A DNA stretch of 64,000 nt, from contig CACPCD010000001.1 of assembly GCA_902632315.1 (NCBI GenBank), forward strand, positions 124,001 through 188,000, in the 5' to 3' direction. The notes under the pieces were generated by a model, which saw nothing but the letters and a program-made list of their open reading frames with translations, did not search any database and was not told the DNA's origin. This document shows positions 1 through 64,000 of this stretch, one piece after another (position 1 is the stretch's first letter; the number at the start of each line of letters is the position of its first letter). The translations under genes were made by a program, and so were the position numbers. This stretch comes from an uncultured Pelagibacteraceae bacterium (GTDB taxonomy: Bacteria; Pseudomonadota; Alphaproteobacteria; Pelagibacterales; Pelagibacteraceae).

Positions 1-834
1 AGTTAAATTTTCACTTAGTATAGGATTTTTTTTATGAGGCATAGCTGATGAACCCTTTTGATTTTTTGAAAAGTATTCTTGTAATTCATAAACTTCAGTT
101 CTTTGTAAATGCCTAATTTCAGTTGCAACTCTCTCAATTGATCCGGCAATTATCCCTAAAACTGAAAAATAGAAAGCATGACGGTCTCTAGGGATAATCT
201 GTGTTGAAATAGGCTCTACTTTTAATTTAAGTTTTTTTGCAACATGTTTTTCAACACTTGGGTTAATGTTTGCAAAAGTTCCTACAGCTCCTGAGATTGC
301 ACAAGTTGATACTTCATCTATTGCATTAACGAGTCTTTTTCTATTTCTCTTAAATTCTTCATAAAAGGAAGCAAGCTTTAAACCAAAAGTAATTGGTTCT
401 GCATGGATTCCATGACTTCTACCCATGCAAGGTGTAAATTTATATTTTCTTGCTTGTTTCTTTATTACTCTTAAAAGATTATCTAAATCTTTAAGAATTA
501 TTTTACCTGATTGAACTAGTTGAATATTAAAACTAGTATCTAATACATCTGAAGAAGTCATTCCTTGATGAAGATATCTTGCTTTGATACCAGCCTTTTC
601 TGTAATTGATGTTAAGAAAGCAATAACATCGTGTTTAACTTGAGACTCTATTTGATGAATCCTTTTAACATTAATTTTAGCTTTTTTCCTGACTGTTGCT
701 GATACCCCTTTAGGTATTTGACCAAGCTTTTCCATAGCTTCTGCAGCTGCAATTTCGACCTCGAGCCAAATTTTGTATTTATTTTCCTCTGACCAAATAT
801 CAGTGAGTTCTTTTCGCGAGTATCTTTTAATCAT
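1..834 (-). CDS. purB: Adenylosuccinate lyase, 3' end cut by window edge
   Basis: Reverse-strand translation begins MIKRYSRKELTDIWSEENKYKIWLEVEIA and contains the fumarase/ASL signature SSAMPHKKNP. Confidence 0.93.
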   Translation of the reverse strand, partial: MIKRYSRKELTDIWSEENKYKIWLEVEIAAAEAMEKLGQIPKGVSATVRKKAKINVKRIHQIESQVKHDVIAFLTSITEKAGIKARYLHQGMTSSDVLDTSFNIQLVQSGKIILKDLDNLLRVIKKQARKYKFTPCMGRSHGIHAEPITFGLKLASFYEEFKRNRKRLVNAIDEVSTCAISGAVGTFANINPSVEKHVAKKLKLKVEPISTQIIPRDRHAFYFSVLGIIAGSIERVATEIRHLQRTEVYELQEYFSKNQKGSSAMPHKKNPILSENLT

Positions 835-837
835 TAA

Positions 838-1611
838 TTATAAATATGGAGGCTTAAGATAACCTTTAGCAGATTCTGTAAAGATTTCATAACCATTTTC
901 AGTAATTCCAACAGTATGCTCAAATTGTGCTGATAAAGATTTATCTTTTGTAACAGCTGTCCACCCGTCATTAAGTACTTTGATATCAAATTTTCCCGCA
1001 TTGATCATAGGTTCTATTGTAAATGTCATTCCAGGTTTTAATTCCATGCCAGTGTTCTTTTTTCCATAATGTAGTATATTAGGAGACTCATGAAATGTTG
1101 TGCCAATTCCATGACCACAAAAATCTCTTACAACAGAAAAACCATTTTCTTCAACATGAGATTGAATTGTGTATCCGATGTCACCTAATTTAATTCCAGG
1201 TTTTAAAATTTGAATTGCCTTCATCATAGAATCATAGGTCACATTAATTAAATTGTTAAGTTTAACTGAAGTTTTTCCTATACAGAACATTCGACTAGTA
1301 TCACCATAATGATTATCCTTGATAGCTGTTACATCGACGTTAATAGCATCTCCCTCCTCTAAAATTCTTTCTTTAGAGGGTATACCATGGCAGACAACAT
1401 GGTTTAGAGAAGTACATAATGATTTATTAAAACCTCTATAAAATAATGGAGCTGAGTGTCCACCATTGTCTCGTATGAACTCATAGCCAAGTTTATCAAT
1501 ATAATCTGTTGAAATTCCTTCTTTGATGTTTTCAGTAAGCATATCTAAAGTTTGAGCTGCAAGTTTTCCAGCAATTCTCATTTTTTCAAATTTTTCAAAA
1601 TAATTATTCAT
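838..1611 (-). CDS. map: Type I methionine aminopeptidase
   Basis: GHGIGTTFHESPNILHYG and MTFTIEPMI motifs. Confidence 0.96.
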   Translation of the reverse strand: MNNYFEKFEKMRIAGKLAAQTLDMLTENIKEGISTDYIDKLGYEFIRDNGGHSAPLFYRGFNKSLCTSLNHVVCHGIPSKERILEEGDAINVDVTAIKDNHYGDTSRMFCIGKTSVKLNNLINVTYDSMMKAIQILKPGIKLGDIGYTIQSHVEENGFSVVRDFCGHGIGTTFHESPNILHYGKKNTGMELKPGMTFTIEPMINAGKFDIKVLNDGWTAVTKDKSLSAQFEHTVGITENGYEIFTESAKGYLKPPYL

Positions 1612-2302
1612 TTATAATTTTTAATTTTTTTTCAATCAAAATTTCTTTTGAACTTATCCTACATCTATAAGCTAAGAAATTTACACCAGCTTTTTTTGCT
1701 TTTAGATAATTTTTATAATATTCATCATCTATATCTTTAGCTATTTTAAAATATTCCATATTTTGTATTTGAACTAAGAAAATTAAATATGAATTATAAC
1801 CTTTTTTTATGGCATCAATAAGGGCAATTAAATGCTTGGAGCCTCTTGAAGTAATAGCATCAGGAAACTCTGCAGTTTTTTTATCTCTAAACAAGGTAAC
1901 ATTTTTGACCTCTACAAAATTTTTACGTTGATTTCGCTCAACTAAGAAGTCAAATCTTGTCTCTTTATTAAAAAAAACTTCTGATTTAATATTTCTACAA
2001 TTATTTAGTTCTTTTATTAAATTGTTATAAAGACCGTGGTTGACAATCTTGTTAGCCCTATGGGTATTAATACCAACCAAATTTTTTTCTGCTTTTATTA
2101 TTTCCAATCCATATTTTAGCTTCCTTTTTGGATCGTCGTGTTTCAGCAAATAAACATCATTTCCTTCTTTAAGAAGTCCTTTCATAGATCCTGTATTTGG
2201 ACAGTGAGCGGTTACAATTTGTTTATTTAATTTAACATCAACAAAAAAACGTTTATATCTTTTGATTAATTTGCCTTTTAATAAAGACTTGGTAAATTCC
2301 AT
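1604..2302 (-). CDS. sfsA: SfsA family DNA/RNA nuclease-like protein; start trimmed to MEFTKSLLKGKL
   Basis: CPNTGSMKGLL, RFDFLVE, FVEVKNVTL and FPDAITSRGSKHL motifs; the ORF-track start at 2353 would overlap the divergent gene. Confidence 0.9.
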   Translation of the reverse strand: MEFTKSLLKGKLIKRYKRFFVDVKLNKQIVTAHCPNTGSMKGLLKEGNDVYLLKHDDPKRKLKYGLEIIKAEKNLVGINTHRANKIVNHGLYNNLIKELNNCRNIKSEVFFNKETRFDFLVERNQRKNFVEVKNVTLFRDKKTAEFPDAITSRGSKHLIALIDAIKKGYNSYLIFLVQIQNMEYFKIAKDIDDEYYKNYLKAKKAGVNFLAYRCRISSKEILIEKKLKIINE

Positions 2303-2322
2303 ATTCAAATTATATATACAAT

Positions 2323-3072
2323 ATGACCAAAAACACAAAAGTAAATGCTGCAATACTTATAATTGGTAATGAAATTTTATCTGGTAGAACACAAGATACT
2401 AATACAAGCACATTAGCAGTTTGGTTAAATTCTATTGGAGTAAAAGTTAATGAAGTTAGAGTAATTCCTGATGATGAAAAAAAAATTATTGATACATTAA
2501 ATTTTTTGAGAAAAGAGAATGATTATGTTTTTACAACTGGTGGTATAGGGCCTACGCATGACGATATTACTGCACAATCTGTTTCAAAAGCTTTTGGTAA
2601 GAAGTATGAAATTCATAAAGAAGCGTTCAAAATTTTAGAAGCGTATTACAATCCTGGAGAGTTCAATCAGGGCAGACAGAGAATGGTATGGATGCCAGAA
2701 AATGCAGAATTAATTTTAAACCCAACTAGTGGTGCTCCAGGATTTAGTGTTGAAAATGTTTTTTGTCTGCCAGGTGTCCCTTCAATAATGAAATCAATGT
2801 TAGGTGGTTTAAAAAATAAAATAGTGGGTGGAGAGCCAATTTTGAGTCATACTATAAGTTTAAGAACTGTTGAAAGTGAAATAGCTAATTCATTGACAGA
2901 AATTCAAGATCGAAACAAAGATGTTGAAATAGGAAGTTATCCTTTTTTTCATGCTGGCAAGTTAGGAGTTTCAATCGTTCTACGATCAGAGAAACAGTCT
3001 AAAATTGATGATTGTAATTCGCAAATATTAAAATTTGTGAATGAAAAAAAAATAGAAGTTGTAGATCGATAG
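2323..3072 (+). CDS. CinA-like / molybdopterin-binding domain protein
   Basis: AAILIIGNEILSGRTQDTN and FTTGGIGPTHDDIT motifs. Confidence 0.9.
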   Translation: MTKNTKVNAAILIIGNEILSGRTQDTNTSTLAVWLNSIGVKVNEVRVIPDDEKKIIDTLNFLRKENDYVFTTGGIGPTHDDITAQSVSKAFGKKYEIHKEAFKILEAYYNPGEFNQGRQRMVWMPENAELILNPTSGAPGFSVENVFCLPGVPSIMKSMLGGLKNKIVGGEPILSHTISLRTVESEIANSLTEIQDRNKDVEIGSYPFFHAGKLGVSIVLRSEKQSKIDDCNSQILKFVNEKKIEVVDR

Positions 3073-3474
3073 ATGCTTTATTTTGCTTACGGAAGTAATC
3101 TTAATCATTTTCAGATGAAACGTAGATGTAAAGATAGTGTTTTTCTTAAAAAAATTAATTTAAAAAATTTTAAACTTACTTTTAGAAGTAAATATAGAGC
3201 AGCTGATATAGAACCAAAGAAAAACTCTATTGTTACAGGTGGTCTTTTTGAAATATCTAAAAGTGATGAAAAAAAACTAGACATTTATGAAGATTTTCCT
3301 ACTCTATATAAAAAGTTTTATTTTTATCATTACGGAAAAAAAGTAATGACCTATACCATGGTTAACAAAACTTCTTTTAGATTTCCAACAGATCGTTATT
3401 TAAGAGTAGTACAACAGGGATATAAAGATTGTCGATTAGATAAAAAACTTTTGAAAAAAGCTCTTATAGAATAA
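3073..3474 (+). CDS. Gamma-glutamylcyclotransferase (AIG2-like) family protein
   Basis: N-terminal LYFAYGSNLNHFQM and GGLFEIS motifs. Confidence 0.8.
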   Translation: MLYFAYGSNLNHFQMKRRCKDSVFLKKINLKNFKLTFRSKYRAADIEPKKNSIVTGGLFEISKSDEKKLDIYEDFPTLYKKFYFYHYGKKVMTYTMVNKTSFRFPTDRYLRVVQQGYKDCRLDKKLLKKALIE

Positions 3475-3489
3475 TATCTTACATAGAAT

Positions 3490-4701
3490 ATGAAAATTCC
3501 AAAAACCTTTAAAATAAAAAAATGTAGATTGTGTGGTAATTCAAAATTAAAACAAATTCATAATTTTGGAAATATTTATGTAAGTAATTTCGTAAATAAA
3601 AAAGATATTAAAAAAGGAGTAAGAGCACCCTTGAATCTAATTTATTGTAAGAAGTGTGAACTACTACAATTAGAACATTCTGCGCCTCAAGAAATAATGT
3701 ATAAAAAATTTTATTGGTATAAGTCTGGTATTACAAAAACGATGAGAGATGGTTTATATGAATTATATCAAGACATTAAAAAAAATTGCAAAGTCAAAGC
3801 AGGCGATGTGATTTTAGATATAGGAGCAAATGATGGCACTTTATTAAAATATTTTAAAAAAGATAAAATAATAACAATAGGCTGTGAGCCAGCAAATAAT
3901 CTTAAAAAAGAACTCAAAACTAATTGTCATTATATGATCAATGATTTTTGGCACGCAAAACATTTAAAAAATATTCCTAACAAATATCGTAAATTAAAAG
4001 TAATTTCTGCTATTGGGATGTTTTATGATTTAGAAGACCCATCAGAATTTATTGCTCATGCTGCAGATTGTTTGGACGATGATGGTATATTTGTTGCACA
4101 ATTAATGTGCTCTCATTCAATGTTTAGAACAAATGATTTAGGAAATATTTGTCATGAACATTTAGAATATTATTCCTATAATTCATTAAAATATTTATTT
4201 GAAAAAAATGGTTTAAAAATATTCAAGATGAGTGAAAATGAAATTAATGGGGGCTCATATAGAATTTATTGCAAAAAAAATATAAAAAGATCTATCAAAT
4301 TTAAGGAGAAAGCTGGATATAAAGAAATAATAAGTTTCATAAAAAGAGTAAAAAGAAACAAACAAATGACAATAAATTTTATAAAAAAGATGAACAAAAT
4401 TGGAAAAAAAATATTTTTGTATGGAGCATCAACGAAAGGAAACACTCTTCTTCAATATTACGGTTTAACAAGTAAAGAAATACCCTATGCAGCAGAAAGA
4501 AGTAAGACGAAGTGGGGAAAATATACTATTGGATCAGGCGTTAAAATAATTTCAGAAGAAAACGCAAGAAAACTTAAACCTGATTATTTTTTTGTTATGC
4601 CTTATGGATTTATAAAAGAATTTTTGATAAGAGAAAAAAAATGGCTAAAGAAAGGTGGAAAATTTTTACTTCCATACCCAAAACTAAAAATAGTTAAATG
4701 A
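3490..4701 (+). CDS. Class I SAM-dependent C-methyltransferase (NovU/TylC3-like architecture)
   Basis: N-terminal CRLCGNSKL...CKKCELLQ zinc-binding motif, ILDIGANDGTLL, GNICHEHLEYYS, C-terminal LYGASTKGNTLLQYYG. Confidence 0.85.
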   Translation: MKIPKTFKIKKCRLCGNSKLKQIHNFGNIYVSNFVNKKDIKKGVRAPLNLIYCKKCELLQLEHSAPQEIMYKKFYWYKSGITKTMRDGLYELYQDIKKNCKVKAGDVILDIGANDGTLLKYFKKDKIITIGCEPANNLKKELKTNCHYMINDFWHAKHLKNIPNKYRKLKVISAIGMFYDLEDPSEFIAHAADCLDDDGIFVAQLMCSHSMFRTNDLGNICHEHLEYYSYNSLKYLFEKNGLKIFKMSENEINGGSYRIYCKKNIKRSIKFKEKAGYKEIISFIKRVKRNKQMTINFIKKMNKIGKKIFLYGASTKGNTLLQYYGLTSKEIPYAAERSKTKWGKYTIGSGVKIISEENARKLKPDYFFVMPYGFIKEFLIREKKWLKKGGKFLLPYPKLKIVK

Positions 4702-5678
4702 AAAAAAGAGCATTAGTCTTAGGAGCAACAGGACAGGATGGATCATATATGGTCGATCTTTTGCTTAAAAAAAGATATGAAGTTCATGGGATATATCGTA
4801 AATCTTCAGTCGGAAATACAAAAAATATTGATCATTTAATAAATAATCCAAAAATTTTGAATAAAAGTTTTTTTTTACACAGAGGTGATTTATTAGACCC
4901 AGGCTCTTTAACAAGCATCATTGAAAATACTAATCCAAATGAAATTTATAATTTTGCAGATCAAGATCATGTAGGCTGGAGTTATGAAATTCCTTCATAT
5001 TCCTTTAGAGCTACAGCATTATCAGTAATTGACATATTTGAAGTTCTGAGAAAATTAAATAAAAAGATTAAATTTTTTCAACCAATATCATCAAATATAT
5101 TTGGAGAGACAAAAAAAATTAAACAAAATGAAAAAACTATTCCAGAGCCCAACAGTATATATGCTCTTGCTAAAACCACTACACTCTATGCATCTAGAAT
5201 GTATAACAAAGTTTACAATCTTCATATATGTGGAGCAATTTTTTTTAATCATGAGTCACCTAAAAGGAATAAAGATTATGTTTCTAAAAAAATAGTTCAG
5301 CATGCTTGTGAAATATATTTTAAAAAAAGAAAATTCATTTATTTAGGAAACATTAAGTCTAAAATTGATTGGGGATATGCAAAAGAATATGTCGATTATT
5401 CATGGAGAATAATGCAGCAAAAAAAACCTGATTTCTATGTTATTGGCTCTGGAAAAAATTATACTGTCGAATATTTCTTAAAAAAATGTTTTAGCTACCT
5501 TGGGTTAAATTATAGAAAATATTTAAAAATTGATAAGAAATTATTTAGACCATCAAAAACTAGAAACTTATTAGCAGATACATCTAAAGCAAAAAAAGAT
5601 TTAAACTTTAAGTTAAAAACAGACCTAGATGCTTTGATTAAAATAATGATGGATAACGAGTTGAAAAAATATAACTAA
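4698..5678 (+). CDS. GDP-mannose 4,6-dehydratase-like SDR
   Basis: LVLGATGQDGSYMVDLLLKKRYEVHGIYR, YALAK (YxxxK), FNHESPKRNKDYVSKKI. Confidence 0.87.
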   Translation: MKKRALVLGATGQDGSYMVDLLLKKRYEVHGIYRKSSVGNTKNIDHLINNPKILNKSFFLHRGDLLDPGSLTSIIENTNPNEIYNFADQDHVGWSYEIPSYSFRATALSVIDIFEVLRKLNKKIKFFQPISSNIFGETKKIKQNEKTIPEPNSIYALAKTTTLYASRMYNKVYNLHICGAIFFNHESPKRNKDYVSKKIVQHACEIYFKKRKFIYLGNIKSKIDWGYAKEYVDYSWRIMQQKKPDFYVIGSGKNYTVEYFLKKCFSYLGLNYRKYLKIDKKLFRPSKTRNLLADTSKAKKDLNFKLKTDLDALIKIMMDNELKKYN

Positions 5679-5679
5679 T

Positions 5680-6480
5680 CTAGTCAAAGTGTTTTTCTTT
5701 TAAAAAATAAGTATTTAAAGGAAAATTGTTATAAATTTTCTCAAATTTATTTTTTTTATTTGAGAAAGCATATTTTTCATATCTATATTTTTTTAAAATT
5801 TTAATAATTTTTTTAATATCTGAATCGGTTTCGATCAATAAAGCAGGCTGATCTTTTTTAATAATTTTTTCAAGACATTTAACAACTGATAGACCATTGT
5901 CGTTTACATCAATTTTAATTAAATCTATCCTATACTTAAGCTTTTTAATCTTATTAATTTTTAGTTTTTCTTTTACTATTTGAATATTTTTTTTAAATTT
6001 AAAATCCAATCCCAACTGTTTTATTAAGGTTAATTTATTGTAATATGTATAGGGTATAAGGTCTAAGTTAATATTAAAAAACTTATATCTTGGAAAATAG
6101 ATTTCCTTAATATCTTTTTTGTGCCCAATTGCATAGGGTTTTATTATTAGTTTATTATTTTTAATTTTTCTTAAAATTTTTATGTAAAAATTATTAGGTT
6201 CAAAACAAATAGCTTTATTAATGTTAAGGTTGTTTAAAAAAAATTTTGAGGCAATCCCATCACTTGCACCAACATCAATTATATTAATACTATCTTTAAA
6301 GTTTATAAACTTAACACCACTAGCATCTTCTTCAAAAATGTTTGTGTGTCTGACAAAATATCTTGCAAAAACATACAATAATGGGTGAGATCTAATTATT
6401 TTTTCAAAAAAATTTAGCAATCCAGAATTTGTAGAAGATTTACTCATAATAAATCCATTTGATTTTTTTTGCTTAGACAT
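5680..6480 (-). CDS. FkbM family methyltransferase
   Basis: NIIDVGASDGIASKFFL, ICFEPNNFY, DLIKIDVNDNGLSVVK. Confidence 0.75.
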   Translation of the reverse strand: MSKQKKSNGFIMSKSSTNSGLLNFFEKIIRSHPLLYVFARYFVRHTNIFEEDASGVKFINFKDSINIIDVGASDGIASKFFLNNLNINKAICFEPNNFYIKILRKIKNNKLIIKPYAIGHKKDIKEIYFPRYKFFNINLDLIPYTYYNKLTLIKQLGLDFKFKKNIQIVKEKLKINKIKKLKYRIDLIKIDVNDNGLSVVKCLEKIIKKDQPALLIETDSDIKKIIKILKKYRYEKYAFSNKKNKFEKIYNNFPLNTYFLKEKHFD

Positions 6481-6483
6481 ATA

Positions 6484-7239
6484 ATGCTTTCCAGCAAGTT
6501 TTTTATCACAGTAAAAACAAAAAAAAAGATAGATAAATTTATGATTTATAAATATTTGGATAAATACTTAATGAATGATTTTACTGATGAAATTGCACAA
6601 ATCATAAGTAAAAAAAATAATAATGATTTAACAATCTTTGACGTGGGGTGTTTTTTAGGTAATTTCTCAAGAAATCTAAAAAAAAAAATTATTTCTAGAA
6701 ATGTAGATTTTTTTTTATTTGATCCAAATAAAAATTTAGAAATAAAAGACTTTGATTATTTTAAAATCGCTTTTTCTAATACAATTGGAAAACAAGATTA
6801 TCATTTAAATGAATTTTTTCCATCTTCAGGATCATCACTTAAAACTACGGTTAAAGATGATGCATTGTGGAATTGGACAAGAAAATTAGTTACATTTAAT
6901 TTTAATAAAAATTTTTCATCTCACACAGTTGATACAGATACAATTGATAATTTTTGTAAAGTTAAAAAGATAAATAAGATTGATATTTTAAAAATTGATG
7001 TTGAAGGGAATGAATTAGAAGTACTACTGGGTGCTGAAGAATCCTTAAATAGTATATTCTTAATTCAAATTGAAATTTTAGATTCTAAAGTAAATTTTGA
7101 TAAAAAATTTTCTGAAATTAAACTTCTACTTGAAGATAGATATGGATTTAAAATGATTAGGCAAAAAAATATTTGGACTCTGAATATTTTAAGCAAAATG
7201 AAGTCAAGTGATGCATTATTTATTAAAGATACATTGTAG
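6484..7239 (+). CDS. FkbM family methyltransferase (start uncertain: 6469, 6484 or 6541)
   Basis: TIFDVGCFLGNFSRNL, FFLFDPNK, DILKIDVEGNELEVLLGAEESL. Confidence 0.78.
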   Translation: MLSSKFFITVKTKKKIDKFMIYKYLDKYLMNDFTDEIAQIISKKNNNDLTIFDVGCFLGNFSRNLKKKIISRNVDFFLFDPNKNLEIKDFDYFKIAFSNTIGKQDYHLNEFFPSSGSSLKTTVKDDALWNWTRKLVTFNFNKNFSSHTVDTDTIDNFCKVKKINKIDILKIDVEGNELEVLLGAEESLNSIFLIQIEILDSKVNFDKKFSEIKLLLEDRYGFKMIRQKNIWTLNILSKMKSSDALFIKDTL

Positions 7240-7254
7240 ATTTTTATTATTTAC

Positions 7255-8613
7255 CTAATTAATTGAAGTCCTAATCACAAAGTAAATAATTAAAATTAAA
7301 AAATAATAAGAAATAAGATAAACACTAAATCTTTTATAATTTTCCTCCGTAAGGCAATTAAAAAATCTATTGTTAAACAAAAGTAACGCAATACATACCA
7401 AGAGCGGATCGAAAGTTTTGTGATACACGAATGGGTCAGGGTCTAAACATATTAATATTAATAACAATAATATATCACCGATATCTTTATCAAAAAATAT
7501 TTTACTAAAAAACAAAAAAGAAAAAAAACAAATAAAATAGAATAAATAATTATTGTTAAATAATAATTGAGATGCCTTATAAAAAATACCCCCACCGCCA
7601 AGTGAAGTAATAGGATAATTAAAGTTATAAATAAAAAAAGTTGTGATTAAAAAACTAGTTGATAGAAATAGAATTTGTTTTGTATTTATTTTTATTGAAT
7701 TAATAATGTTTTTATCATTCTTAATCATTATGAAGGGAAATAAATAAAATAAAAATATAGATGAACTAATCAGAATATTAGTTGAATATAAAACTAATGT
7801 AGGATCCATAAAAAAATTATTTGCCCAAGTAAAAAAAATATTGTCCAATATGAAGACATAATAAATTGCTGGAAAAGAAAAAATAATATTTAATAAACAG
7901 AATAAAATTAATTGTTTATTAAAACCTTTTAATAAGAAAATTTTATAAAAGAAAAATATTGAAAATAAGCTATAAATAGGTCTTACATATGCAGAGAGAG
8001 CTATAAATAATACATTTAAAAAAATAAAGATTAATTGTTTTTTTAATTCTAATTCATTAGTAAATTTTAAATAAAAAAGTATTCCAAGTAATAAAAATAA
8101 TAGAGCCAAATTCAAATCACCAGCCCATATAGCATAAGATCTAAAACATGGAGATATTAAGATGAAAAGTGAAATTAAAAATAATATATTCTTATCTAAT
8201 TCTTTGTATTTTTCTCTTAAACAAAAATAAAAAATTAGAGGTATTACTACAGATAAATGTAAATAAAATAATCTTAACAAACCATATTCAGCTCCATAAA
8301 CATCTAAATGGTGATGATAGATTTTAGTATTTGTGTTTACGTTAAGAGTGATGCCATCAAAAAAACTTTGAACCACAGTCATAAGTGCAAAATAAAAAGG
8401 TGAGTGATCCATGCTTAAATTTGAAAAAATATTAAAAAATTCAAATAAATCCTTTTTGGCAATATTTAACATCTGAACATAGGAGCTAAAATCTCGTATG
8501 GCACCACCGGTCAAATTTTCATTTGAGTAAAAACCAAACAACATTGTGAGATAAAGAAGTGAATAAACAATAATTAATTGTAAGTTTGATATTTTGAGAT
8601 TATTGTAATTCAT
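7255..8613 (-). CDS. Polytopic membrane protein, possibly a GT-C-like glycosyltransferase
   Basis: Many predicted TM segments over 452 aa; position among sugar genes; no decisive motif. Confidence 0.5.
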   Translation of the reverse strand: MNYNNLKISNLQLIIVYSLLYLTMLFGFYSNENLTGGAIRDFSSYVQMLNIAKKDLFEFFNIFSNLSMDHSPFYFALMTVVQSFFDGITLNVNTNTKIYHHHLDVYGAEYGLLRLFYLHLSVVIPLIFYFCLREKYKELDKNILFLISLFILISPCFRSYAIWAGDLNLALLFLLLGILFYLKFTNELELKKQLIFIFLNVLFIALSAYVRPIYSLFSIFFFYKIFLLKGFNKQLILFCLLNIIFSFPAIYYVFILDNIFFTWANNFFMDPTLVLYSTNILISSSIFLFYLFPFIMIKNDKNIINSIKINTKQILFLSTSFLITTFFIYNFNYPITSLGGGGIFYKASQLLFNNNYLFYFICFFSFLFFSKIFFDKDIGDILLLLILICLDPDPFVYHKTFDPLLVCIALLLFNNRFFNCLTEENYKRFSVYLISYYFLILIIYFVIRTSIN

Positions 8614-8710
8614 GAAATAGATTTAATTTAAATAATATTTAGATTAACACAAGTTAAACATAAATAAACTTTTTTAGTTATTTAAAAAATAAATAGCATA
8701 ATTTTTTAAT

Positions 8711-9328
8711 ATGAAATTGATAAATATTTTTTTTAAGATTTTTAAAAATTATAATTTTTATATCTTTATCATAATATTTTTTGAGATTTACTATTATATT
8801 AAAAAATATAAAGGTTTTAAATTTAATCTTTCTACAAATAAAACAATGGCTGATGATATTCCATGTCCATACTATTTTTTATTTAGAATTCTAAAAGTTT
8901 TAAAAAAAAAAAAATTTAAAAGTTTTATTGATTTAGGGTGTGGATCAGGAAGAATAATTGATTTTATAAATAATAATTTTTCTAATAAAAAGCTTGTTGG
9001 GGTCGAATATTTCAATAAACAATTTACTTATTCAAAAAAAATTTTCAAAGAATCACAAAATATTTCGATTATTCAATCAGATTTTACAAAACTAAATTTT
9101 AGAAAAAAAATCTATGATGTATACTTTTTAAGTGCTCCTTTTAAAAATAAAAAAGATTTTTTAAAATTCATGATGAAAATTTCAAAAATCAAAAAAATTC
9201 AAAAAAAAATTATTATAACAATTAATTATGAAAAAAAACTTCTCCAAAAAGTAAGTAAAATGAGATTTATTGACACTTTTTATTTAAGTGAAGACAAAGG
9301 CTATTCAATATGTTTAATTAAATCTTAA
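8711..9328 (+). CDS. Class I SAM methyltransferase-like protein with N-terminal TM segment
   Basis: FIDLGCGSGRIIDFI motif I; hydrophobic N-terminus. Confidence 0.7.
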   Translation: MKLINIFFKIFKNYNFYIFIIIFFEIYYYIKKYKGFKFNLSTNKTMADDIPCPYYFLFRILKVLKKKKFKSFIDLGCGSGRIIDFINNNFSNKKLVGVEYFNKQFTYSKKIFKESQNISIIQSDFTKLNFRKKIYDVYFLSAPFKNKKDFLKFMMKISKIKKIQKKIIITINYEKKLLQKVSKMRFIDTFYLSEDKGYSICLIKS

Positions 9329-9343
9329 CTGTTATTATCAATT

Positions 9344-10042
9344 GTGAGTAAAAAAATTAGTATAATTCTCTCTACCTTTAATGAAAAGGAATCTATAAAA
9401 TATACAATTGATGAACTAGTTAAATATATTGATAACGTTGAAATAGTCGTAGTGGATGATAATTCACCTGATGGCACTTATGAAGTCTTGAAAGAAATAA
9501 AATATCCAAATATTAAGATATTTAATAGAAAAAAAAACAAAGGTTTAGCAACAGCTTTTCTAACAGGCCTAATAAATACTGAGGGGGAAATTGTTGGATG
9601 GTTAGACTCAAACATGGGAACTTTGGCAAAACATTTTCCAAAAATGATTTCCGAATTATCAAACTCAGATATTGTTTTACTTTCAAGATATGTAAACGGT
9701 GGTAATGATGAGCGAAATTTAATGAGAGTTATGTCGAGTAGAATTATTAATGGATTAGCTAGAATTATATTCAGATCAAAAATTAAAGATTTAAGCAGCG
9801 GTATATTCGTTATGCATAGAAAAGTTTTATTGGATGTAGTGCCTGTAGCTACTGGTCATGGAGAATTTTTTGTGGAATTTTTATATAAAGCTGAGAAAAG
9901 AGGAAATAAAATTTTAGAAATACCATATATTCACCCTGTAGATGTAGAAGGTAATAGTAAAAGTTTTCCAAGTTTACCAAGGTTTTTATTACTTGGTTTT
10001 TTTTATATATTAAGGTTGATACAAGCAATTTTTAGAAGGTAA
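9344..10042 (+). CDS. GT2 family glycosyltransferase, polyprenol-phosphate mannosyltransferase-like
   Basis: SIILSTFNEKESI, VVVDDNSPDGTYEVL, GLATAFLTGL; GTG start. Confidence 0.87.
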   Translation: MSKKISIILSTFNEKESIKYTIDELVKYIDNVEIVVVDDNSPDGTYEVLKEIKYPNIKIFNRKKNKGLATAFLTGLINTEGEIVGWLDSNMGTLAKHFPKMISELSNSDIVLLSRYVNGGNDERNLMRVMSSRIINGLARIIFRSKIKDLSSGIFVMHRKVLLDVVPVATGHGEFFVEFLYKAEKRGNKILEIPYIHPVDVEGNSKSFPSLPRFLLLGFFYILRLIQAIFRR

Positions 10043-10053
10043 ATTTAAAGATA

Positions 10054-10497
10054 ATGATTGAAAAAATAACTCACAAAAAAAAATTACTCGCTTTAATTGT
10101 AAGAAATAAATACAGAAAAAAAAAAGGAATTAATTTTTTCACAGATAAAAAGGCATCACAACAAGTTGGTTTCATGAAACATAAAAAAGATTATGTTATT
10201 TTACCTCATAAACATAACAAACGTAAAAAAACTGCTATTGCCAAAATAGATAGTACTACAGAAGTATTAATAATTCTCAAAGGAATTCTAAGAGTTGATT
10301 TTTACAGTCCTAATGAAAAATATTTGTTTAGTAAAAAACTTTATGAGAGTGATTTAATCATGCTATCAAGTGGTGGCCATGGTTTTAAAATATTAAAAGA
10401 TGTTGAAATGATCGAGGTAAAGCAAGGTCCTTATTTTGTATCAAAAGATAAAGTTAAATTCGATAAAACCGATGAAAGTCAAATCAAAATTAAATAA
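10054..10497 (+). CDS. Cupin/WxcM-like domain protein
   Basis: YVILPHKHNKRKK...TEVLIILKGILRVDFYSPN...SDLIMLSSGGHGFKIL. Confidence 0.65.
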   Translation: MIEKITHKKKLLALIVRNKYRKKKGINFFTDKKASQQVGFMKHKKDYVILPHKHNKRKKTAIAKIDSTTEVLIILKGILRVDFYSPNEKYLFSKKLYESDLIMLSSGGHGFKILKDVEMIEVKQGPYFVSKDKVKFDKTDESQIKIK

Positions 10498-11605
10498 AAA
10501 ATTTATTTCAGTTAGTACACCACATATATCAAATCAAGATATTAAATCTGTTGTAAATGTTCTTAAAAAAGGCTGGATATCATCTGATGGACCTGAAGTA
10601 AAAACTTTCGAAAAAAAATTTTCAAAAAAAATTAAAAGAAAGTTTTCTGTCGCTGTATCAAGTGGAACAGCAGCACTAGAAATTGCAATTAAATCACTTA
10701 ATTTAAATAAAAATGATGAAGTAATTATTCCTAATTTTACAATAATTTCAAATGCATTGGCAGTTATCAAACAAAAAGCAAAACCAGTTTTAATTGATTG
10801 TGATATGAAAACTTGGAATATGAAATTAGAAGATTTAGAAAAAAAAATTACAAAAAAAACAAAAGCAATAATAATTACTCATATTTACTCTTTTTCTAAT
10901 GACATGGACAAGATTAAAAAAATTTGTAAAAAAAAAGGAATATTTTTAATAGAGGATGCTGCTGAAGTCATAGGATTAAAATACAAAGATAAATATTGTG
11001 GATCATTCGGTGACATAAGTACTTTTAGTTTTTATGCTAATAAGCAATTAACCACAGGTGAGGGTGGTATGATTTCTACAAATAATATTAGATTATTCAA
11101 AAAATGTAAGTCATTAAGAAATTTATGTTTCGGAAATAAACAAAGATTTAATCATGAAGATATTGGATGGAATTACAGATTAACAAATATTCAAGCCACA
11201 TTGGGAATAAGTCAGTTAGAAAGACTTGATAAGGTTGTTAGAAAGAAAATGTACATTGGAAATTATTATTATAAAAGATTATCTACAAATAAGAATATAT
11301 ATATGACTCCACCTAAAATCTCTTTTTCAAAAAATATTTATTGGGTAGTGGGAATAGTCATAAAGAATAAAAAGGTTTTAGCTTCAAGTATTATTAAAAA
11401 ATTAGCCAAATTTGGAATTGGTGCTAGACCTTTTTTTTGGCCAATGCATGAACAAAAAATTTTTAAAAAAATGAAAATTTTCGATAATACAAAATATCCT
11501 AATTCGTCATATTTAGGACGATATGGTTTTTATATCCCATCTCATCCAAAAATTAGTAATACTGAGATGAATTTTGTAATATCTAAAATTAATGGATTAT
11601 TATAA
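10472..11605 (+). CDS. DegT/DnrJ/EryC1/StrS family PLP-dependent sugar aminotransferase
   Basis: AVSSGTAALEIAIKSL, LIEDAAEVIG, STFSFYANKQLTTGEGGM, GWNYRLTNIQATLGISQLERL; start trimmed to the internal Met. Confidence 0.93.
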   Translation: MKVKSKLNKKFISVSTPHISNQDIKSVVNVLKKGWISSDGPEVKTFEKKFSKKIKRKFSVAVSSGTAALEIAIKSLNLNKNDEVIIPNFTIISNALAVIKQKAKPVLIDCDMKTWNMKLEDLEKKITKKTKAIIITHIYSFSNDMDKIKKICKKKGIFLIEDAAEVIGLKYKDKYCGSFGDISTFSFYANKQLTTGEGGMISTNNIRLFKKCKSLRNLCFGNKQRFNHEDIGWNYRLTNIQATLGISQLERLDKVVRKKMYIGNYYYKRLSTNKNIYMTPPKISFSKNIYWVVGIVIKNKKVLASSIIKKLAKFGIGARPFFWPMHEQKIFKKMKIFDNTKYPNSSYLGRYGFYIPSHPKISNTEMNFVISKINGLL

Positions 11606-11607
11606 TA

Positions 11608-11710
11608 AAAAATTTACTTATTCATCTTGTTCAATTATAAATATTAGCCTAAACACTCATAATAACAATGTATGCCTTAGAGATGAAATTGATTGATAGA
11701 AAGGGCTTCA
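11608..11710 (+). pseudogene. Decayed copy of the tRNA-Leu promoter and 5' half of tRNA-Leu
   Basis: Aligns by eye with 23935-24050: TTTACTTATTCATCTTGTTCAATTATAAATATTaGCcTAAACACTCAT...ATGCCttagaGaTGAAATTGattGAtA-GAAAGGgCTTcAAAT. Confidence 0.6.
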
Positions 11711-11714
11711 AATA

Positions 11715-12470
11715 TTGATGATTTATTTTAATAAAGAAATTACTGAAATAAAAAAACAACCAATTTCTATATTCAAAATTGACAATTTTTTTGATTTAGA
11801 TTTTTATCTAGAGATAAAAAAAGTTTTTTATAAAATTGATCCTGAAGAATTAAGTTTGACAAAAAATTTTGGTAAAAAATCAATTAGTTCATTGGAATTG
11901 TCCTATGAAGATGAAAATCAGAGGAAAATATTAGAAAAGTTAAATCAGGTTTTTTTAAGTAAAGATTTTTTTAATTTTTTTGTAAAAAAAATATATTTAA
12001 ATAATATTAAAACGCAAAAAAATATTCTAAGAAAAATAAAGTATACAAGACTCCCAATGTTAAATAATAAAAAAAAATCAATATTTGATTTTTTATTTTC
12101 AAAAATCTCAGTAAGTTATCAATTGAGTTATATCAAAAATAATGGTGGCATTGTTCCTCATGTTGACTCTCAAAGAAAATATCTATCCTTAATGTTATAT
12201 TTTCCAGATAATGAAGAGAAAGAAATTGATTATGGAACAACTTTTTGGGAATCAAATGCTCCAAATTTTACAAATACTCACATTCAAGACAAAGAAAAAA
12301 TCAGTGATTTTAAAACCAAAAGTAAAAAGTTATATAAGACTCAATTTAATTCTAATTGTTTATATGGTTTTTTAAGAAATGATTTTTCTTGGCATAGTGT
12401 AGAACCTGTTAATATAGATGCAAATTACATAAGAAAATCAATAAATATTAATTTTCTTTATGATAACTAA
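11715..12470 (+). CDS. 2OG-Fe(II) oxygenase-like protein
   Basis: IVPHVDSQRKYLSLMLYFPD ... FLRNDFSWHSVEPV (HxD...H arrangement). Confidence 0.65.
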   Translation: MMIYFNKEITEIKKQPISIFKIDNFFDLDFYLEIKKVFYKIDPEELSLTKNFGKKSISSLELSYEDENQRKILEKLNQVFLSKDFFNFFVKKIYLNNIKTQKNILRKIKYTRLPMLNNKKKSIFDFLFSKISVSYQLSYIKNNGGIVPHVDSQRKYLSLMLYFPDNEEKEIDYGTTFWESNAPNFTNTHIQDKEKISDFKTKSKKLYKTQFNSNCLYGFLRNDFSWHSVEPVNIDANYIRKSININFLYDN

Positions 12471-13299
12471 AAGTAAGAATAAGCTAAATCAAATATTTAA
12501 AAAAATTTTTCTCAAAAAACTCTATCAAAGACTTTACAGTTATTATTTAGTTTTAAGACATCCTAAAAAAGAACTACCAAATTATATTTTAAGAAAAAAA
12601 TACTTTGTTCAAGATGATAAGAAAAATAATCTTTTTTCATTAAGGTTAATGGGAGGTGCGATTCTCGCAAGAGGAACCACATTTTATACTAAAGAGCCTG
12701 AAACCGTAAATTGGATTAGAAACTTTAATAAGGAGTCTGTTTTTTTTGATATTGGAGCTAATATTGGAATTTATAGTTTATTTGCTGCCAGACTTAATCA
12801 TAGTACAGTATCTTTTGAGCCAGAAAGTCATAACTTTGCGGCATTAAATATAAATATTAATGACAATAATTTTGAAAAAAAAATTATTTCATATCCAATT
12901 TCTCTAGATGAAAAGATGAAAATATCACAATTAAATATTTTTAAGTTTAGATTTGGAAGCTCAGGACATTCATTTGATAGATCAATAAACTCTAAAGGAA
13001 AAGATTTTGATACATCACATATACAAGGAAGTATATCTATTACGCTTGATAAGTTTTGTGAAGAAACAAATATTTACCCAGATCATGTTAAAATAGATGT
13101 AGATGGTAATGAACTTAGAGTTGTAAAGGGAATGAAAGATTTGTTAGCTTCAAAAAAAATAAAATCTATATTAATTGAACTAGACAGATCGTATTCTGAA
13201 CACATAGAAGTTGTTAGTATATTAAAGTCATTTGATTATAAATTGATTTATAAAAATGATAAAGATGGTGTTTCTAATCATATATTCAATCGTAATTAA
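12460..13299 (+). CDS. FkbM family methyltransferase
   Basis: VFFDIGANIGIYSLFAA, VSFEPESHNFAAL, HVKIDVDGNELRVVKGM. Confidence 0.87.
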   Translation: MITKSKNKLNQIFKKIFLKKLYQRLYSYYLVLRHPKKELPNYILRKKYFVQDDKKNNLFSLRLMGGAILARGTTFYTKEPETVNWIRNFNKESVFFDIGANIGIYSLFAARLNHSTVSFEPESHNFAALNININDNNFEKKIISYPISLDEKMKISQLNIFKFRFGSSGHSFDRSINSKGKDFDTSHIQGSISITLDKFCEETNIYPDHVKIDVDGNELRVVKGMKDLLASKKIKSILIELDRSYSEHIEVVSILKSFDYKLIYKNDKDGVSNHIFNRN

Positions 13300-13302
13300 A
13301 TT

Positions 13303-14028
13303 TTAATTTTTTTTCTTAAACAATATTTCTGTATGGTTTTTATTAGGTGAAGTTGACGAGTAAAAATTTTTTCCATTCAACCATTCTGACAGTTCGTTCC
13401 ACAAAACACCACCATCATAATAATTAATCTTGCTCACTTCTACCGAAAGCGAATTACAAAATTTTAGAGAATTTTCAGCTCCTTTAAAAGCTAGAAGTTC
13501 TGCACCTTGTAAATCAACTACCCAGTGATTGTACTCTTTAACGTTAATATTATTCTTTTTTAAAACAGTATCCAATTTAGTCATTTTTAATTTTATTTTA
13601 CTTCCCATATGAATTTTGCGACCTTCCCAACCTTTCTCTATAACTTCATTGCTAAAATTGAAGAGAGAAGAGCTCGCAGAATCATTACTAGAAATAAAGA
13701 AATCTTTTTGAACATCATCCTGATCACCGAGTAAAGCATGGAAAGCTTTTTGATCACCATAAAAGTACAAATTATCTTCTAGCTGGTCAAAAATATGCGG
13801 AACTGCTTCAAACCATATAACTTTCTTTCCAAACCAATTATATACTTCTGCCTCGGTTCCTTTATGAGCACCTAGATGTAAAATACCTGTTGATTTATTT
13901 ATACAATCTAAAGTTTCTAAGTCGATCTTACCGTAAGGATTAGATTTATAAGGAGGTCCTATTCTGATTAATTTAAAACCTAACGATCTTAATATTTTTT
14001 TAATTATTCTTTTTAAAATATATATCAT
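13303..14028 (-). CDS. FkbM family methyltransferase
   Basis: ILHLGAHKGTEAEVYNWFGKKVIWFEAVP, WVVDLQGAELLAFKGAENSL. Confidence 0.82.
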   Translation of the reverse strand: MIYILKRIIKKILRSLGFKLIRIGPPYKSNPYGKIDLETLDCINKSTGILHLGAHKGTEAEVYNWFGKKVIWFEAVPHIFDQLEDNLYFYGDQKAFHALLGDQDDVQKDFFISSNDSASSSLFNFSNEVIEKGWEGRKIHMGSKIKLKMTKLDTVLKKNNINVKEYNHWVVDLQGAELLAFKGAENSLKFCNSLSVEVSKINYYDGGVLWNELSEWLNGKNFYSSTSPNKNHTEILFKKKN

Positions 14029-14063
14029 TTAATAAATGAGTAATAAATTAACATATAGATATA

Positions 14064-14112
14064 GAGATAAAATAAAAAAATTTTACTTATTATTCTTGTT
14101 CAATTATAAATA
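14064..14112 (+). repeat. Second copy of the tRNA-Leu promoter segment
   Basis: AGATAAAATAAAAAAATTTTACTTATTATTCTTGTTCAATTATAAATA matches ~23920-23970; TTTACT (14082-14087), 17-bp spacer, TATAAA (14105-14110). Confidence 0.75.
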
Positions 14113-14113
14113 G

Positions 14114-15502
14114 TTGATGATACTTAAAATTTTGAGTGCAAAATCAAAAAAAGCTATAGGATTACTTGCTTTACTGGCATCGCTCGGAAGTTTTATTGCA
14201 GATGTGCTTCAGCCGTTAGCACCATTTTCTAAATATATTTTCTTTTTAGCTGTATTTTTATTAATCGTTTTTAGGTTATTAAATTTTTACAAAAAAGGTA
14301 TTTATGAAAAATTTTCTTTTATAATTATCTTTTTTTGGTTAGTTGCAATAATGAGTGGAGCTGTTTATTTAACAAAACAAAATTCTTTCAAAAAAAATGG
14401 TTTATTTGCAAACTTATTCCCATCAATACAAGAAGCTCAAAGTGGTCTTGGTATAATAGAAAAAGACTTAAGTGACATAAAAACCACAACAAATGAGATT
14501 AAAGAGGAAACTAAAGAAATTACAAAAAAACTTGAAAAAATTGAAAAAAAAATAGACTTTAATCAAAGAACAGAATTAGATCAGACAAAATTACCATTAA
14601 AATATAAAGTAAATTTTAATAAAAATAACGAAATAAGTATTTTCTTTCAGCCAGTTGAGTCCCCAAGAGAATTTTATGTAAGTAATGACGATGGAAAAAA
14701 TTTCAATTCTTTGGGATTTTTCGATGAAATTGACCAAAGGACAGGATTAAATTTACCAAAAAACAATTTTTCTTTTTCTTCCACAGAAAAGTATAAAAAT
14801 TTACAAGTTAAATATTTGGATATAAATTCTGTAATAAAAGGACCGTTCGAACTAAATATTGATTTAATTCAAGAATTTAAAATTTATCAAAAGAAAAAAA
14901 TTAAAAACAGTAAAAACAAATGGGTGCAAATAAATAATTATTCATGGTCAACTAATAATTTAGGCAATGCAGATCCATCTAAAGATACGAATATTTATGG
15001 TGATTGGAACATATCTTTTCTTTTAAAAAATAGATGTGCATTAAAATCAGTAATAATTAAACTTGACGACAAATACTATATGAGAGGTTTAGGATTTAAT
15101 AATACCCATAAAACAATTAGGCTTTATGAAAGCTCTTTTAAAGAAAAAAAAATTGTTTTACCTAATTGTGATTTAGAATTAAAAAATTATGACTTTAAAG
15201 AAGACTATAAACCGAGTAAATATATCACTAAATCGTCTTATAAAACAACAGATGCCTTTACTGGTAAAGAAATAGAAAGAAATATAAATTTACCCTCAAA
15301 AATTTGGGAAAAAAAATTTTCAGAAATTTCAATTAAATATTCCGAAATCTTAGATTTATTAAAATATGAAGATATGAACTTGGAAACAATTTATAATGAT
15401 ACATATGCAAAAGGGCCTTTGAGAGAAATAGCAATAAGAGTCGAATATTTTGATGGAGAGAGTTCAATTTTTGAAAAATTTGTGAATTTAAATAAGAACT
15501 AA
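14114..15502 (+). CDS. Hypothetical protein with N-terminal TM segments and coiled coil
   Basis: 462-aa ORF; TM segments then SDIKTTTNEIKEETKEITKKLEKIEKKI coiled coil. Confidence 0.6.
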   Translation: MMILKILSAKSKKAIGLLALLASLGSFIADVLQPLAPFSKYIFFLAVFLLIVFRLLNFYKKGIYEKFSFIIIFFWLVAIMSGAVYLTKQNSFKKNGLFANLFPSIQEAQSGLGIIEKDLSDIKTTTNEIKEETKEITKKLEKIEKKIDFNQRTELDQTKLPLKYKVNFNKNNEISIFFQPVESPREFYVSNDDGKNFNSLGFFDEIDQRTGLNLPKNNFSFSSTEKYKNLQVKYLDINSVIKGPFELNIDLIQEFKIYQKKKIKNSKNKWVQINNYSWSTNNLGNADPSKDTNIYGDWNISFLLKNRCALKSVIIKLDDKYYMRGLGFNNTHKTIRLYESSFKEKKIVLPNCDLELKNYDFKEDYKPSKYITKSSYKTTDAFTGKEIERNINLPSKIWEKKFSEISIKYSEILDLLKYEDMNLETIYNDTYAKGPLREIAIRVEYFDGESSIFEKFVNLNKN

Positions 15503-15541
15503 TTTACTTGCAATATTTATCATAATTGATAATTCTTAAGT

Positions 15542-15901
15542 ATGAATTTTCAGCAATCTATAGAAAAATGTTTTAAAAATTATGCCAATTTCAATGGTCG
15601 AGCTAAAAGATCTGAGTTATGGTTTTTTTATCTCTTTGTAATATTAGTTGGTATGGCAACTGGGATTATAGATTTTATTATCGATCCTACTGGTAATTTT
15701 GTACTTTTTAATTCTATAGCTTCACTAGCTTTACTTATTCCTCAATTTTCAGTTGGTAGTCGTAGATTACACGATATTGGTAAATCTGGTTGGTGGCAAT
15801 TATTATACCTAACAATCATTGGAGGTATTGTAGTTCTAGTTTGGTTTGCAACTGATACAGTAAAGAAAAAAAATCAATTTGGTCCTGTACCTAAAAAATA
15901 A
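15542..15901 (+). CDS. DUF805 family membrane protein
   Basis: FNGRAKRSELWFFYLF ... VGSRRLHDIGKSGWWQLL. Confidence 0.9.
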   Translation: MNFQQSIEKCFKNYANFNGRAKRSELWFFYLFVILVGMATGIIDFIIDPTGNFVLFNSIASLALLIPQFSVGSRRLHDIGKSGWWQLLYLTIIGGIVVLVWFATDTVKKKNQFGPVPKK

Positions 15902-15906
15902 TTTAA

Positions 15907-16566
15907 TTGTTTTTATTGTTTTTAACCGTAGCGCCTTCTTTTTTTATATTACTTTATTTAGTTAAAAGTGATCGTTTCCCCGAACCAACAGAAAAGATTA
16001 TAAAAACATTTCTTTGGGGTGTTGTTATTATTATACCTGCAGCTATTGCAAATGACTTGTTAATAAGTAATTGGAGTTTATTAAAAATTAGTGATTCAGT
16101 TTCTCATTCTTTTTTATCAGCTGGACCTATAGAGGAAGGGTTAAAGTTTTTAATTCTTACAAGTATAATTTCAAAATATAAGGATTACGATCACCCTGTA
16201 GATGGAATAGTTTATTGTGTCTGTTTATCTCAAGGTTTTGCGTCTTTAGAAAATATTTATTATATATACTTATTATATGGATCTTCATTTGAAATAGCTG
16301 TCTTAAGGGCTATTACTGCCGTCCCCGCACATGCAATGTTTGGTGCAATCATGGGTATTTTTTATTCACACCATCTATTAGCTAAAAAAAAAGAAGACAA
16401 AAAAATGTTTTTTGCGCTATCAATCATTGTGCCCATTCTGTTACATAGTTTTTATAATTATTTTATGTATACAACTCCGATTCTAGCAATTGTTTTACTT
16501 GGCACAGGAATCTATTACAGCTTTACAGTATTTAAAAAATGGAATGAAAAAAAAATTAGAATTTAA
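15907..16566 (+). CDS. PrsW-like intramembrane protease (TTG start)
   Basis: Polytopic; AGPIEEGLKFLIL (EExxK), AVPAHAMFGAIMG and LLHSFYNYF motifs. Confidence 0.8.
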   Translation: MFLLFLTVAPSFFILLYLVKSDRFPEPTEKIIKTFLWGVVIIIPAAIANDLLISNWSLLKISDSVSHSFLSAGPIEEGLKFLILTSIISKYKDYDHPVDGIVYCVCLSQGFASLENIYYIYLLYGSSFEIAVLRAITAVPAHAMFGAIMGIFYSHHLLAKKKEDKKMFFALSIIVPILLHSFYNYFMYTTPILAIVLLGTGIYYSFTVFKKWNEKKIRI

Positions 16567-17854
16567 CTTCTTTTTTTTTCAAAGTATTTTCATTATCTTT
16601 AAACTTATAGCCCATAAGATTTAAAAGATCATAGTAGTTATTATATCCGATATTATTTTCATTAATTCCAACAACTAAATTAAAATAAAATTTTGATGAA
16701 AAGAAAGAGCTAAAACAACCAGAACGAACACTTAATGTATACTCTTTATTATTCAAGTCAGAGACAATAAATGACTCTGATATATCTTTTTGAGTTTTAT
16801 ATTCCTTAACTATTTTGTTTGCAGCTTCATTGCAGCTATTTATATCGTCATAAACCTCTTTAGAGGAAGCAATTATTCTTATTATAGGTTCTGGATTGTC
16901 ATTTTTATCAATTATTTTATAAGTATAAAAGTAGTATCTTTCAAAAATGTCATTTTTTGTTTCAGGCAAAAATTCATATCGAAAAACTGATACTTTTAAT
17001 TTTTTAAAGTTTTCATAAAAAAATTCAACTGTAGGATCAAATCTATCTTTTTCTGTAATAATATCGTCATAATTTTTTTTTAAACTTAAAAACCTTATAT
17101 TAAATAGACTAGAATTTTTTTCTATCTTCTTTTTTCTTAACAAATTTTTTTCTAGAGAGACTATTGATTTATTCTCATTTTCAATATTTGTTATACTTTG
17201 CTCAATTATTGATAAAATTTTCTCATTGTAAGAAATTAACAATTGAGATGATTTTTTTAGAGAATTATTATGATTTTCATTCAATGAATAATTCAATAGT
17301 GTTCTGAAATTTGACAATTCTAAAAGAAAAACCTCTAAATTTTTCTCTATTTGAAATAATAAATCATTACAAGCTTTATCTTTATTGATTTTTTTATTGT
17401 TAAGATCATCGTTTTCAATAACTATTATGCTACTTTTACAAGTATCTTTTAATTTTAAAAATAAAATATTAAATTTACGTAAAAATGTATTTGTATTTTT
17501 TATTGCATTAGCAGAACTTTCTTTTTGTTCAAAATATATATTTTTATAATTTTGATATTCCTCGTAAGTAAACTTTTTTCCAAACATACCTTTTTTTTCA
17601 CCAGTTGCATTTTGGAGGCTATATAAAACTCTATTATAATGTTCAAGAAGGCTAGAGCCACATTGGACAGCAACACATGTGTTAAAAGCATTTTCATTAT
17701 CCCTTCTAAAAATATCCTCATATCTATTAAATTCACCACGGTTCCAGCTATTATAAATTAATTCAAAATCATTAGAGATTTTTTCAAAATTTGTAGAAGC
17801 GTTTACATTAAAAATAAAAAATAAGGATAAGAAATATAAGTATAAAAATTTCAT
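16556..17854 (-). CDS. Hypothetical secreted protein
   Basis: 432-aa ORF with N-terminal signal-peptide-like MKFLYLYFLSLFFIFNVNAS. Confidence 0.55.
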   Translation of the reverse strand: MKFLYLYFLSLFFIFNVNASTNFEKISNDFELIYNSWNRGEFNRYEDIFRRDNENAFNTCVAVQCGSSLLEHYNRVLYSLQNATGEKKGMFGKKFTYEEYQNYKNIYFEQKESSANAIKNTNTFLRKFNILFLKLKDTCKSSIIVIENDDLNNKKINKDKACNDLLFQIEKNLEVFLLELSNFRTLLNYSLNENHNNSLKKSSQLLISYNEKILSIIEQSITNIENENKSIVSLEKNLLRKKKIEKNSSLFNIRFLSLKKNYDDIITEKDRFDPTVEFFYENFKKLKVSVFRYEFLPETKNDIFERYYFYTYKIIDKNDNPEPIIRIIASSKEVYDDINSCNEAANKIVKEYKTQKDISESFIVSDLNNKEYTLSVRSGCFSSFFSSKFYFNLVVGINENNIGYNNYYDLLNLMGYKFKDNENTLKKKEVKF

Positions 17855-18228
17855 GTAAAATCGCTTAACACTTTAGGAATATTACCATAACGGTTTTTTT
17901 TTGGATCACCCGTTGTACACCACCACACAAATAGAGGAATTAATCCAATTATTGTAAAGGAAAGTAAGAACCACCATCCACTTTTCCCAGTATCATGCAA
18001 TCTTCTAAAGATAAGACTTAATTGAGGAAAAGCTGTAGCTAGGAAAAAAATTCCACTAACCACACCCATTTCATCTGGGTGATACCCAATAACGTATGTA
18101 TCAATTAAATGTGTAAAAAAGTTAACTATAAGAATAAATAAAAAAAAATACCAAAATTCTGATCTATTTGATCTTCCACTAAAATTAAAATAATTTTTAA
18201 ACGCTTTATCTATTGCAAAACTCATCAT
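17851..18228 (-). CDS. DUF805 family membrane protein (second copy)
   Basis: FSGRSNRSEFWYFFLF ... LIFRRLHDTGKSGWWFLL. Confidence 0.9.
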   Translation of the reverse strand: MMSFAIDKAFKNYFNFSGRSNRSEFWYFFLFILIVNFFTHLIDTYVIGYHPDEMGVVSGIFFLATAFPQLSLIFRRLHDTGKSGWWFLLSFTIIGLIPLFVWWCTTGDPKKNRYGNIPKVLSDFT

Positions 18229-18251
18229 AATAAAATATTAAACATATTTAT

Positions 18252-18557
18252 ATGGCTTTTGCACTAATTTCATTGGAAAATAAAAAAACAAATCAAGTTA
18301 AACTTGCCCCAATAGGTTTTTCATGGACTAACTTTTTTTTTGGTTTTTTTGTTCCATTATTTAGAGGTGATTGGAAATGGGCAGCAATATTTTTTGCTGT
18401 AGGTTGGGTAACTTTTGGATTTGGAAGCCTTATAACTGCTTTTTTTTACAACAAACTTTACGCAGAAGATTTATTAAAAAATGGTTTTAAAGTAAAATCT
18501 CTTAACGGGGCTGACAAAAGTTTAGTTAAAGCACGTTTAGGTGTTACAAAATTATAA
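18252..18557 (+). CDS. DUF2628/HrgC-like small membrane protein
   Basis: FSWTNFFFGFFVPLFRGDWKWAAIFF. Confidence 0.6.
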   Translation: MAFALISLENKKTNQVKLAPIGFSWTNFFFGFFVPLFRGDWKWAAIFFAVGWVTFGFGSLITAFFYNKLYAEDLLKNGFKVKSLNGADKSLVKARLGVTKL

Positions 18558-18560
18558 GTT

Positions 18561-19298
18561 TTGTTTAATTTTATTAAAGACACGTTTAATAAAACAATAA
18601 TTGATTTAGAAAATCCAAAAATCTTAAAAACATTATTTTTTTCAATTTTAATTACAACAATAATTGCAATTATAATTTTTATATTTTTCTATTATTTTTT
18701 ATTTTCTTCATTATTCAATCTATCTGATCCATCTAATTTTGATGAAGATGGAATATTATACTATATTTTTAGTTTAAAAATTTTTGCTGTGCTGTTAGGC
18801 ATAATTCAATTTTTTACCTCATGGATATTAGTTTCTCTAATATTGGTTCCAATTGGTTCAATTGTTTCAGGTTTATTTGCTGAGAAAATATTTTTCAATA
18901 TTAAAGAAACTCATAATTATAAGTGGGAAAAAAAATTAAAAAAAAACGCATTTTATCTATCAAATAAATTTGCTTTAATCGCTGCTATTAAAAGTTTTTT
19001 AATCAATATATTAATTTTACCTTTATATCTGTTGCTACCAATTGCAAACATTTTTATATTTATTTTCGTAAATGGTTTATTGATTGGTCGAGAATTTTGT
19101 GGAAACTTTTTAATTCAATTTTTTGAAAAAGAAAAAATTAAATTAATTAATCTTCATTTAGATAGTAAAATTTATGTTCTTGGAATATTTGTGGTTGTAT
19201 TATATACAATTCCATTTGTTAATTTATTAGCTCCTACAATAGCAAATCTTCTATTTTCACACTTGATTTTACAATCTAATAAAAGTATTTTTAAGTAA
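18561..19298 (+). CDS. EI24/CysZ-like membrane protein (TTG start)
   Basis: Polytopic; [17 protein letters not shown] in the position of the typical EI24 motif. Confidence 0.6.
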
Positions 19299-19318
19299 AT
19301 AAACTACAAAGGAGTTAT

Positions 19319-19519
19319 ATGCAAAAATCAAAAACAACAGCAGCTTTGCTTTGCTTTTTTTTAGGTGCGTTAGGTGTTCATAGATTTTACACAGGAAAGA
19401 TTGGAACTGGTGTAATTCAATTATTAACATTAGGTGGCTTTTACATATGGGCCGTAATTGATTTTATTATGATTTTAACGGGCTCTTTCACTGACGTTAA
19501 CGGCAAAAAACTTAAGTAA
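19319..19519 (+). CDS. TM2 domain protein
   Basis: [54 protein letters not shown] upstream. Confidence 0.93.
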
Positions 19520-19553
19520 AAAAATATTTTTTTTTTTAATATTTTTTTTCAAA

Positions 19554-22061
19554 ATGGGAGTGGTTCTATCAGAACCACTTCCTTTAATTGTTAATTATTC
19601 ACCTTCAGATTATGGAGCACTTACACAAAATTGGGGTGTGACCGAAGATAAAGATGGGCGTATTTATTTTGCAAATAACAATGGAGTATTAATCTACGAT
19701 GGATTCAATTGGAAACTAATTGGCTTACCAAACTTTAAAAGTGCAAGATCAATATCAGTTGATAACAATGGTAGTGTTTTAGTTGGAAGTAGAGGTGAAT
19801 TTGGTTTTATTAAAATAGATAAAGATAACAAGATTTCTTATAAAAGTCTTAGCAAAAATCTTCCTAATTATAAATCGAACTCAGTTATATACGAAACCCA
19901 TGTATTAGATGAGCATTTAATTTTTTTTAGATCTTATAAAAAATTATTTTTAGTTGAAAAACAAAAAGTTTTTGAACTTGAAAATTCTTTCAATGATAGG
20001 GTGGAGAGATCTTTTTTTACAAATCAAGAATTATTTGTCTTTATAAGAAATACTGGCCTATATGAGTTTGATAAAAATAACAAAAAGTTTGATTTAGTAA
20101 AGGAGTCAAAATTTTTTGATACAAAATCAAAAACCGTCAATGGATTTCATATCATTGATGATAATAAAATATTTATAACAAGAGGATCAGGTATTTATAT
20201 ATCTAACAATAATGAGTTAAAAAAAATTAATTATGAAAATAAAATAATTAATGAAACTACTATATACCGATCGTATCAATTAAAAAATTCTAATATAGCA
20301 TTAGCCACGTATGATGGAATTTTCATATTAAATAAATCACTAGAAATTATTGATCATTTTAATTCCGATAAAGGTATGAGATCAAATAATGTTAGATCAC
20401 TATTTGAGGACTCATCAGGAAATCTTTGGGCTGGACTGGATGATGGAATAGCAAAAATATTAATAAAATCTCAATTTAGATTTTATCCTAAATTATATGC
20501 TAAAACTGGTGGTACTGTTTATGACTTAAATCTTTTTAATAATAATGTTTTCATTTCATCTGCTACAGGACTTAGAAAACTGAGTACTAATAATGTTGAT
20601 TTAAATGCTGAATTTATTTCTGTGGCTAATGAAAATATAAAAAGTCAAACTTGGGCTATAGAACCTATCAATGGTTCACTAGTTGTAGGACATTTAGGAG
20701 GTTTAGGAAAAATTGATGAAAATGAAATTTATTCCCAAATTGTTTCTAAAAAAATAACTGGCACAATATATTCTCTTAAAAAATCAGAATTTTTAAAAAA
20801 TAAATTTTTTGTTGGCTCTAGAAAAGGATTATTTATTTTTGACAATAGTTTTGAGGAATTTCAAAAAGTTGAAGGTATAAAATCATCTATTTGGAGAATA
20901 GTTGAATTACCAACCAGAAAAGAAGTGTGGGTATTTAATGAAGGAAAAGGAATATTTAGAATAAAATTCGATGAAAATGAAAAAATTTCTGTCAATAAAT
21001 TTTCATCTGATGATGGTTTACCATCTAATAATAAACTCTACATCTTAAAATACAAAGATACATTGATAGTAGGTACGAAATTAGGAACCTATGAATTTGA
21101 CTATAAAAATAAGAAATTTATTAAAAGTAATATTTTTTCAGAAAAAATATTAGGAAAAAATAAACATCTAATTAGATTGGTTTCGATAAATGACAAACAT
21201 TTATTTCATACTGTTCATTATGAAAATTTTAAACGTATTCAAAAATTTTATGAAATAAAAGATGAAACTATCAATGAGTTTCCAATACCAGAAGTATCGA
21301 AAAATGTTTCCGTTAAATACCATTACTTAAAAAAGGATAAATTATTTTTTACAAGTAATGAAGGAGTAGCAGTTTTTAATATTAACAAAAAAGAAGTAGA
21401 CAGAAAAAGTAATAGCAAGGTTATATTTTCTAAAATTTTAGTTAATAAAAAGCCTATATTTTTTGGTGGAAATCAACAATCCTACGATAAAGAAGTCCAT
21501 AAAATAAAGAATATTTTTAAGTATAATGAAAATTCATTTGATTTTTATTTTTCAGCTACAGATTATTTAGATGAGCAAAGTAATTCTTTTAATACAAATA
21601 TAGTTAATTATAAGGAAAAAAATATTTTTTTTTCAAATGATAAAAAATTTACTTATGAAAATTTAATCCCAGGCAAATATATCTTAGAGGCAAATTCAAA
21701 AAATGCTAGAAATGAAGTTTTGCCATCACTTTATTATGAATTTACAATCAATAAACCTTGGTGGCAAACTGCCTATTTTTATATTGGGGAAATTATTTTT
21801 TTTATGATTTTGCTTTTCTTTACAATTATTTCTAAGCAAAATAGCAAATCTCAAAAATACGCTACTGCTTTAACCTTTATAATGATCCTAATTTTATTTG
21901 AATACATTAATTTTTTCCTAGATCCTCTTTTTTATAATTTGACAGGTGGAGTTCCAGTATTCAATATATTAAGTAAAGTATTATTAGGAGTTTTATTAAA
22001 ACCAATTGAAAATTTAGCTGACAAACTTCTTCTGTTATCCTCCCAATACCTCAAAAGATAA
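19554..22061 (+). CDS. Two-component-regulator-propeller (Reg_prop) / Y_Y_Y-like protein ending in TM helices, no kinase domain
   Basis: Repeats such as GMRSNNVRSLFEDSSGNLWAGLDDGIAKI and DGLPSNNKLYILKYKDTLIVGTKLGTYEFD; Y_Y_Y-like LIPGKYILEANSKNARNEVLPSLYYEFTINKPWWQTAYFYIGEIIFFMIL. Confidence 0.8.
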   Translation: MGVVLSEPLPLIVNYSPSDYGALTQNWGVTEDKDGRIYFANNNGVLIYDGFNWKLIGLPNFKSARSISVDNNGSVLVGSRGEFGFIKIDKDNKISYKSLSKNLPNYKSNSVIYETHVLDEHLIFFRSYKKLFLVEKQKVFELENSFNDRVERSFFTNQELFVFIRNTGLYEFDKNNKKFDLVKESKFFDTKSKTVNGFHIIDDNKIFITRGSGIYISNNNELKKINYENKIINETTIYRSYQLKNSNIALATYDGIFILNKSLEIIDHFNSDKGMRSNNVRSLFEDSSGNLWAGLDDGIAKILIKSQFRFYPKLYAKTGGTVYDLNLFNNNVFISSATGLRKLSTNNVDLNAEFISVANENIKSQTWAIEPINGSLVVGHLGGLGKIDENEIYSQIVSKKITGTIYSLKKSEFLKNKFFVGSRKGLFIFDNSFEEFQKVEGIKSSIWRIVELPTRKEVWVFNEGKGIFRIKFDENEKISVNKFSSDDGLPSNNKLYILKYKDTLIVGTKLGTYEFDYKNKKFIKSNIFSEKILGKNKHLIRLVSINDKHLFHTVHYENFKRIQKFYEIKDETINEFPIPEVSKNVSVKYHYLKKDKLFFTSNEGVAVFNINKKEVDRKSNSKVIFSKILVNKKPIFFGGNQQSYDKEVHKIKNIFKYNENSFDFYFSATDYLDEQSNSFNTNIVNYKEKNIFFSNDKKFTYENLIPGKYILEANSKNARNEVLPSLYYEFTINKPWWQTAYFYIGEIIFFMILLFFTIISKQNSKSQKYATALTFIMILILFEYINFFLDPLFYNLTGGVPVFNILSKVLLGVLLKPIENLADKLLLLSSQYLKR

Positions 22062-22071
22062 AAATTTTGAT

Positions 22072-22527
22072 TTATTTTGCTGATATTTTTAGATTTTTTA
22101 TTTTTTCTTCCAATAAAGAAATTGCTTTATGAATTTTGTCTTTTTCATTTTTACTTAGAGATGCACCTAAGTCACTTTTAGGATCTAATGCAGACTCAGT
22201 TAAATCCATAATATCACCTAAACGTCCCCCAATATTCATTAAAATTGAATTGATATTTTCAAAGTAATTTGCTTGATTCATAATTTCATGTAAATTTGTG
22301 CTTATAGCATCAAACAACGGTGTTCCTTTAGATTTCTTTAGTAATAACTCATCTATACTGAGTGCATCATTGATTGTTAATGAATGATTATGATCATCAG
22401 GATCTCCACATTTAAAAAAATGTGATTTACTTTTATTTGTTGCACTTTTTAATTCTTCTTCAGTTAAATTTTTAAGAGCATTTTGTAATGCAAATTCGAT
22501 AGTATTTGGCTTTCTTAATTTAGTCAT
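22072..22527 (-). CDS. Hypothetical protein
   Basis: 151-aa ORF, no recognised motif. Confidence 0.5.
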   Translation of the reverse strand: MTKLRKPNTIEFALQNALKNLTEEELKSATNKSKSHFFKCGDPDDHNHSLTINDALSIDELLLKKSKGTPLFDAISTNLHEIMNQANYFENINSILMNIGGRLGDIMDLTESALDPKSDLGASLSKNEKDKIHKAISLLEEKIKNLKISAK

Positions 22528-22609
22528 AAGGTGGTTTATATCATTTTAGGTGAAAAATATAAGTAACTATTTCACTATAAAATTAAAAAAAATTTCCTAA
22601 ATTTAAATT

Positions 22610-22900
22610 ATGTTTAAGATAATGAAATTAATCATAGTTTCTTACATGATCTATTCATCAGTATTAGTTACTTTTGGATATGCTAGAGAATATGAAAAAG
22701 GCAAGCAAATAATTAGCAATATAGTTAGTGAAGATTGTAAAAAGAATAAAAGATGTATTAATTCTATCCTTGAGTCTGAGTTAAAGAAATCAACAAATAT
22801 TTTTCTTTTAGGTGCAATTGACAAAATTGAGAATTATTTACCAGCTTTTATTTATGAGCTCAAATTAGACGTTCAAAGGAGTTTAGATGTTAAATTATAA
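22610..22900 (+). CDS. Hypothetical small secreted protein
   Basis: 96-aa ORF with N-terminal hydrophobic segment. Confidence 0.45.
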   Translation: MFKIMKLIIVSYMIYSSVLVTFGYAREYEKGKQIISNIVSEDCKKNKRCINSILESELKKSTNIFLLGAIDKIENYLPAFIYELKLDVQRSLDVKL

Positions 22901-23150
22901 AAAAATCGCAATATTTATATTCTTAATATCTTTGGTTAATTTCAATAATGTAAATGCTAGAACAGTTTGTAACTACAAAGTTACTACTATTACAGAAAAT
23001 AATGTAATTAAAGGTCATCGAGAAGTAAAAAATTGTGAGGAAACGAGAATTACAGGCGATCAATTTAGTTTTGTAGAGTCTGTTTTATCAAGCCCACAAT
23101 ATGAAACAACTTTAATATTGGTGTTATCTTTAGTTTTGGAAAGTATATAA
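22887..23150 (+). CDS. Hypothetical small secreted protein
   Basis: Signal-like IAIFIFLISLVNFNNVNA; overlaps preceding ORF. Confidence 0.45.
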   Translation: MLNYKKIAIFIFLISLVNFNNVNARTVCNYKVTTITENNVIKGHREVKNCEETRITGDQFSFVESVLSSPQYETTLILVLSLVLESI

Positions 23151-23155
23151 ACATA

Positions 23156-23605
23156 ATGAAAGGAAAAATGAAATATATATCATTAATTTTAATAACAGTT
23201 CTCACAGCTTGTTCAAGTAACTATGCTGAAAAGAAAACAATAATAAATGATAACAGTGATTTGTTAAAACTCAATGCAGAAATCTGCAATAAGTATAAAA
23301 GTGATGAGTCAAAAACCTACGGTTGTGGATCTGGATTGAGCTCTGATCTAGAAGTTTCAAAAACTAAGTCACTGCTTAATGCAAAGGTGAATGTTGCAGA
23401 CGTTGTTGGCTCTTCAATTCTGAAAAGTGAAAAACAAACTAGAACAGAAAACTCAAAAGGTGTTAATAGCAAATATCAAACAATTGAAGAAAATAAAATT
23501 TTAGAGACATCTTTAAATAATTATAAAGTAGTTTTTACTAAAACTTTTAAACAAGGAAATAAATTTAGAACATATACGGTAATAAAATATGCAACAAAAA
23601 CATAG
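23156..23605 (+). CDS. Putative lipoprotein
   Basis: MKGKMKYISLILITVLTACSS lipobox (LTAC). Confidence 0.6.
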   Translation: MKGKMKYISLILITVLTACSSNYAEKKTIINDNSDLLKLNAEICNKYKSDESKTYGCGSGLSSDLEVSKTKSLLNAKVNVADVVGSSILKSEKQTRTENSKGVNSKYQTIEENKILETSLNNYKVVFTKTFKQGNKFRTYTVIKYATKT

Positions 23606-23849
23606 AAATATAATATTAATTATCTTTTTTGTTTTATTCTGTAATACAAGTCTTTTTGCAGCAAACAACAAAATTCAACTTAATAACGTTAAGACTAATG
23701 TTGATAATGTAAAAAAAAATATATCTGAGTGGTTTGTTGATGAGTGGAATAAAACTGTTGAGTATCAAAAAGATGGATTTAATCAAATGAAAATTCAAAC
23801 AGAAAATACAAAAAAAGGAATAAGTAAACTTCTCAACCCTTTTAGATAA
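23589..23849 (+). CDS. Hypothetical small secreted protein
   Basis: NIILIIFFVLFCNTSLFAAN signal-like N-terminus; overlaps preceding ORF. Confidence 0.5.
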   Translation: MQQKHRNIILIIFFVLFCNTSLFAANNKIQLNNVKTNVDNVKKNISEWFVDEWNKTVEYQKDGFNQMKIQTENTKKGISKLLNPFR

Positions 23850-23919
23850 TCATTACATTAATCTTATTGGAAAATAAGGCTCAATTAATTTGTGAAAACC
23901 AGCACAAGACCAGCACATA

Positions 23920-23970
23920 GAAAGATAAAATAAAAAAATTTTACTTATTCATCTTGTTCTATTATAAATA
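23920..23970 (+). promoter_or_regulatory. tRNA-Leu promoter (reference copy of the triplicated segment)
   Basis: TTTACT (23940-23945), 17-bp spacer, TATAAA (23963-23968), ~30 bp upstream of the tRNA. Confidence 0.65.
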
Positions 23971-24000
23971 TTGGCATAAACACTCATGAAATTCATTAAT

Positions 24001-24086
24001 GCCCTCGTGGTGAAATTGGTAGACACAAAGGACTTAAAATCCTTGCCGCTTGCGGAGTGCCAGTTCGAGTCTGGCCGAGGGCACCA
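24001..24086 (+). tRNA. tRNA-Leu (TAA)
   Basis: GCCCTCGTGGTGAAATTGGTAGACACAAAGGACTTAAAATCC...AGTTCGAGTCTGGCCGAGGGCACCA; class II variable arm; anticodon TAA; encoded CCA. Confidence 0.96.
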
Positions 24087-24091
24087 TTGAA

Positions 24092-24973
24092 ATGAAAATT
24101 TACGATTGCATAACTTACTATAATGAACCAATGCTTTTTGATTTGAGGCTAAATGTTCTAAATAATTATGTTGATAAATTTATTGTAATAGAAGCAAAAC
24201 ACTCACACAGTGGTAAGAAAAAAAAACTTAATTTTAACATAGATAATTATAAAAATTTTAAAGATAAGATTATATATAAAGTAATTGAAAATGAACCAGA
24301 CGGTATCAAAGAAATAGATTCATCTGACACTGCTATAAATCAAAGCAATCAGAAGAGATTAAATAGTCTTAAAAGAATAGAACAATCATATGATACCGCA
24401 ATCGAATGTCTAAAAGATGCCAATCCTGATGATATTTTTTGTTTAAATGACAGTGATGAAATTCCAAAATATGAAAATTTTAATTTTAAAGAAATAAAGA
24501 ATAATTTGCTTATTGCAAAACTTAAATTATGTTATTTTAAGTTTAATCTTTACTATGATTTGCACCCTTGGCTTGGAACAAGAGCTTGCAAAGTAAAGAA
24601 CTTAATAAGCCCAACATGGTTAAAGTATGTAAAACCTAAAAAATACCCTTTTTGGCGAATAGATACTTTTTTTTCTAAAACAAAATATATGAATGTGAGA
24701 ATTATAGAAGATGGAGGCTGGCATTTTTCTAACTTAAAGACACCAGAAGAAATTGAGGATAAGATGCTTAATTTTGGTCATCACAACGAAGTAGAGGATA
24801 GCGGTATAGGATTGAAAGATATAAAAACTATGATTTCAGAGAAAAAAGTTATATTTGCTCATAATAGAAAACCAGACGATCCAAGTGTAAACCTTTCAAG
24901 GTTATCTGTGAATGAATTACCTAAATATGTTAGTGATAACATAAAAAAATATAATGATTGGTTAGAAAAATAA
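24092..24973 (+). CDS. GT17 family (beta-1,4-mannosyl-glycoprotein N-acetylglucosaminyltransferase-like) protein
   Basis: YDCITYYNEPMLFDLRLNVLNNYVDKFIVIEAKHSHSGKKK, FCLNDSDEIP; ORF-track start inside the tRNA trimmed. Confidence 0.85.
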   Translation: MKIYDCITYYNEPMLFDLRLNVLNNYVDKFIVIEAKHSHSGKKKKLNFNIDNYKNFKDKIIYKVIENEPDGIKEIDSSDTAINQSNQKRLNSLKRIEQSYDTAIECLKDANPDDIFCLNDSDEIPKYENFNFKEIKNNLLIAKLKLCYFKFNLYYDLHPWLGTRACKVKNLISPTWLKYVKPKKYPFWRIDTFFSKTKYMNVRIIEDGGWHFSNLKTPEEIEDKMLNFGHHNEVEDSGIGLKDIKTMISEKKVIFAHNRKPDDPSVNLSRLSVNELPKYVSDNIKKYNDWLEK

Positions 24974-24978
24974 TCTTG

Positions 24979-25740
24979 ATGCAAACTAAAATAAAAAATT
25001 ACGAAGCAATGTTAAAAGATTACACCAAATATTTAAAAGAAAAAAAAATCTACCAAAAAAAAAATAAAATTTTTTATGAAACTACTGTTGAAAAATTGCA
25101 GAATTGGAAAAACACAGATATAAAAAAAATACTTAATTGGTATGAATTTGTAAAAAAAACTGACAAAAGTAAAGTTACCAATGTTCACTTAGAAAAATTA
25201 AATAAGTGGCAGTATAATAAAAAAAAAGGAACTATTTCCCACAAAAGTAAAAAATTTTTTATTGTTGAAGGTAAAAGAGTTGACAATTCTAAAAGAGAAA
25301 TTTCTAGCTGGGATCAGCCATTCTTGACTCAAGTAGGATACAAAGGAGGTGTTATAGGGTTGGTAAGATGTAAAATAAAAAAAATACCGCATTATCTAAT
25401 TGATGCAAAGTTTGAGCCAGGTAATTATAATGATATTCAACTTAGTCCCTCATTACAGGGCACATACTCAAATCTTGATAGGGTTCACCATGGTGAAAGA
25501 AACAAGGTGTTAAATAAGTTTTTTAAGAATAATTTTTCGACAATAAAAAAAATGTGGGTTACTGAGGATGGCGGTCGATTATTTAAAAAAAGAAACTTGC
25601 ATTGGATTATTGATTATAAAGGCAAACCTGCACTTCCAAGCACAAGATATAAGTGGCTAACATTGTGGGAAATAAATAAGTTAATTAAACATGGTCCTAT
25701 TGTAGGTCCTCATTTAAGAGCAATTCTTAGTTTACTGTAA
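24979..25740 (+). CDS. NDP-hexose 2,3-dehydratase family protein (short form)
   Basis: SSWDQPFLTQVGYKGGVIGLVR, LIDAKFEPGNYNDIQLSPSLQGTYSN; ~253 aa. Confidence 0.82.
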   Translation: MQTKIKNYEAMLKDYTKYLKEKKIYQKKNKIFYETTVEKLQNWKNTDIKKILNWYEFVKKTDKSKVTNVHLEKLNKWQYNKKKGTISHKSKKFFIVEGKRVDNSKREISSWDQPFLTQVGYKGGVIGLVRCKIKKIPHYLIDAKFEPGNYNDIQLSPSLQGTYSNLDRVHHGERNKVLNKFFKNNFSTIKKMWVTEDGGRLFKKRNLHWIIDYKGKPALPSTRYKWLTLWEINKLIKHGPIVGPHLRAILSLL

Positions 25741-25741
25741 A

Positions 25742-26680
25742 ATGAAAAAATCTTTAGGTATAATTGGACCAGGCTACCATTTTGAAAAAAATATACTACC
25801 AATACTGAAGAAAAATAAATTCTTTAAGATTTCAGGAATACTAAGAAATAAGAAAAAAAACTTTAAAAAATTTAAAACTTTTACTGAGAAAGATTTTTTT
25901 AAAAAAAAATTCGATTTTGTTTATATAAGTTGCCCAAACAAATTTCATGAAAAATATATCATTAAATCTTTGCAAAGTAACTTTCATGTAATTTGTGAAA
26001 AACCGTTTTTAACGAATGATTTCAACTTAAAAAAGATATTATCTTTATCAAAAATAAAAAAAAAATTGGTATTTGAAGCTTTTATGTATACTTATCATCC
26101 AATTTTTTACAAAATTAAAAATCTTATAAGTGAAAAAAAAAGAGGCAAATTAAGATATATTATTTCAAATTTTAGGTTTCCTTCTTTAGATAAAGACAAT
26201 AATAGATATAAAAAAAATATAGGTGGTGGCTTTTTTTATGATACAGCAACTTATCTAATTTCCTTAGAAAATTATTTATTTAATAACGTTGATATTTCTA
26301 TTAAAAATATTCAACAACTAATCGTTTCCAATAAAATTGATCTTAGGGGATATTTTATTATTAATGATAAAGAATTTAAAAGATTTTATTTTTGGGGTGA
26401 AGGACAAAATTACACTAATAATTTAGAACTTTTTTTTGATAATTCCACAATCTTTGTTGATAGATTTTACAGTAAATTAAAAAATATATCCTCAAGTATT
26501 AAAATATTTGAAAATAATAAGACCAAAGTAATAAAAGTTAATAACAAAATTGATCATTTTCAAGAAATGTTTGATGAAATTTCTCGAAATTACAATAAGG
26601 ATATTTTTCAAAATTTCCACCGACACAAAATTATTAGTCAAATTAAATTGATAAACAAATTTAGTCATATTAAAATTTAA
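25742..26680 (+). CDS. Gfo/Idh/MocA family oxidoreductase
   Basis: GIIGPGYHFEKNILPIL, VYISCPNKFHEKYIIKSLQSNFHVICEKPF. Confidence 0.87.
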   Translation: MKKSLGIIGPGYHFEKNILPILKKNKFFKISGILRNKKKNFKKFKTFTEKDFFKKKFDFVYISCPNKFHEKYIIKSLQSNFHVICEKPFLTNDFNLKKILSLSKIKKKLVFEAFMYTYHPIFYKIKNLISEKKRGKLRYIISNFRFPSLDKDNNRYKKNIGGGFFYDTATYLISLENYLFNNVDISIKNIQQLIVSNKIDLRGYFIINDKEFKRFYFWGEGQNYTNNLELFFDNSTIFVDRFYSKLKNISSSIKIFENNKTKVIKVNNKIDHFQEMFDEISRNYNKDIFQNFHRHKIISQIKLINKFSHIKI

Positions 26681-26690
26681 AATTCATCTT

Positions 26691-27485
26691 ATGAAAAAAA
26701 AAAAATTATCAACTAAATCAAAAATTCAAATTATATCAGATACTAATTCAAAATCATTGAAGATTAAAAATCTTATTAGCAGAAAAATAGAAGATTCTCC
26801 TAAAATAAAACCAAATATAGTTATTGTAATCGGTGGAGATGGTTTTATGCTTCAAACACTTAAAAAAAACAAAAATTCAAAAAAATTCTTTTATGGTATT
26901 AATTCGGGAAATTATGGATTTTTGATGAATAAATTTTCTTCAAAAAATATTCTTCAAAATCTATTTAAGGCAAAAATGATTACTATTTCACCTTTAGAAA
27001 TGACAGTAAAAAATAAAAACAATCAAATGAAAAAATATTTAGCTATCAATGAAGTTTCTATCTTGAGACAAAGTAGACAAGCTGCATCTTTATCAATTGA
27101 GTATGGAAGAAAAAAAATAATTAAAAAACTGGTTGCTGATGGAGTTTTGGTTTCTACACCAGCGGGAAGTACTGCATATAATCTTTCTGTCCATGGACCT
27201 ATTTTGAGTTTAAATTCAAAAAAATTATCCATTTCGCCAATAAGTCCTTTTAGACCAAGAAGATGGCGAGGTAAAATAGTTGGTGATAAGTCAAAAATAG
27301 TTATTAAGAATTTAAATCCGAGCAAAAGACCAATTAGCTCAGTAGCAGATAATATTGAGGTAAGAAATGCAAAAAATATCTTTGTTCAAACAAATAAAAA
27401 AATAAAATTTAATCTTCTCTATGATAAAAATAGAAGTCTTCAAAAAAAAATTAAGATTGAACAGTTAAGGAGAGAAACTTCTTAA
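26691..27485 (+). CDS. nadK: NAD kinase
   Basis: VIVIGGDGFMLQTLK, GINSGNYGFLMN, DGVLVSTPAGSTAYNLSVHGPIL. Confidence 0.93.
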   Translation: MKKKKLSTKSKIQIISDTNSKSLKIKNLISRKIEDSPKIKPNIVIVIGGDGFMLQTLKKNKNSKKFFYGINSGNYGFLMNKFSSKNILQNLFKAKMITISPLEMTVKNKNNQMKKYLAINEVSILRQSRQAASLSIEYGRKKIIKKLVADGVLVSTPAGSTAYNLSVHGPILSLNSKKLSISPISPFRPRRWRGKIVGDKSKIVIKNLNPSKRPISSVADNIEVRNAKNIFVQTNKKIKFNLLYDKNRSLQKKIKIEQLRRETS

Positions 27486-27543
27486 TTTATGAAATTCTTA
27501 GAAAAAGAAAATATTTGAGTAAAGATTTCTTAGAAAAATGTAA

Positions 27544-28743
27544 ATGAAAAAAAAGTGCAATATTTGTAATAAGAAATTCATTGATTATTTATCTTTGGGA
27601 AATCATCCTTGTGCAGATACTTTTCTTAAAAGTAAATACAAAGCAAAAAGATTAAGAAAATATCCTTTAGTGGTAGGATATTGCGAATGTTCGCACATGA
27701 CATCTGTATTTCCTGTACCAAGCAGTGAAAGATATGAAAAATATGATTATTCTTATACTTCTGATAATTCAGTCATTTCAAGATCACATTTTAAGTCAAT
27801 AGCTAAAAAAATCTGCAAGTTGTTTAAAATCAATAAGCATAACTTTATTATTGAGGCAGGAAGTAATGATGGAACTTTCTTAAATGAAATAAAGAAAATA
27901 GCAAAACCTAAGCTCTTAGGAGTAGACCCATCAAAAAATATTTCTTATTTAGCTAAGAAAAAGAAAATAAACACTATGGTAGATTATTTTAACTCAAAAG
28001 TTGCTAAAAAAATTATAACGAAGTATGGTTTTGCTGATGTTATTTATGGTGCAAATGTTTTTAATCATGTAGATGATAATATTGATTTTCTAAAAGCATC
28101 AAACATTTTACTTAAAGATAGTGGAGTTTTGATTTTAGAAGTTCCAGATCTGAATTCATTAATTGACAAAGTAGGATTTGATACAATTTATCACGAACAT
28201 AGACACTATTACTCTCAAAGATCTATTTATAAAGTTCTTGCTAAGGAAAGTTTTGAGATAATAAAAATAGATAACATAAAGTATATGGCTGGTTCAATTA
28301 GAGTTTATGCAAAAAAAACAAAAAGTAATTCAAAATTTTCAATTAATTATAAAAAACTATCCTATGTAAATCATCGTCAATTCAAAAAATTTAAAAAAAA
28401 TATTCATATTGTCATTAATGAAATTCAAAACTTCATTAATTATAATTTAGAAAAACAAAGAATTATATATGGTATTGGTGCTGCAACAAAAGGAAACACC
28501 TTATTAAACTGCTGTAAATTAGATGATAAAAAAATTAAATATATTTTAGAAATGTCTAAATATAAAATTAATAAATTTACCCCAGGATCAGCGATTAAAA
28601 TAATTAGCGAAAAAAAAGTCAAAAATATTAAGGCAATTTTAATACTTCCATGGAATATAACTTCTCATTTATTAAATAAATTTTCAAGCAGGCAGAAAAT
28701 TTTATATACATCTATTCAAAAAGTAGTAAGAAAAATTAAATGA
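27544..28743 (+). CDS. Class I SAM-dependent C-methyltransferase, same family as 3490-4701
   Basis: CNICNKKFIDYLSLG, FIIEAGSNDGTFLNEI, TIYHEHRHYYSQRS, IYGIGAATKGNTLLNCC. Confidence 0.85.
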   Translation: MKKKCNICNKKFIDYLSLGNHPCADTFLKSKYKAKRLRKYPLVVGYCECSHMTSVFPVPSSERYEKYDYSYTSDNSVISRSHFKSIAKKICKLFKINKHNFIIEAGSNDGTFLNEIKKIAKPKLLGVDPSKNISYLAKKKKINTMVDYFNSKVAKKIITKYGFADVIYGANVFNHVDDNIDFLKASNILLKDSGVLILEVPDLNSLIDKVGFDTIYHEHRHYYSQRSIYKVLAKESFEIIKIDNIKYMAGSIRVYAKKTKSNSKFSINYKKLSYVNHRQFKKFKKNIHIVINEIQNFINYNLEKQRIIYGIGAATKGNTLLNCCKLDDKKIKYILEMSKYKINKFTPGSAIKIISEKKVKNIKAILILPWNITSHLLNKFSSRQKILYTSIQKVVRKIK

Positions 28744-29129
28744 AAAAAAAATTAAAAAACAATTTTAAAGACAAAAGAGGTGCTATTATAGATATTTTTA
28801 CTAACGAACCCAAAGATCACTGTACTTTAGTAACGTTTAACAAATCAGCCATCAGAGGAAATCATTTTCATAAAAAAAGTACACAATACTCATTTGTTAT
28901 CTCAGGAAAGTTGAAAATGTTTACTGCTAAAGTGAGTAATAAAGGTTTGTTAGTTGGAAAAATTAAAAAAGATATAGTTAGTTCTAATACACTCATTGAA
29001 CACAAGCCATACATAGCCCATGCCTTCAAGGCGATAAAAAAATCCAATCTATTAGCTTTTGTAAATGGGAAAAGAGGAGGAAAGAACTATGAGAAAGATA
29101 CATTTAGACTTAAGGTAAAGTTAATTTAA
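28740..29129 (+). CDS. Cupin-fold, dTDP-sugar epimerase/isomerase-like protein
   Basis: DKRGAIIDIFTNEPKDHCTLVTFNKSAIRGNHFHKKSTQYSFVISGKLKMFT, HKPYIAHAF. Confidence 0.7.
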   Translation: MKKKLKNNFKDKRGAIIDIFTNEPKDHCTLVTFNKSAIRGNHFHKKSTQYSFVISGKLKMFTAKVSNKGLLVGKIKKDIVSSNTLIEHKPYIAHAFKAIKKSNLLAFVNGKRGGKNYEKDTFRLKVKLI

Positions 29130-30221
29130 TTAAATAATTTTATTATAAACCTGCAAAGTTTCATCTGCACATTTATCCCAAGAAAATAGTTTTGACCGAT
29201 TAATTCCAAGCAATTTTAATTTTTTTTTTAATTCATCAGAATATAAAACTTCTTCAATTTTGTTTTTTATATCCTCTGGCTCCTCTGGATTAAATAAAAT
29301 AGCTGCATCACCAACCGCTTCTATAATTGCTTCATGATTACTTGTAATAACTGGACATCCTAAGGACATAGCCTCTAAAGGAGGGAGTCCTAACCCTTCA
29401 TATTTCGATGGAAATACAAATGCAGAGGCATTTTTATATGAATTACCTAAAATATTATCATCTGCTTCAATTTGAATAATTTTTGAAATATCTATATTTA
29501 ATTCAGAAATTATTTTTTTTTCAGCTGGGGTTATTTTTTCTCCACCACAACATACGATACAAAAATCTTTTTTTAGATTTTTTGAAAGTGAATATGCTTT
29601 TAAAAAATTTAAGAAATTTTTATATTTTTTACGATCCCCTACATATAAAATATATGGTTGCTTAAAGATATTGTGATTTTCTATATCCTTGTTAAAATTA
29701 TGTGGAGCCATGTAAATTACTTTGATCTTATTTTCTGGTATATTATAAAAATCCATTAAATCTAACTTAGTTTTGTTTGAGGGGCATATGATAAAATCAA
29801 TATTTTGTAAGGCTATTCTTTTTGGTTTATAATCTCTAGGAAGATTATACTCTTTAAAATAAATTTCATGAACAAGATCATAAACTGTAATAATTTTTTT
29901 AATTGAATTATTAGCTGAAAAATTTCTCTCATAAAAAGTCTTGTGGATAATATTTGGTTTATAAATTTTGGTAAATAACTTTGAATATATGTGATTAAAC
30001 TCTTTAAATAATTTTCTTGTAAATCTTGGATAATCCTTAATATAAAAACCACTAAAATAATTGAGATTATGATTTTTTAGGAAAATATTATTATTTAAAG
30101 GTGCTAATATTTTTGCCTCAACATCTTTTTCAAGTAATTTGTTGTGCAAATTTAAAAAATATCTTGAGATACCACCGTATTTTTGATGAAAAAAAATCGA
30201 ATAATCAAAAATTATTTTCAT
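29130..30221 (-). CDS. GT4 family glycosyltransferase
   Basis: YGGISRYFLNLHNKL, ASAFVFPSKYEGLGLPPLEAMSLGCPVITSN. Confidence 0.94.
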   Translation of the reverse strand: MKIIFDYSIFFHQKYGGISRYFLNLHNKLLEKDVEAKILAPLNNNIFLKNHNLNYFSGFYIKDYPRFTRKLFKEFNHIYSKLFTKIYKPNIIHKTFYERNFSANNSIKKIITVYDLVHEIYFKEYNLPRDYKPKRIALQNIDFIICPSNKTKLDLMDFYNIPENKIKVIYMAPHNFNKDIENHNIFKQPYILYVGDRKKYKNFLNFLKAYSLSKNLKKDFCIVCCGGEKITPAEKKIISELNIDISKIIQIEADDNILGNSYKNASAFVFPSKYEGLGLPPLEAMSLGCPVITSNHEAIIEAVGDAAILFNPEEPEDIKNKIEEVLYSDELKKKLKLLGINRSKLFSWDKCADETLQVYNKII

Positions 30222-30329
30222 TGTTAATTTTTATATGACATTTTTAGAATTAATATAAATTTAACAATTTCCACAATCAATTAATATTATTCATTTTATA
30301 TATGATGGATTTTGAATAAGATTGAATAA

Positions 30330-30384
30330 TGGTGCCCCCGCACGGATTCGAACCGCGGACCTATTGATTACAAATCAATTGCTC
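30330..30384. repeat. attL-like direct repeat: 3' half of tRNA-Thr
   Basis: TGGTGCCCCCGCACGGATTCGAACCGCGGACCTATTGATTACAAATCAATTGCTC, identical 55 bp to 37257-37311. Confidence 0.95.
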
Positions 30385-30447
30385 GTGCAGTTCTGCTCGT
30401 TGGGATACAATACTAATTCAGCATCACAGAGTCAAAAGTAAATATCC

Positions 30448-30464
30448 GACAACACTATGACAAC
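30448..30464. promoter_or_regulatory. Candidate integrase arm-type sites near attL
   Basis: GACAACactatGACAAC, shares GACAACACTA with 37158-37167 near attR. Confidence 0.5.
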
Positions 30465-30479
30465 AACATAGGAGGATAT

Positions 30480-31460
30480 ATGGCTACAATTTACAAAAAT
30501 AAGGGTAAGTGGGGTGCTTGGATAAGACGTTCATTTCATAAACCAATTCACAAAAGTTTTATATCAAAACAAGATGCACAACGTTGGGTTAGAGAAACTG
30601 AACGCTTGATTGAAGTAGGTCAGTTTGTAGATTTGTCAGAAGCAAACAAGACTACACTTAAAGCATTACTTGAACGTTATGAGCGTGAAGTATCTGCAAA
30701 GAAGCGAACCACCGCAGATAAATATTTAATCAAAAATATTATGCGACACGAGATTGTTTCAAAGGTCCTCGCTCACATAACAACAACAGATGTTGCAAAG
30801 TTTCGTGATGAAAGGTTAAAGACTATTAGCGGCAGTTCAGTCAATCGTGAATTAAGTATATTGAGTGATTGTATCAAAAGAGCAATCAATGAGTGGGGGT
30901 GTTACATACGAGAGAACCCAGTCAAAGCTAACTTACGATGTAAGGAAAATAACAAACGAAATAGACGACTAGAAGCTGGGGAGTACGAGAAGCTTATGAG
31001 TTCTTGTAAAAGTAACAGAGCGTTTTGGTGCCCAGTAATTGACTTTGCAATACATACTGGAATGCGTAGAGGGGAGTTATTAAACATCACTTGGGATATG
31101 GTCCAATGGGATAAAAAGTTTATTAAATTACCCGCACATATTACCAAAACTAATAGGGACAGAAACGTACCGCTTCAACCTCACGCCATAGAAATATTAC
31201 AAAACTTACCTCGGTCCCTGGGCGGTAAAATATTTCCCATAGGCATAAAAAACTTTGAGCGTAGTTGGAGGGCAATCTGTAAGAGAGCATCTATAACTGG
31301 ATTAAGATTTCACGACTTAAAACGTGAGGCGGTGTCCAGGTTATTTGAGAAAGGTTTATCTGTATCAGAGGTGCAAACATTCGTAGGTAATTCGTTTGCA
31401 ACATTGTCAGTTTATACAGAACATAACTCAACAACACTTGCAGAAAAGTTAGCAAAATAG
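30480..31460 (+). CDS. Tyrosine recombinase/integrase
   Basis: HTGMRRGELLNITWDMV, RFHDLKREAVSRLFEKGLSVSEVQTFVGNSFATLSVYTEH; preceded by AGGAGG. Confidence 0.93.
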   Translation: MATIYKNKGKWGAWIRRSFHKPIHKSFISKQDAQRWVRETERLIEVGQFVDLSEANKTTLKALLERYEREVSAKKRTTADKYLIKNIMRHEIVSKVLAHITTTDVAKFRDERLKTISGSSVNRELSILSDCIKRAINEWGCYIRENPVKANLRCKENNKRNRRLEAGEYEKLMSSCKSNRAFWCPVIDFAIHTGMRRGELLNITWDMVQWDKKFIKLPAHITKTNRDRNVPLQPHAIEILQNLPRSLGGKIFPIGIKNFERSWRAICKRASITGLRFHDLKREAVSRLFEKGLSVSEVQTFVGNSFATLSVYTEHNSTTLAEKLAK

Positions 31461-31500
31461 ACTCATAATTGGTGCCTAAAACTTGACCCAATTGTTCACT

Positions 31501-31533
31501 TGACCTTGTATTAGCGTATGTTAAACAAGGTCA
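31501..31533. terminator. Inverted repeat downstream of integrase
   Basis: TGACCTTGT (31501-31509) and ACAAGGTCA (31525-31533), 9-bp perfect arms; no strong T-run. Confidence 0.35.
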
Positions 31534-31807
31534 TTCGAGCAAAGAAAGAGTTTTATCGATTGTCGCAGAAAGTTATTACAATCGTGTGTAAATGAAGTCA
31601 CAGAAGTTGCTCATCTAATCTTCACAAACTGAAACGAGAAAATTCAGATTGGATTATAAAAATGATATTAGATGACAAATTATTTGTGAGAGATAACTCG
31701 AACATCATAATTGCAGATTTTACTATGTACTCACTGGCCAGTGTGTATTTCATCTTAAAGTATCAAAGCTTCATCATATCATCTTAATCCTGGTAGATGA
31801 ATTTCTC

Positions 31808-31843
31808 GTTGCGTGTGGGAGTAACCACCTCCCACCGCACAAC
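31808..31843 (+). promoter_or_regulatory. Hairpin immediately upstream of the ribosome-binding site of ORF 31858
   Basis: GTTG...TGGGAG-taaccac-CTCCCA...CAAC followed by acataGGAGGacatATG. Confidence 0.45.
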
Positions 31844-31857
31844 ACATAGGAGGACAT

Positions 31858-32289
31858 ATGTCCAACGAGAAAAGAGGATTAGGCGATAACTCTATAAACA
31901 CGTCTGATTATATTGGTGGAGTCGAATACTTGCACTCTGCTTTAGATGAAGCAGTTAAGCTAATCGTAAGGTTATCAAAACGAAATGCAAAGACTGATAA
32001 ACTTCTAAACAACAGCATCTATGCAAAAAATAATTTGCAGCGGGGTGTACATCTAAACAAAGCTATTGAAGTTCAGAGTAAGAATAAATCTGAATTAGAA
32101 AGTTTTGATAAGATATTAACTGCAATCAATAACAGACAAGACATACATACTGGATTGAACAAATCTCATAAGCTAGAAATGTGCAGTCAGTCGGGTAACT
32201 TTGGTAACTATATTGCAAACAATACTGGTGGACCATTCGATAAAGATGTAGTCGATGTTGCATTCAGAGAGGCGGATAAAGATGAGTAA
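31858..32289 (+). CDS. Hypothetical element protein
   Basis: 143-aa ORF with strong AGGAGG; stop overlaps next start. Confidence 0.7.
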   Translation: MSNEKRGLGDNSINTSDYIGGVEYLHSALDEAVKLIVRLSKRNAKTDKLLNNSIYAKNNLQRGVHLNKAIEVQSKNKSELESFDKILTAINNRQDIHTGLNKSHKLEMCSQSGNFGNYIANNTGGPFDKDVVDVAFREADKDE

Positions 32290-32785
32290 TAACTACAAAG
32301 GTTATCTGCCTGGAATGAATCCAAATCGTACACGTAAAATTTTTCAAGATGATGACGATAGGTATTATGCTTATGAAAGTTCTACTGGACGATTTGTAAA
32401 CAATTTAGGTCAAGAAGTTAAAACTGCAAAAGAGGCAATCGCATTCAACGATAAACTTGATGCAGAATATAAACAGATGTTCCCACCGCAAAAGTCGGTG
32501 GGTGCAAAACCATTTAGAGCTAAACCTCAAAGAATGACACCAACAAAAAGTTTTCAGCAAATTAAAAAATCTGAAAAACAGTTGGGCAATGTAAATACTT
32601 TGGGTGCTGGAGTGTTTTACGATTTTAATAGTCCAGTTGATAAGTTGTTAGCACAACGTAAGGAAATGGAAAAATCAAGAGCTGAAAGTATTGAAGCTGA
32701 AAAAAGATTTAGACAATCCATGCGTACCACTGATGAGGATAAGGGTAAAGGTTTACCTGGAATATTGGGGGTAGATAATGCGTAG
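32282..32785 (+). CDS. Hypothetical element protein (start trimmed to MSNNYKGYLPGMNPN)
   Basis: Translationally overlaps neighbouring ORFs. Confidence 0.7.
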   Translation: MSNNYKGYLPGMNPNRTRKIFQDDDDRYYAYESSTGRFVNNLGQEVKTAKEAIAFNDKLDAEYKQMFPPQKSVGAKPFRAKPQRMTPTKSFQQIKKSEKQLGNVNTLGAGVFYDFNSPVDKLLAQRKEMEKSRAESIEAEKRFRQSMRTTDEDKGKGLPGILGVDNA

Positions 32786-33125
32786 AAAAAAGCTAGTCAA
32801 TCCTGGTGTTAAATATCCAAAATCAAAACTTGTAAGAGAAGCATTAATACCGAAACGTAAACGTGAGCATACGTATACTACGTGTGCTTGTGGCAATGTT
32901 GATTACAAGACACTTGTTTATTTAGCAAAAAACTCAATCAGAGTAATTGATAACTTGGCAAAGACGTTAGCATCAATGGAAGAAAAATTTGATGAAACGA
33001 AAAAAACAGTTGAGTACATCACTAACTCTGCATCAAAGCAGTTAGATACTAAAGATGCACAAATTAATTTCCTAAAAGACAAACTAGAAGAAATGGGGGT
33101 AAGAACAAATGAAACGGAACAATAA
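32778..33125 (+). CDS. Hypothetical coiled-coil element protein
   Basis: 115 aa; TTCACGNVDYKTL then heptad-rich LASMEEKFDETKKTVEYITNSASKQLDTKDAQINFLKDKLEEM. Confidence 0.65.
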   Translation: MRRKKLVNPGVKYPKSKLVREALIPKRKREHTYTTCACGNVDYKTLVYLAKNSIRVIDNLAKTLASMEEKFDETKKTVEYITNSASKQLDTKDAQINFLKDKLEEMGVRTNETEQ

Positions 33126-33516
33126 CATCGATAAGGAAATTTACTCTGCACCAACACTTAAAGAAGCATTGAAGATAGCAATGTCAGAAACACCATTAGA
33201 AGAATTTGAAATGGACGTAATACAAACGCTATCACAATACGATGACTGGAAAAGAGATAACCCAGGTAAGTCGTATGATGATTTCTTAAAAGAAATGGGA
33301 CTCGACAGAGTAAAACTAAATGCTGGAGGATTAAGTAGGGAAGCATTAATTGATATGCTGAAAAACGAATATCCGAAAGAATATGCAAGACTCAAAAAGG
33401 GAAACTTATCTCAATCTGAATTAAAAAAGTTATTAGATAATTTAGACAAAGACGGAGTACCATTTAATACAGGTGGTCTTGTAAGTAACTACAAAAAGAA
33501 TGCGAGGAAGCCGTGA
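33109..33516 (+). CDS. Hypothetical element protein with two GGL motifs
   Basis: LNAGGLSREALIDML and FNTGGLVSNYKK; overlaps next GTG start. Confidence 0.65.
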   Translation: MKRNNNIDKEIYSAPTLKEALKIAMSETPLEEFEMDVIQTLSQYDDWKRDNPGKSYDDFLKEMGLDRVKLNAGGLSREALIDMLKNEYPKEYARLKKGNLSQSELKKLLDNLDKDGVPFNTGGLVSNYKKNARKP

Positions 33517-35588
33517 GTTTAAATCCTATCGCAAATCTTCTAAAGACTGATGCAATATTGTTTTGGAGTACGTATGGTACAAAAGCAGTTGCAGAAAGTT
33601 GGACTCAAAGACTAAACAAACAAATAAAATCTGTTGAACAAGTCAAAGAGTATACAAATATAAATATAGCAACGGGGCGAGAAAGTTTAATTGTAGATGT
33701 AGACTTGGATTGCCCTGAAGCAAATCTGTTAGCAGATTATTTTTTACCAAAAACTGAATTAGAGTTTGGACGTGAAAGTACACCTAGGGCACATAGATTG
33801 TTTAAGGTTATAGACCTACATTTAAAGCATACTAGAACGTATTGTAGCTTCGCAGACGCTAAAAAATCAATGCTGGTGGAGGTTAGAGCTAACAAACACT
33901 ATACGATGTGCTGGGGACAATATGAGAACCAGGAAAAAGTAGTTTGGTCCAATAGTGGATTACCTACTGAAATTTCTTGGGAAGCATTAAACAAAGCAGT
34001 AGCATTGTTAGGTGTAGCTTGTGTGATACTTCGTAAATATTCTAAACCAGGTACACACGACCAATACTTACGACTTGTTATAAATAGTTTGTGGCAGCAT
34101 AAGTTGGAACAATCTGATTGTGAGAAAATTATAAAAGCAGTTCTTGCAAATTCTAAATGTGAAAATTGTAACGATAGTAAGTTAGCAAAAATAAAATCTG
34201 TATATGCAAAGGATAGGACTGAACAAATACAAGGTCTACCTAGTCTTGCAACAGAGTTTAACTGGAGTGAAGATGAGGTCAAAGACTTCAAAAAACTGTT
34301 ATTCAAAATAACTGGTAGAGATGTTGTTCCAGAGTTTACTCACGAGTTTGTAAATAGAATTGCTTATATGATGAAGCAAAAGAAATATTACGACTTGGAA
34401 GATAAAGAAATGTACGATGCAGAAGCTATCGATGTTAAGTATGCAAAATACTTTCCAAACTATACACCGCTAAAGTGGTGGAAGATGCACAGAGATAGCA
34501 AAGTATGTGTAGATTTTGCTTATAAACCAAACGACAAAAATAGATTTGTACACGTTAATAAAAAGCTAATGATTAACGTATATGAACCTAATCTAATAAC
34601 ACCCGATAAAAGCGTAGATACAGATGTGTATTTTGATTTGTTAAAATGTGTAATACCTCACGATGCAGAGCGTAACCATTTTTTAGATTGGATAGCATAT
34701 CAATATCAAAATCCTGGTAAGAAGATTAGACACGCTCTAATCATGCAGTCCGATGAATTTCAATTAGGTAAGGGAAGTTTATTTGACGTGCATAGAGATA
34801 TACTTGGTTATAATAACTCCAGGAAGATTGAATTAGAAGAAGCACTAGACAAAGGCAAGGGCTATCTAATCAATGCGCAAACTGTGTTAATAGATGAAGC
34901 TAAATCTAGCGGCAGTTGGAGTGAGAAAGCAAAACTAATCAATACACTTAAAACAATTATTAGTGAGGGTACAATTGGTATACGTCAGCTATACAAAGAA
35001 TATGCTGAACAAGATACTTGCACTAACTATTGGATTAATACTAACTACAAAGATGCGTTTCCGCTTCCATATAACGAGGTAAGATACTGGGTATATTTTA
35101 GTCCTGGTAAACGAAACCAAAACTTGCTGGATAGGTACCACCTACATAGAGAAAAATATAATCTTGCTAGTGGTGTTTATGCAGAATTATTAGACAGAGA
35201 TATTAGTAAGTTCAAACCGCTGGGTGTTGCACCGCATACTCAATACAGAGATGAAATGAGTAAGTTAGCAGACAGACCTTTGAATGATTTAGTCAAAGAG
35301 TTGTTTGAGCAAGGCGTATTTCCGTTTGATAGGGATATGGTTACAACAATCGAATTGTTTGATTATTTGAAAGCAGAGAAGCGAGTAAAAATAACTAGAG
35401 AACGTGAGATTGCAAATGCACTAGAGTTAATTGGAGGCCGTAAAAAACCTGGGTGTCCAGTTGAACAAGTAGGGCAGAAAGTAACTATTTGGGTAATTAG
35501 AGATTGGGAAAAATACAAAAATCATACTGCCGCAGAATTAGGCAGAGTGTATGTCCCGTTTTATTCAGATAGTCGAAATAAGAAATAG
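33513..35588 (+). CDS. PrimPol-like primase fused to DUF5906/SF3-like helicase domain (GTG start)
   Basis: N-terminal NIATGRESLIVDVDLDCPEA / FGRESTPRAHRLFKV / VEVRANKHYTMCWG; C-terminal HALIMQSDEFQLGKGSLFDVH, QTVLIDEAKSSG (Walker B-like), YWINTNYKDAFPL. Confidence 0.8.
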   Translation: MSLNPIANLLKTDAILFWSTYGTKAVAESWTQRLNKQIKSVEQVKEYTNINIATGRESLIVDVDLDCPEANLLADYFLPKTELEFGRESTPRAHRLFKVIDLHLKHTRTYCSFADAKKSMLVEVRANKHYTMCWGQYENQEKVVWSNSGLPTEISWEALNKAVALLGVACVILRKYSKPGTHDQYLRLVINSLWQHKLEQSDCEKIIKAVLANSKCENCNDSKLAKIKSVYAKDRTEQIQGLPSLATEFNWSEDEVKDFKKLLFKITGRDVVPEFTHEFVNRIAYMMKQKKYYDLEDKEMYDAEAIDVKYAKYFPNYTPLKWWKMHRDSKVCVDFAYKPNDKNRFVHVNKKLMINVYEPNLITPDKSVDTDVYFDLLKCVIPHDAERNHFLDWIAYQYQNPGKKIRHALIMQSDEFQLGKGSLFDVHRDILGYNNSRKIELEEALDKGKGYLINAQTVLIDEAKSSGSWSEKAKLINTLKTIISEGTIGIRQLYKEYAEQDTCTNYWINTNYKDAFPLPYNEVRYWVYFSPGKRNQNLLDRYHLHREKYNLASGVYAELLDRDISKFKPLGVAPHTQYRDEMSKLADRPLNDLVKELFEQGVFPFDRDMVTTIELFDYLKAEKRVKITREREIANALELIGGRKKPGCPVEQVGQKVTIWVIRDWEKYKNHTAAELGRVYVPFYSDSRNKK

Positions 35589-35608
35589 AAATACAAGGAG
35601 GTAAAAAT

Positions 35609-35857
35609 ATGGGTAGAAGTACCAAAACAAAAACTAATTTGCGTACGCATATGGTACCAACAACACCCGACGAAGTGTTGAAACGTATTATGACAGATTT
35701 CTCTACCCACCTACGTAGGTCAAAAGAAACTTACGCAATCTCAAAAGAGATGCCAAAGTTTCCAATGGTCGACTATGAGGAATTGAGGAGGATTGTACAA
35801 TCAAACTTTCAATACCTTGGAGTACAGATACGTAAGTGGAAACGTGAAAACACATAA
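35609..35857 (+). CDS. Hypothetical small basic element protein
   Basis: 82-aa ORF preceded by AAGGAGG. Confidence 0.6.
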   Translation: MGRSTKTKTNLRTHMVPTTPDEVLKRIMTDFSTHLRRSKETYAISKEMPKFPMVDYEELRRIVQSNFQYLGVQIRKWKRENT

Positions 35858-35890
35858 TTAGAACGAAGCGATGCAAATTGTAGAGTTGTT

Positions 35891-37067
35891 AAATTTTCAG
35901 TCCAGCACCCTAGACAGAAATATTTTTTAACACTTTGCAATTTAGCTTCGTATGGTTCGAATTTGAAAAAGTTTTGAGCGTGGTTAAGAGGCGGGTATAT
36001 GCTGGTCCAGTAACCTTTTGTAACCCCAGGATAACTCCGAATGTACGAGAGTAAAGTTACGTTTTGTACGAGTATAAAGTTACCTTATGATACCTCCGAA
36101 AGTTAGCTTTTGTTAACTCGAAAAATAAAGATTAGTGAGTCATACCAACAATTTTTTTAAGCTAACAAATTGCAAACTTAACTAGGTAACTGCGGCATCT
36201 AATTATCGTACACGTGTACTTATTCGTACATAATCTTCGTACATTATTCAGTCCATATTCAAGGTTACCATTTAGCGTAACATTTACATTTATCCGTAAG
36301 TATTTATGCGTAAATATTTTCTACAAAAAGCTGGACAATGCTGGACTAAAAAAACAAAAGCGTAACTTTCAGAGGTTACGTTTTGTTACGTTTATTCCTG
36401 GTAAATTAATTTTTTAAATATGGACTTTTATGGACTTTGTGTACTGATGTGTACTTACTCAAACTTACTCTGATTGTTCCGTTCAGTTCCTTTGAAAGTA
36501 AGCAAATGTAAGCTTGTAAAAGTATACTAATGTATACTTGTAAATACCCTTATGTCACCCAGGGTTATCCACGTTTCGCGAGTCTTTATGCGGCTAAAAT
36601 AAAAAATACAGTCGGGGTACATGACTAGTATACCTCAATCAATTTAACTTGCTAACCTCGTAAACTTTTGGGGGAATTATTTGAGTAAAGCTTTCCTAGA
36701 ATTTGCGTGGTAACACCTAGTACACATAGGACCAGTATTGGTTTCAAATTCACTAAATACAATTGTCATTTCGCATTTAATTTTTTCGTGATTACCGCAA
36801 AATATACATCTATCAATTACTGGAGTTTCGTAGAGTGACTTATCGTTTTCTTTACCAGTTGCATTGTACCAGGCCATATCATTTAGAATATACCGATTGC
36901 TGACTCATACATAGCAAAATTTTTAAAATTTTCAGTCCAACGTACACTTGGGACTCCAAAAATGATTTCGCGCTCTACGAGTCTCTAAATCAAGCTATAT
37001 ACCCTAATGCAGTGGGACCCCTTTACAAAAAAAGGGTGGTGGGGGGTTGGACTTTGTTGGACTTTTG
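35891..37067. promoter_or_regulatory. Repeat-dense, mostly non-coding tail: candidate origin/partition/packaging region
   Basis: Tandem word pairs at 10-bp period, AAATTTTCAGTCCA x2, multiple TGGACT/AGTCCA, palindrome GTACACGTGTAC (36208-36219), DnaA-box-like TTATCCACG (36565-36573). Confidence 0.6.
36677..36877 (-). CDS. Small zinc-ribbon-like protein
   Basis: CIFC ... CTRC paired CxxC motifs; lies in an interruption of the repeat-dense region. Confidence 0.5.
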   Translation of the reverse strand: MAWYNATGKENDKSLYETPVIDRCIFCGNHEKIKCEMTIVFSEFETNTGPMCTRCYHANSRKALLK

Positions 37068-37082
37068 AAAACGTCTTGGTAC

Positions 37083-37130
37083 CTCTATTGCTTGTCCGCG
37101 CGAGTCCGTAGGACGAGCGCAGTAGAGATT
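37083..37130 (+). terminator. Structured hairpin followed by T-run (terminator or structured RNA)
   Basis: CTCTATTGC (37083-37091) pairs with GCAGTAGAG (37119-37127); inner GCGC-GA-GTCC-GTA-GGAC-GA-GCGC hairpin; then ATTTTTTG. Confidence 0.55.
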
Positions 37131-37146
37131 TTTTGACTCTTGTTTT

Positions 37147-37176
37147 GACAACAATCTGACAACACTAATTGTTGTC
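37147..37176. promoter_or_regulatory. Candidate integrase arm-type sites near attR
   Basis: GACAACaatctGACAACACTAATTGTTGTC: two direct (11-bp period) plus one inverted copy. Confidence 0.5.
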
Positions 37177-37256
37177 AGTAGACTCCGTATAGGATAAACT
37201 GGGATTTAGAAAGTAGAAATATAAACTAGTGTTTACGAAACTTTTTACTTGGTGTG

Positions 37257-37332
37257 TGGTGCCCCCGCACGGATTCGAACCGCGGACCTATTGATTACAA
37301 ATCAATTGCTCTACCAGCTGAGCTACAAGGGC
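37257..37332 (-). tRNA. tRNA-Thr (TGT)
   Basis: GCCCTTGTAGCTCAGCTGGTAGAGCAATTGATTTGTAATCAATAGGTCCGCGGTTCGAATCCGTGCGGGGGCACCA. Confidence 0.96.
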
Positions 37333-37361
37333 ATGCGCAATAATTATTAATTATTTGAAAA

Positions 37362-38108
37362 TTAATCAACTGTTTTTTTTATATAGCTTAAGTGGTGGAA
37401 CACAATTGCTGCACTATTTGATATATTTAAGCTTTCTATCTTTTTATCAATGTCGATTTTGACTAAAAAGTCTGCATATTTGGATGTGTGTTGATGCATA
37501 CCTGAACCTTCTGATCCAAATAAAAGAATATTATTTCCTTTCCATTCAATATCAGTAAAATTTTTTTCCCCCTTACCATCAAAACCATATACCCAAAAAT
37601 TTTTTTCTTTTAGGTTTTTTAAAGTTGAATTGATATTTGATACTTCAAATATATTCATATATTCAATTGATCCACTTGCAGCTTTGTACATAAGTTTACT
37701 TTCGCTGGGAAAGTTTCTTTCTTTTATCAAAATTCCATCAATATTAAATGATGTGGCACTTCTAATTAAAGATCCTATGTTTCTAGGATCTGTTACGCCA
37801 TCTAAGCAGACCAAAGTTATATTATTATTTTTTTTAATAAATTCTTTTAAAATTGGTTTTTCTAAATGTTCTATCTCTGCCACGTAACCTTGATGTAATA
37901 AATTTTCTTTAGTGCTATATTTATCCAATTCTTTTTTAGTTTTGAAATAAACCTTTACATCAGTTAACAGATTTTTTTTTGGATTTTTACGATGAATATT
38001 TTTTTTACTTTCTTCCGTTAAAAAAATCCTCAAAACCTTTCTTTTAGGATTTCTGAGAGCCTCTATAACAGCATGCTGCCCAACTATAAAAAATGATGAT
38101 TTATTCAT
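37362..38108 (-). CDS. rlmB: TrmH-family 23S rRNA (guanosine-2'-O-)-methyltransferase
   Basis: VCLDGVTDPRNIGSLIRSA, LLFGSEGSGM, IESLNISNSAAIVFH. Confidence 0.92.
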   Translation of the reverse strand: MNKSSFFIVGQHAVIEALRNPKRKVLRIFLTEESKKNIHRKNPKKNLLTDVKVYFKTKKELDKYSTKENLLHQGYVAEIEHLEKPILKEFIKKNNNITLVCLDGVTDPRNIGSLIRSATSFNIDGILIKERNFPSESKLMYKAASGSIEYMNIFEVSNINSTLKNLKEKNFWVYGFDGKGEKNFTDIEWKGNNILLFGSEGSGMHQHTSKYADFLVKIDIDKKIESLNISNSAAIVFHHLSYIKKTVD

Positions 38109-38162
38109 AAATTTAACCAGGTTTTACACGTTTTTTTGATTATTTTCTTGTTAAATCACGTG

Positions 38163-38190
38163 TTGCAATTGGACAAATAAAATATATAAA
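38163..38190 (+). promoter_or_regulatory. Putative promoter of tRNA-Tyr/tRNA-Gly/tuf
   Basis: TTGCAA (38163-38168), 16-bp spacer, TATAAA (38185-38190). Confidence 0.4.
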
Positions 38191-38237
38191 ACGCATGTTG
38201 TTTGAAGCTTTATTGAACAGGGGACACTTCCCCTAAG

Positions 38238-38323
38238 GGAGGGGTTCCAGAGCGGTCAAATGGGGCGGGCTGTAAACCCGTTGACTTCGGTCTTCGAAAG
38301 TTCGAATCTTTCCCCCTCCACCA
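38238..38323 (+). tRNA. tRNA-Tyr (GTA)
   Basis: GGAGGGGTTCCAGAGCGGTCAAATGGGGCGGGCTGTAAACCCG...GTTCGAATCTTTCCCCCTCCACCA. Confidence 0.96.
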
Positions 38324-38369
38324 TTCAATTGAACTTTAAATAATGATGGAGTGATACTCTTGGGGTTGT

Positions 38370-38443
38370 GCGGGTGTAGTTCAATGGTAGAACGCTAGCC
38401 TTCCAAGCTGGATGTAAGGGTTCGATTCCCTTTACCCGCTCCA
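38370..38443 (+). tRNA. tRNA-Gly (TCC)
   Basis: GCGGGTGTAGTTCAATGGTAGAACGCTAGCCTTCCAAGCTGG...GTTCGATTCCCTTTACCCGCTCCA. Confidence 0.96.
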
Positions 38444-38487
38444 AGAAAAGAAATTATAAATAAAAAGAAATGTGAGGAATATAAGTA

Positions 38488-39678
38488 ATGTCAAAAGAAA
38501 AATTTGTAAGAAATAAACCGCATTGTAACATTGGTACAATTGGTCATGTCGACCACGGTAAAACAACTTTAACAGCAGCTATCACTAAAGTTTTATCTGA
38601 AACTGGTGGTGCTAAAGCGGTAGCGTACGATCAAATTGATAAAGCTCCAGAGGAAAAGGAGAGAGGAATTACAATTTCAACTGCGCACGTTGAATATGAA
38701 ACAGAAAAAAGACACTACGCACACGTAGATTGTCCAGGTCATGCTGACTATGTAAAAAATATGATTACAGGTGCAGCTCAAATGGATGGTGCAATTTTAG
38801 TTGTAAACGCAGCTGATGGGCCAATGCCACAAACTAGAGAACATATTCTTTTAGCAAGACAAGTTGGTGTTCCTGCTATTTGTGTTTACTTAAATAAAGT
38901 TGATCAAGTAGATGATAAAGAAATGATTGATCTTGTTGAGGAAGAAATAAAAGAATTATTAACTTCTTATAAATTTCCTGGAGACAAAACTCCAATTGCG
39001 AAAGGTTCAGCTCTTGCTGCAGTAGAGGGCCGAGATGATGAGATTGGAAAAAACTCAATTTTAGAATTGATGAAAAATGTAGACGAGTTTATTCCTCAAC
39101 CTGATAGACCAAAAGATAAGGATTTCTTAATGCCTGTTGAAGACGTTTTCTCAATTTCAGGAAGAGGAACAGTAGCTACAGGTAGAGTTGAGTCTGGTGT
39201 TCTTAAAACTGGTGATGAGTTAGAAATAGTTGGTATTAGAGAAACAAAAAAATCAGTTTGTACTGGGGTTGAAATGTTTAGAAAACTTTTAGATTCTGGT
39301 GAGGCAGGTGACAACGTAGGAGTGCTTTTAAGAGGTGTGGAAAGAACTGATATCGAAAGAGGTCAAGTTCTTTGTAAACCTGGTTCAGTTACTCCTCATA
39401 CTAAATTTGAAGCTCAAGCGTATGTGCTTAAAAAAGAAGAAGGTGGAAGACACACACCATTCTTTACTAAGTATAGACCACAGTTTTATTTTAGAACAAC
39501 AGATGTAACTGGAGAAGTTGAATTACCTTCTGGAACAGAGATGGTTATGCCAGGTGATGATGCTAAATTTACAGTTAAATTAATTACACCAATCGCGATG
39601 TCAGAAAAATTAAATTTTGCTATTCGTGAAGGTGGAAGAACTGTTGGAGCTGGAGTAGTAACTAAAATTATAGAGTAA
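38488..39678 (+). CDS. tuf: Elongation factor Tu
   Basis: [38 protein letters not shown]. Confidence 0.99.
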
Positions 39679-39687
39679 GCTCTATAT

Positions 39688-39763
39688 AGGAGTGTAGCTC
39701 AATTGGTAGAGCGCCGGTCTCCAAAACCGGAGGCTGAGGGTTCGAGTCCCTCCGCTCCTGCCA
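39688..39763 (+). tRNA. tRNA-Trp (CCA)
   Basis: AGGAGTGTAGCTCAATTGGTAGAGCGCCGGTCTCCAAAACCGG...GTTCGAGTCCCTCCGCTCCTGCCA. Confidence 0.96.
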
Positions 39764-39787
39764 ATAAACTATAAAATAAATTTTGAT

Positions 39788-39979
39788 ATGAAAAACCCGA
39801 TAAAATTTATTCAGGAAGTTAAACAAGAGGCTTTTAAAGTTTCATGGCCAACCTATAAAGAAACTTTGCAAGGCGCACTTATGGTTTTTTTAATGGCTTT
39901 AGTGATGTCTCTCTTTTTTCTGTTACTCGATCAGATTTTAAAATATTTTTTAGAAATATTACTTCAAATGAGCATCTAA
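39788..39979 (+). CDS. secE: Preprotein translocase subunit SecE
   Basis: FIQEVKQEAFKVSWPTYKET; between tuf and nusG. Confidence 0.95.
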   Translation: MKNPIKFIQEVKQEAFKVSWPTYKETLQGALMVFLMALVMSLFFLLLDQILKYFLEILLQMSI

Positions 39980-40509
39980 TGAAAAATTGGTATATAGTTC
40001 AATCACACTCAAGTTTTGAAAATAAAGTTGCTGGTCTTATTAAAGAAGAGGCTGATAAAGCGAAAATTTCTGATAAATTTGAGGAAATTATTGTCCCAAC
40101 ACACGATGTTACTGAAGTGAAAAGAGGAAAAAGGATACAAAGAAAAAAGAAGTATTTCCCTGGATATGTCTTAATAAAAAGTGAGATGGATAACAGTATT
40201 TACCATATGATAAAAAATATCAAAAGAGTGAGTGGTTTTTTGGGTACAAAAGGTATGCCAGTCCCAGTTTCAGACAAAGAAATAGAAAAAATTCTTGGTC
40301 AAATAAAAGATGGTGTAGCACAGCCAAAATCTGGTATAGAGTACAGCGTTGGTGAAAAAGTTCAGGTAGTAGATGGACCTTTCGCATCATTTAGTGGAAT
40401 GGTAGAAGGTATAGATGAGGAAAAATCTAGACTTAAAGTTTCTGTTTCTATATTTGGACGCCCAACACCAGTTGATTTAGAGTACAACCAAGTTGAGAAA
40501 GTAAGTTAA
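39979..40509 (+). CDS. nusG: Transcription termination/antitermination protein NusG
   Basis: [37 protein letters not shown]. Confidence 0.98.
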
Positions 40510-40940
40510 TGGCAGCAAAAAAAGAGATAAGCGGATTTATAAAACTACAAATAAAAGGTGGTCAAGCAAACCCAGCTCCTCCTGTTGGTCCAGCATTAGG
40601 ACAACGAGGTGTAAACATAATGGAATTTTGTAAAGCCTTTAATGATAAAACTAAATCTTTAGCTGGCAAACCTGTCCCAGTTGAAATAACGGTATATAAA
40701 GATAAAAAATTTGATTTTAAAATAAAATCACCACCAGCATCATTTTTTATTAGAGAGGCAGCTAAATTGAAGAGCGGATCAAAAGAGCCAGGAAGAAATA
40801 TTGTAGCATCAATAACAAAAAAACAAGCTGAAGAAATTGCAAAACAAAAAATGAATGATTTAAATGCAATCGATTTAGATCAAGCAGTTAAGATAATAGC
40901 TGGATCAGCGAGATCTATGGGAATTGAGGTTAAAGAATAA
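40509..40940 (+). CDS. rplK: 50S ribosomal protein L11
   Basis: [29 protein letters not shown]. Confidence 0.99.
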
Positions 40941-41629
40941 TGTCATCCAAAAGATTTAAAAAACTACCAGAAAAAACTTTGGAACTTTCAGCTCAAAGTT
41001 TTGATAGTTTATTACAAACGATAAAGAAAAATTGCACTACTAAATTTGATGAGTCTATAGATCTAAGCTTTCAAATAAATAATAAACAAAAAAAAGGTGA
41101 AGTAAACATAAGAACAGTTGTAAATCTTCCCGGCGGCACTGGTAAAAAAATTAAAGTTGCTGTAGTTTGTGAGGAAACAAAATCATCTGAAGCAAAAAAT
41201 GCAGGAGCTGACATTGTGGGAGGAGATGAATTTATAGATAAAATAAAAAATGGTGAAATGAACTTTGAAAAATTAATATGTACACCATCAATGATGATTA
41301 AACTTTCAAAACTTGGTAAAGTTTTAGGACCGAAAGGATTAATGCCAAATCCAAAATTAGGAACTGTAACTGATAATCTAAAATCTGCAGTAGCTGATGC
41401 AAAATCAGGCCAAGTAGAAATAAGAAATGACAAAGATGGAAATATAGGTCTTAGTGTTGGAAAAAAGTCCTTTGATAACGAGAAATTATCTAAAAACTTT
41501 ACCGCTGTTTTAGATGCCTTAGAAAAAGAAAAAGGAAATAATACTTTAAAAGGTGATTTAATAAAATCTGCTTTTATTACATCCACTATGGGTGTTTCAT
41601 ACAAAATAAAACTTGGAAAAAATATCTAA
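40940..41629 (+). CDS. rplA: 50S ribosomal protein L1
   Basis: LGKVLGPKGLMPNPKLGTVT. Confidence 0.99.
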   Translation: MSSKRFKKLPEKTLELSAQSFDSLLQTIKKNCTTKFDESIDLSFQINNKQKKGEVNIRTVVNLPGGTGKKIKVAVVCEETKSSEAKNAGADIVGGDEFIDKIKNGEMNFEKLICTPSMMIKLSKLGKVLGPKGLMPNPKLGTVTDNLKSAVADAKSGQVEIRNDKDGNIGLSVGKKSFDNEKLSKNFTAVLDALEKEKGNNTLKGDLIKSAFITSTMGVSYKIKLGKNI

Positions 41630-41633
41630 TTTT

Positions 41634-42155
41634 ATGATGAACAAAGAACAAAAGAAAAATTATATAGCTGAAATGACATCTCAGTTTGAAAATAGTAAAG
41701 CAATAATGGTTACTCATTATCAAGGCCTTACTATGCCACAATTAGATGAATTAAGATCTAAGATGAGAGAACATGGAATAGTTTTTAAAATAACAAAAAA
41801 TAGAATTACAAAATTAGCTTTAGAGAAAACAAAATGTAAAGATTTATCGAATCTTTTTACTGGACCAACAGCAGTTGCTTTTGGTGAAGACGCAATTATG
41901 TCAGCTCGAATTTTATCTAAATTTGCAAAAGATAATGAAAATCTAAAGTTAATTGGCGGAATAATGGATAATGAAGTTTTAGATCAAGCTGGATTAATGA
42001 ATGTAGCAAATTTACCTACTTTGGATGAGGCAAGAGCTAATATTGTGGGTATTTTGAATGCCTCTGCTTCAAAATTGGTGAGTATTTTACTTGCACGATC
42101 GGAAAAAATGAGTAATTTACCCCCAGAAAATTCTGAAACACAACCTAAAGAGTAG
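41634..42155 (+). CDS. rplJ: 50S ribosomal protein L10 (start trimmed)
   Basis: [21 protein letters not shown]; between rplA and rplL. Confidence 0.95.
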
Positions 42156-42160
42156 TACAT

Positions 42161-42526
42161 ATGCCTGACCTAAATAAAATTATCGACGATTTATCAAAAT
42201 TAACTGTTGCAGAAGCAGCAGATCTTTCAAAGCAATTAGAAGAAAAATGGGGAGTGACTCCAATGGCAGCAGCAGCCCCGGCAGCAGCTGGCGGTGCAGC
42301 AGCAGCTGAAGATAAGGATGACTTTACTATCATGTTAGTATCTGCTGGTGATAAAAAAATAAATGTCATTAAAGAAGTAAGAGCAGCTACTTCACTTGGA
42401 TTAAAAGAAGCGAAAGATTTAGTTGAGGGAGCACCAAAAGAGGTTAAAGCAGGTGTACCTAAAAAAGAAGCTGAGGAAATTAAAGCTAAATTAGAAGCTG
42501 CAGGCGCAAAAGTAGAACTTAAATAA
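42161..42526 (+). CDS. rplL: 50S ribosomal protein L7/L12
   Basis: [32 protein letters not shown]. Confidence 0.99.
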
Positions 42527-42548
42527 ATTTAATAAGGATTTTTTTAAG

Positions 42549-42571
42549 TACTGATTAAAATGTGATCAGTA
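42549..42571. promoter_or_regulatory. Inverted repeat in rplL-rpoB spacer
   Basis: TACTGAT ... ATCAGTA (7-bp perfect arms, 9-nt loop), 9 bp upstream of rpoB. Confidence 0.4.
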
Positions 42572-42579
42572 TTTAAACA

Positions 42580-45500
42580 TTGATGCAAATATCTTTTACT
42601 GAAAAAAAAAATATTAGAAAAAGCTTTGGTAAACTTAAAGAGAGTTTATCTATACCTAATTTAATAGAAGTTCAAAAAAATTCTTATAAAGAGCTTACAG
42701 ATTTTAATAAAGATGCAGGGGAGTTAGCAAAAGGTTTTGATAGAGTTTTTAAGAGTATATTCCCCATAGAGGATCTTAATGATAAAGCAACTCTTGAATA
42801 TGTATCTTATAGACTTGAAAAACCAAAGTTTGATGTTGAAGAATGTATCACTAGAGGATTAACTTACTCTTCAGCTTTAAAGTGCACTTTAAGATTAGTG
42901 GTTTATGAAATAGATCAAGAAAATAATACTAAAGACATATTATCGGCAAAAGAGCAAGAAGTTTATATGGGAGAAGTACCAATGATGACGAATAGTGGTA
43001 CTTTTATTACCAACGGAGTTCAACGAGTTGTTGTAAATCAAATGCACAGAAGTCCTGGTGTATTTTTTGATCATGATAAAGGAAAAACACACGCAAGTGG
43101 AAAATTATTATTCAATTGTAGAGTAATACCAAACAGAGGATCTTGGCTGGATTTTGAATATGATGTGAAAGATTTGTTATATTTTAAAATTGACAGAAAG
43201 AAAAAAATCTTAGCTTCAACTTTGCTCCTGGCTCTTGGTTTTTCCAAGTCTGAAATTGTTAATGAGTTTTATGAGAGTGAAAAGTTTATATATGATAGTA
43301 AAACAGAAAAATGGAAAACAAAATTTAATCCTGAAAATTATAAGGCAAAAAATTTCTCAGAAGAAGTAATTGATGCAAAAACTGGCAAGGTTGTCGTTAA
43401 AGTTGGTGACAAAATTAATTATTTAAATGCAAAGAAATTAGCTAACGAGGGGTTAAAAGATATTTTAGTTTCAAGTGAGTCATTACACGGTAAATTTTTA
43501 CATAAAGAGGTAAAGGTAGGTGATCAGGAGACTGATATATTTAAGATTGGAACTGAAATAAATGAAACCATAATTCAAAAAATTATTCAATCAAATATTC
43601 ACACACTAGATATTTCAATTACCAACTCAATTAATAAAGGACCATACTTACTTTTGACAATTCTGAACGATAAAAATAATACAAAAGATGAAGCAATAAC
43701 AGAAATTTATAAAATGCTAAGACCTGGTGAACCGCCAACAATTGAAATAGCTACACAAATTTTTAATAATTTATTTTTTAGTTCAGATAGATACGATTTA
43801 TCAGATGTAGGTAGAGTTAAAATGAACTCAAGATTAAATTTAGAATGCTCAGATAAAATAACAATTCTAAGAAATGATGATATAATTTCAATTATACGTA
43901 AAATGTTGGATTTAAGAGATGGAAAAGATGAGGTTGATGATATCGATCATTTGGGAAATAGACGTGTAAGATCAGTAGGTGAATTAGTTGAAAATCAAGC
44001 TCGTATAGGTGTTTACAGAATGGAAAGAGCAATAAAAGAAAAAATGACAACTTTAGATGTTGAGTCAGCTATGCCACAGGATTTAATAAATGCAAAACCT
44101 CTAACAGTTTCGTTGAAAGATTTTTTTGCAAGTTCGCAACTTTCTCAATTTATGGATCAGACAAATCCATTATCTGAAATTACTCATAAAAGAAGAGTCT
44201 CTGCACTAGGTCCTGGTGGATTGACAAGAGAAAGAGCTGGGTTTGAGGTACGTGATGTTCATCCAACTCATTATGGAAGAATATGTCCAATTGAAACTCC
44301 TGAAGGTCCAAACATTGGTCTCATAAATAGTTTATCTACTTATGCTAAAATTAATAAATATGGTTTTATTGAAAGTCCTTACAAAAGAGTAAAGAATGGA
44401 ATAGTACAAGATAAGGTTGAATATTTGTCAGCAATGGAGGAAACAAAGTTTACAGTAGCTCAAGCAAATACAAAAATAGACAAAAATGGAAAAATTATTG
44501 AGGAACTTGTCTCTTGTAGACAAAATTTAAATTTTCTCTTAGCCAAACCAGAGACTATTGATTATATCGACGTATCACCAAAGCAACTAGTTTCTGTAGC
44601 TGCATCATTAATTCCCTTCTTAGAAAACGATGATGCAAATAGAGCTTTAATGGGATCAAATATGATGAGGCAGGCCGTTCCTTTACTTAAACCAGAGTCA
44701 CCACTTGTTGGAACTGGTATTGAGAGTGATGTAGCACTTGATTCTGGTGTTACTATTGTTGCCAAAAGAGATGGTGTGGTTGATAAAATTGATGGTAAGA
44801 GAATAGTCATTAAGGCGACAGAAGAAACAGATTTCTCAAAATCTGGAGTTGATATTTACAATTTGCAAAAGTTTAAAAGATCTAACCAGAATACTTGCAT
44901 CAATCAACGTCCACTAGTTAGAGTTGGAGATAAAGTTAAAACGGGTGATATTATTGCTGATGGACCTTCAACAAAGCTTGGTGAATTAGCTTTAGGAAAA
45001 AATGTTACTGTAGCATTTATGCCATGGCAAGGTTATAATTTTGAGGATTCCATTCTTATATCTGAAAGATGTGTTACAGATGATGTTTTCACTTCTGTAC
45101 ATATTGTCGAATACGAAATTATGGCAAGGGATACAAAACTTGGCGAAGAGGAAATAACTAGAGATATCCCTAACGTTAATGAAGAGGCATTAAAAAACTT
45201 AGATGAGTCCGGTATAGTTTACATTGGAGCAGAAGTTAATGCTGGTGATATTTTAGTAGGAAAAGTTACTCCCAAAGGAGACTCAGCATCTGGCCCTGAA
45301 GAAAAATTATTGAGATCAATTTTTGGAGAAAAAGCCATTGATGTAACGGATACTTCACTTCGAATGTCTAGAGGAAGTAGTGGTACAGTAGTAGATGTAA
45401 GAGTTTTTAATAGGCACGGTATTGATAAAGACGAGAGATCAATTACAATTGAAAGAGCTGAAATAGAGCAAGTACAACAAGATAAAATCGTTGAGGAAGA

Positions 45501-46671
45501 AATCTTAGAGAGAAGTATTAAACAAAGAGCTTCTCAAATCTTATCTGGGGTTTCATTAAATAAAAAAATCAAAGATGTTGACGCAGGTACTAAACTAGAT
45601 TTTGATGTAATAAATAAACTAAGTATTAATGATGTTTTCAAAATTTCAACAGGCAATTCTAAAAATGAGGAAACTTTTGCACAGTTGAAAGATCAGTATA
45701 ATAAAGCCAAACAAGATATTACAGAAAGATTTGAAGACAAAGTCTTAAAAATAAGAAGCGGCGACGACTTACTACCAAGTGTCATGAAAATGGTTAAGGT
45801 GTTTGTTGCTATTAAAAGAAGACTAAGACCAGGTGATAAAATGTCTGGTAGACATGGTAATAAAGGGGTCGTAAGTAAAATAGTCCCAGTTGAAGATATG
45901 CCTTACAGAGAAGATGGAAGACCTGTAGATATTGTTTTAAACCCCTTAGGAGTACCAAGCCGTATGAATGTAGGTCAAATTTTAGAAACTCATCTTGGAT
46001 GGGCTTGTAAGGAGTTTGGAGAAGAAGTCAGAAAACTAGTAGATGAGAATAATAAGAAGATTGAGAAGACTCAAAAAATAGCTGATTTTTTAAAATCAGT
46101 TTATGGTGAAGAAATCTTTAATGATAAAGTGGATAAATTAAGTAAATCAGAGTTTAGAGATTTATGTGAGAATCTACAAAATGGAGTTGCTATTTCAACA
46201 CCCGTATTTGATGGTGCGAAAGAGAAAAATGTAACAGAAATGTTAGAATTAGCTAAACTTCCAAAATCTGGACAAACTTTTTTATGGGATGGCAGAACAG
46301 GTGAAAAATTTGATAGACCTGTAACCGTTGGAATAATTTATATGTTAAAACTTCATCATCTGGTCGAAGATAAAATCCATGCAAGATCAACAGGTCCTTA
46401 TAGTTTAGTCACTCAACAACCACTTGGTGGAAAAGCCCAATTAGGTGGACAGAGATTTGGTGAAATGGAAGTTTGGGCTCTAGAGGCATATGGCGCATCT
46501 TATACTCTTCAGGAAATTTTAACTGTAAAATCTGATGACGTAGCTGGTCGTGTAAAAGTATACGAAACTATAGTCAAAGGAGAAGAAAATTTTGAGTCAG
46601 GTATTCCTGAATCATTTAATGTTTTAGTAAAAGAAATAAAATCATTAGCTTTAAACGTGGAATTAAATTAA
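42580..46671 (+). CDS. rpoB: RNA polymerase subunit beta
   Basis: Full-length with [46 protein letters not shown]. Confidence 0.99.
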
Positions 46672-46673
46672 TT

Positions 46674-49600
46674 ATGAAAAAAGAATTAACAGATCTGTTT
46701 AAAAACTCCGAAATATCAGAGGCTCAAAATTTTAATAGTATTAAGATAACACTAGCTAGTCCGGAAAAAATAAAATCTTGGACATATGGAGAAATAAAAA
46801 AACCTGAAACAATTAATTACAGAACTTTTAGGCCTGAAAAAGACGGTTTATTTTGTGCAAGAATTTTTGGACCGATAAAAGATTATGAATGTTTATGTGG
46901 GAAGTATAAAAGAATGAAATTTAGAGGAATTATTTGTGAAAAATGTGGAGTTGAGGTCACAAAATCAAACGTTCGAAGAGAGAGAATGGGTCATATTAAC
47001 TTAGCTACACCAGTTGCACACATTTGGTTTTTAAAATCATTACCTAGCCGAATTGCTTTAGCAGTAGATATGAAGCTCAAAGAGATTGAAAGAGTTTTAT
47101 ATTTTGAAAATTTCATAGTAATAGAACCTGGTCTTACAAATCTTCAAAAAAATCAGTTATTAAATGAGGAAGAATTAGCAAAATATCAAGATGAATTTGG
47201 TGAGGAGGCATTTACAGCAGGTATTGGAGCTGAAGCTGTATTAGAAATGTTAAAAAATTTAGATTTAGAAACTGAAAAAAAGAGTCTTGTAAACTATATT
47301 AAAGAAACAAAATCAAAAGTTAATGAAGAAAGAGCTATAAAGAGACTTAAGCTCATAGAATCATTTATTGAAACGGGACAAAAACCAGAATGGATGATAA
47401 TGACTGTTGTTCCAGTTATTCCTCCAGAGTTGAGACCACTTGTGCCCCTAGACGGAGGAAGATTTGCCACTTCAGATTTAAATGATCTCTATAGAAGAGT
47501 AATTAATAGAAATAATCGTTTAAAAAGACTTATCGATTTAAAAGCTCCAGATATTATCGTCAGAAATGAAAAAAGAATGCTTCAAGAGTCTGTTGATGCT
47601 CTTTTTGATAATGGCAGAAGGGGCAGGGTTATTACTGGAACAGGAAAAAGACCATTAAAATCACTAGCTGAGATGTTAAAGGGTAAGCAGGGTAGATTTA
47701 GACAAAACTTACTTGGAAAAAGAGTCGATTACTCAGGACGATCTGTAATTGTTGTAGGTCCAGATCTTAAGCTTCATGAATGTGGATTACCAAAAAAAAT
47801 GGCATTAGAACTTTTTAAACCATTTTTATATGCTAGGCTGAATAAACTAGGTTTAGCCTCGACAATTAAACAGGCAAAAAAATTAGTTGAGAAAGAAACT
47901 AATGCAGTGTGGGATGCTCTTGAACTTATAGTAAGAGAACACCCAGTCTTATTAAATAGGGCTCCAACTCTTCATAGATTAGGTGTACAAGCTTTTGAAC
48001 CTAAACTTATTGAGGGTGACGCAATAGAACTTCATCCGTTAACTTGTGCAGCTTTCAATGCTGATTTTGACGGTGATCAAATGGCAGTACATGTACCATT
48101 AAGTTTGGAAGCTCAATTAGAGGCAAGAATATTAATGTTGTCAACAAATAATATTCTTTCACCATCAAATGGAAAACCGATCATAGTACCAAGTCAGGAT
48201 ATGATTTTAGGAATTTATTACTTATCTCAAGAACCAATTCATGAAAAACCAGCAGGATATTTTGTTAATGCAGATCAGATTGAATTTGCGTTATCTAGTG
48301 GACAAATTAAAGTACATAGTACAATTATTTCAAGATTTGAGACAGTCGATGAAAATGGTAACAAGAAATTTGAAAAGTATACATCAACAGCAGGTCGATT
48401 TTTACTTGCAAATCTTTTGCCAAAAAATAGTAAAATTAAATTCTCTTTAATTGATAGGCTTTTACCAAAAAAAGTTGTTTCAGAAATAATTGATATTGTA
48501 TTTAGATTTTGTGGTCAAAAAACAACAGTTATATTTTGTGATAAATTAAAAGATTTAGGATTTAAACATGCATTCAAAGCAGGAATATCATTTGGAAAAG
48601 ATGATCTAGTAATTCCAGCAAATAAGACACAGTTAATTGAGGATACAAAAAAGTTAATTAAAGATTACGAAAATCAATATGCTGAAGGTTTAATTACTAG
48701 AGGAGAAAAATATAACAAAGTTGTTGATGCGTGGTCTAAATGTACAGATAAAGTTGCTGGTGAGATGATGCGAGGAATATCTGCGACTGAAAAAACATCT
48801 GATGGACTAAAAATTAATTCTGTATTTATGATGGCAGATAGTGGTGCGAGAGGTTCTGCTGCTCAAATGAAACAATTAGCAGGAATGCGAGGTCTTATTG
48901 CAAAGCCATCTGGAGAAATTATTGAAAGTCCAATTATCTCAAATTTCAAAGAGGGTCTTACAGCTCTTGAATACTTCAATTCAACACATGGAGCTAGAAA
49001 AGGGCTAGCTGATACAGCCCTTAAAACCGCGAGTTCTGGATATCTAACAAGAAGACTTTGTGACGTTGCTCAAGATTTAACTATCACAAAAATGAATTGT
49101 GAAAATCCTGGATTTATAGAATTATCTGAAATTTTAGAGGGTGGAAATGTTGTGGTCAGTTTGTCAGAAAGAGCTTTAGGTAGAGTAACTGCAACAGATG
49201 TTAAACATCCTTTAACAGGAGAAGTTTTAATTAAGAAAAAAACTATGATTGATGAGGCTGGTTGTGATCTTATCGATGCAGCAGGAATTAAATCATTAAA
49301 AGTTTATTCGGTTATGACGTGTAGCTCAAAAGAAGGTGTTTGTGCAACATGTTATGGAAGAGATTTATCTAGAGGAAAAATGGTTCATGTTGGAGAAGCG
49401 ATTGGAATGATTTCTGCTCAGTCTATAGGAGAACCTGGAACACAACTTACTATGAGAACCTTTCACGTAGGTGGAACAGCATCAGTTAAACAAGAGTCTC
49501 AAATCATTAGTAAATCTGCAGGAACCTTAAAAATTATTAATTCAAATATATTAGAGGATTCAAAAAAGAATTTGATTGTGATGGGAAGAAATACTCAACT

Positions 49601-50837
49601 TTCTATTGAAGATGATAATGGAGTTCAAATAGCGGTATATAAAGTTGCTTATGGTTCTAAGCTATTTTTTAAGAATGGTGATAAAGTAAACGCAAACACA
49701 AAAATTTGCGAATGGGATCCCTACACAACACCTGTAATTGCAGAAAAAAGTGGAATTGCAAGTTATGTTGATTTGATTGACAGTGTTTCTATACAAGAAA
49801 CTACAGATGACGCTACAGGAATTTCCTCAAAGTCAGTAATTGATTGGCGATCACAATCAAAAAGTACAGATTTAAAACCTAGAATTACATTAAGAGATGA
49901 AAAAGGAAATGTGATAAAAAAAGCGGATGATAATGAGGCTAGATATTATTTAGTTCCAGATTCAATTCTTTCTGTAAAAGATGGTCAAAAAGTTTCAGCA
50001 GGTGATGTAATAGCTAGACTTCCAAAAGAAACAACAAAAACAAAAGATATTACAGGAGGACTACCAAGAGTAGCTGAACTGTTTGAGGCAAGAAAAGCAA
50101 AAGATAGCGCAATAATTGCAGAAAATGATGGTCAAGTAGTATTTGGAAAAGAAGTGAGAGGCAAACAAAGAGTTTCAATTGTACCCGAGGATGGTGCTGA
50201 ACCGTCAAATTATTTAATACCAAAAGGAAAGCATATTAATTTTAATCAAGGCGAAAAAATTAAAAAAGGTGAATACCTACTAGATGGTCAACCTTTGCCA
50301 CATGATATCTTGAGGATATTAGGTATTAAAGATCTTACAGAATATTTTGTAAATCAAGTGCAAGAAGTTTACAGGTTACAAGGTGTGATAATTAATGACA
50401 AGCATATAGAAACAATATTAAGACAAATGCTCAAAAAAGTAGAGGTTAAAAGTTCTGGAGATTCAAGTTATCTACCTGGTGAAATAGTTGATAGAATCAA
50501 ATTTGATCTAGTGAATGAGAAATTAAAATCTGAAGGTAAAAATATTGCCACTGGAGAAAGAGTTTTAATGGGTATTACAAAAGCATCTTTACAAACAGAG
50601 TCCTTTATTTCCGCTGCGTCATTTCAAGAAACTACTAGAGTGTTAACAGATGCGGCTATTAAGGGTAAAGTAGATCCATTAAATGGTTTAAAAGAAAATG
50701 TAATAGTTGGAAGATTGGTCCCGGCTGGCACAGGTAATATAAAGAATAAATGGAACAAAAAAGCACTTGAGGAGGATAATAAATTCCTCTCTGAACAAGA
50801 AAAAATTGAACCTTCAGAAACTCAAATAAATCAATAA
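46674..50837 (+). CDS. rpoC: RNA polymerase subunit beta'
   Basis: [29 protein letters not shown]. Confidence 0.99.
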
Positions 50838-50866
50838 AAATAGTCCTTAAGTTAACTAGTTTTAGT

Positions 50867-50894
50867 TTGACAAAGTCAAATTTATTAGTATTTT
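50867..50894 (+). promoter_or_regulatory. Putative str-operon promoter
   Basis: TTGACA (50867-50872), 16-bp spacer, TATTTT (50889-50894), ahead of a ~105-nt leader to rpsL. Confidence 0.45.
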
Positions 50895-51003
50895 GGCGAT
50901 GTTTTTGGTTGGAATGTAGTACTAATCTACTGTACTAAACGCTGCCACGAATAACCTGTCAGTTATTTCACTCAAAATCACAACAATTATACAAATAAAA
51001 TTT

Positions 51004-51375
51004 ATGCCGACTATTAACCAGTTGCTGAAAAAGAAAAGAGTAAAACAAATAAATAGGAATAAAGTTCCTGCTCTTGAAAAACAACCTCTTAAAAGAGGTG
51101 TTTGTGTAAAGGTTTATACAACAACACCAAAGAAACCAAATTCAGCATTAAGAAAGGTCGCGAGGGTCAGATTATCTAATGGTTTTGAAGTAACCGCCTA
51201 TATACCCGGTGAAGGTCATAACTTACAAGAACACTCAGTAGTGTTAATTAGAGGTGGACGTGTAAAAGATTTACCTGGTGTAAGATATCATATCTTGAGA
51301 GGCAATTTAGATACCCAGGGAGTGGCTAATAGAAAAAAAAGAAGATCTTTATATGGAACTAAAAAAGGTAAATAA
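51004..51375 (+). CDS. rpsL: 30S ribosomal protein S12
   Basis: [29 protein letters not shown]. Confidence 0.99.
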
Positions 51376-51377
51376 AG

Positions 51378-51848
51378 ATGTCTAGAAAAAAAACACAACC
51401 CAAAAAAAATGTTGTTCCAGACCCAAAATTTAATTCAACTATAATTCCAAAGTTAATTAACAACATAATGTATGATGGTAAAAGAGGAGTAGCTACGAAA
51501 ATAGTTTACGATGCAATAGAAAAAATAAAGACAAAATCAAAAGACGAACCAATAAATATCTTTAACGAGGCAATCAATAATATCAAACCAACAGTTGAAG
51601 TAAGATCTAGAAGAGTTGGTGGAGCCACATATCAGGTCCCAGTAGAGGTGAAAAGTAAAAGAGCTCAAGCTTTAGCAATTAGATGGTTAGTCGACTCTGC
51701 AAGAAAAAGAAAAGATAAACATATGTCTGATAAAATATTTAATGAATTATATGATGCATACGAAAAAAAAGGTGCAGCAGTAAAAAAAAGAGAGGATGTA
51801 CATAAGATGGCGGAGTCTAATAAGGCTTTTGCTCATTTTAGATGGTAA
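51378..51848 (+). CDS. rpsG: 30S ribosomal protein S7
   Basis: VEVRSRRVGGATYQVPVEV. Confidence 0.99.
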   Translation: MSRKKTQPKKNVVPDPKFNSTIIPKLINNIMYDGKRGVATKIVYDAIEKIKTKSKDEPINIFNEAINNIKPTVEVRSRRVGGATYQVPVEVKSKRAQALAIRWLVDSARKRKDKHMSDKIFNELYDAYEKKGAAVKKREDVHKMAESNKAFAHFRW

Positions 51849-51854
51849 TAAATT

Positions 51855-53933
51855 ATGGCTAGGACTCATACTTTAGATAAATATAGAAATATTGGGATCA
51901 TGGCTCATATTGATGCTGGTAAAACGACAACAACTGAAAGAATTTTATACTACACAGGCAAAAGTCATAAGATAGGAGAGGTACATGATGGTGCTGCAAC
52001 AATGGATTGGATGGAGCAGGAGCAAGAAAGAGGTATAACCATCACCTCAGCAGCTACTACATGTTTTTGGCAAGATCATAGAATAAATATTATTGATACA
52101 CCGGGTCATGTTGATTTTACGATTGAAGTCGAGAGATCTCTTAAAGTTTTAGATGGTGCTGTTGCTGTATTTGATGGTGTCGCAGGAGTTGAACCACAAT
52201 CTGAAACTGTTTGGAGACAAGCAGATAAATATAAAGTTCCTAGGATTTGTTTTGTTAACAAATTAGACAGAACAGGAGCAGATTTTTTTAGATGTGTAGA
52301 AATGATCAAAGATAGATTAGGTGCAAAACCATTAGTCATACAAGTACCGATTGGGATTGAAGCTTCACTTTCAGGTGTAGTAGATCTCGTAAAAATGAAG
52401 GCTCAAGTTTGGAAAAATGAGGCTCTAGGAGCTGAATGGGAATATAAAGAAATTCCAGATGATCTAAAAGAAATTTCACAAAAGTATAGAACAGAATTGG
52501 TTGAGATGGCTGTTGAGCAAGATGAAAAATTAATGGAAGCTTATTTAAATGGAGATGAAATTAAAGAGGAAGATTTAATTAAATGTATTAGAAAAGGAAC
52601 TTTAAATTTCAGTTTTGTTCCAGTATTAACAGGTTCTGCCTTTAAAAATAAAGGTGTCCAGCCACTTTTAGATGCTGTAATAAATTATCTTCCTAGCCCA
52701 ATTGATATCGGATCTATTAAGGGGACTAAATTAGGATCTGATGATGAGATTGAGATGAAATTTGATGATAGCGCTCCTTTCTCAGCCCTTGCTTTTAAAG
52801 TAGCGAATGACCCATTTGTAGGATCATTAACTTTTATTAGAATATATTCTGGTACAATTAAAACAGGTACTGCAGTTTATAATTCTTCAAAAGAAAAAGA
52901 AGAAAGAGTGGGTAGAATGCTCCTTATGCATGCTAATTCTAGAGAAGATATAAAAGAGGCTAATGCTGGTGACATTGTATCCTTAGCTGGTTTGAAAAAT
53001 ACGATAACTGGCCACACTTTATGCAATAAGGAAAATTCTGTATTGCTAGAGCCAATGGAGTTTCCAGACCCAGTTATTGAAATAGCAGTAGAGCCAAAAA
53101 CAAAAGCTGACCAAGAAAAAATGGGTGAGGCTTTAGGAAGATTAGCTAAAGAAGATCCTTCTTTCAGAGTTTCATCAGATGAGGAGTCTGGGCAAACCAT
53201 CATCAAAGGTATGGGTGAGCTTCATTTAGATATAATTGTTGATAGAATGAAAAGAGAATTTAAGGTAGAAGCTAATGTAGGAGCTCCTCAAGTTGCATAC
53301 AGAGAAACAATAGAAAATTCATCTGAAATTGAATACACCCATAAAAAACAAAGTGGTGGAGCAGGTCAGTTTGCAAAAGTTAAACTGCTTGTTGAGCCGC
53401 AAGAACCAGGAAAAGGAAGAGCAGTTGAGAGTAAAATTAAAGGTGGAGCTATACCTAAAGAATTTATTCCAGGTGTTGAAAAGGGAATAGAAACAGTTTC
53501 TGATGGAGGAATATTAGCAGGTTTTCCAATGATAGATTATAAAGTTACAATTATTGATGGTCTTCATCACGATGTTGACTCAAGTGTTTTGGCTTTTGAA
53601 TTAGCAAGTAGAGCATGTTTTAAAGAAGCGTGCACTAAGGGTGGATTAAAATTACTTGAACCTGTAATGAGAGTAGAAGTAGTTACACCAGAGGATTATA
53701 TGGGTGATGTTATTGGAGATTTAAATAGTCGAAGAGGTCAAATTAGCACCCAAGAGCAGAGAGGAAATGCTACAGTAATTACAGCAATGGTTCCTCTAGC
53801 AAATATGTTTGGTTACATTAATAGCTTAAGATCAATGTCTCAAGGAAGAGCTCAATACTCAATGTTTTTTGATCATTATGCGAAAGTACCACAAAATGTT
53901 CAAGACGAAGTAACAAAAAAGATTGCAGGATAA
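51855..53933 (+). CDS. fusA: Elongation factor G
   Basis: [36 protein letters not shown]. Confidence 0.99.
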
Positions 53934-53934
53934 G

Positions 53935-54243
53935 ATGGAGAAACAAAATATTCGAATAAAACTTAGAGCATACGACAATAAAATTTTGGATGCATCTACA
54001 GAAGAAATAGTCAATACAGTTAAAAGAACTGGTGCAACAATTAAAGGACCGATTCCGCTACCTACTAGAATTGAAAGATATACAGTTTTAAGATCCCCAC
54101 ATATAGATAAAAAAAGTAGAGAACAATTTGAATCAAGAACACATAAAAGATTAATAGATATAATTGAACCAACACCACAAACAGTTGAAGCTTTAATGAA
54201 ACTTGATTTAGCTTCAGGTGTTGATGTGGAGATTAAGATTTAA
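53935..54243 (+). CDS. rpsJ: 30S ribosomal protein S10 (start trimmed)
   Basis: [43 protein letters not shown]. Confidence 0.99.
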
Positions 54244-54245
54244 TT

Positions 54246-54956
54246 ATGAGTGAAATAGCTTTGATTGGAAAAAAAATTGGTATGACTAGAGAGTTTTATA
54301 AGTCAGGTCAACTGGTGCCTGTGACTGTATTAAAAATTGAAAAGGCAAGAGTTATTAGCGTGATTGAAAAAGAAAAAAGAGGTTATTCAGCTGTTCAACT
54401 AGGTTACGGAAAAATTAAAAATTCAAAAATTAATAAAGCAATGAAAGGCTATTTTACAAAAAAAAATACAGAAGCTAAAAAAACTCTTAAAGAGTTTAGG
54501 GTTGAGAAAACAGAAAACTTTAAAGAAGGAAATGAATTCGGTCTCGAAATTTTTAAAGATGTAAAATTTGTTGATACAAGATCAAAAACTATTGGTAAGG
54601 GTTTTGCAGGAGCCATGAAAAGACATAATTTTGGTGGTTTGAGAGCTACTCATGGGGTCTCAATATCTCATAGATCTCATGGTTCTACAGGCCAAAGACA
54701 AGATCCAGGCAAGGTATTTAAGGGAAAAAAGATGGCAGGTCACATGGGAGACAAATTAAGAACTATGCAAAATATTGAAATTATTAAAACAGATTTGGAT
54801 AATGAATTACTTTATCTTAAAGGATCTATACCAGGATCAAAAAATTCAGAAGTCCTTGTTAAGCGTTCAGTGAAAAATATAAAAAAGATGACTGTTATTG
54901 AAAAATTAAAAGCTGCTGAAGAAGCTAAAAAAACACCAGAAAAGAAGAAAAAATAA
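54246..54956 (+). CDS. rplC: 50S ribosomal protein L3
   Basis: GKKIGMTREF, FAGAMKRHNFGGLRATHGVSISHRSHGSTGQ. Confidence 0.99.
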   Translation: MSEIALIGKKIGMTREFYKSGQLVPVTVLKIEKARVISVIEKEKRGYSAVQLGYGKIKNSKINKAMKGYFTKKNTEAKKTLKEFRVEKTENFKEGNEFGLEIFKDVKFVDTRSKTIGKGFAGAMKRHNFGGLRATHGVSISHRSHGSTGQRQDPGKVFKGKKMAGHMGDKLRTMQNIEIIKTDLDNELLYLKGSIPGSKNSEVLVKRSVKNIKKMTVIEKLKAAEEAKKTPEKKKK

Positions 54957-55579
54957 TGAAAATAGATAAATTAAATTTAGATGGCAAAAAAAATCAAATT
55001 CAAGTTCTAGACAAAATTTTTTCAGCCAAAATAAATAAAAAACTAATTTACTCTGTCTTATATAAAACAAATGCTAATTATAAAGGTAGGCATGCAAAGA
55101 CAAAACAACAAAATGAAGTATCTGGTCCTACATCAAAAATTTATGCTCAAAAAGGTACTGGTAATGCCAGACATGCTAGTAGAAAGGCTCCTATATTTGT
55201 TGGTGGTGGAGTAGCTCATGGCCCAAAAGGAGAAACCTCTTATAAAAAAAGAAAGCTAAATAAAAGTGAAAAAAAACAAAGTATAGCTTCTCTTATAAGT
55301 GAAAAAAATAAGAATAATAATTTACTTATTTTTAGCGATTTTAATTCAGAAATAAAAAAAACTAAGGAAATGAGCTTAATAATAAAAAAATTCGAAATTT
55401 CAAATGCATTAATTATACTAGACAAAGAATCTAGAAAAAACATAGAACGTGCAGCAAGGAACATTCCAAATATAAAAGTAACCGATGTTAATCATTTTAG
55501 TGCGTTTGATGTTATCAAATTTAGAAAAATTGTTTTTACAGAAAGTTCAGTAAAAGAATTAGAGAAGAGGTATACATAA
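54956..55579 (+). CDS. rplD: 50S ribosomal protein L4
   Basis: GRHAKTKQQNEVSGPTSKIYAQKGTGNARHASRKAPIFVGGGVAHGPK. Confidence 0.98.
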   Translation: MKIDKLNLDGKKNQIQVLDKIFSAKINKKLIYSVLYKTNANYKGRHAKTKQQNEVSGPTSKIYAQKGTGNARHASRKAPIFVGGGVAHGPKGETSYKKRKLNKSEKKQSIASLISEKNKNNNLLIFSDFNSEIKKTKEMSLIIKKFEISNALIILDKESRKNIERAARNIPNIKVTDVNHFSAFDVIKFRKIVFTESSVKELEKRYT

Positions 55580-55873
55580 ATGAGCAAAATTCATCTATAT
55601 GATACAATTTTATCTCCTTTAGTGACTGAAAAATCTACAAATTTATCTGAACAAAATAAAATTGTTTTTAAGGTTCCATCTAAATCAAATAAAAAAAATT
55701 TAAAAAAGAATATTGAAAAAATATTTAAGGTTAATGTGACAAAGATTAATATAATAAATAAACAAAATAGAATTAAATTAACAAGAGGACGAAAAATTAA
55801 AGTTTCAGGATATAAAAAAGCAATAGTGACACTTAAAAAGGGTCAGAGCATAGACTTAACAACTGGTATTTAA
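55580..55873 (+). CDS. rplW: 50S ribosomal protein L23
   Basis: YDTILSPLVTEKSTNLSEQNKIVFKV. Confidence 0.97.
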   Translation: MSKIHLYDTILSPLVTEKSTNLSEQNKIVFKVPSKSNKKNLKKNIEKIFKVNVTKINIINKQNRIKLTRGRKIKVSGYKKAIVTLKKGQSIDLTTGI

Positions 55874-55874
55874 T

Positions 55875-56714
55875 ATGGGATTAAAAACATTTAAACCTTA
55901 CACAAAATCAACTAGAGGTACAATTCTAGTTGACAGATCAGGTCTATGGAAAGGTAAGCCTTTTAAATCTTTAGTTTCACCAAAAAATTCGATGAAAGGA
56001 AGAAATAATAACGGCCACATAACATCCGTAAATAGAGCTGGTGGTCATAAAAAGATGTATAGACATGTTGATTTTTATAGAAAAAAATTTGATATGCCGG
56101 CAAATGTTGAGAGAATTGAATATGATCCAAATAGATCATGTTACATAATGTTAGTAAAATTCTCAGATGGAAGTCATGCTTATTACCTAGCACCACAAAA
56201 AATCAAAATTGGTGATAAAATTGAAAATGGTTCAAAAAAAGAGATTAAGGTTGGTAATTGTATGCCTCTACAAGATATCCCTGTTGGTATTGATATTCAC
56301 AATGTTGAAATTCAACCTGGCGGTGGAGGAAAGATTGCAAGATCTGCAGGCACTTCAGTTACTATAAGCGGATTAGACGGAAATTACAGTCTTATAAAAT
56401 TAGCTTCCGGAGAAGTAAGAAAAATAGACTCAAGATCTTTAGCAACAATAGGTGTTTTAAGTAACCCAGATCAAAAAAATATCAAAATTGGAAAAGCCGG
56501 AAGGTCAAGATGGCTTGGAAGACGACCGCACACTAGGGGAGTAGTGAAAAATCCAGTTGATCACCCCCATGGAGGAGGAGAGGGTAAATCAGCAGGCGGA
56601 AGACATCCTGTTTCTCCAACAGGTCAATCAGCAAAGGGATTGAAAACTAGAGACAATAAGAGAACTGATAAATTTATAGTTAAAAGAAGAAATAAAAGAA
56701 AGGATACTAAATAA
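55875..56714 (+). CDS. rplB: 50S ribosomal protein L2
   Basis: [46 protein letters not shown]. Confidence 0.99.
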
Positions 56715-57013
56715 TGGCTAGAGCGGTTTGGAAAGGTCCTTTTGTTGAAGAAAGCTTAATGAAAAAAGTTGATAAATACAAAGTTGACCCAAAAAAGATT
56801 CCAATAAAAACTTGGTCAAGAAAATCTACAATTATTCCTGATTTTGTTGGTGTAAGTTTTTTAATTTATAACGGCAAAAAGTTTATACCAATAACAATCT
56901 CTGAGGATATGGTGGGCCATAAACTAGGGGAATTTGCACCCACAAGAACTTTTTTTGGTCATACTCCGGCAGATAAAAAAGCAAAACCAGCGGAAGCCGA
57001 GGTTAAAAAATAA
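56714..57013 (+). CDS. rpsS: 30S ribosomal protein S19
   Basis: [42 protein letters not shown]. Confidence 0.99.
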
Positions 57014-57015
57014 TT

Positions 57016-57420
57016 ATGAGTAAAGAAACAATAAATAAGAATAATAAAGAAAAAATAGTGAGGTCTATTAACAATAATATAAGATCGAGTGTAAGAAAAC
57101 TTAATCCAATTTTAAAAGGAATAGTTGGTAAAAAAGTTGATATAGCTATTAGAGACCTACAATTTTCTGAAAAGAGAATTAGTAAAGATATTCGAAAAAC
57201 ACTAAATTCTGCTGTAGCCAATGCAGAAAATAATTTTCAATATGATATAGATAAACTTTTTGTAAAAGAAGCCTATTGTGGAAAAAAGATCATAATGAAA
57301 AGATTTAGACCCAGAGCAAAAGGTAGAGCAGCGCCAATATTAAAACCTTACTCGAGTGTTACGATAATTCTATCAGAAAACCAAAAAAAGAAAGTGGAAA
57401 ATCATGGGACAAAAAGTTAA
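57016..57420 (+). CDS. rplV: 50S ribosomal protein L22
   Basis: [36 protein letters not shown]. Confidence 0.97.
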
Positions 57421-58084
57421 TCCAGTAGGTTTTAGGTTGGGTGTCAACAGAGGCTGGGACTCTGTCTGGTATGCAAAAAAAAAGGACTTTGGTAATTATT
57501 TAATAGAGGATTTCAAAATAAGAGAATATATCAAAAAAAATGTGATTAATTCAGGTGTATCAAAAGTTATGATCGAAAGGACTTCAAATAAGTGTTATGT
57601 TACAATTTATACCTCAAGGCCGGGTTTTGTAATTGGTAAAAAAGGAAGTGATATAGACAAAATTAAAAACAATCTAGCTAAGCTTACATCAAACGAAGTA
57701 GCTTTAAACATCAAAGAAATAAAAAAACCAGAAACAAATGCTTATTTAGTTGCAGAAAATATTGCACAACAATTAGTTAAAAGAATTTCTTATAGACGAG
57801 CAATGAAGAGAGCAATGCAATCATGTTTAAGATTAGGAGCTAAAGGAATTAAAGTTTCGATAAGTGGAAGATTAGGTGGAAATGAAATTGCTAGAACAGA
57901 ATGGTTAAGAGACGGCAGCATTCCATCTCATACACTAAGAGCGGATATTGATTATGCAGAAGCCGAGGCGTTAACAACTTATGGTATAATTGGAATTAAA
58001 GTTTGGATTTACAAAGGAGAAGTTTTTGCAAAAGAGTTTAGTCAGGAGACCAACAAAGTGATGAATAAAGAGGTAAAAGAGTAA
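57404..58084 (+). CDS. rpsC: 30S ribosomal protein S3
   Basis: [37 protein letters not shown]. Confidence 0.99.
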
Positions 58085-58085
58085 G

Positions 58086-58496
58086 ATGTTGCAACCAGTA
58101 AGAACTAAATGGAGAAAAGCTCATAAAGGTAGAATTCATGGAACTGCCTCGAGAGCTAATTTTATAAATTATGGAGCATTTGCCCTAAAAGCTCTAACAC
58201 CTGACAGGGTAACTGGGAAACAAATTGAAGCTGCCAGAGTTGCTTTAACAAGACATATGAAAAGACAAGGAAGGGTTTGGACTAGAATTTTTCCTAATAT
58301 TCCAGTCTCAAAAAAACCAATAGAGGTTAGAATGGGTAAAGGAAAGGGTTCACCAGAATTTTATGCGTGCAGAGTTAAACCAGGTAGAATTTTATTTGAA
58401 GTAGATGGTGTTTCAGAACAAATAGCTAAAGAAGCCTTATACAAAGCCTCAGCTAAATTACCAATTAAGACAAAAACCATAAAGAGGTTTGCTTAA
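58086..58496 (+). CDS. rplP: 50S ribosomal protein L16
   Basis: [38 protein letters not shown]. Confidence 0.99.
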
Positions 58497-58497
58497 A

Positions 58498-58689
58498 ATG
58501 AAAAAACAGGAAGTCAAAAAAATGTCAAAAGACGAGATTTTGAAAAATATTGATAAAAATAAAAAAGATTTATTCAATTTTAGATTTCAAAAAGTAAACT
58601 CGCAAGTTACAAACCCAGCAAAAATTGGAGAAACAAAAAAAAATATTGCAAGATTGAAAACAATTTTAAAAGGAAAATTAAATGCCTAA
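58498..58689 (+). CDS. rpmC: 50S ribosomal protein L29
   Basis: [33 protein letters not shown]; between rplP and rpsQ. Confidence 0.95.
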
Positions 58690-58918
58690 AAAGATACTTA
58701 CAGGTACCGTAATAAGTGACAAACCAAACAAGACAATAACAGTTGTTGTTGAAAGAAAATATTCACACCCTTTGCTAAAAAAAGTAATTAAAGTGAAAAA
58801 AAAATATAATGTTCATGATGAAAATAATAAATTTAAAACAGGTGATAAAGTCTCAATAATTGAGAGTAAACCTTTTTCAAAAAATAAGAGATTTCAAGTA
58901 ATGGAAAGTGTAAAATAA
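58682..58918 (+). CDS. rpsQ: 30S ribosomal protein S17
   Basis: [26 protein letters not shown]. Confidence 0.98.
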
Positions 58919-59286
58919 TGATACAGGTTCAAACAGAATTAATGGTAGCAGATAATACTGGTGCTAAAAAAATTGAATGTATAAAAGTGCTAGGTGGCTC
59001 TAAAAGAAGATATGCAAGTATCGGTGATACTATTGTAATAGCAGTGAAAGAAGCAATTCCGAAGGGTAAAGTCAAAAAAGGATCTGTTCACAAAGCTGTT
59101 GTGGTAAGAGTCAAAAAAGGAATTCATAGGGATGATGGTTCCAAAGTTAAATTTGATAATAATGCTGCTGTCTTAGTTGATGACAAAGGTGAACCTGTGG
59201 GAACTAGAATATTTGGTCCTGTAACAAGAGAGTTAAGAAATAGAGGGCAAATGAAAATAATTTCATTAGCACCAGAGGTCTTATAA
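58918..59286 (+). CDS. rplN: 50S ribosomal protein L14
   Basis: [33 protein letters not shown]. Confidence 0.99.
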
Positions 59287-59531
59287 TGATTAAAAAAGGT
59301 TTAAAAGTTAAAGTTTTAACTGGAAAAGATAAAAAAAAAGAAGGTGAAGTTATTGAAATTGATAGATCAAATAATAGAGCCAAAGTAAAACAGATTAATA
59401 TGGTTAAAAAACATGTTAAAACAACAAAAGAAAAAAAAGGCGGAATTATATCAAAAGAGGATTTTATACATTTATCTAATTTAAAATTGGTTGGTGATAA
59501 AATTAAATCTAAAAAGACTGAGGCAAAATAA
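59286..59531 (+). CDS. rplX: 50S ribosomal protein L24
   Basis: [39 protein letters not shown]. Confidence 0.98.
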
Positions 59532-59533
59532 TA

Positions 59534-60088
59534 ATGATACCAAGATTAAAAGAGCTTTATTTTAAAGAAATACAACCATCATTAAAATCACAATTTGGTT
59601 TTAAAAATTTATATATGGGACCTAAAATTGAAAAAATTGTATTAAATATGGGGCTTGGACTTGATGGTAATGACTCTAAAATTTTAAAGTCATGTGAAGA
59701 AGACCTAGCAAAAATAACTGGACAAAAACCTGTTATTACAAAGTTTAAGAAATCAGTCGCAAACTTTAAAACACGTAAAGGAACTAATGCAGGTTTAAAA
59801 GTAACATTAAGAAAAGACAAAATGTATGAATTTTTAGATCGGCTTGTTAATATTGCCTTACCTAGAATCAAAGATTTTAGGGGTCTTTCATCAAAAGGTT
59901 TCGATAATTTTGGAAATTATACTTTTGGGATAAAAGAACACATTATATTTCCAGAGGTAAGCTTTGATAGAGCTGATAAGGTAAGAGGATTAGATATCAT
60001 TATTGTTATTTCATCCAAAAATAATGAACATAGTTATGCTTTGTTAGAAAAATTAAATTTTCCATTTATAAAAAAAGGAGATAATTAA
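59534..60088 (+). CDS. rplE: 50S ribosomal protein L5
   Basis: KIEKIVLNMGLG, PVITKFKKSVANFKTRKG. Confidence 0.98.
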   Translation: MIPRLKELYFKEIQPSLKSQFGFKNLYMGPKIEKIVLNMGLGLDGNDSKILKSCEEDLAKITGQKPVITKFKKSVANFKTRKGTNAGLKVTLRKDKMYEFLDRLVNIALPRIKDFRGLSSKGFDNFGNYTFGIKEHIIFPEVSFDRADKVRGLDIIIVISSKNNEHSYALLEKLNFPFIKKGDN

Positions 60089-60089
60089 A

Positions 60090-60395
60090 ATGGCTAAATT
60101 GAGCTCAATTAATAAAAATAATAGAAGAATAAAACTATCTAATAAATTTTATCAAAAAAGAGAAAAATTAAAAAAAATAGTTATGAATAAAAAACTCCCT
60201 CTAGAGGAAAGATTTAAAGCTCAGCAGAAACTGTCTAAGCTTCCAAGAAATTCTGCAAAAACAAGAGTTATGAACAGATGTCAAATCACAGGTAGGCCCC
60301 ATGGTGTTTATAGAAAATTAAAAATTTCAAGAATCGCTCTTAGACAACTTGGTCTCCAAGGAAAGATACCTGGTTTAATTAAATCTAGTTGGTAG
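60090..60395 (+). CDS. rpsN: 30S ribosomal protein S14
   Basis: LPRNSAKTRVMNRCQITGRPHGVYRKLKISRIALRQL. Confidence 0.99.
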   Translation: MAKLSSINKNNRRIKLSNKFYQKREKLKKIVMNKKLPLEERFKAQQKLSKLPRNSAKTRVMNRCQITGRPHGVYRKLKISRIALRQLGLQGKIPGLIKSSW

Positions 60396-60407
60396 AAAGG
60401 AAAAATT

Positions 60408-60803
60408 ATGAGTTTAAGTGATCCAATAGGTGATATGATAGCAAGAGTAAAAAATGCTCAAGCAAGAAATCATAAAAAAGTTGATTTACCTTCTTCGAAT
60501 TTTAAAACAAAAATAGCCGATATACTTAAGAATGAAGGTTTTATAAAAGATTTTAAAATAAGTAATGAAAATAATAAATCAATATTATCCATGGAACTAA
60601 AGTATCATTCAGGAAACCCAGTAATAAGTGCTTTTGAAAGGGTTTCTAAACCAGGAAGAAGAATTTTTTCAAGTGCCAATGGTCTTCCTAAGATAAACAA
60701 TGGCTTAGGCATAGCCATTATATCAACACCAAAGGGTGTCATGACAGATATTGACGCTCGTAAACAAAGGGTTGGTGGGGAAATAATTTGTAAGGTGTTT
60801 TAA
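60408..60803 (+). CDS. rpsH: 30S ribosomal protein S8
   Basis: DPIGDMIARVKNAQ, GLGIAIISTPKGVMTD. Confidence 0.98.
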   Translation: MSLSDPIGDMIARVKNAQARNHKKVDLPSSNFKTKIADILKNEGFIKDFKISNENNKSILSMELKYHSGNPVISAFERVSKPGRRIFSSANGLPKINNGLGIAIISTPKGVMTDIDARKQRVGGEIICKVF

Positions 60804-61342
60804 TGTCTAAAATTGGTAAAATTAATATTTCAATTCCAGAAAAAGTAAAAGTTGCTTTAGCAGGAAATATATTGAACATCGAAGGTCCGTTAGGGAAAAA
60901 ATCAATTAATATTGATCTGGAAACATTCAATCTGGATATAAAAGACGGAAAAGAAATATCTATAAAACCAAAAAAAATTGACGATCAAACAAAAAGATTG
61001 TGGGGAATGAATAGAAGCTTAATAAACAATGCTGTTATAGGCTCAAGTCAAGGATATGAAAAAATACTTGAGCTTGTGGGTGTTGGTTATAGAGCTGCAT
61101 TAAAAGGAAATCAGTTAAACCTTCAATTAGGTTACAGTCATGATATTAATTTCGACATACCCGAAGGTATAAAAGTTGTAGTTGAAAAACAAACAACGTT
61201 AAAAATTTCAGGAGCAGATAAACAACAAGTTGGGGCAGTAGCCTCAAAGCTTAAGACTTTAAGAAAAATTGAACCATATAAAGGAAAAGGTGTGAGGGAG
61301 AAAGGTCAATATATTCTAAAGAAAGAAGGGAAAAAGAAATAA
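60803..61342 (+). CDS. rplF: 50S ribosomal protein L6
   Basis: [37 protein letters not shown]. Confidence 0.99.
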
Positions 61343-61698
61343 TGAAATTAAATACAAGTAAAAGAAAAAGATTTAGAGTGAGCAATAAAGTCAAAAAATT
61401 TGCTTCTAATGATCGTTTTAGATTAAGTATATCAAGATCAACAAAAAATATCTCAGCACAAATAATTGATGATAAGAAAAGCATTACCTTATTATCTGCA
61501 TCGTCTGTAGAAAAGGATATTAAATCAGTAAAAAAAGTTAATAAAACTGAGCTATCTAAAATAGTAGCTGAAAAACTTGCAAAAAAAGCTCAAGAAAAAA
61601 AAATAACAAAGATTTTTTTTGACAGAGGTGTTTATAAATATCATGGTCGAGTTAAAATATTTGCTGAAACTTTACGTAAAAATGGGATGGAATTTTAA
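61342..61698 (+). CDS. rplR: 50S ribosomal protein L18
   Basis: [47 protein letters not shown]. Confidence 0.98.
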
Positions 61699-61700
61699 TT

Positions 61701-62216
61701 ATGGACAACATTAAAGATAAAAAAAGTGATGATATTTTAGAGAAGTTGGTTCATATCAACAGGATTACTAAAGTAGTTAAAGGTGGAAGAAGATTTGGTT
61801 TCTCGGCATTAGTTGTTGTAGGGAATCAATCAGGAAAAATTGGTATTGCTCACGCAAAAGCCAAACAAGTGCCTGATGCAATTAAAAAGGCTAATGAAAT
61901 GGCAAGAAGAAAATTAATTCAAATTCCGCTGAGAGAGGGTAGAACTATTCATCATGATGTAAAAGCAAAAGACGGCTCTGGAAAAATTGTATTAAGAGCA
62001 GCTTCTAAAGGAACGGGAATAATTGCAGGTGGGCCTGTTAGAGCAGTTTGTGAAGTTTTGGGAGTAAAGGACATTGTTGCTAAATCAATGGGTACCTCAA
62101 ATGCGCATAACGTTATTAGAGCTACTATGAAGGCTTTATTAAAGCAAAATTCTCCAAAACAAATATCATCAATAAGAAATAAAAAAATCTCTGAAATAAT
62201 AGAAAAAAGAGGATAA
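61701..62216 (+). CDS. rpsE: 30S ribosomal protein S5
   Basis: [36 protein letters not shown]. Confidence 0.99.
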
Positions 62217-62668
62217 TGATAACTTTAAATAATAGATTAAAAATAAAAAAGAATAAAATCAGAGTGGGTCGTGGCATAGGGTCTGGTAAAGGAAAAACTT
62301 CTGGCAGAGGTGTAAAAGGTCAAAAATCAAGATCTGGTGTGGCCATTAAAAGTTTTGAGGGTGGTCAAATGCCTCTTTATAGACGATTGCCAAAAAGAGG
62401 CTTCAACTCAATCAAAAAGAATAATATTGCTATTTTAAATTTAGAAAAGATTCAGTCTTTCATAGATAAAAAAAGTTTAAAAACTAGTGATACTTTAAAC
62501 TCAAGCCTACTTAAAAAATTAAACTTAATTAATAAAAATTCAGTTAAATTAAAAATTTTAGGATCTGGAGAAATAAAAGATAAGATTAATATCGAAGCCG
62601 ATTTAGCTTCAAAATCTGCAGTAGCAAAGCTTGAAAAAATTGGTGGATCTATTCAACTTAAAAAATAA
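62216..62668 (+). CDS. rplO: 50S ribosomal protein L15
   Basis: [42 protein letters not shown]. Confidence 0.99.
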
Positions 62669-62676
62669 AATTAAAA

Positions 62677-63957
62677 ATGAGTTCTACGTCTTCAAGTCAT
62701 GATTTAAGAAATCGTATTTTGTTCACAATAGGTATCTTAGCAGTTTATAGGTTTGGCACTTTTGTTCCATTACCCGGTATTGATCCAGAACAATTAAAAA
62801 TAATGATGGAGGGTAATCAGAAAGGCCTTTTGGGCATGTTTAATGTTTTTGCTGGTGGGGCTGTTAGTAGAATGGCTATTTTTGCACTTGGAATAATGCC
62901 TTACATCTCTTCATCTATTATAGTTCAACTTTTAACTGGAGTATCTGATTATTTTAAAAATCTAAAATCACAAGGTGAAACGGGAAGGTCAAAGATTACA
63001 CAAATAACTAGATATGGAACTGTTTTACTTGCGACAGTTCAAGGATACGGTTTAGCAGTTGGTTTAGAGTCATCAGCTGAATTGGTTATAAATCCAGGTG
63101 CTTTTTTTAAAATTTCTACAGTGACTACTATTGTAGCAGGAACAATCTTTTTAATGTGGCTTGGAGAACAAATTACTCAAAGAGGTATAGGTAACGGTAT
63201 TTCACTAATTATTTTTGCTGGAATTGTTGCGGAAATACCTAGAGCTCTAGTAACAACTTTTGAATTAGGAAGAACGGGTGCTGTTTCAACAATTATGATA
63301 TTGGCTATTTTTATTTTATTAATTTTAACAATATTATTTATTGTATTTATGGAAAGAGCTTTGAGAAAAATTTTAATAAATTATCCAAAAAGACAAATGG
63401 GGAATAAAATGTATGGTGGTGAATCTTCTCATTTACCTTTAAAAATTAATCAAGCAGGAGTAATTCCAGCTATCTTCGCATCAGCTTTACTTTTACTTCC
63501 AGTAACTTTTTCAAATTTTAATTTCTCTGACAATGAGACTTTCTTGAATTTCAGTTCGTTTTTTACCCAAGGTCAACCATTGTATATGTTGTTATATGCA
63601 TCAGGTATAATTTTTTTTACTTTTTTTTACACATCAATAACTTTTAATCCAACAGAAACTGCAGAAAATTTAAGAAAGTATGGAGGTTTCATACCTGGAA
63701 TTAGACCTGGTGAAAGTACAGCCTTATATATAGAGAATATATTGACAAAATTAACTACTATTGGAGCTTTATATTTAACATTAGTTTGTTTAATGCCAGA
63801 GTTTTTAATTGCTAATTATCCAATACCATTTTATTTAGGAGGAACTTCAATTTTAATTGTTGTCGTAGTTGCAATCGATACCGTGACTCAAATACAAACA
63901 AGATTAATGAGTTCTCAGTATGAACAGCTTATTAAAAAAACAAAATTTGGTAGATAA
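62677..63957 (+). CDS. secY: Preprotein translocase subunit SecY
   Basis: FGTFVPLPGIDPEQL, LGIMPYISSSIIVQLL, LGEQITQRGIGNGISLIIFAGIV. Confidence 0.99.
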   Translation: MSSTSSSHDLRNRILFTIGILAVYRFGTFVPLPGIDPEQLKIMMEGNQKGLLGMFNVFAGGAVSRMAIFALGIMPYISSSIIVQLLTGVSDYFKNLKSQGETGRSKITQITRYGTVLLATVQGYGLAVGLESSAELVINPGAFFKISTVTTIVAGTIFLMWLGEQITQRGIGNGISLIIFAGIVAEIPRALVTTFELGRTGAVSTIMILAIFILLILTILFIVFMERALRKILINYPKRQMGNKMYGGESSHLPLKINQAGVIPAIFASALLLLPVTFSNFNFSDNETFLNFSSFFTQGQPLYMLLYASGIIFFTFFYTSITFNPTETAENLRKYGGFIPGIRPGESTALYIENILTKLTTIGALYLTLVCLMPEFLIANYPIPFYLGGTSILIVVVVAIDTVTQIQTRLMSSQYEQLIKKTKFGR

Positions 63958-63960
63958 TAA

Positions 63961-64000
63961 GTGAATATAATACTATTTGGTCCACCTGGCGCAGGAAAAG
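63961..64000 (+). CDS. adk: Adenylate kinase, start only (GTG), cut by window edge
   Basis: VNIILFGPPGAGK P-loop; position after secY. Confidence 0.85.
   Translation, partial: MNIILFGPPGAGK

Follow-up and report, generated by a model that had tools for sequence, protein, structure and literature searches.

A mobile DNA island of 6,927 bp (30330-37311) was identified in the tRNA-Thr(TGT) gene of a SAR11 genome (Pelagibacterales); the whole stretch of DNA analysed, 64,000 nucleotides in length, is referred to as the window. The island most likely belongs, in integrated form, to a family of SAR11 phage satellites; it would replicate by its own means after excision and, as we infer, be packaged by a helper phage. 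It was shown to encode a predicted PrimPol-helicase replicase of its own and to lack recognisable virion genes. The unit comprises a tyrosine integrase, four overlapping small ORFs (o1 to o4), the PrimPol/NrS-1-type helicase, o6 and o7m. SAR11 is one of the ocean's most abundant bacterial groups, and SAR11 phages shape carbon flow. No publication on phage satellites of SAR11 turned up in the literature searched.

Boundaries and mobility of the element

The ends of the element and its target gene are as follows:

30330..30384, + strand: attL, 55-bp copy of the tRNA-Thr 3' half, identical repeat
37257..37311, + strand: attR, 55-bp repeat inside the intact tRNA-Thr gene
37257..37332, - strand: tRNA-Thr(TGT), target gene, intact

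The direct repeats are identical over 55 bp and correspond to the 3' 55 nucleotides of the tRNA gene, which confirms their initial annotation as the 3' half of tRNA-Thr. The G+C content is 0.358 in the element versus 0.25-0.32 in the flanks. Empty tRNA-Thr sites, which the initial annotation had proposed to look for, exist in other SAR11 genomes: the upstream NAD-kinase gene ends beside the tRNA gene at 15 of 55 tRNA-Thr loci (window included), at a distance of at most 4 bp in 13 of these. Syntenic cassettes are located at tRNA-Asn in relative L139 (55-bp repeat, replicase 74% identical), at tRNA-Gly in L140 (41-bp repeat, 61%) and at the tmRNA gene in L141 (27-bp repeat, 59%), and in related elements the target is tRNA-Leu, -Ser, -Val, -Gly or -Thr. 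Both the unoccupied sites and the presence of the syntenic cassette elsewhere identify the element as an insertion. Comparison of these loci showed the cassette to be mobile between genomes and sites, with a predicted integrase unit that targets the 3' half of tRNA-Thr and leaves the tRNA intact.

The integrase and the putative arm-type sites are located at these positions:

30448..30454, + strand: left arm-type site GACAACA, first of a pair with 11-bp spacing
30459..30465, + strand: left arm-type site GACAACA, second of the pair
30480..31460, + strand: tyrosine integrase, 326 aa (PF00589, 3.5e-20; PHROG 1, 3e-53)
37147..37153, + strand: right arm-type site GACAACA, first
37158..37164, + strand: right arm-type site GACAACA, second

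The integrase adjoins one end of the element, as had been claimed, and is 72% identical to that of L139, with which it shares two departures from the usual form of the catalytic motifs (HDLK, GNS). The geometry of the left pair of arm sites is identical in L139, L108 and L112. An inverted GACAACA copy is present at the right end (37170-37176).

Replicase and small ORFs

The remaining genes are listed below:

31858..32289, + strand: o1, 143 aa, GLGDNS/GIGHNS motif at the N-terminus; L139 and L141 have counterparts by position
32255..32785, + strand: o2, 176 aa, low-complexity; L139 homologue with 64% identity; alignment made with the ORFs at the same position in the various subtypes
32778..33125, + strand: o3, 115 aa, coiled-coil type
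33109..33516, + strand: o4, 135 aa; family conserved across the replicase subtypes of the element
33513..35588, + strand: replicase, 691 aa, AEP/PrimPol N-terminus and DUF5906 (NrS-1-like) helicase
35609..35857, + strand: o6, 82 aa; L139 orthologue (1.3e-42)
36677..36877, - strand: o7m, 66 aa, putative zinc-ribbon (CxxC..CxxC); common to TerS-bearing relatives

The coordinates and end-to-start overlaps of the four coupled small ORFs, the PrimPol-helicase and the one further ORF agreed with the initial annotation. All genes listed there were recovered, but the list was not complete, as the conserved minus-strand ORF o7m had been overlooked.

The replicase matched DUF5906 (2.3e-8; 35.1 bits versus a cutoff of 27.6) and PHROG 1156, "DNA primase" (2e-24). 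On its own the protein gave a Prim-Pol match of just 0.01; its homologues gave an AEP-TOTE match of 1.1e-7, and a profile built from them matched PDB entries 7nqf/7nqd (6e-8). In the structure model, the C-terminal half matched the helicase region of NrS-1 (2e-16) and the primase-helicase of SaPI5 (1e-9). The model is unreliable over residues 1-156, and the AEP assignment therefore rests on the homologue profiles. A degenerate-pattern search of IMG/VR yielded no close relatives of this replicase.

Profile searches of all ORFs, including PHROGs, revealed no virion, terminase, lysis, relaxase or conjugation gene families in the element, consistent with the earlier claim that capsid, portal, terminase, lysis and conjugation genes are absent; in particular, the small ORFs gave no virion genes. 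No PADLOC defence genes were detected, and no cargo gene was recognised. An AlpA regulator (PF05930/PF12728) was not matched by any ORF of the window, and an HTH_17 match below cutoff (0.0031) was seen in relative L108 only. Scans of the o2 and o4 families against PHROGs gave chance-level matches only, and o4, o7m and a 273-aa o4-type protein of L107 had no match in phage records; o7m likewise had none in IMG/VR. Homologues of o7m occur in 14 of 398 other genomes. The predicted structure of o4 (AlphaFold) is helical and of low confidence (pLDDT 59). A weak PADLOC match of o3 to Csx21 (1e-4) covers the coiled coil and was set aside.

Non-coding tail

Two features were annotated in the non-coding tail:

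35964..35977, + strand: conserved non-coding motif TGAAAAAGTTTTGA, 3' of the replicase operon; seen in PrimPol-type relatives
37083..37127, + strand: terminator-like hairpin followed by a T run (fold -23.4 kcal/mol, z -2.55)

The tail of about 1.4 kb had been described as repeat-dense. Repeats are indeed present, but their density was overstated, as they amount to a few tandem pairs of 10-23 bp and to 8-9-mers at three to four copies. More distinctive are the motif common to relatives, the hairpin and the paired arm-type sites. The motif is a candidate origin or regulatory site; this role is preferred to that of a packaging site, which was considered first, because the motif tracks the PrimPol-type replicase and is absent from the PolA and TOPRIM types. 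Within IMG/VR, its exact, extended form was confined to L124, a circular relative. No pac- or cos-like DNA common to the tail and known phages was matched.

Free relatives and link to pelagiphages

Two relatives of sister subtype 2 in IMG/VR, L124 (7,799 bp, 99-bp terminal repeat) and L125 (7,972 bp, 123-bp terminal repeat), have one attP per unit and, judged from their assembled contigs, are complete, terminally redundant elements of 7.7 and 7.85 kb without virion genes. L124 also encodes a RusA-like resolvase. In addition, the IMG/VR contig L126 spans the junction between the two ends of L127, so that together they form a circle or concatemer of 13.8 kb with a type IIG restriction gene. Circular contigs of this kind point to free or concatemeric DNA of the relatives, packaging being a separate matter. 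PolA-type elements were not found in IMG/VR.

A terminase small subunit (TerS) is encoded by relatives L110, L111 and L112, which possess a DNA polymerase A and have o4, o2 and/or o7m in common with the family (L140 o4 versus L112 o4, 6e-53; window o7m versus L112, 3.5e-21). TerS of L112 matched PHROG 51 (1.5e-14) and lies within 39-bp att repeats; the protein of L110 can be aligned to it. A comparison with 50,697 phage records gave pelagiphages HTVC027P (2e-15) and 023Pt_psg01 (2e-13) as the best TerS matches, followed by a match of 2e-4, which places the TerS of the relatives closest to HTVC023P-type pelagiphages. Phages of this type are among the most abundant pelagiphages. Subtype-2 primases match primases of the same pelagiphages (1e-26; best phage match 3e-16), and a 64-aa ORF matches HTVC027P. 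In the window element and its closest relatives no TerS was detected with PHROGs or a TerS HMM.

Comparison with known elements

The element is integrative, has replication or regulation genes of its own and has no virion genes of its own, as is general for phage satellites. It resembles the phage-inducible chromosomal minimalist islands (PICMI) of Vibrionaceae (PMC10803314) in its small size, tyrosine integrase (PF00589), DUF5906 primase (DUF5906 or DUF3987 in PICMI), large non-coding stretch, small uncharacterised ORFs and lack of capsid-remodelling genes. Accessory anti-phage genes occur in some PICMI members and here in relatives only. Unlike PICMI, it has no detected AlpA, resides at tRNA-Thr instead of fis and in SAR11 instead of Vibrionaceae, and has an additional conserved o2-o3-o4 block and o7m; packaging of concatemers by a helper is something we infer here.

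The VEIME (virion-encapsidated integrative mobile elements; Eppley et al. 2022, cited in PMC10803314 and PMC11389934) resemble this candidate satellite in being marine, integrative and satellite-type. With PICI/SaPI the window element has in common the integrase and a primase-helicase with a fold match to that of SaPI5, and TerS, a PICI feature, is present in the sister elements L110-L112; the window element itself, however, lacks TerS and capsid-morphogenesis genes, uses another helicase family (DUF5906) and has a SAR11 host. Tycheposons and additive tRNA islands of streamlined bacteria, described as cargo carriers of 4-200 kb (PMC10872708), share the tRNA target, tyrosine recombinase and tRNA-derived repeats, whereas the window unit is a compact replicating element without metabolic cargo. 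It differs from integrative conjugative or mobilizable elements in that no relaxase or conjugation gene was found by profile search.

Proposed mechanism and alternative explanations

Upon infection by a SAR11 phage, the integrase would excise a 6.9-kb circle via the paired GACAACA arm sites at both ends. The replicase would then initiate DNA synthesis, possibly at the conserved TGAAAAAGTTTTGA region, to produce head-to-tail copies, which the helper terminase would package into helper particles for delivery to new SAR11 cells. In the sister elements, the satellite-encoded, HTVC023P-type-like TerS would redirect packaging, while the window element, which has none, would depend on recognition by the packaging proteins of the helper, either direct or mediated by o2-o4.

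The satellite interpretation, already put forward in the initial annotation, is supported by the lack of virion genes, the empty sites, the syntenic copies and the free and TerS-bearing relatives. An unlikely alternative is a plasmid-like, self-replicating integrative element that spreads by vesicles, transformation or chance transduction and hijacks no specific helper. Such an element would fit the lack of TerS, capsid-remodelling and relaxase genes and of any sequence match to a phage packaging site; yet sisters with o4, o2 or o7m encode a TerS closest to that of pelagiphages, subtype-2 primases match the same phages, and known satellites such as PICMI likewise do without capsid-remodelling genes (PMC10803314).

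It is very improbable that the island is a prophage remnant whose structural genes were lost, even though a tRNA gene flanked by an integrase, a phage-type replicase and small uncharacterised ORFs might suggest this: every ORF is intact and overlapping, the compact layout is kept at other sites, and the free relatives of 7.7-7.85 kb are complete without virion genes. Slightly less probable still is an island unrelated to phages, either an additive genomic island or a defence cassette at a tRNA-Thr hotspot. In many relatives the same tRNA-Thr site does hold cassettes in tandem, delimited by the 3' half of the tRNA and several with restriction genes, but they are mostly 0.7-3 kb long and have neither integrase nor replicase. 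The window unit has both, its nearest approach to a PADLOC defence gene is the weak coiled-coil match of o3, and its syntenic relatives are located at other sites.

Possible wider family and tRNA-Thr cassettes

Beyond the satellite interpretation of the element itself, we tentatively consider a satellite family of SAR11's own, a broader proposal that is more doubtful than not. Here, o2-o3-o4 would be a new helper-interaction module that stays in place as the replicase is exchanged (PrimPol, TOPRIM-type with DUF5906, PolA with TerS), the helpers would be HTVC023P-type pelagiphages, and satellite integrases would in addition mobilise defence and pilin cassettes that lack an integrase but have the same att core and arm-site design. 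If SAR11 does have a satellite family whose packaging gene most resembles that of a dominant pelagiphage group, phage parasites would take part in SAR11 infections and may move defence genes. Now that specific loci, att junctions and a candidate group of helpers can be named, the existence of pelagiphage satellites becomes directly testable.

Copies of the tRNA 3' half also bound other segments at the tRNA-Thr locus in congeners. The same site in relatives holds integrase-less cassettes with the same att and arm-site design, several of which carry defence genes.

Structure of the element in tRNA-Thr

The element at 30330-37311 in tRNA-Thr(TGT) is real and mobile, and a phage satellite is its most likely identity. 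The family to which it belongs gives good support for satellite biology; for the window copy we infer it. The positions given in the initial annotation for the 55-bp repeat, the tRNA-Thr, the integrase, the run of overlapping ORFs and the 691-aa replicase were all confirmed. Its gene list overlooked o7m, a conserved gene on the minus strand, and the tail described there as repeat-dense is not highly repetitive. The principal features are as follows.

30448/30459, GACAACA pair with 11-bp spacing, left end
30480-31460, integrase gene
33513-35588, gene for the 691-aa replicase
36677-36877, minus strand, conserved gene o7m
37083-37127, hairpin and T run
37147/37158, GACAACA pair with 11-bp spacing, right end

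The right end keeps tRNA-Thr intact, and the predicted excised unit is 6,927 bp. G+C content is 0.358, compared with 0.25 and 0.32 in the flanks. In residues 278-312 of the integrase HDLK replaces HxxR and GNS replaces GHS. As the same departures occur in L139, a related element in tRNA-Asn, they perhaps reflect a catalytic variant rather than decay.

The replicase

The window protein is a replication-initiation primase-helicase. By itself it matched DUF5906 over cutoff and PrimPol at only 0.01; the N-terminal AEP assignment came from its homologues (AEP-TOTE, 1.1e-7), whose profile also matched PDB 7nqf/7nqd (6e-8). An AlphaFold model had a pLDDT of 70, with poor quality ahead of residue 157. 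It matched the C-terminal helicase region of NrS-1 (2e-16) and the SaPI5 primase-helicase (1e-9).

Family members and replicase exchange

Larger genus searches retrieved relatives of the cassette, among them three PrimPol-type members (percentages are replicase identity to the window).

L139, tRNA-Asn, 55-bp repeat, gene-for-gene synteny (integrase, o1, o2, o3, o4, replicase, o6), 74%
L140, tRNA-Gly, 41-bp repeat, shorter version of the cassette, 61%
L141, tmRNA, 27-bp repeat, shorter version of the cassette, 59%

A second subtype has integrases of 545-558 aa and occupies tRNA-Leu (L121, L143) or tRNA-Ser (L142). L108, from Pelagibacteraceae GOM-A1 (the genome of L077), uses the same tRNA-Thr as the window element with a different integrase at the opposite end, and its DUF5906 replicase has a TOPRIM-like N-terminus; despite these differences, homologues of o4 and o7m are present. 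In a third type a family A DNA polymerase takes the place of the primase; Pfam identified it in L109, L110 and L112, and an alignment and a profile did so in L111. Because the o4 family is strong across replicase types (L140 o4 versus L112 o4, 6e-53), replicases appear to have been exchanged with the small-gene block retained. This block may serve some role other than replicase specificity. Family members are uncommon: a window-type replicase was found at E<=1e-6 in 9 of 398 genus genomes, and the broad profile matched 10 of 298 order-level genomes.

Insertions in SAR11 target tmRNA genes as well, as seen in L141 and, near 9.5-14.4 kb, in L118 and L119. In L118, 26-bp repeat copies lie 4 kb apart beside an o7m homologue and a thymidylate synthase-like gene.

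Putative cis-acting sites

At either end of the window element the GACAACA pair sits ~65-110 bp inward of the att copy; none of 500 shuffled end pairs shared such an 11-bp-spaced heptamer pair. Equal geometry with an own motif was seen in L139 (GGTCGCA), L108 (TGTAGTC) and L112 (TGCGTAG), and in the subtype-2 elements L121, L142, L143 and L124 11-bp pairs lie on the tail side, with related copies at the opposite end. The pairs look like integrase arm sites. In most PrimPol-type members the motif TGAAAAAGTTTTGA, a candidate origin or regulatory site, follows the replicase operon; it was not found in the other replicase types.

Insertion at tRNA-Thr

The window-element replicase was present in 0 of 40 relatives of the host. 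Genus loci comprising tRNA-Thr and the adjacent SpoU/TrmH-type methyltransferase gene (named rlmB here) were surveyed; for 55 of them the contig also carried the NAD-kinase gene. The search for empty sites proposed in the initial annotation was successful: the NAD-kinase gene adjoins tRNA-Thr at 15 of the 55 loci, at 13 of these within 4 bp. The window element is an insertion. In the window, three sugar/polysaccharide-type genes separate the NAD-kinase gene (26691-27485) from attL. As nothing close to these three genes occurs at the relatives' tRNA-Thr loci, the exact empty allele of the window strain was not found among them.

Sugar/polysaccharide-type genes, including a glycosyltransferase gene, flank the NAD-kinase gene on both sides (24050-30221), and no tRNA scar is visible ahead of the three genes.

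Free circular or concatemeric relatives

Two IMG/VR contigs, L124 and L125, each represent a complete subtype-2 element. Their terminal repeats measure 99 and 123 bp, and each contains one attP in which the tRNA-Leu core is joined to both element ends. Since contig L126 overlaps both the end of L127 and its start at 99.8-100%, the 13.8-kb cargo version is likewise circular or head-to-tail. These contigs show that relatives occur in nature as excised or concatemeric DNA; they bear on DNA form, not on particles. The cargo of the 13.8-kb element is a 966-aa type IIG restriction enzyme (L127, 1511-4411).

Packaging gene and phage links

In the PolA-type elements L110, L111 and L112 the last operon gene encodes a terminase small subunit, TerS (PHROG 51: L112, 1.5e-14; L111, 9e-12; L110 by alignment). 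Compared with 50,697 phage records, satellite TerS came closest to the pelagiphages HTVC027P, 023Pt_psg01 and HTVC023P (L112 TerS versus HTVC027P, 2e-15; next group, 2e-4). In addition, the top phage match of the subtype-2 primase N-terminus was 023Pt_psg01 (3e-16), and a small L142 ORF matches HTVC027P. In the window element no TerS was found, and its DNA did not match HTVC023P-type pelagiphages. Phages of this type are counted among the most abundant pelagiphages, in a paper that does not mention satellites (PMC9599517).

Two IMG/VR phage contigs (L128, L129) carry T7-like replication genes, a DUF5906 primase relative and a TerS related to that of the satellites; these phages are possibly helper relatives.

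Integrase-less cassettes at tRNA-Thr

Many SAR11 genomes carry tandem cassettes at tRNA-Thr, mostly of 0.7-3 kb with 1-5 ORFs mostly on one strand, each opening with the tRNA 3' half and a ~90-bp leader. The cassettes lack an integrase. Left and right ends of the same cassette had a mean of 4.5 heptamers in common, versus 1.6 for re-paired ends (p 0.001). As cassette ends resemble satellite ends, it is plausible that satellite-type integrases could mobilise the cassettes in trans. Additive tRNA-repeat islands are known in other streamlined bacteria (PMC10872708).

At the tRNA-Thr/rlmB loci L033-L091 (e.g. L044, L049, L076, L070), copies of the tRNA-Thr 3' half, 46-54 bp long, delimit the cassettes. 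The arm-like repeats at the two ends match each other, and the cargo is of restriction, pilin or unknown type; these tRNA-anchored tandem arrays resemble integron-like arrays. Cargo at the tRNA-Thr locus includes MmeI-type, type III, Mrr and McrB-N restriction proteins and pilins. Larger cassettes (oriented coordinates: L080, 9104-15687; L085, 4457-10571; L072, 12384-18493) encode coiled-coil/JetC-like proteins of 1,555-1,648 aa or MmeI systems. The GACTACA/GACTTCA-type repeats near the left ends of L080 and L085 are closer to the L077/L108 satellite repeats than to those of the short cassettes.

Follow-up and report, generated by a model that had tools for sequence, protein, structure and literature searches.

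A 64-kb stretch of a Pelagibacteraceae (SAR11) genome, here called the window, carries an array in which short words are doubled at a distance of exactly 10 bp, with a different word in each pair. Binding sites are normally recognised through the recurrence of the same word. The locus therefore raises the question of what keeps two neighbouring copies alike while the word itself is replaced, and of what such a region does for the DNA that carries it.

Each pair consisted of two words of about 6 bp at a 10-bp offset; the spacer between them was A/T-rich (TTTT, AAAT, TAAT and similar). The main array spanned 36010-36540, in non-coding DNA, and started about 150 bp downstream of an 82-aa ORF, which comes after the gene of a primase-helicase. 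Direct reading gave GTAACC-tttt-GTAACC at 36010-36025 (homologous site A). Units at 36056, 36079 and 36102 were spaced by exactly 23 bp; they comprised a weak pair, GTTACG-tttt-GTACGA (36056-36071), the pair GTTACC-ttat-GATACC (36079-36095), and GTTAGC-tttt-GTTAAC (36102-36117), which is homologous site B and has a single mismatch, as previously described. The same 23-bp period appeared in the lag-23 matches TGTACGAG, TAAAGTTAC and AAAGTTA. Further pairs were GCTGGAC-aat-GCTGGAC (36330-36346), GTTACGTTT-t-GTTACGTTT (36375-36393), TATGGACTTT twice, a 10-bp duplication in full (36419-36438), TGTGTACT-ga-TGTGTACT (36438-36455), ACTTACTC-aa-ACTTACTC (36453-36470), GTAAGC-aaat-GTAAGC (36498-36513) and GTATACT-aat-GTATACT (36522-36538). 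An outlying pair, GTTGGACTTT twice, was set apart from the main array at 37046-37065.

All 11 pairs of the preliminary description were recovered at their positions, and its statement that this is no iteron array of one repeated word held, the words differing between pairs. The words were nevertheless related. Most fitted an xTxxxS-type class, and GTTAC, GTAAC, TGTAC and TGGAC ranked among the 5-mers with the strongest over-representation when the regions described below were pooled. The earlier proposal that the words reflect several related recognition sequences is thus supported by the shared class and is probably true in part. GC content was 0.27-0.36 between the pair groups and no different in the flanks. 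Inverse-complement third copies (AGTATAC, AGTACAC, GCTAAC, GTCCAG) were noticed in the window; by eye they were inconsistent in L028 and other relatives, several of the words are palindromic, and the feature was rejected. An RNA hairpin formed by the pairs was ruled out, because direct repeats cannot pair.

The excess at this offset was both sharp and local, as had been proposed, when set against dinucleotide shuffles, other lags and the rest of the window. Between 35880 and 37258, exact lag-10 runs of at least 5, 6 and 7 nt numbered 13, 9 and 7, against 1.7, 0.51 and 0.14 expected from the shuffles, whose maxima were 6, 3 and 1. At the other lags from 4 to 31, counts in this interval were near expectation, with a weak excess at 23-24 as the sole exception. 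In 2000 simulations each, Markov models of orders 1, 2 and 3 for 35858-36676 never produced the observed lag-10 count. Elsewhere in the window, the densest stretch had 4 lag-10 runs of at least 6 nt, compared with 8 in the array.

The array sits inside an integrative element of about 6.9 kb at tRNA-Thr (30330-37311). Its left attachment repeat (30330-30384) duplicates the 3'-terminal 55 bp of tRNA-Thr, with a partial tRNA match at 30341-30397, and is identical to the right attachment repeat (37257-37311), which is formed by the 3' 55 bp of tRNA-Thr(TGT) on the minus strand (37257-37332). Only tRNA was returned by Rfam at relevant scores. The plus strand encodes a tyrosine integrase of 326 aa (30480-31460; PF00589, E = 3.5e-20; phrog_1 integrase, 3.4e-53), four small genes of unassigned function (143, 176, 115 and 135 aa; 31858-33516), a 691-aa primase-helicase (33513-35588) and the 82-aa ORF (35609-35857), which had a homologue in L001 only among the relatives introduced below. 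A 66-aa CxxC protein on the minus strand (36677-36877) had homologues in L002, L028 and L033. The family of the 135-aa protein (33109-33516) was present in all 10 related elements and was, besides primase and integrase, the only gene common to all compared elements; it gave no Pfam or PHROG match of weight.

The 691-aa protein, of the AEP-primase/SF3-helicase type, combines a Prim-Pol-like N-terminus, a DUF5906 core and a predicted C-terminal winged helix (DUF5906, 2.3e-8; Prim-Pol, 0.01; phrog_1156 DNA primase, 2.1e-24). A PDB sequence search with its profile gave no match, and no relative was confirmed in IMG/VR. The winged helix was predicted by AlphaFold at about residues 605-685 with low confidence overall (mean pLDDT 44), and the model of the whole protein was not good enough to search for related folds. 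With Pfam and PHROGs, none of the element's eight proteins matched a capsid, tail or terminase family. Having an integrase, direct attachment repeats at a tRNA and its own replication gene, and no capsid, tail or terminase genes, the element appears, from its gene content, to resemble a phage satellite.

Six homologous elements (L001-L006), with primases 56-74% identical, and a more distant SAR11 element from another genome (L028, genome G343) were compared. In eight pooled regions, lag-10 runs of at least 7 nt numbered 20, against 0.43 in shuffles, and the next highest lag was 23 with a count of 7. Clear pairs were seen in L002, L003, L006 and L028, one or two in L001, and almost none in L004 and L005; runs of at least 5 nt per region varied strongly in this pooled set, with 10 in the window and 0-1 in L004 and L005. 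The units of L003 were spaced by 23 and 22 bp. In L032 and L033, which have homologous primases, the array was almost absent, so that it is not essential for every such primase. L028 was inserted at tRNA-Leu; the tRNA-Thr locus of G343 seems to be empty and adjoins the same methyltransferase-EF-Tu neighbourhood as the window.

Two positions, sites A and B, could be aligned between elements, and at both the words varied between elements and matched within them. Site A read GTAACC/GTAACC, GTCACC/ATCACC, GTTACC/CTTACC and GTACGC/GTACGC by element, and site B read GTTAGC/GTTAAC, GTTACG/GTTACG, GTTGGC/GTTGGC and ATTACG/GTTACG. Persistence of the 10-bp pairing under changing words in homologues was the deciding test set in the preliminary description, and the array passed it. 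Footprints of transposon excision were rejected as a source of the pairs, because the same position carries different words in related elements.

Covariation of the two copies was then quantified. Sixty class-matched lag-10 pairs shared 4.48 of 6 bases, compared with 2.87 +/- 0.14 after permutation (z = 11.5), in a set whose words were picked by degenerate class only, the class having been chosen after the words were seen. The same permutation gave z of about 3 at lags 9 and 23, and about 0 to 2 at the rest. With sites taken from an iterated weight matrix, for which identity was not required, columns 3-6 covaried (p 0.001-0.02). Matched double changes at homologous sites numbered 62 against 14.6 expected (p of about 0.0002), counted over four hand-assembled site sets, two from SAR11 and two from Streptococcus suis, in which related sequences are not independent. 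Full 9-11-bp matches occurred in 21 of 50 pairs, against about 3 expected if the word alone matched, an excess inflated by the T-rich spacers.

This last excess supports the earlier idea of a local copying of about 10 bp, which is probably also true in part. In its pure form, the pairs would have no binding function and replication slippage would yield 10-bp duplications that persist for a time. The long matches are what it predicts, but enrichment was at offset 10 only, and ordinary slippage would not choose one helical turn. Words of one class, units phased at 23 bp, and pairing that persists at homologous positions while the words change likewise argue against slippage alone, which we regard as disfavoured and very improbable.

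Arrays of this kind, again confined to offset 10, also occurred outside SAR11, in S. suis satellite phages and in phage contigs of Firmicutes and Bacteroidota-like type, so the rule is not special to this element. The contigs were gathered by exact IMG/VR scans for single pair words, and they held further lag-10 pairs with other words nearby; in L046, about 200 bp contained pairs of five different words. Across 2.3 Mb of DNA, clusters of at least three different-word pairs within 250 bp numbered 14 at lag 10 and 0 or 1 at each other lag from 6 to 23; the 14 include the window twice (as itself and as L007) and several near-identical S. suis loci, and they measure offset specificity rather than abundance, because the loci were selected via the lag-10 pattern. 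Around the 32 matches of a lag-11 control pattern, only 8 additional lag-10 pairs were found. The word GTTACCTTTTGTTACC showed no lag-10 preference, and thus not every such word marks an array. Matches of GTTGGACTTTGTTGGACT in IMG/VR lay within a coding ORF in the contigs read and were taken as chance. L140 held two separate different-word lag-10 clusters (5400-5650 and 6060-6300). Two related phage contigs carried classical 10-bp iterons instead, with five to six copies of GTTACG only, a word similar to those of the pairs (L048, 11876-11940; L054, 1790-1850); a small Cys-rich (zinc-ribbon-like) gene follows immediately.

L109-type loci matched the Streptococcus satellite phages of S. suis. 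The first unit read GTCCGC/GTCCGC, GTCAAC/GTCAAC, GTCAGT/GTCAGT or GTTAGG/GTTAGG, depending on the satellite. Identity within pairs was not strict, since mismatched pairs occurred in L028 and in several S. suis units. No lag-10 cluster was found in three full-length Streptococcus prophages, too few to contrast satellites with phages. Words thus change while the doubling is kept, both in relatives and in unrelated phage satellites, and the doubling itself, not the word, appears to be what is maintained.

The S. suis arrays are flanked by repressor and integrase genes, and the replication genes are kilobases away. This placement would suit operators, at which one or more regulators bind direct repeats one turn apart and control the integrase or late genes. 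The 10-bp direct-repeat geometry is typical of lambda CII-like activators, and proteins that match DUF1492 or a sigma-70 region 4-like domain are encoded near the arrays of L175 and L217. A single regulator, however, would need no words that are matched and yet different. No HTH gene was common to all array-bearing SAR11 elements compared, and no plus-strand gene lies immediately downstream of the main array. We consider operators unlikely, though a serious alternative.

That S. suis satellites bear different words at the same position is also consistent with a packaging signal. Such a signal might comprise several addresses, read by the terminases of different helper phages, and this would account for the variety of words in a single satellite. 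Helper-like cos sites are known in satellites (PMC6092414; PMC13376191). Putative terminase subunit genes are found no more than about 1 kb from the arrays of L046, L047 and L051, but the products of these genes gave weak HTH matches only in Pfam. No helper is known for the element, and two isolated pelagiphages, HTVC010P and HTVC019P, which were tried and rejected as sources of the words, have no comparable array. An equally good candidate is, moreover, a separate conserved GGATCC/poly-G block close to the attachment site. Blocks of AGGATCCCT with a poly-G/GGGGTG tract were seen near the attachment side in several SAR11 elements with different primases, at 36990-37050 in the window, 11100-11260 in L002, 10640-10760 in L004, 10765-10840 in L006 and 8440-8680 in L028 (reverse complement), and they are candidate packaging sites. 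A packaging role for the array is in our view distinctly unlikely.

Arm-type sites for the integrase or an excisionase were also weighed. Tyrosine integrases bind paired arm repeats, and the attP arms of P4 consist of adjacent pairs. In the circular form, the array would flank the integrase gene on its attP side, with the 37046 pair about 200 bp from the core. The main array, however, is 0.7-1.25 kb from the core, and in S. suis the distance exceeds 1 kb, much farther than known arm regions extend. Nor would one integrase account for many words. Arm sites therefore have, to our judgement, the slightest chance of the explanations considered.

The reading that we favour, tentatively and at a probability of roughly 0.45, is a paired-half-site iteron array that is most likely the replication origin, or a cis-required region, of a small satellite-like integrative element. 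We observed the array, its restriction to one offset, the covariation of its copies, its place after the primase-helicase gene and its recurrence elsewhere; protein binding, origin function and the way in which copies are homogenised we infer. A dimeric or oligomeric DNA-binding protein would contact two half-sites of about 6 bp one helical turn apart, and the preference for a single offset suggests that the protein touches one face of the DNA. The first candidate for the binder would be the predicted C-terminal winged helix of the 691-aa primase-helicase. Geometry would be set by the A/T-rich spacer and the 23-bp unit, while recognition would be degenerate, roughly xTxxxS, so that many words work. 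The recognition-helix residues T628-E632, A634 and A636 were invariant in seven elements despite differing words, which suggests degenerate recognition rather than words that track shifts in protein specificity.

Mutation would be the main process that keeps the copies of a pair identical. The easiest route to a second half-site in phase may be a 10-bp tandem duplication, and slippage or conversion between the copies may later re-homogenise the pair; words would then drift across pairs and elements and stay equal within a pair. The S. suis units have TTTT as their spacer and a constant AGCTG after the second copy. Since these bases differ from the spacer, a simple recent 10-bp duplication is insufficient there, and later homogenisation or conversion would also be needed.

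As in iteron origins, the repeats are clustered, helically phased and adjoin a rep gene; what they share is only a degenerate class, not a single sequence common to all iterons. No clear AT-rich melting region stood out in the array region. The origin reading is weakened by the primase relatives with no array, by the other location of the array in S. suis satellites, and by the variable number of pairs. A more radical explanation is that the arrays belong to an undescribed, widespread class of cis-element in phages and satellites, in which selection acts on the equality of two words one helical turn apart and not on what they spell, and the site is read by sensing identity instead of a set base code. 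Realignment of the template between copies by a primase-polymerase, or strand slippage during melting, would be examples of such sensing. We hold this class to be quite improbable.

For an origin, a close parallel is the crr/ori of P4, which is likewise of satellite size, with a C-terminal winged helix on the primase-helicase and a repeat region directly downstream of its gene. Its crr contains 8-bp repeats that are often paired 9-11 bp apart, like the pairs here. P4, however, uses one word (GTTCACC) in both orientations at spacings of 9-11, whereas our element changes its word by pair, keeps to a spacing of 10 and has most of its words in one orientation. The alpha protein of P4 is a Toprim primase, while the primase here is AEP-like by its AEP/DUF5906 matches; neither an alpha-type Toprim primase nor GTTCACC type I repeats were found in the element. 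The lambda CII operators, TTGC-N6-TTGC, are a direct repeat at exactly one helical turn and share this with the array; they differ in their fixed word, CII being a promoter-linked activator with one or few sites. The S. suis satellites (Javan560, 574 and 594 type) share lag-10 arrays, changing words and covarying copies, but have a unit of about 27 bp framed by A6, TTTT and AGCTG, and unrelated replication genes.

The origin of PICIs lies immediately 3' of the rep gene and contains two iteron sets (PMC6092414). PICIs and SaPIs thus resemble the element in having a repeat region directly 3' of rep, but they use one iteron sequence per element, and no clear AT-rich core between two sets was seen in the element. 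An AlpA-like or stl-like gene was not found in it with Pfam and PHROGs, so it was not classed as a PICI. Plasmid pRN1 has an essential region 3' of the rep gene and a Rep protein with AEP, SF3 and winged-helix domains (PMC4234260). Replicons of this type are similar in the outline of the protein architecture and in the region 3' of rep, but carry a long stem-loop instead of iterons.

A description of the rule was not found in the open-licence literature, in a limited search that is no proof of novelty, nor did a similarly limited search find a paper on how replication is controlled in mobile elements of SAR11. At least two satellite lineages, unrelated to each other, let the word vary and keep the one-turn doubling alone, and motif finders that look for recurring words may overlook sites of this kind. 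Should the array prove to be an origin, it would show where mobile elements of SAR11 control their replication, and it would provide a simple system in which to test how degenerate binding acts together with the concerted evolution of short repeats. The comparable S. suis satellites could open the question to tests in a culturable host group.

A strong G+C-rich hairpin of the CGAGTCC...GGACGAG type was observed at 37083-37127 of the window. Such hairpins also occurred in three distant SAR11 elements, at about 8693-8720 in L028 (reverse complement), 9193-9230 in L032 (reverse complement) and 8490-8520 in L033, with z of -2.9 to -5.9 across the four elements. They lie 130-350 bp from the tRNA attachment site. 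The hairpin sequence varies, the GGACGAG/GAGTCC frame recurs, and the hairpin is a candidate packaging, recombination or RNA element.
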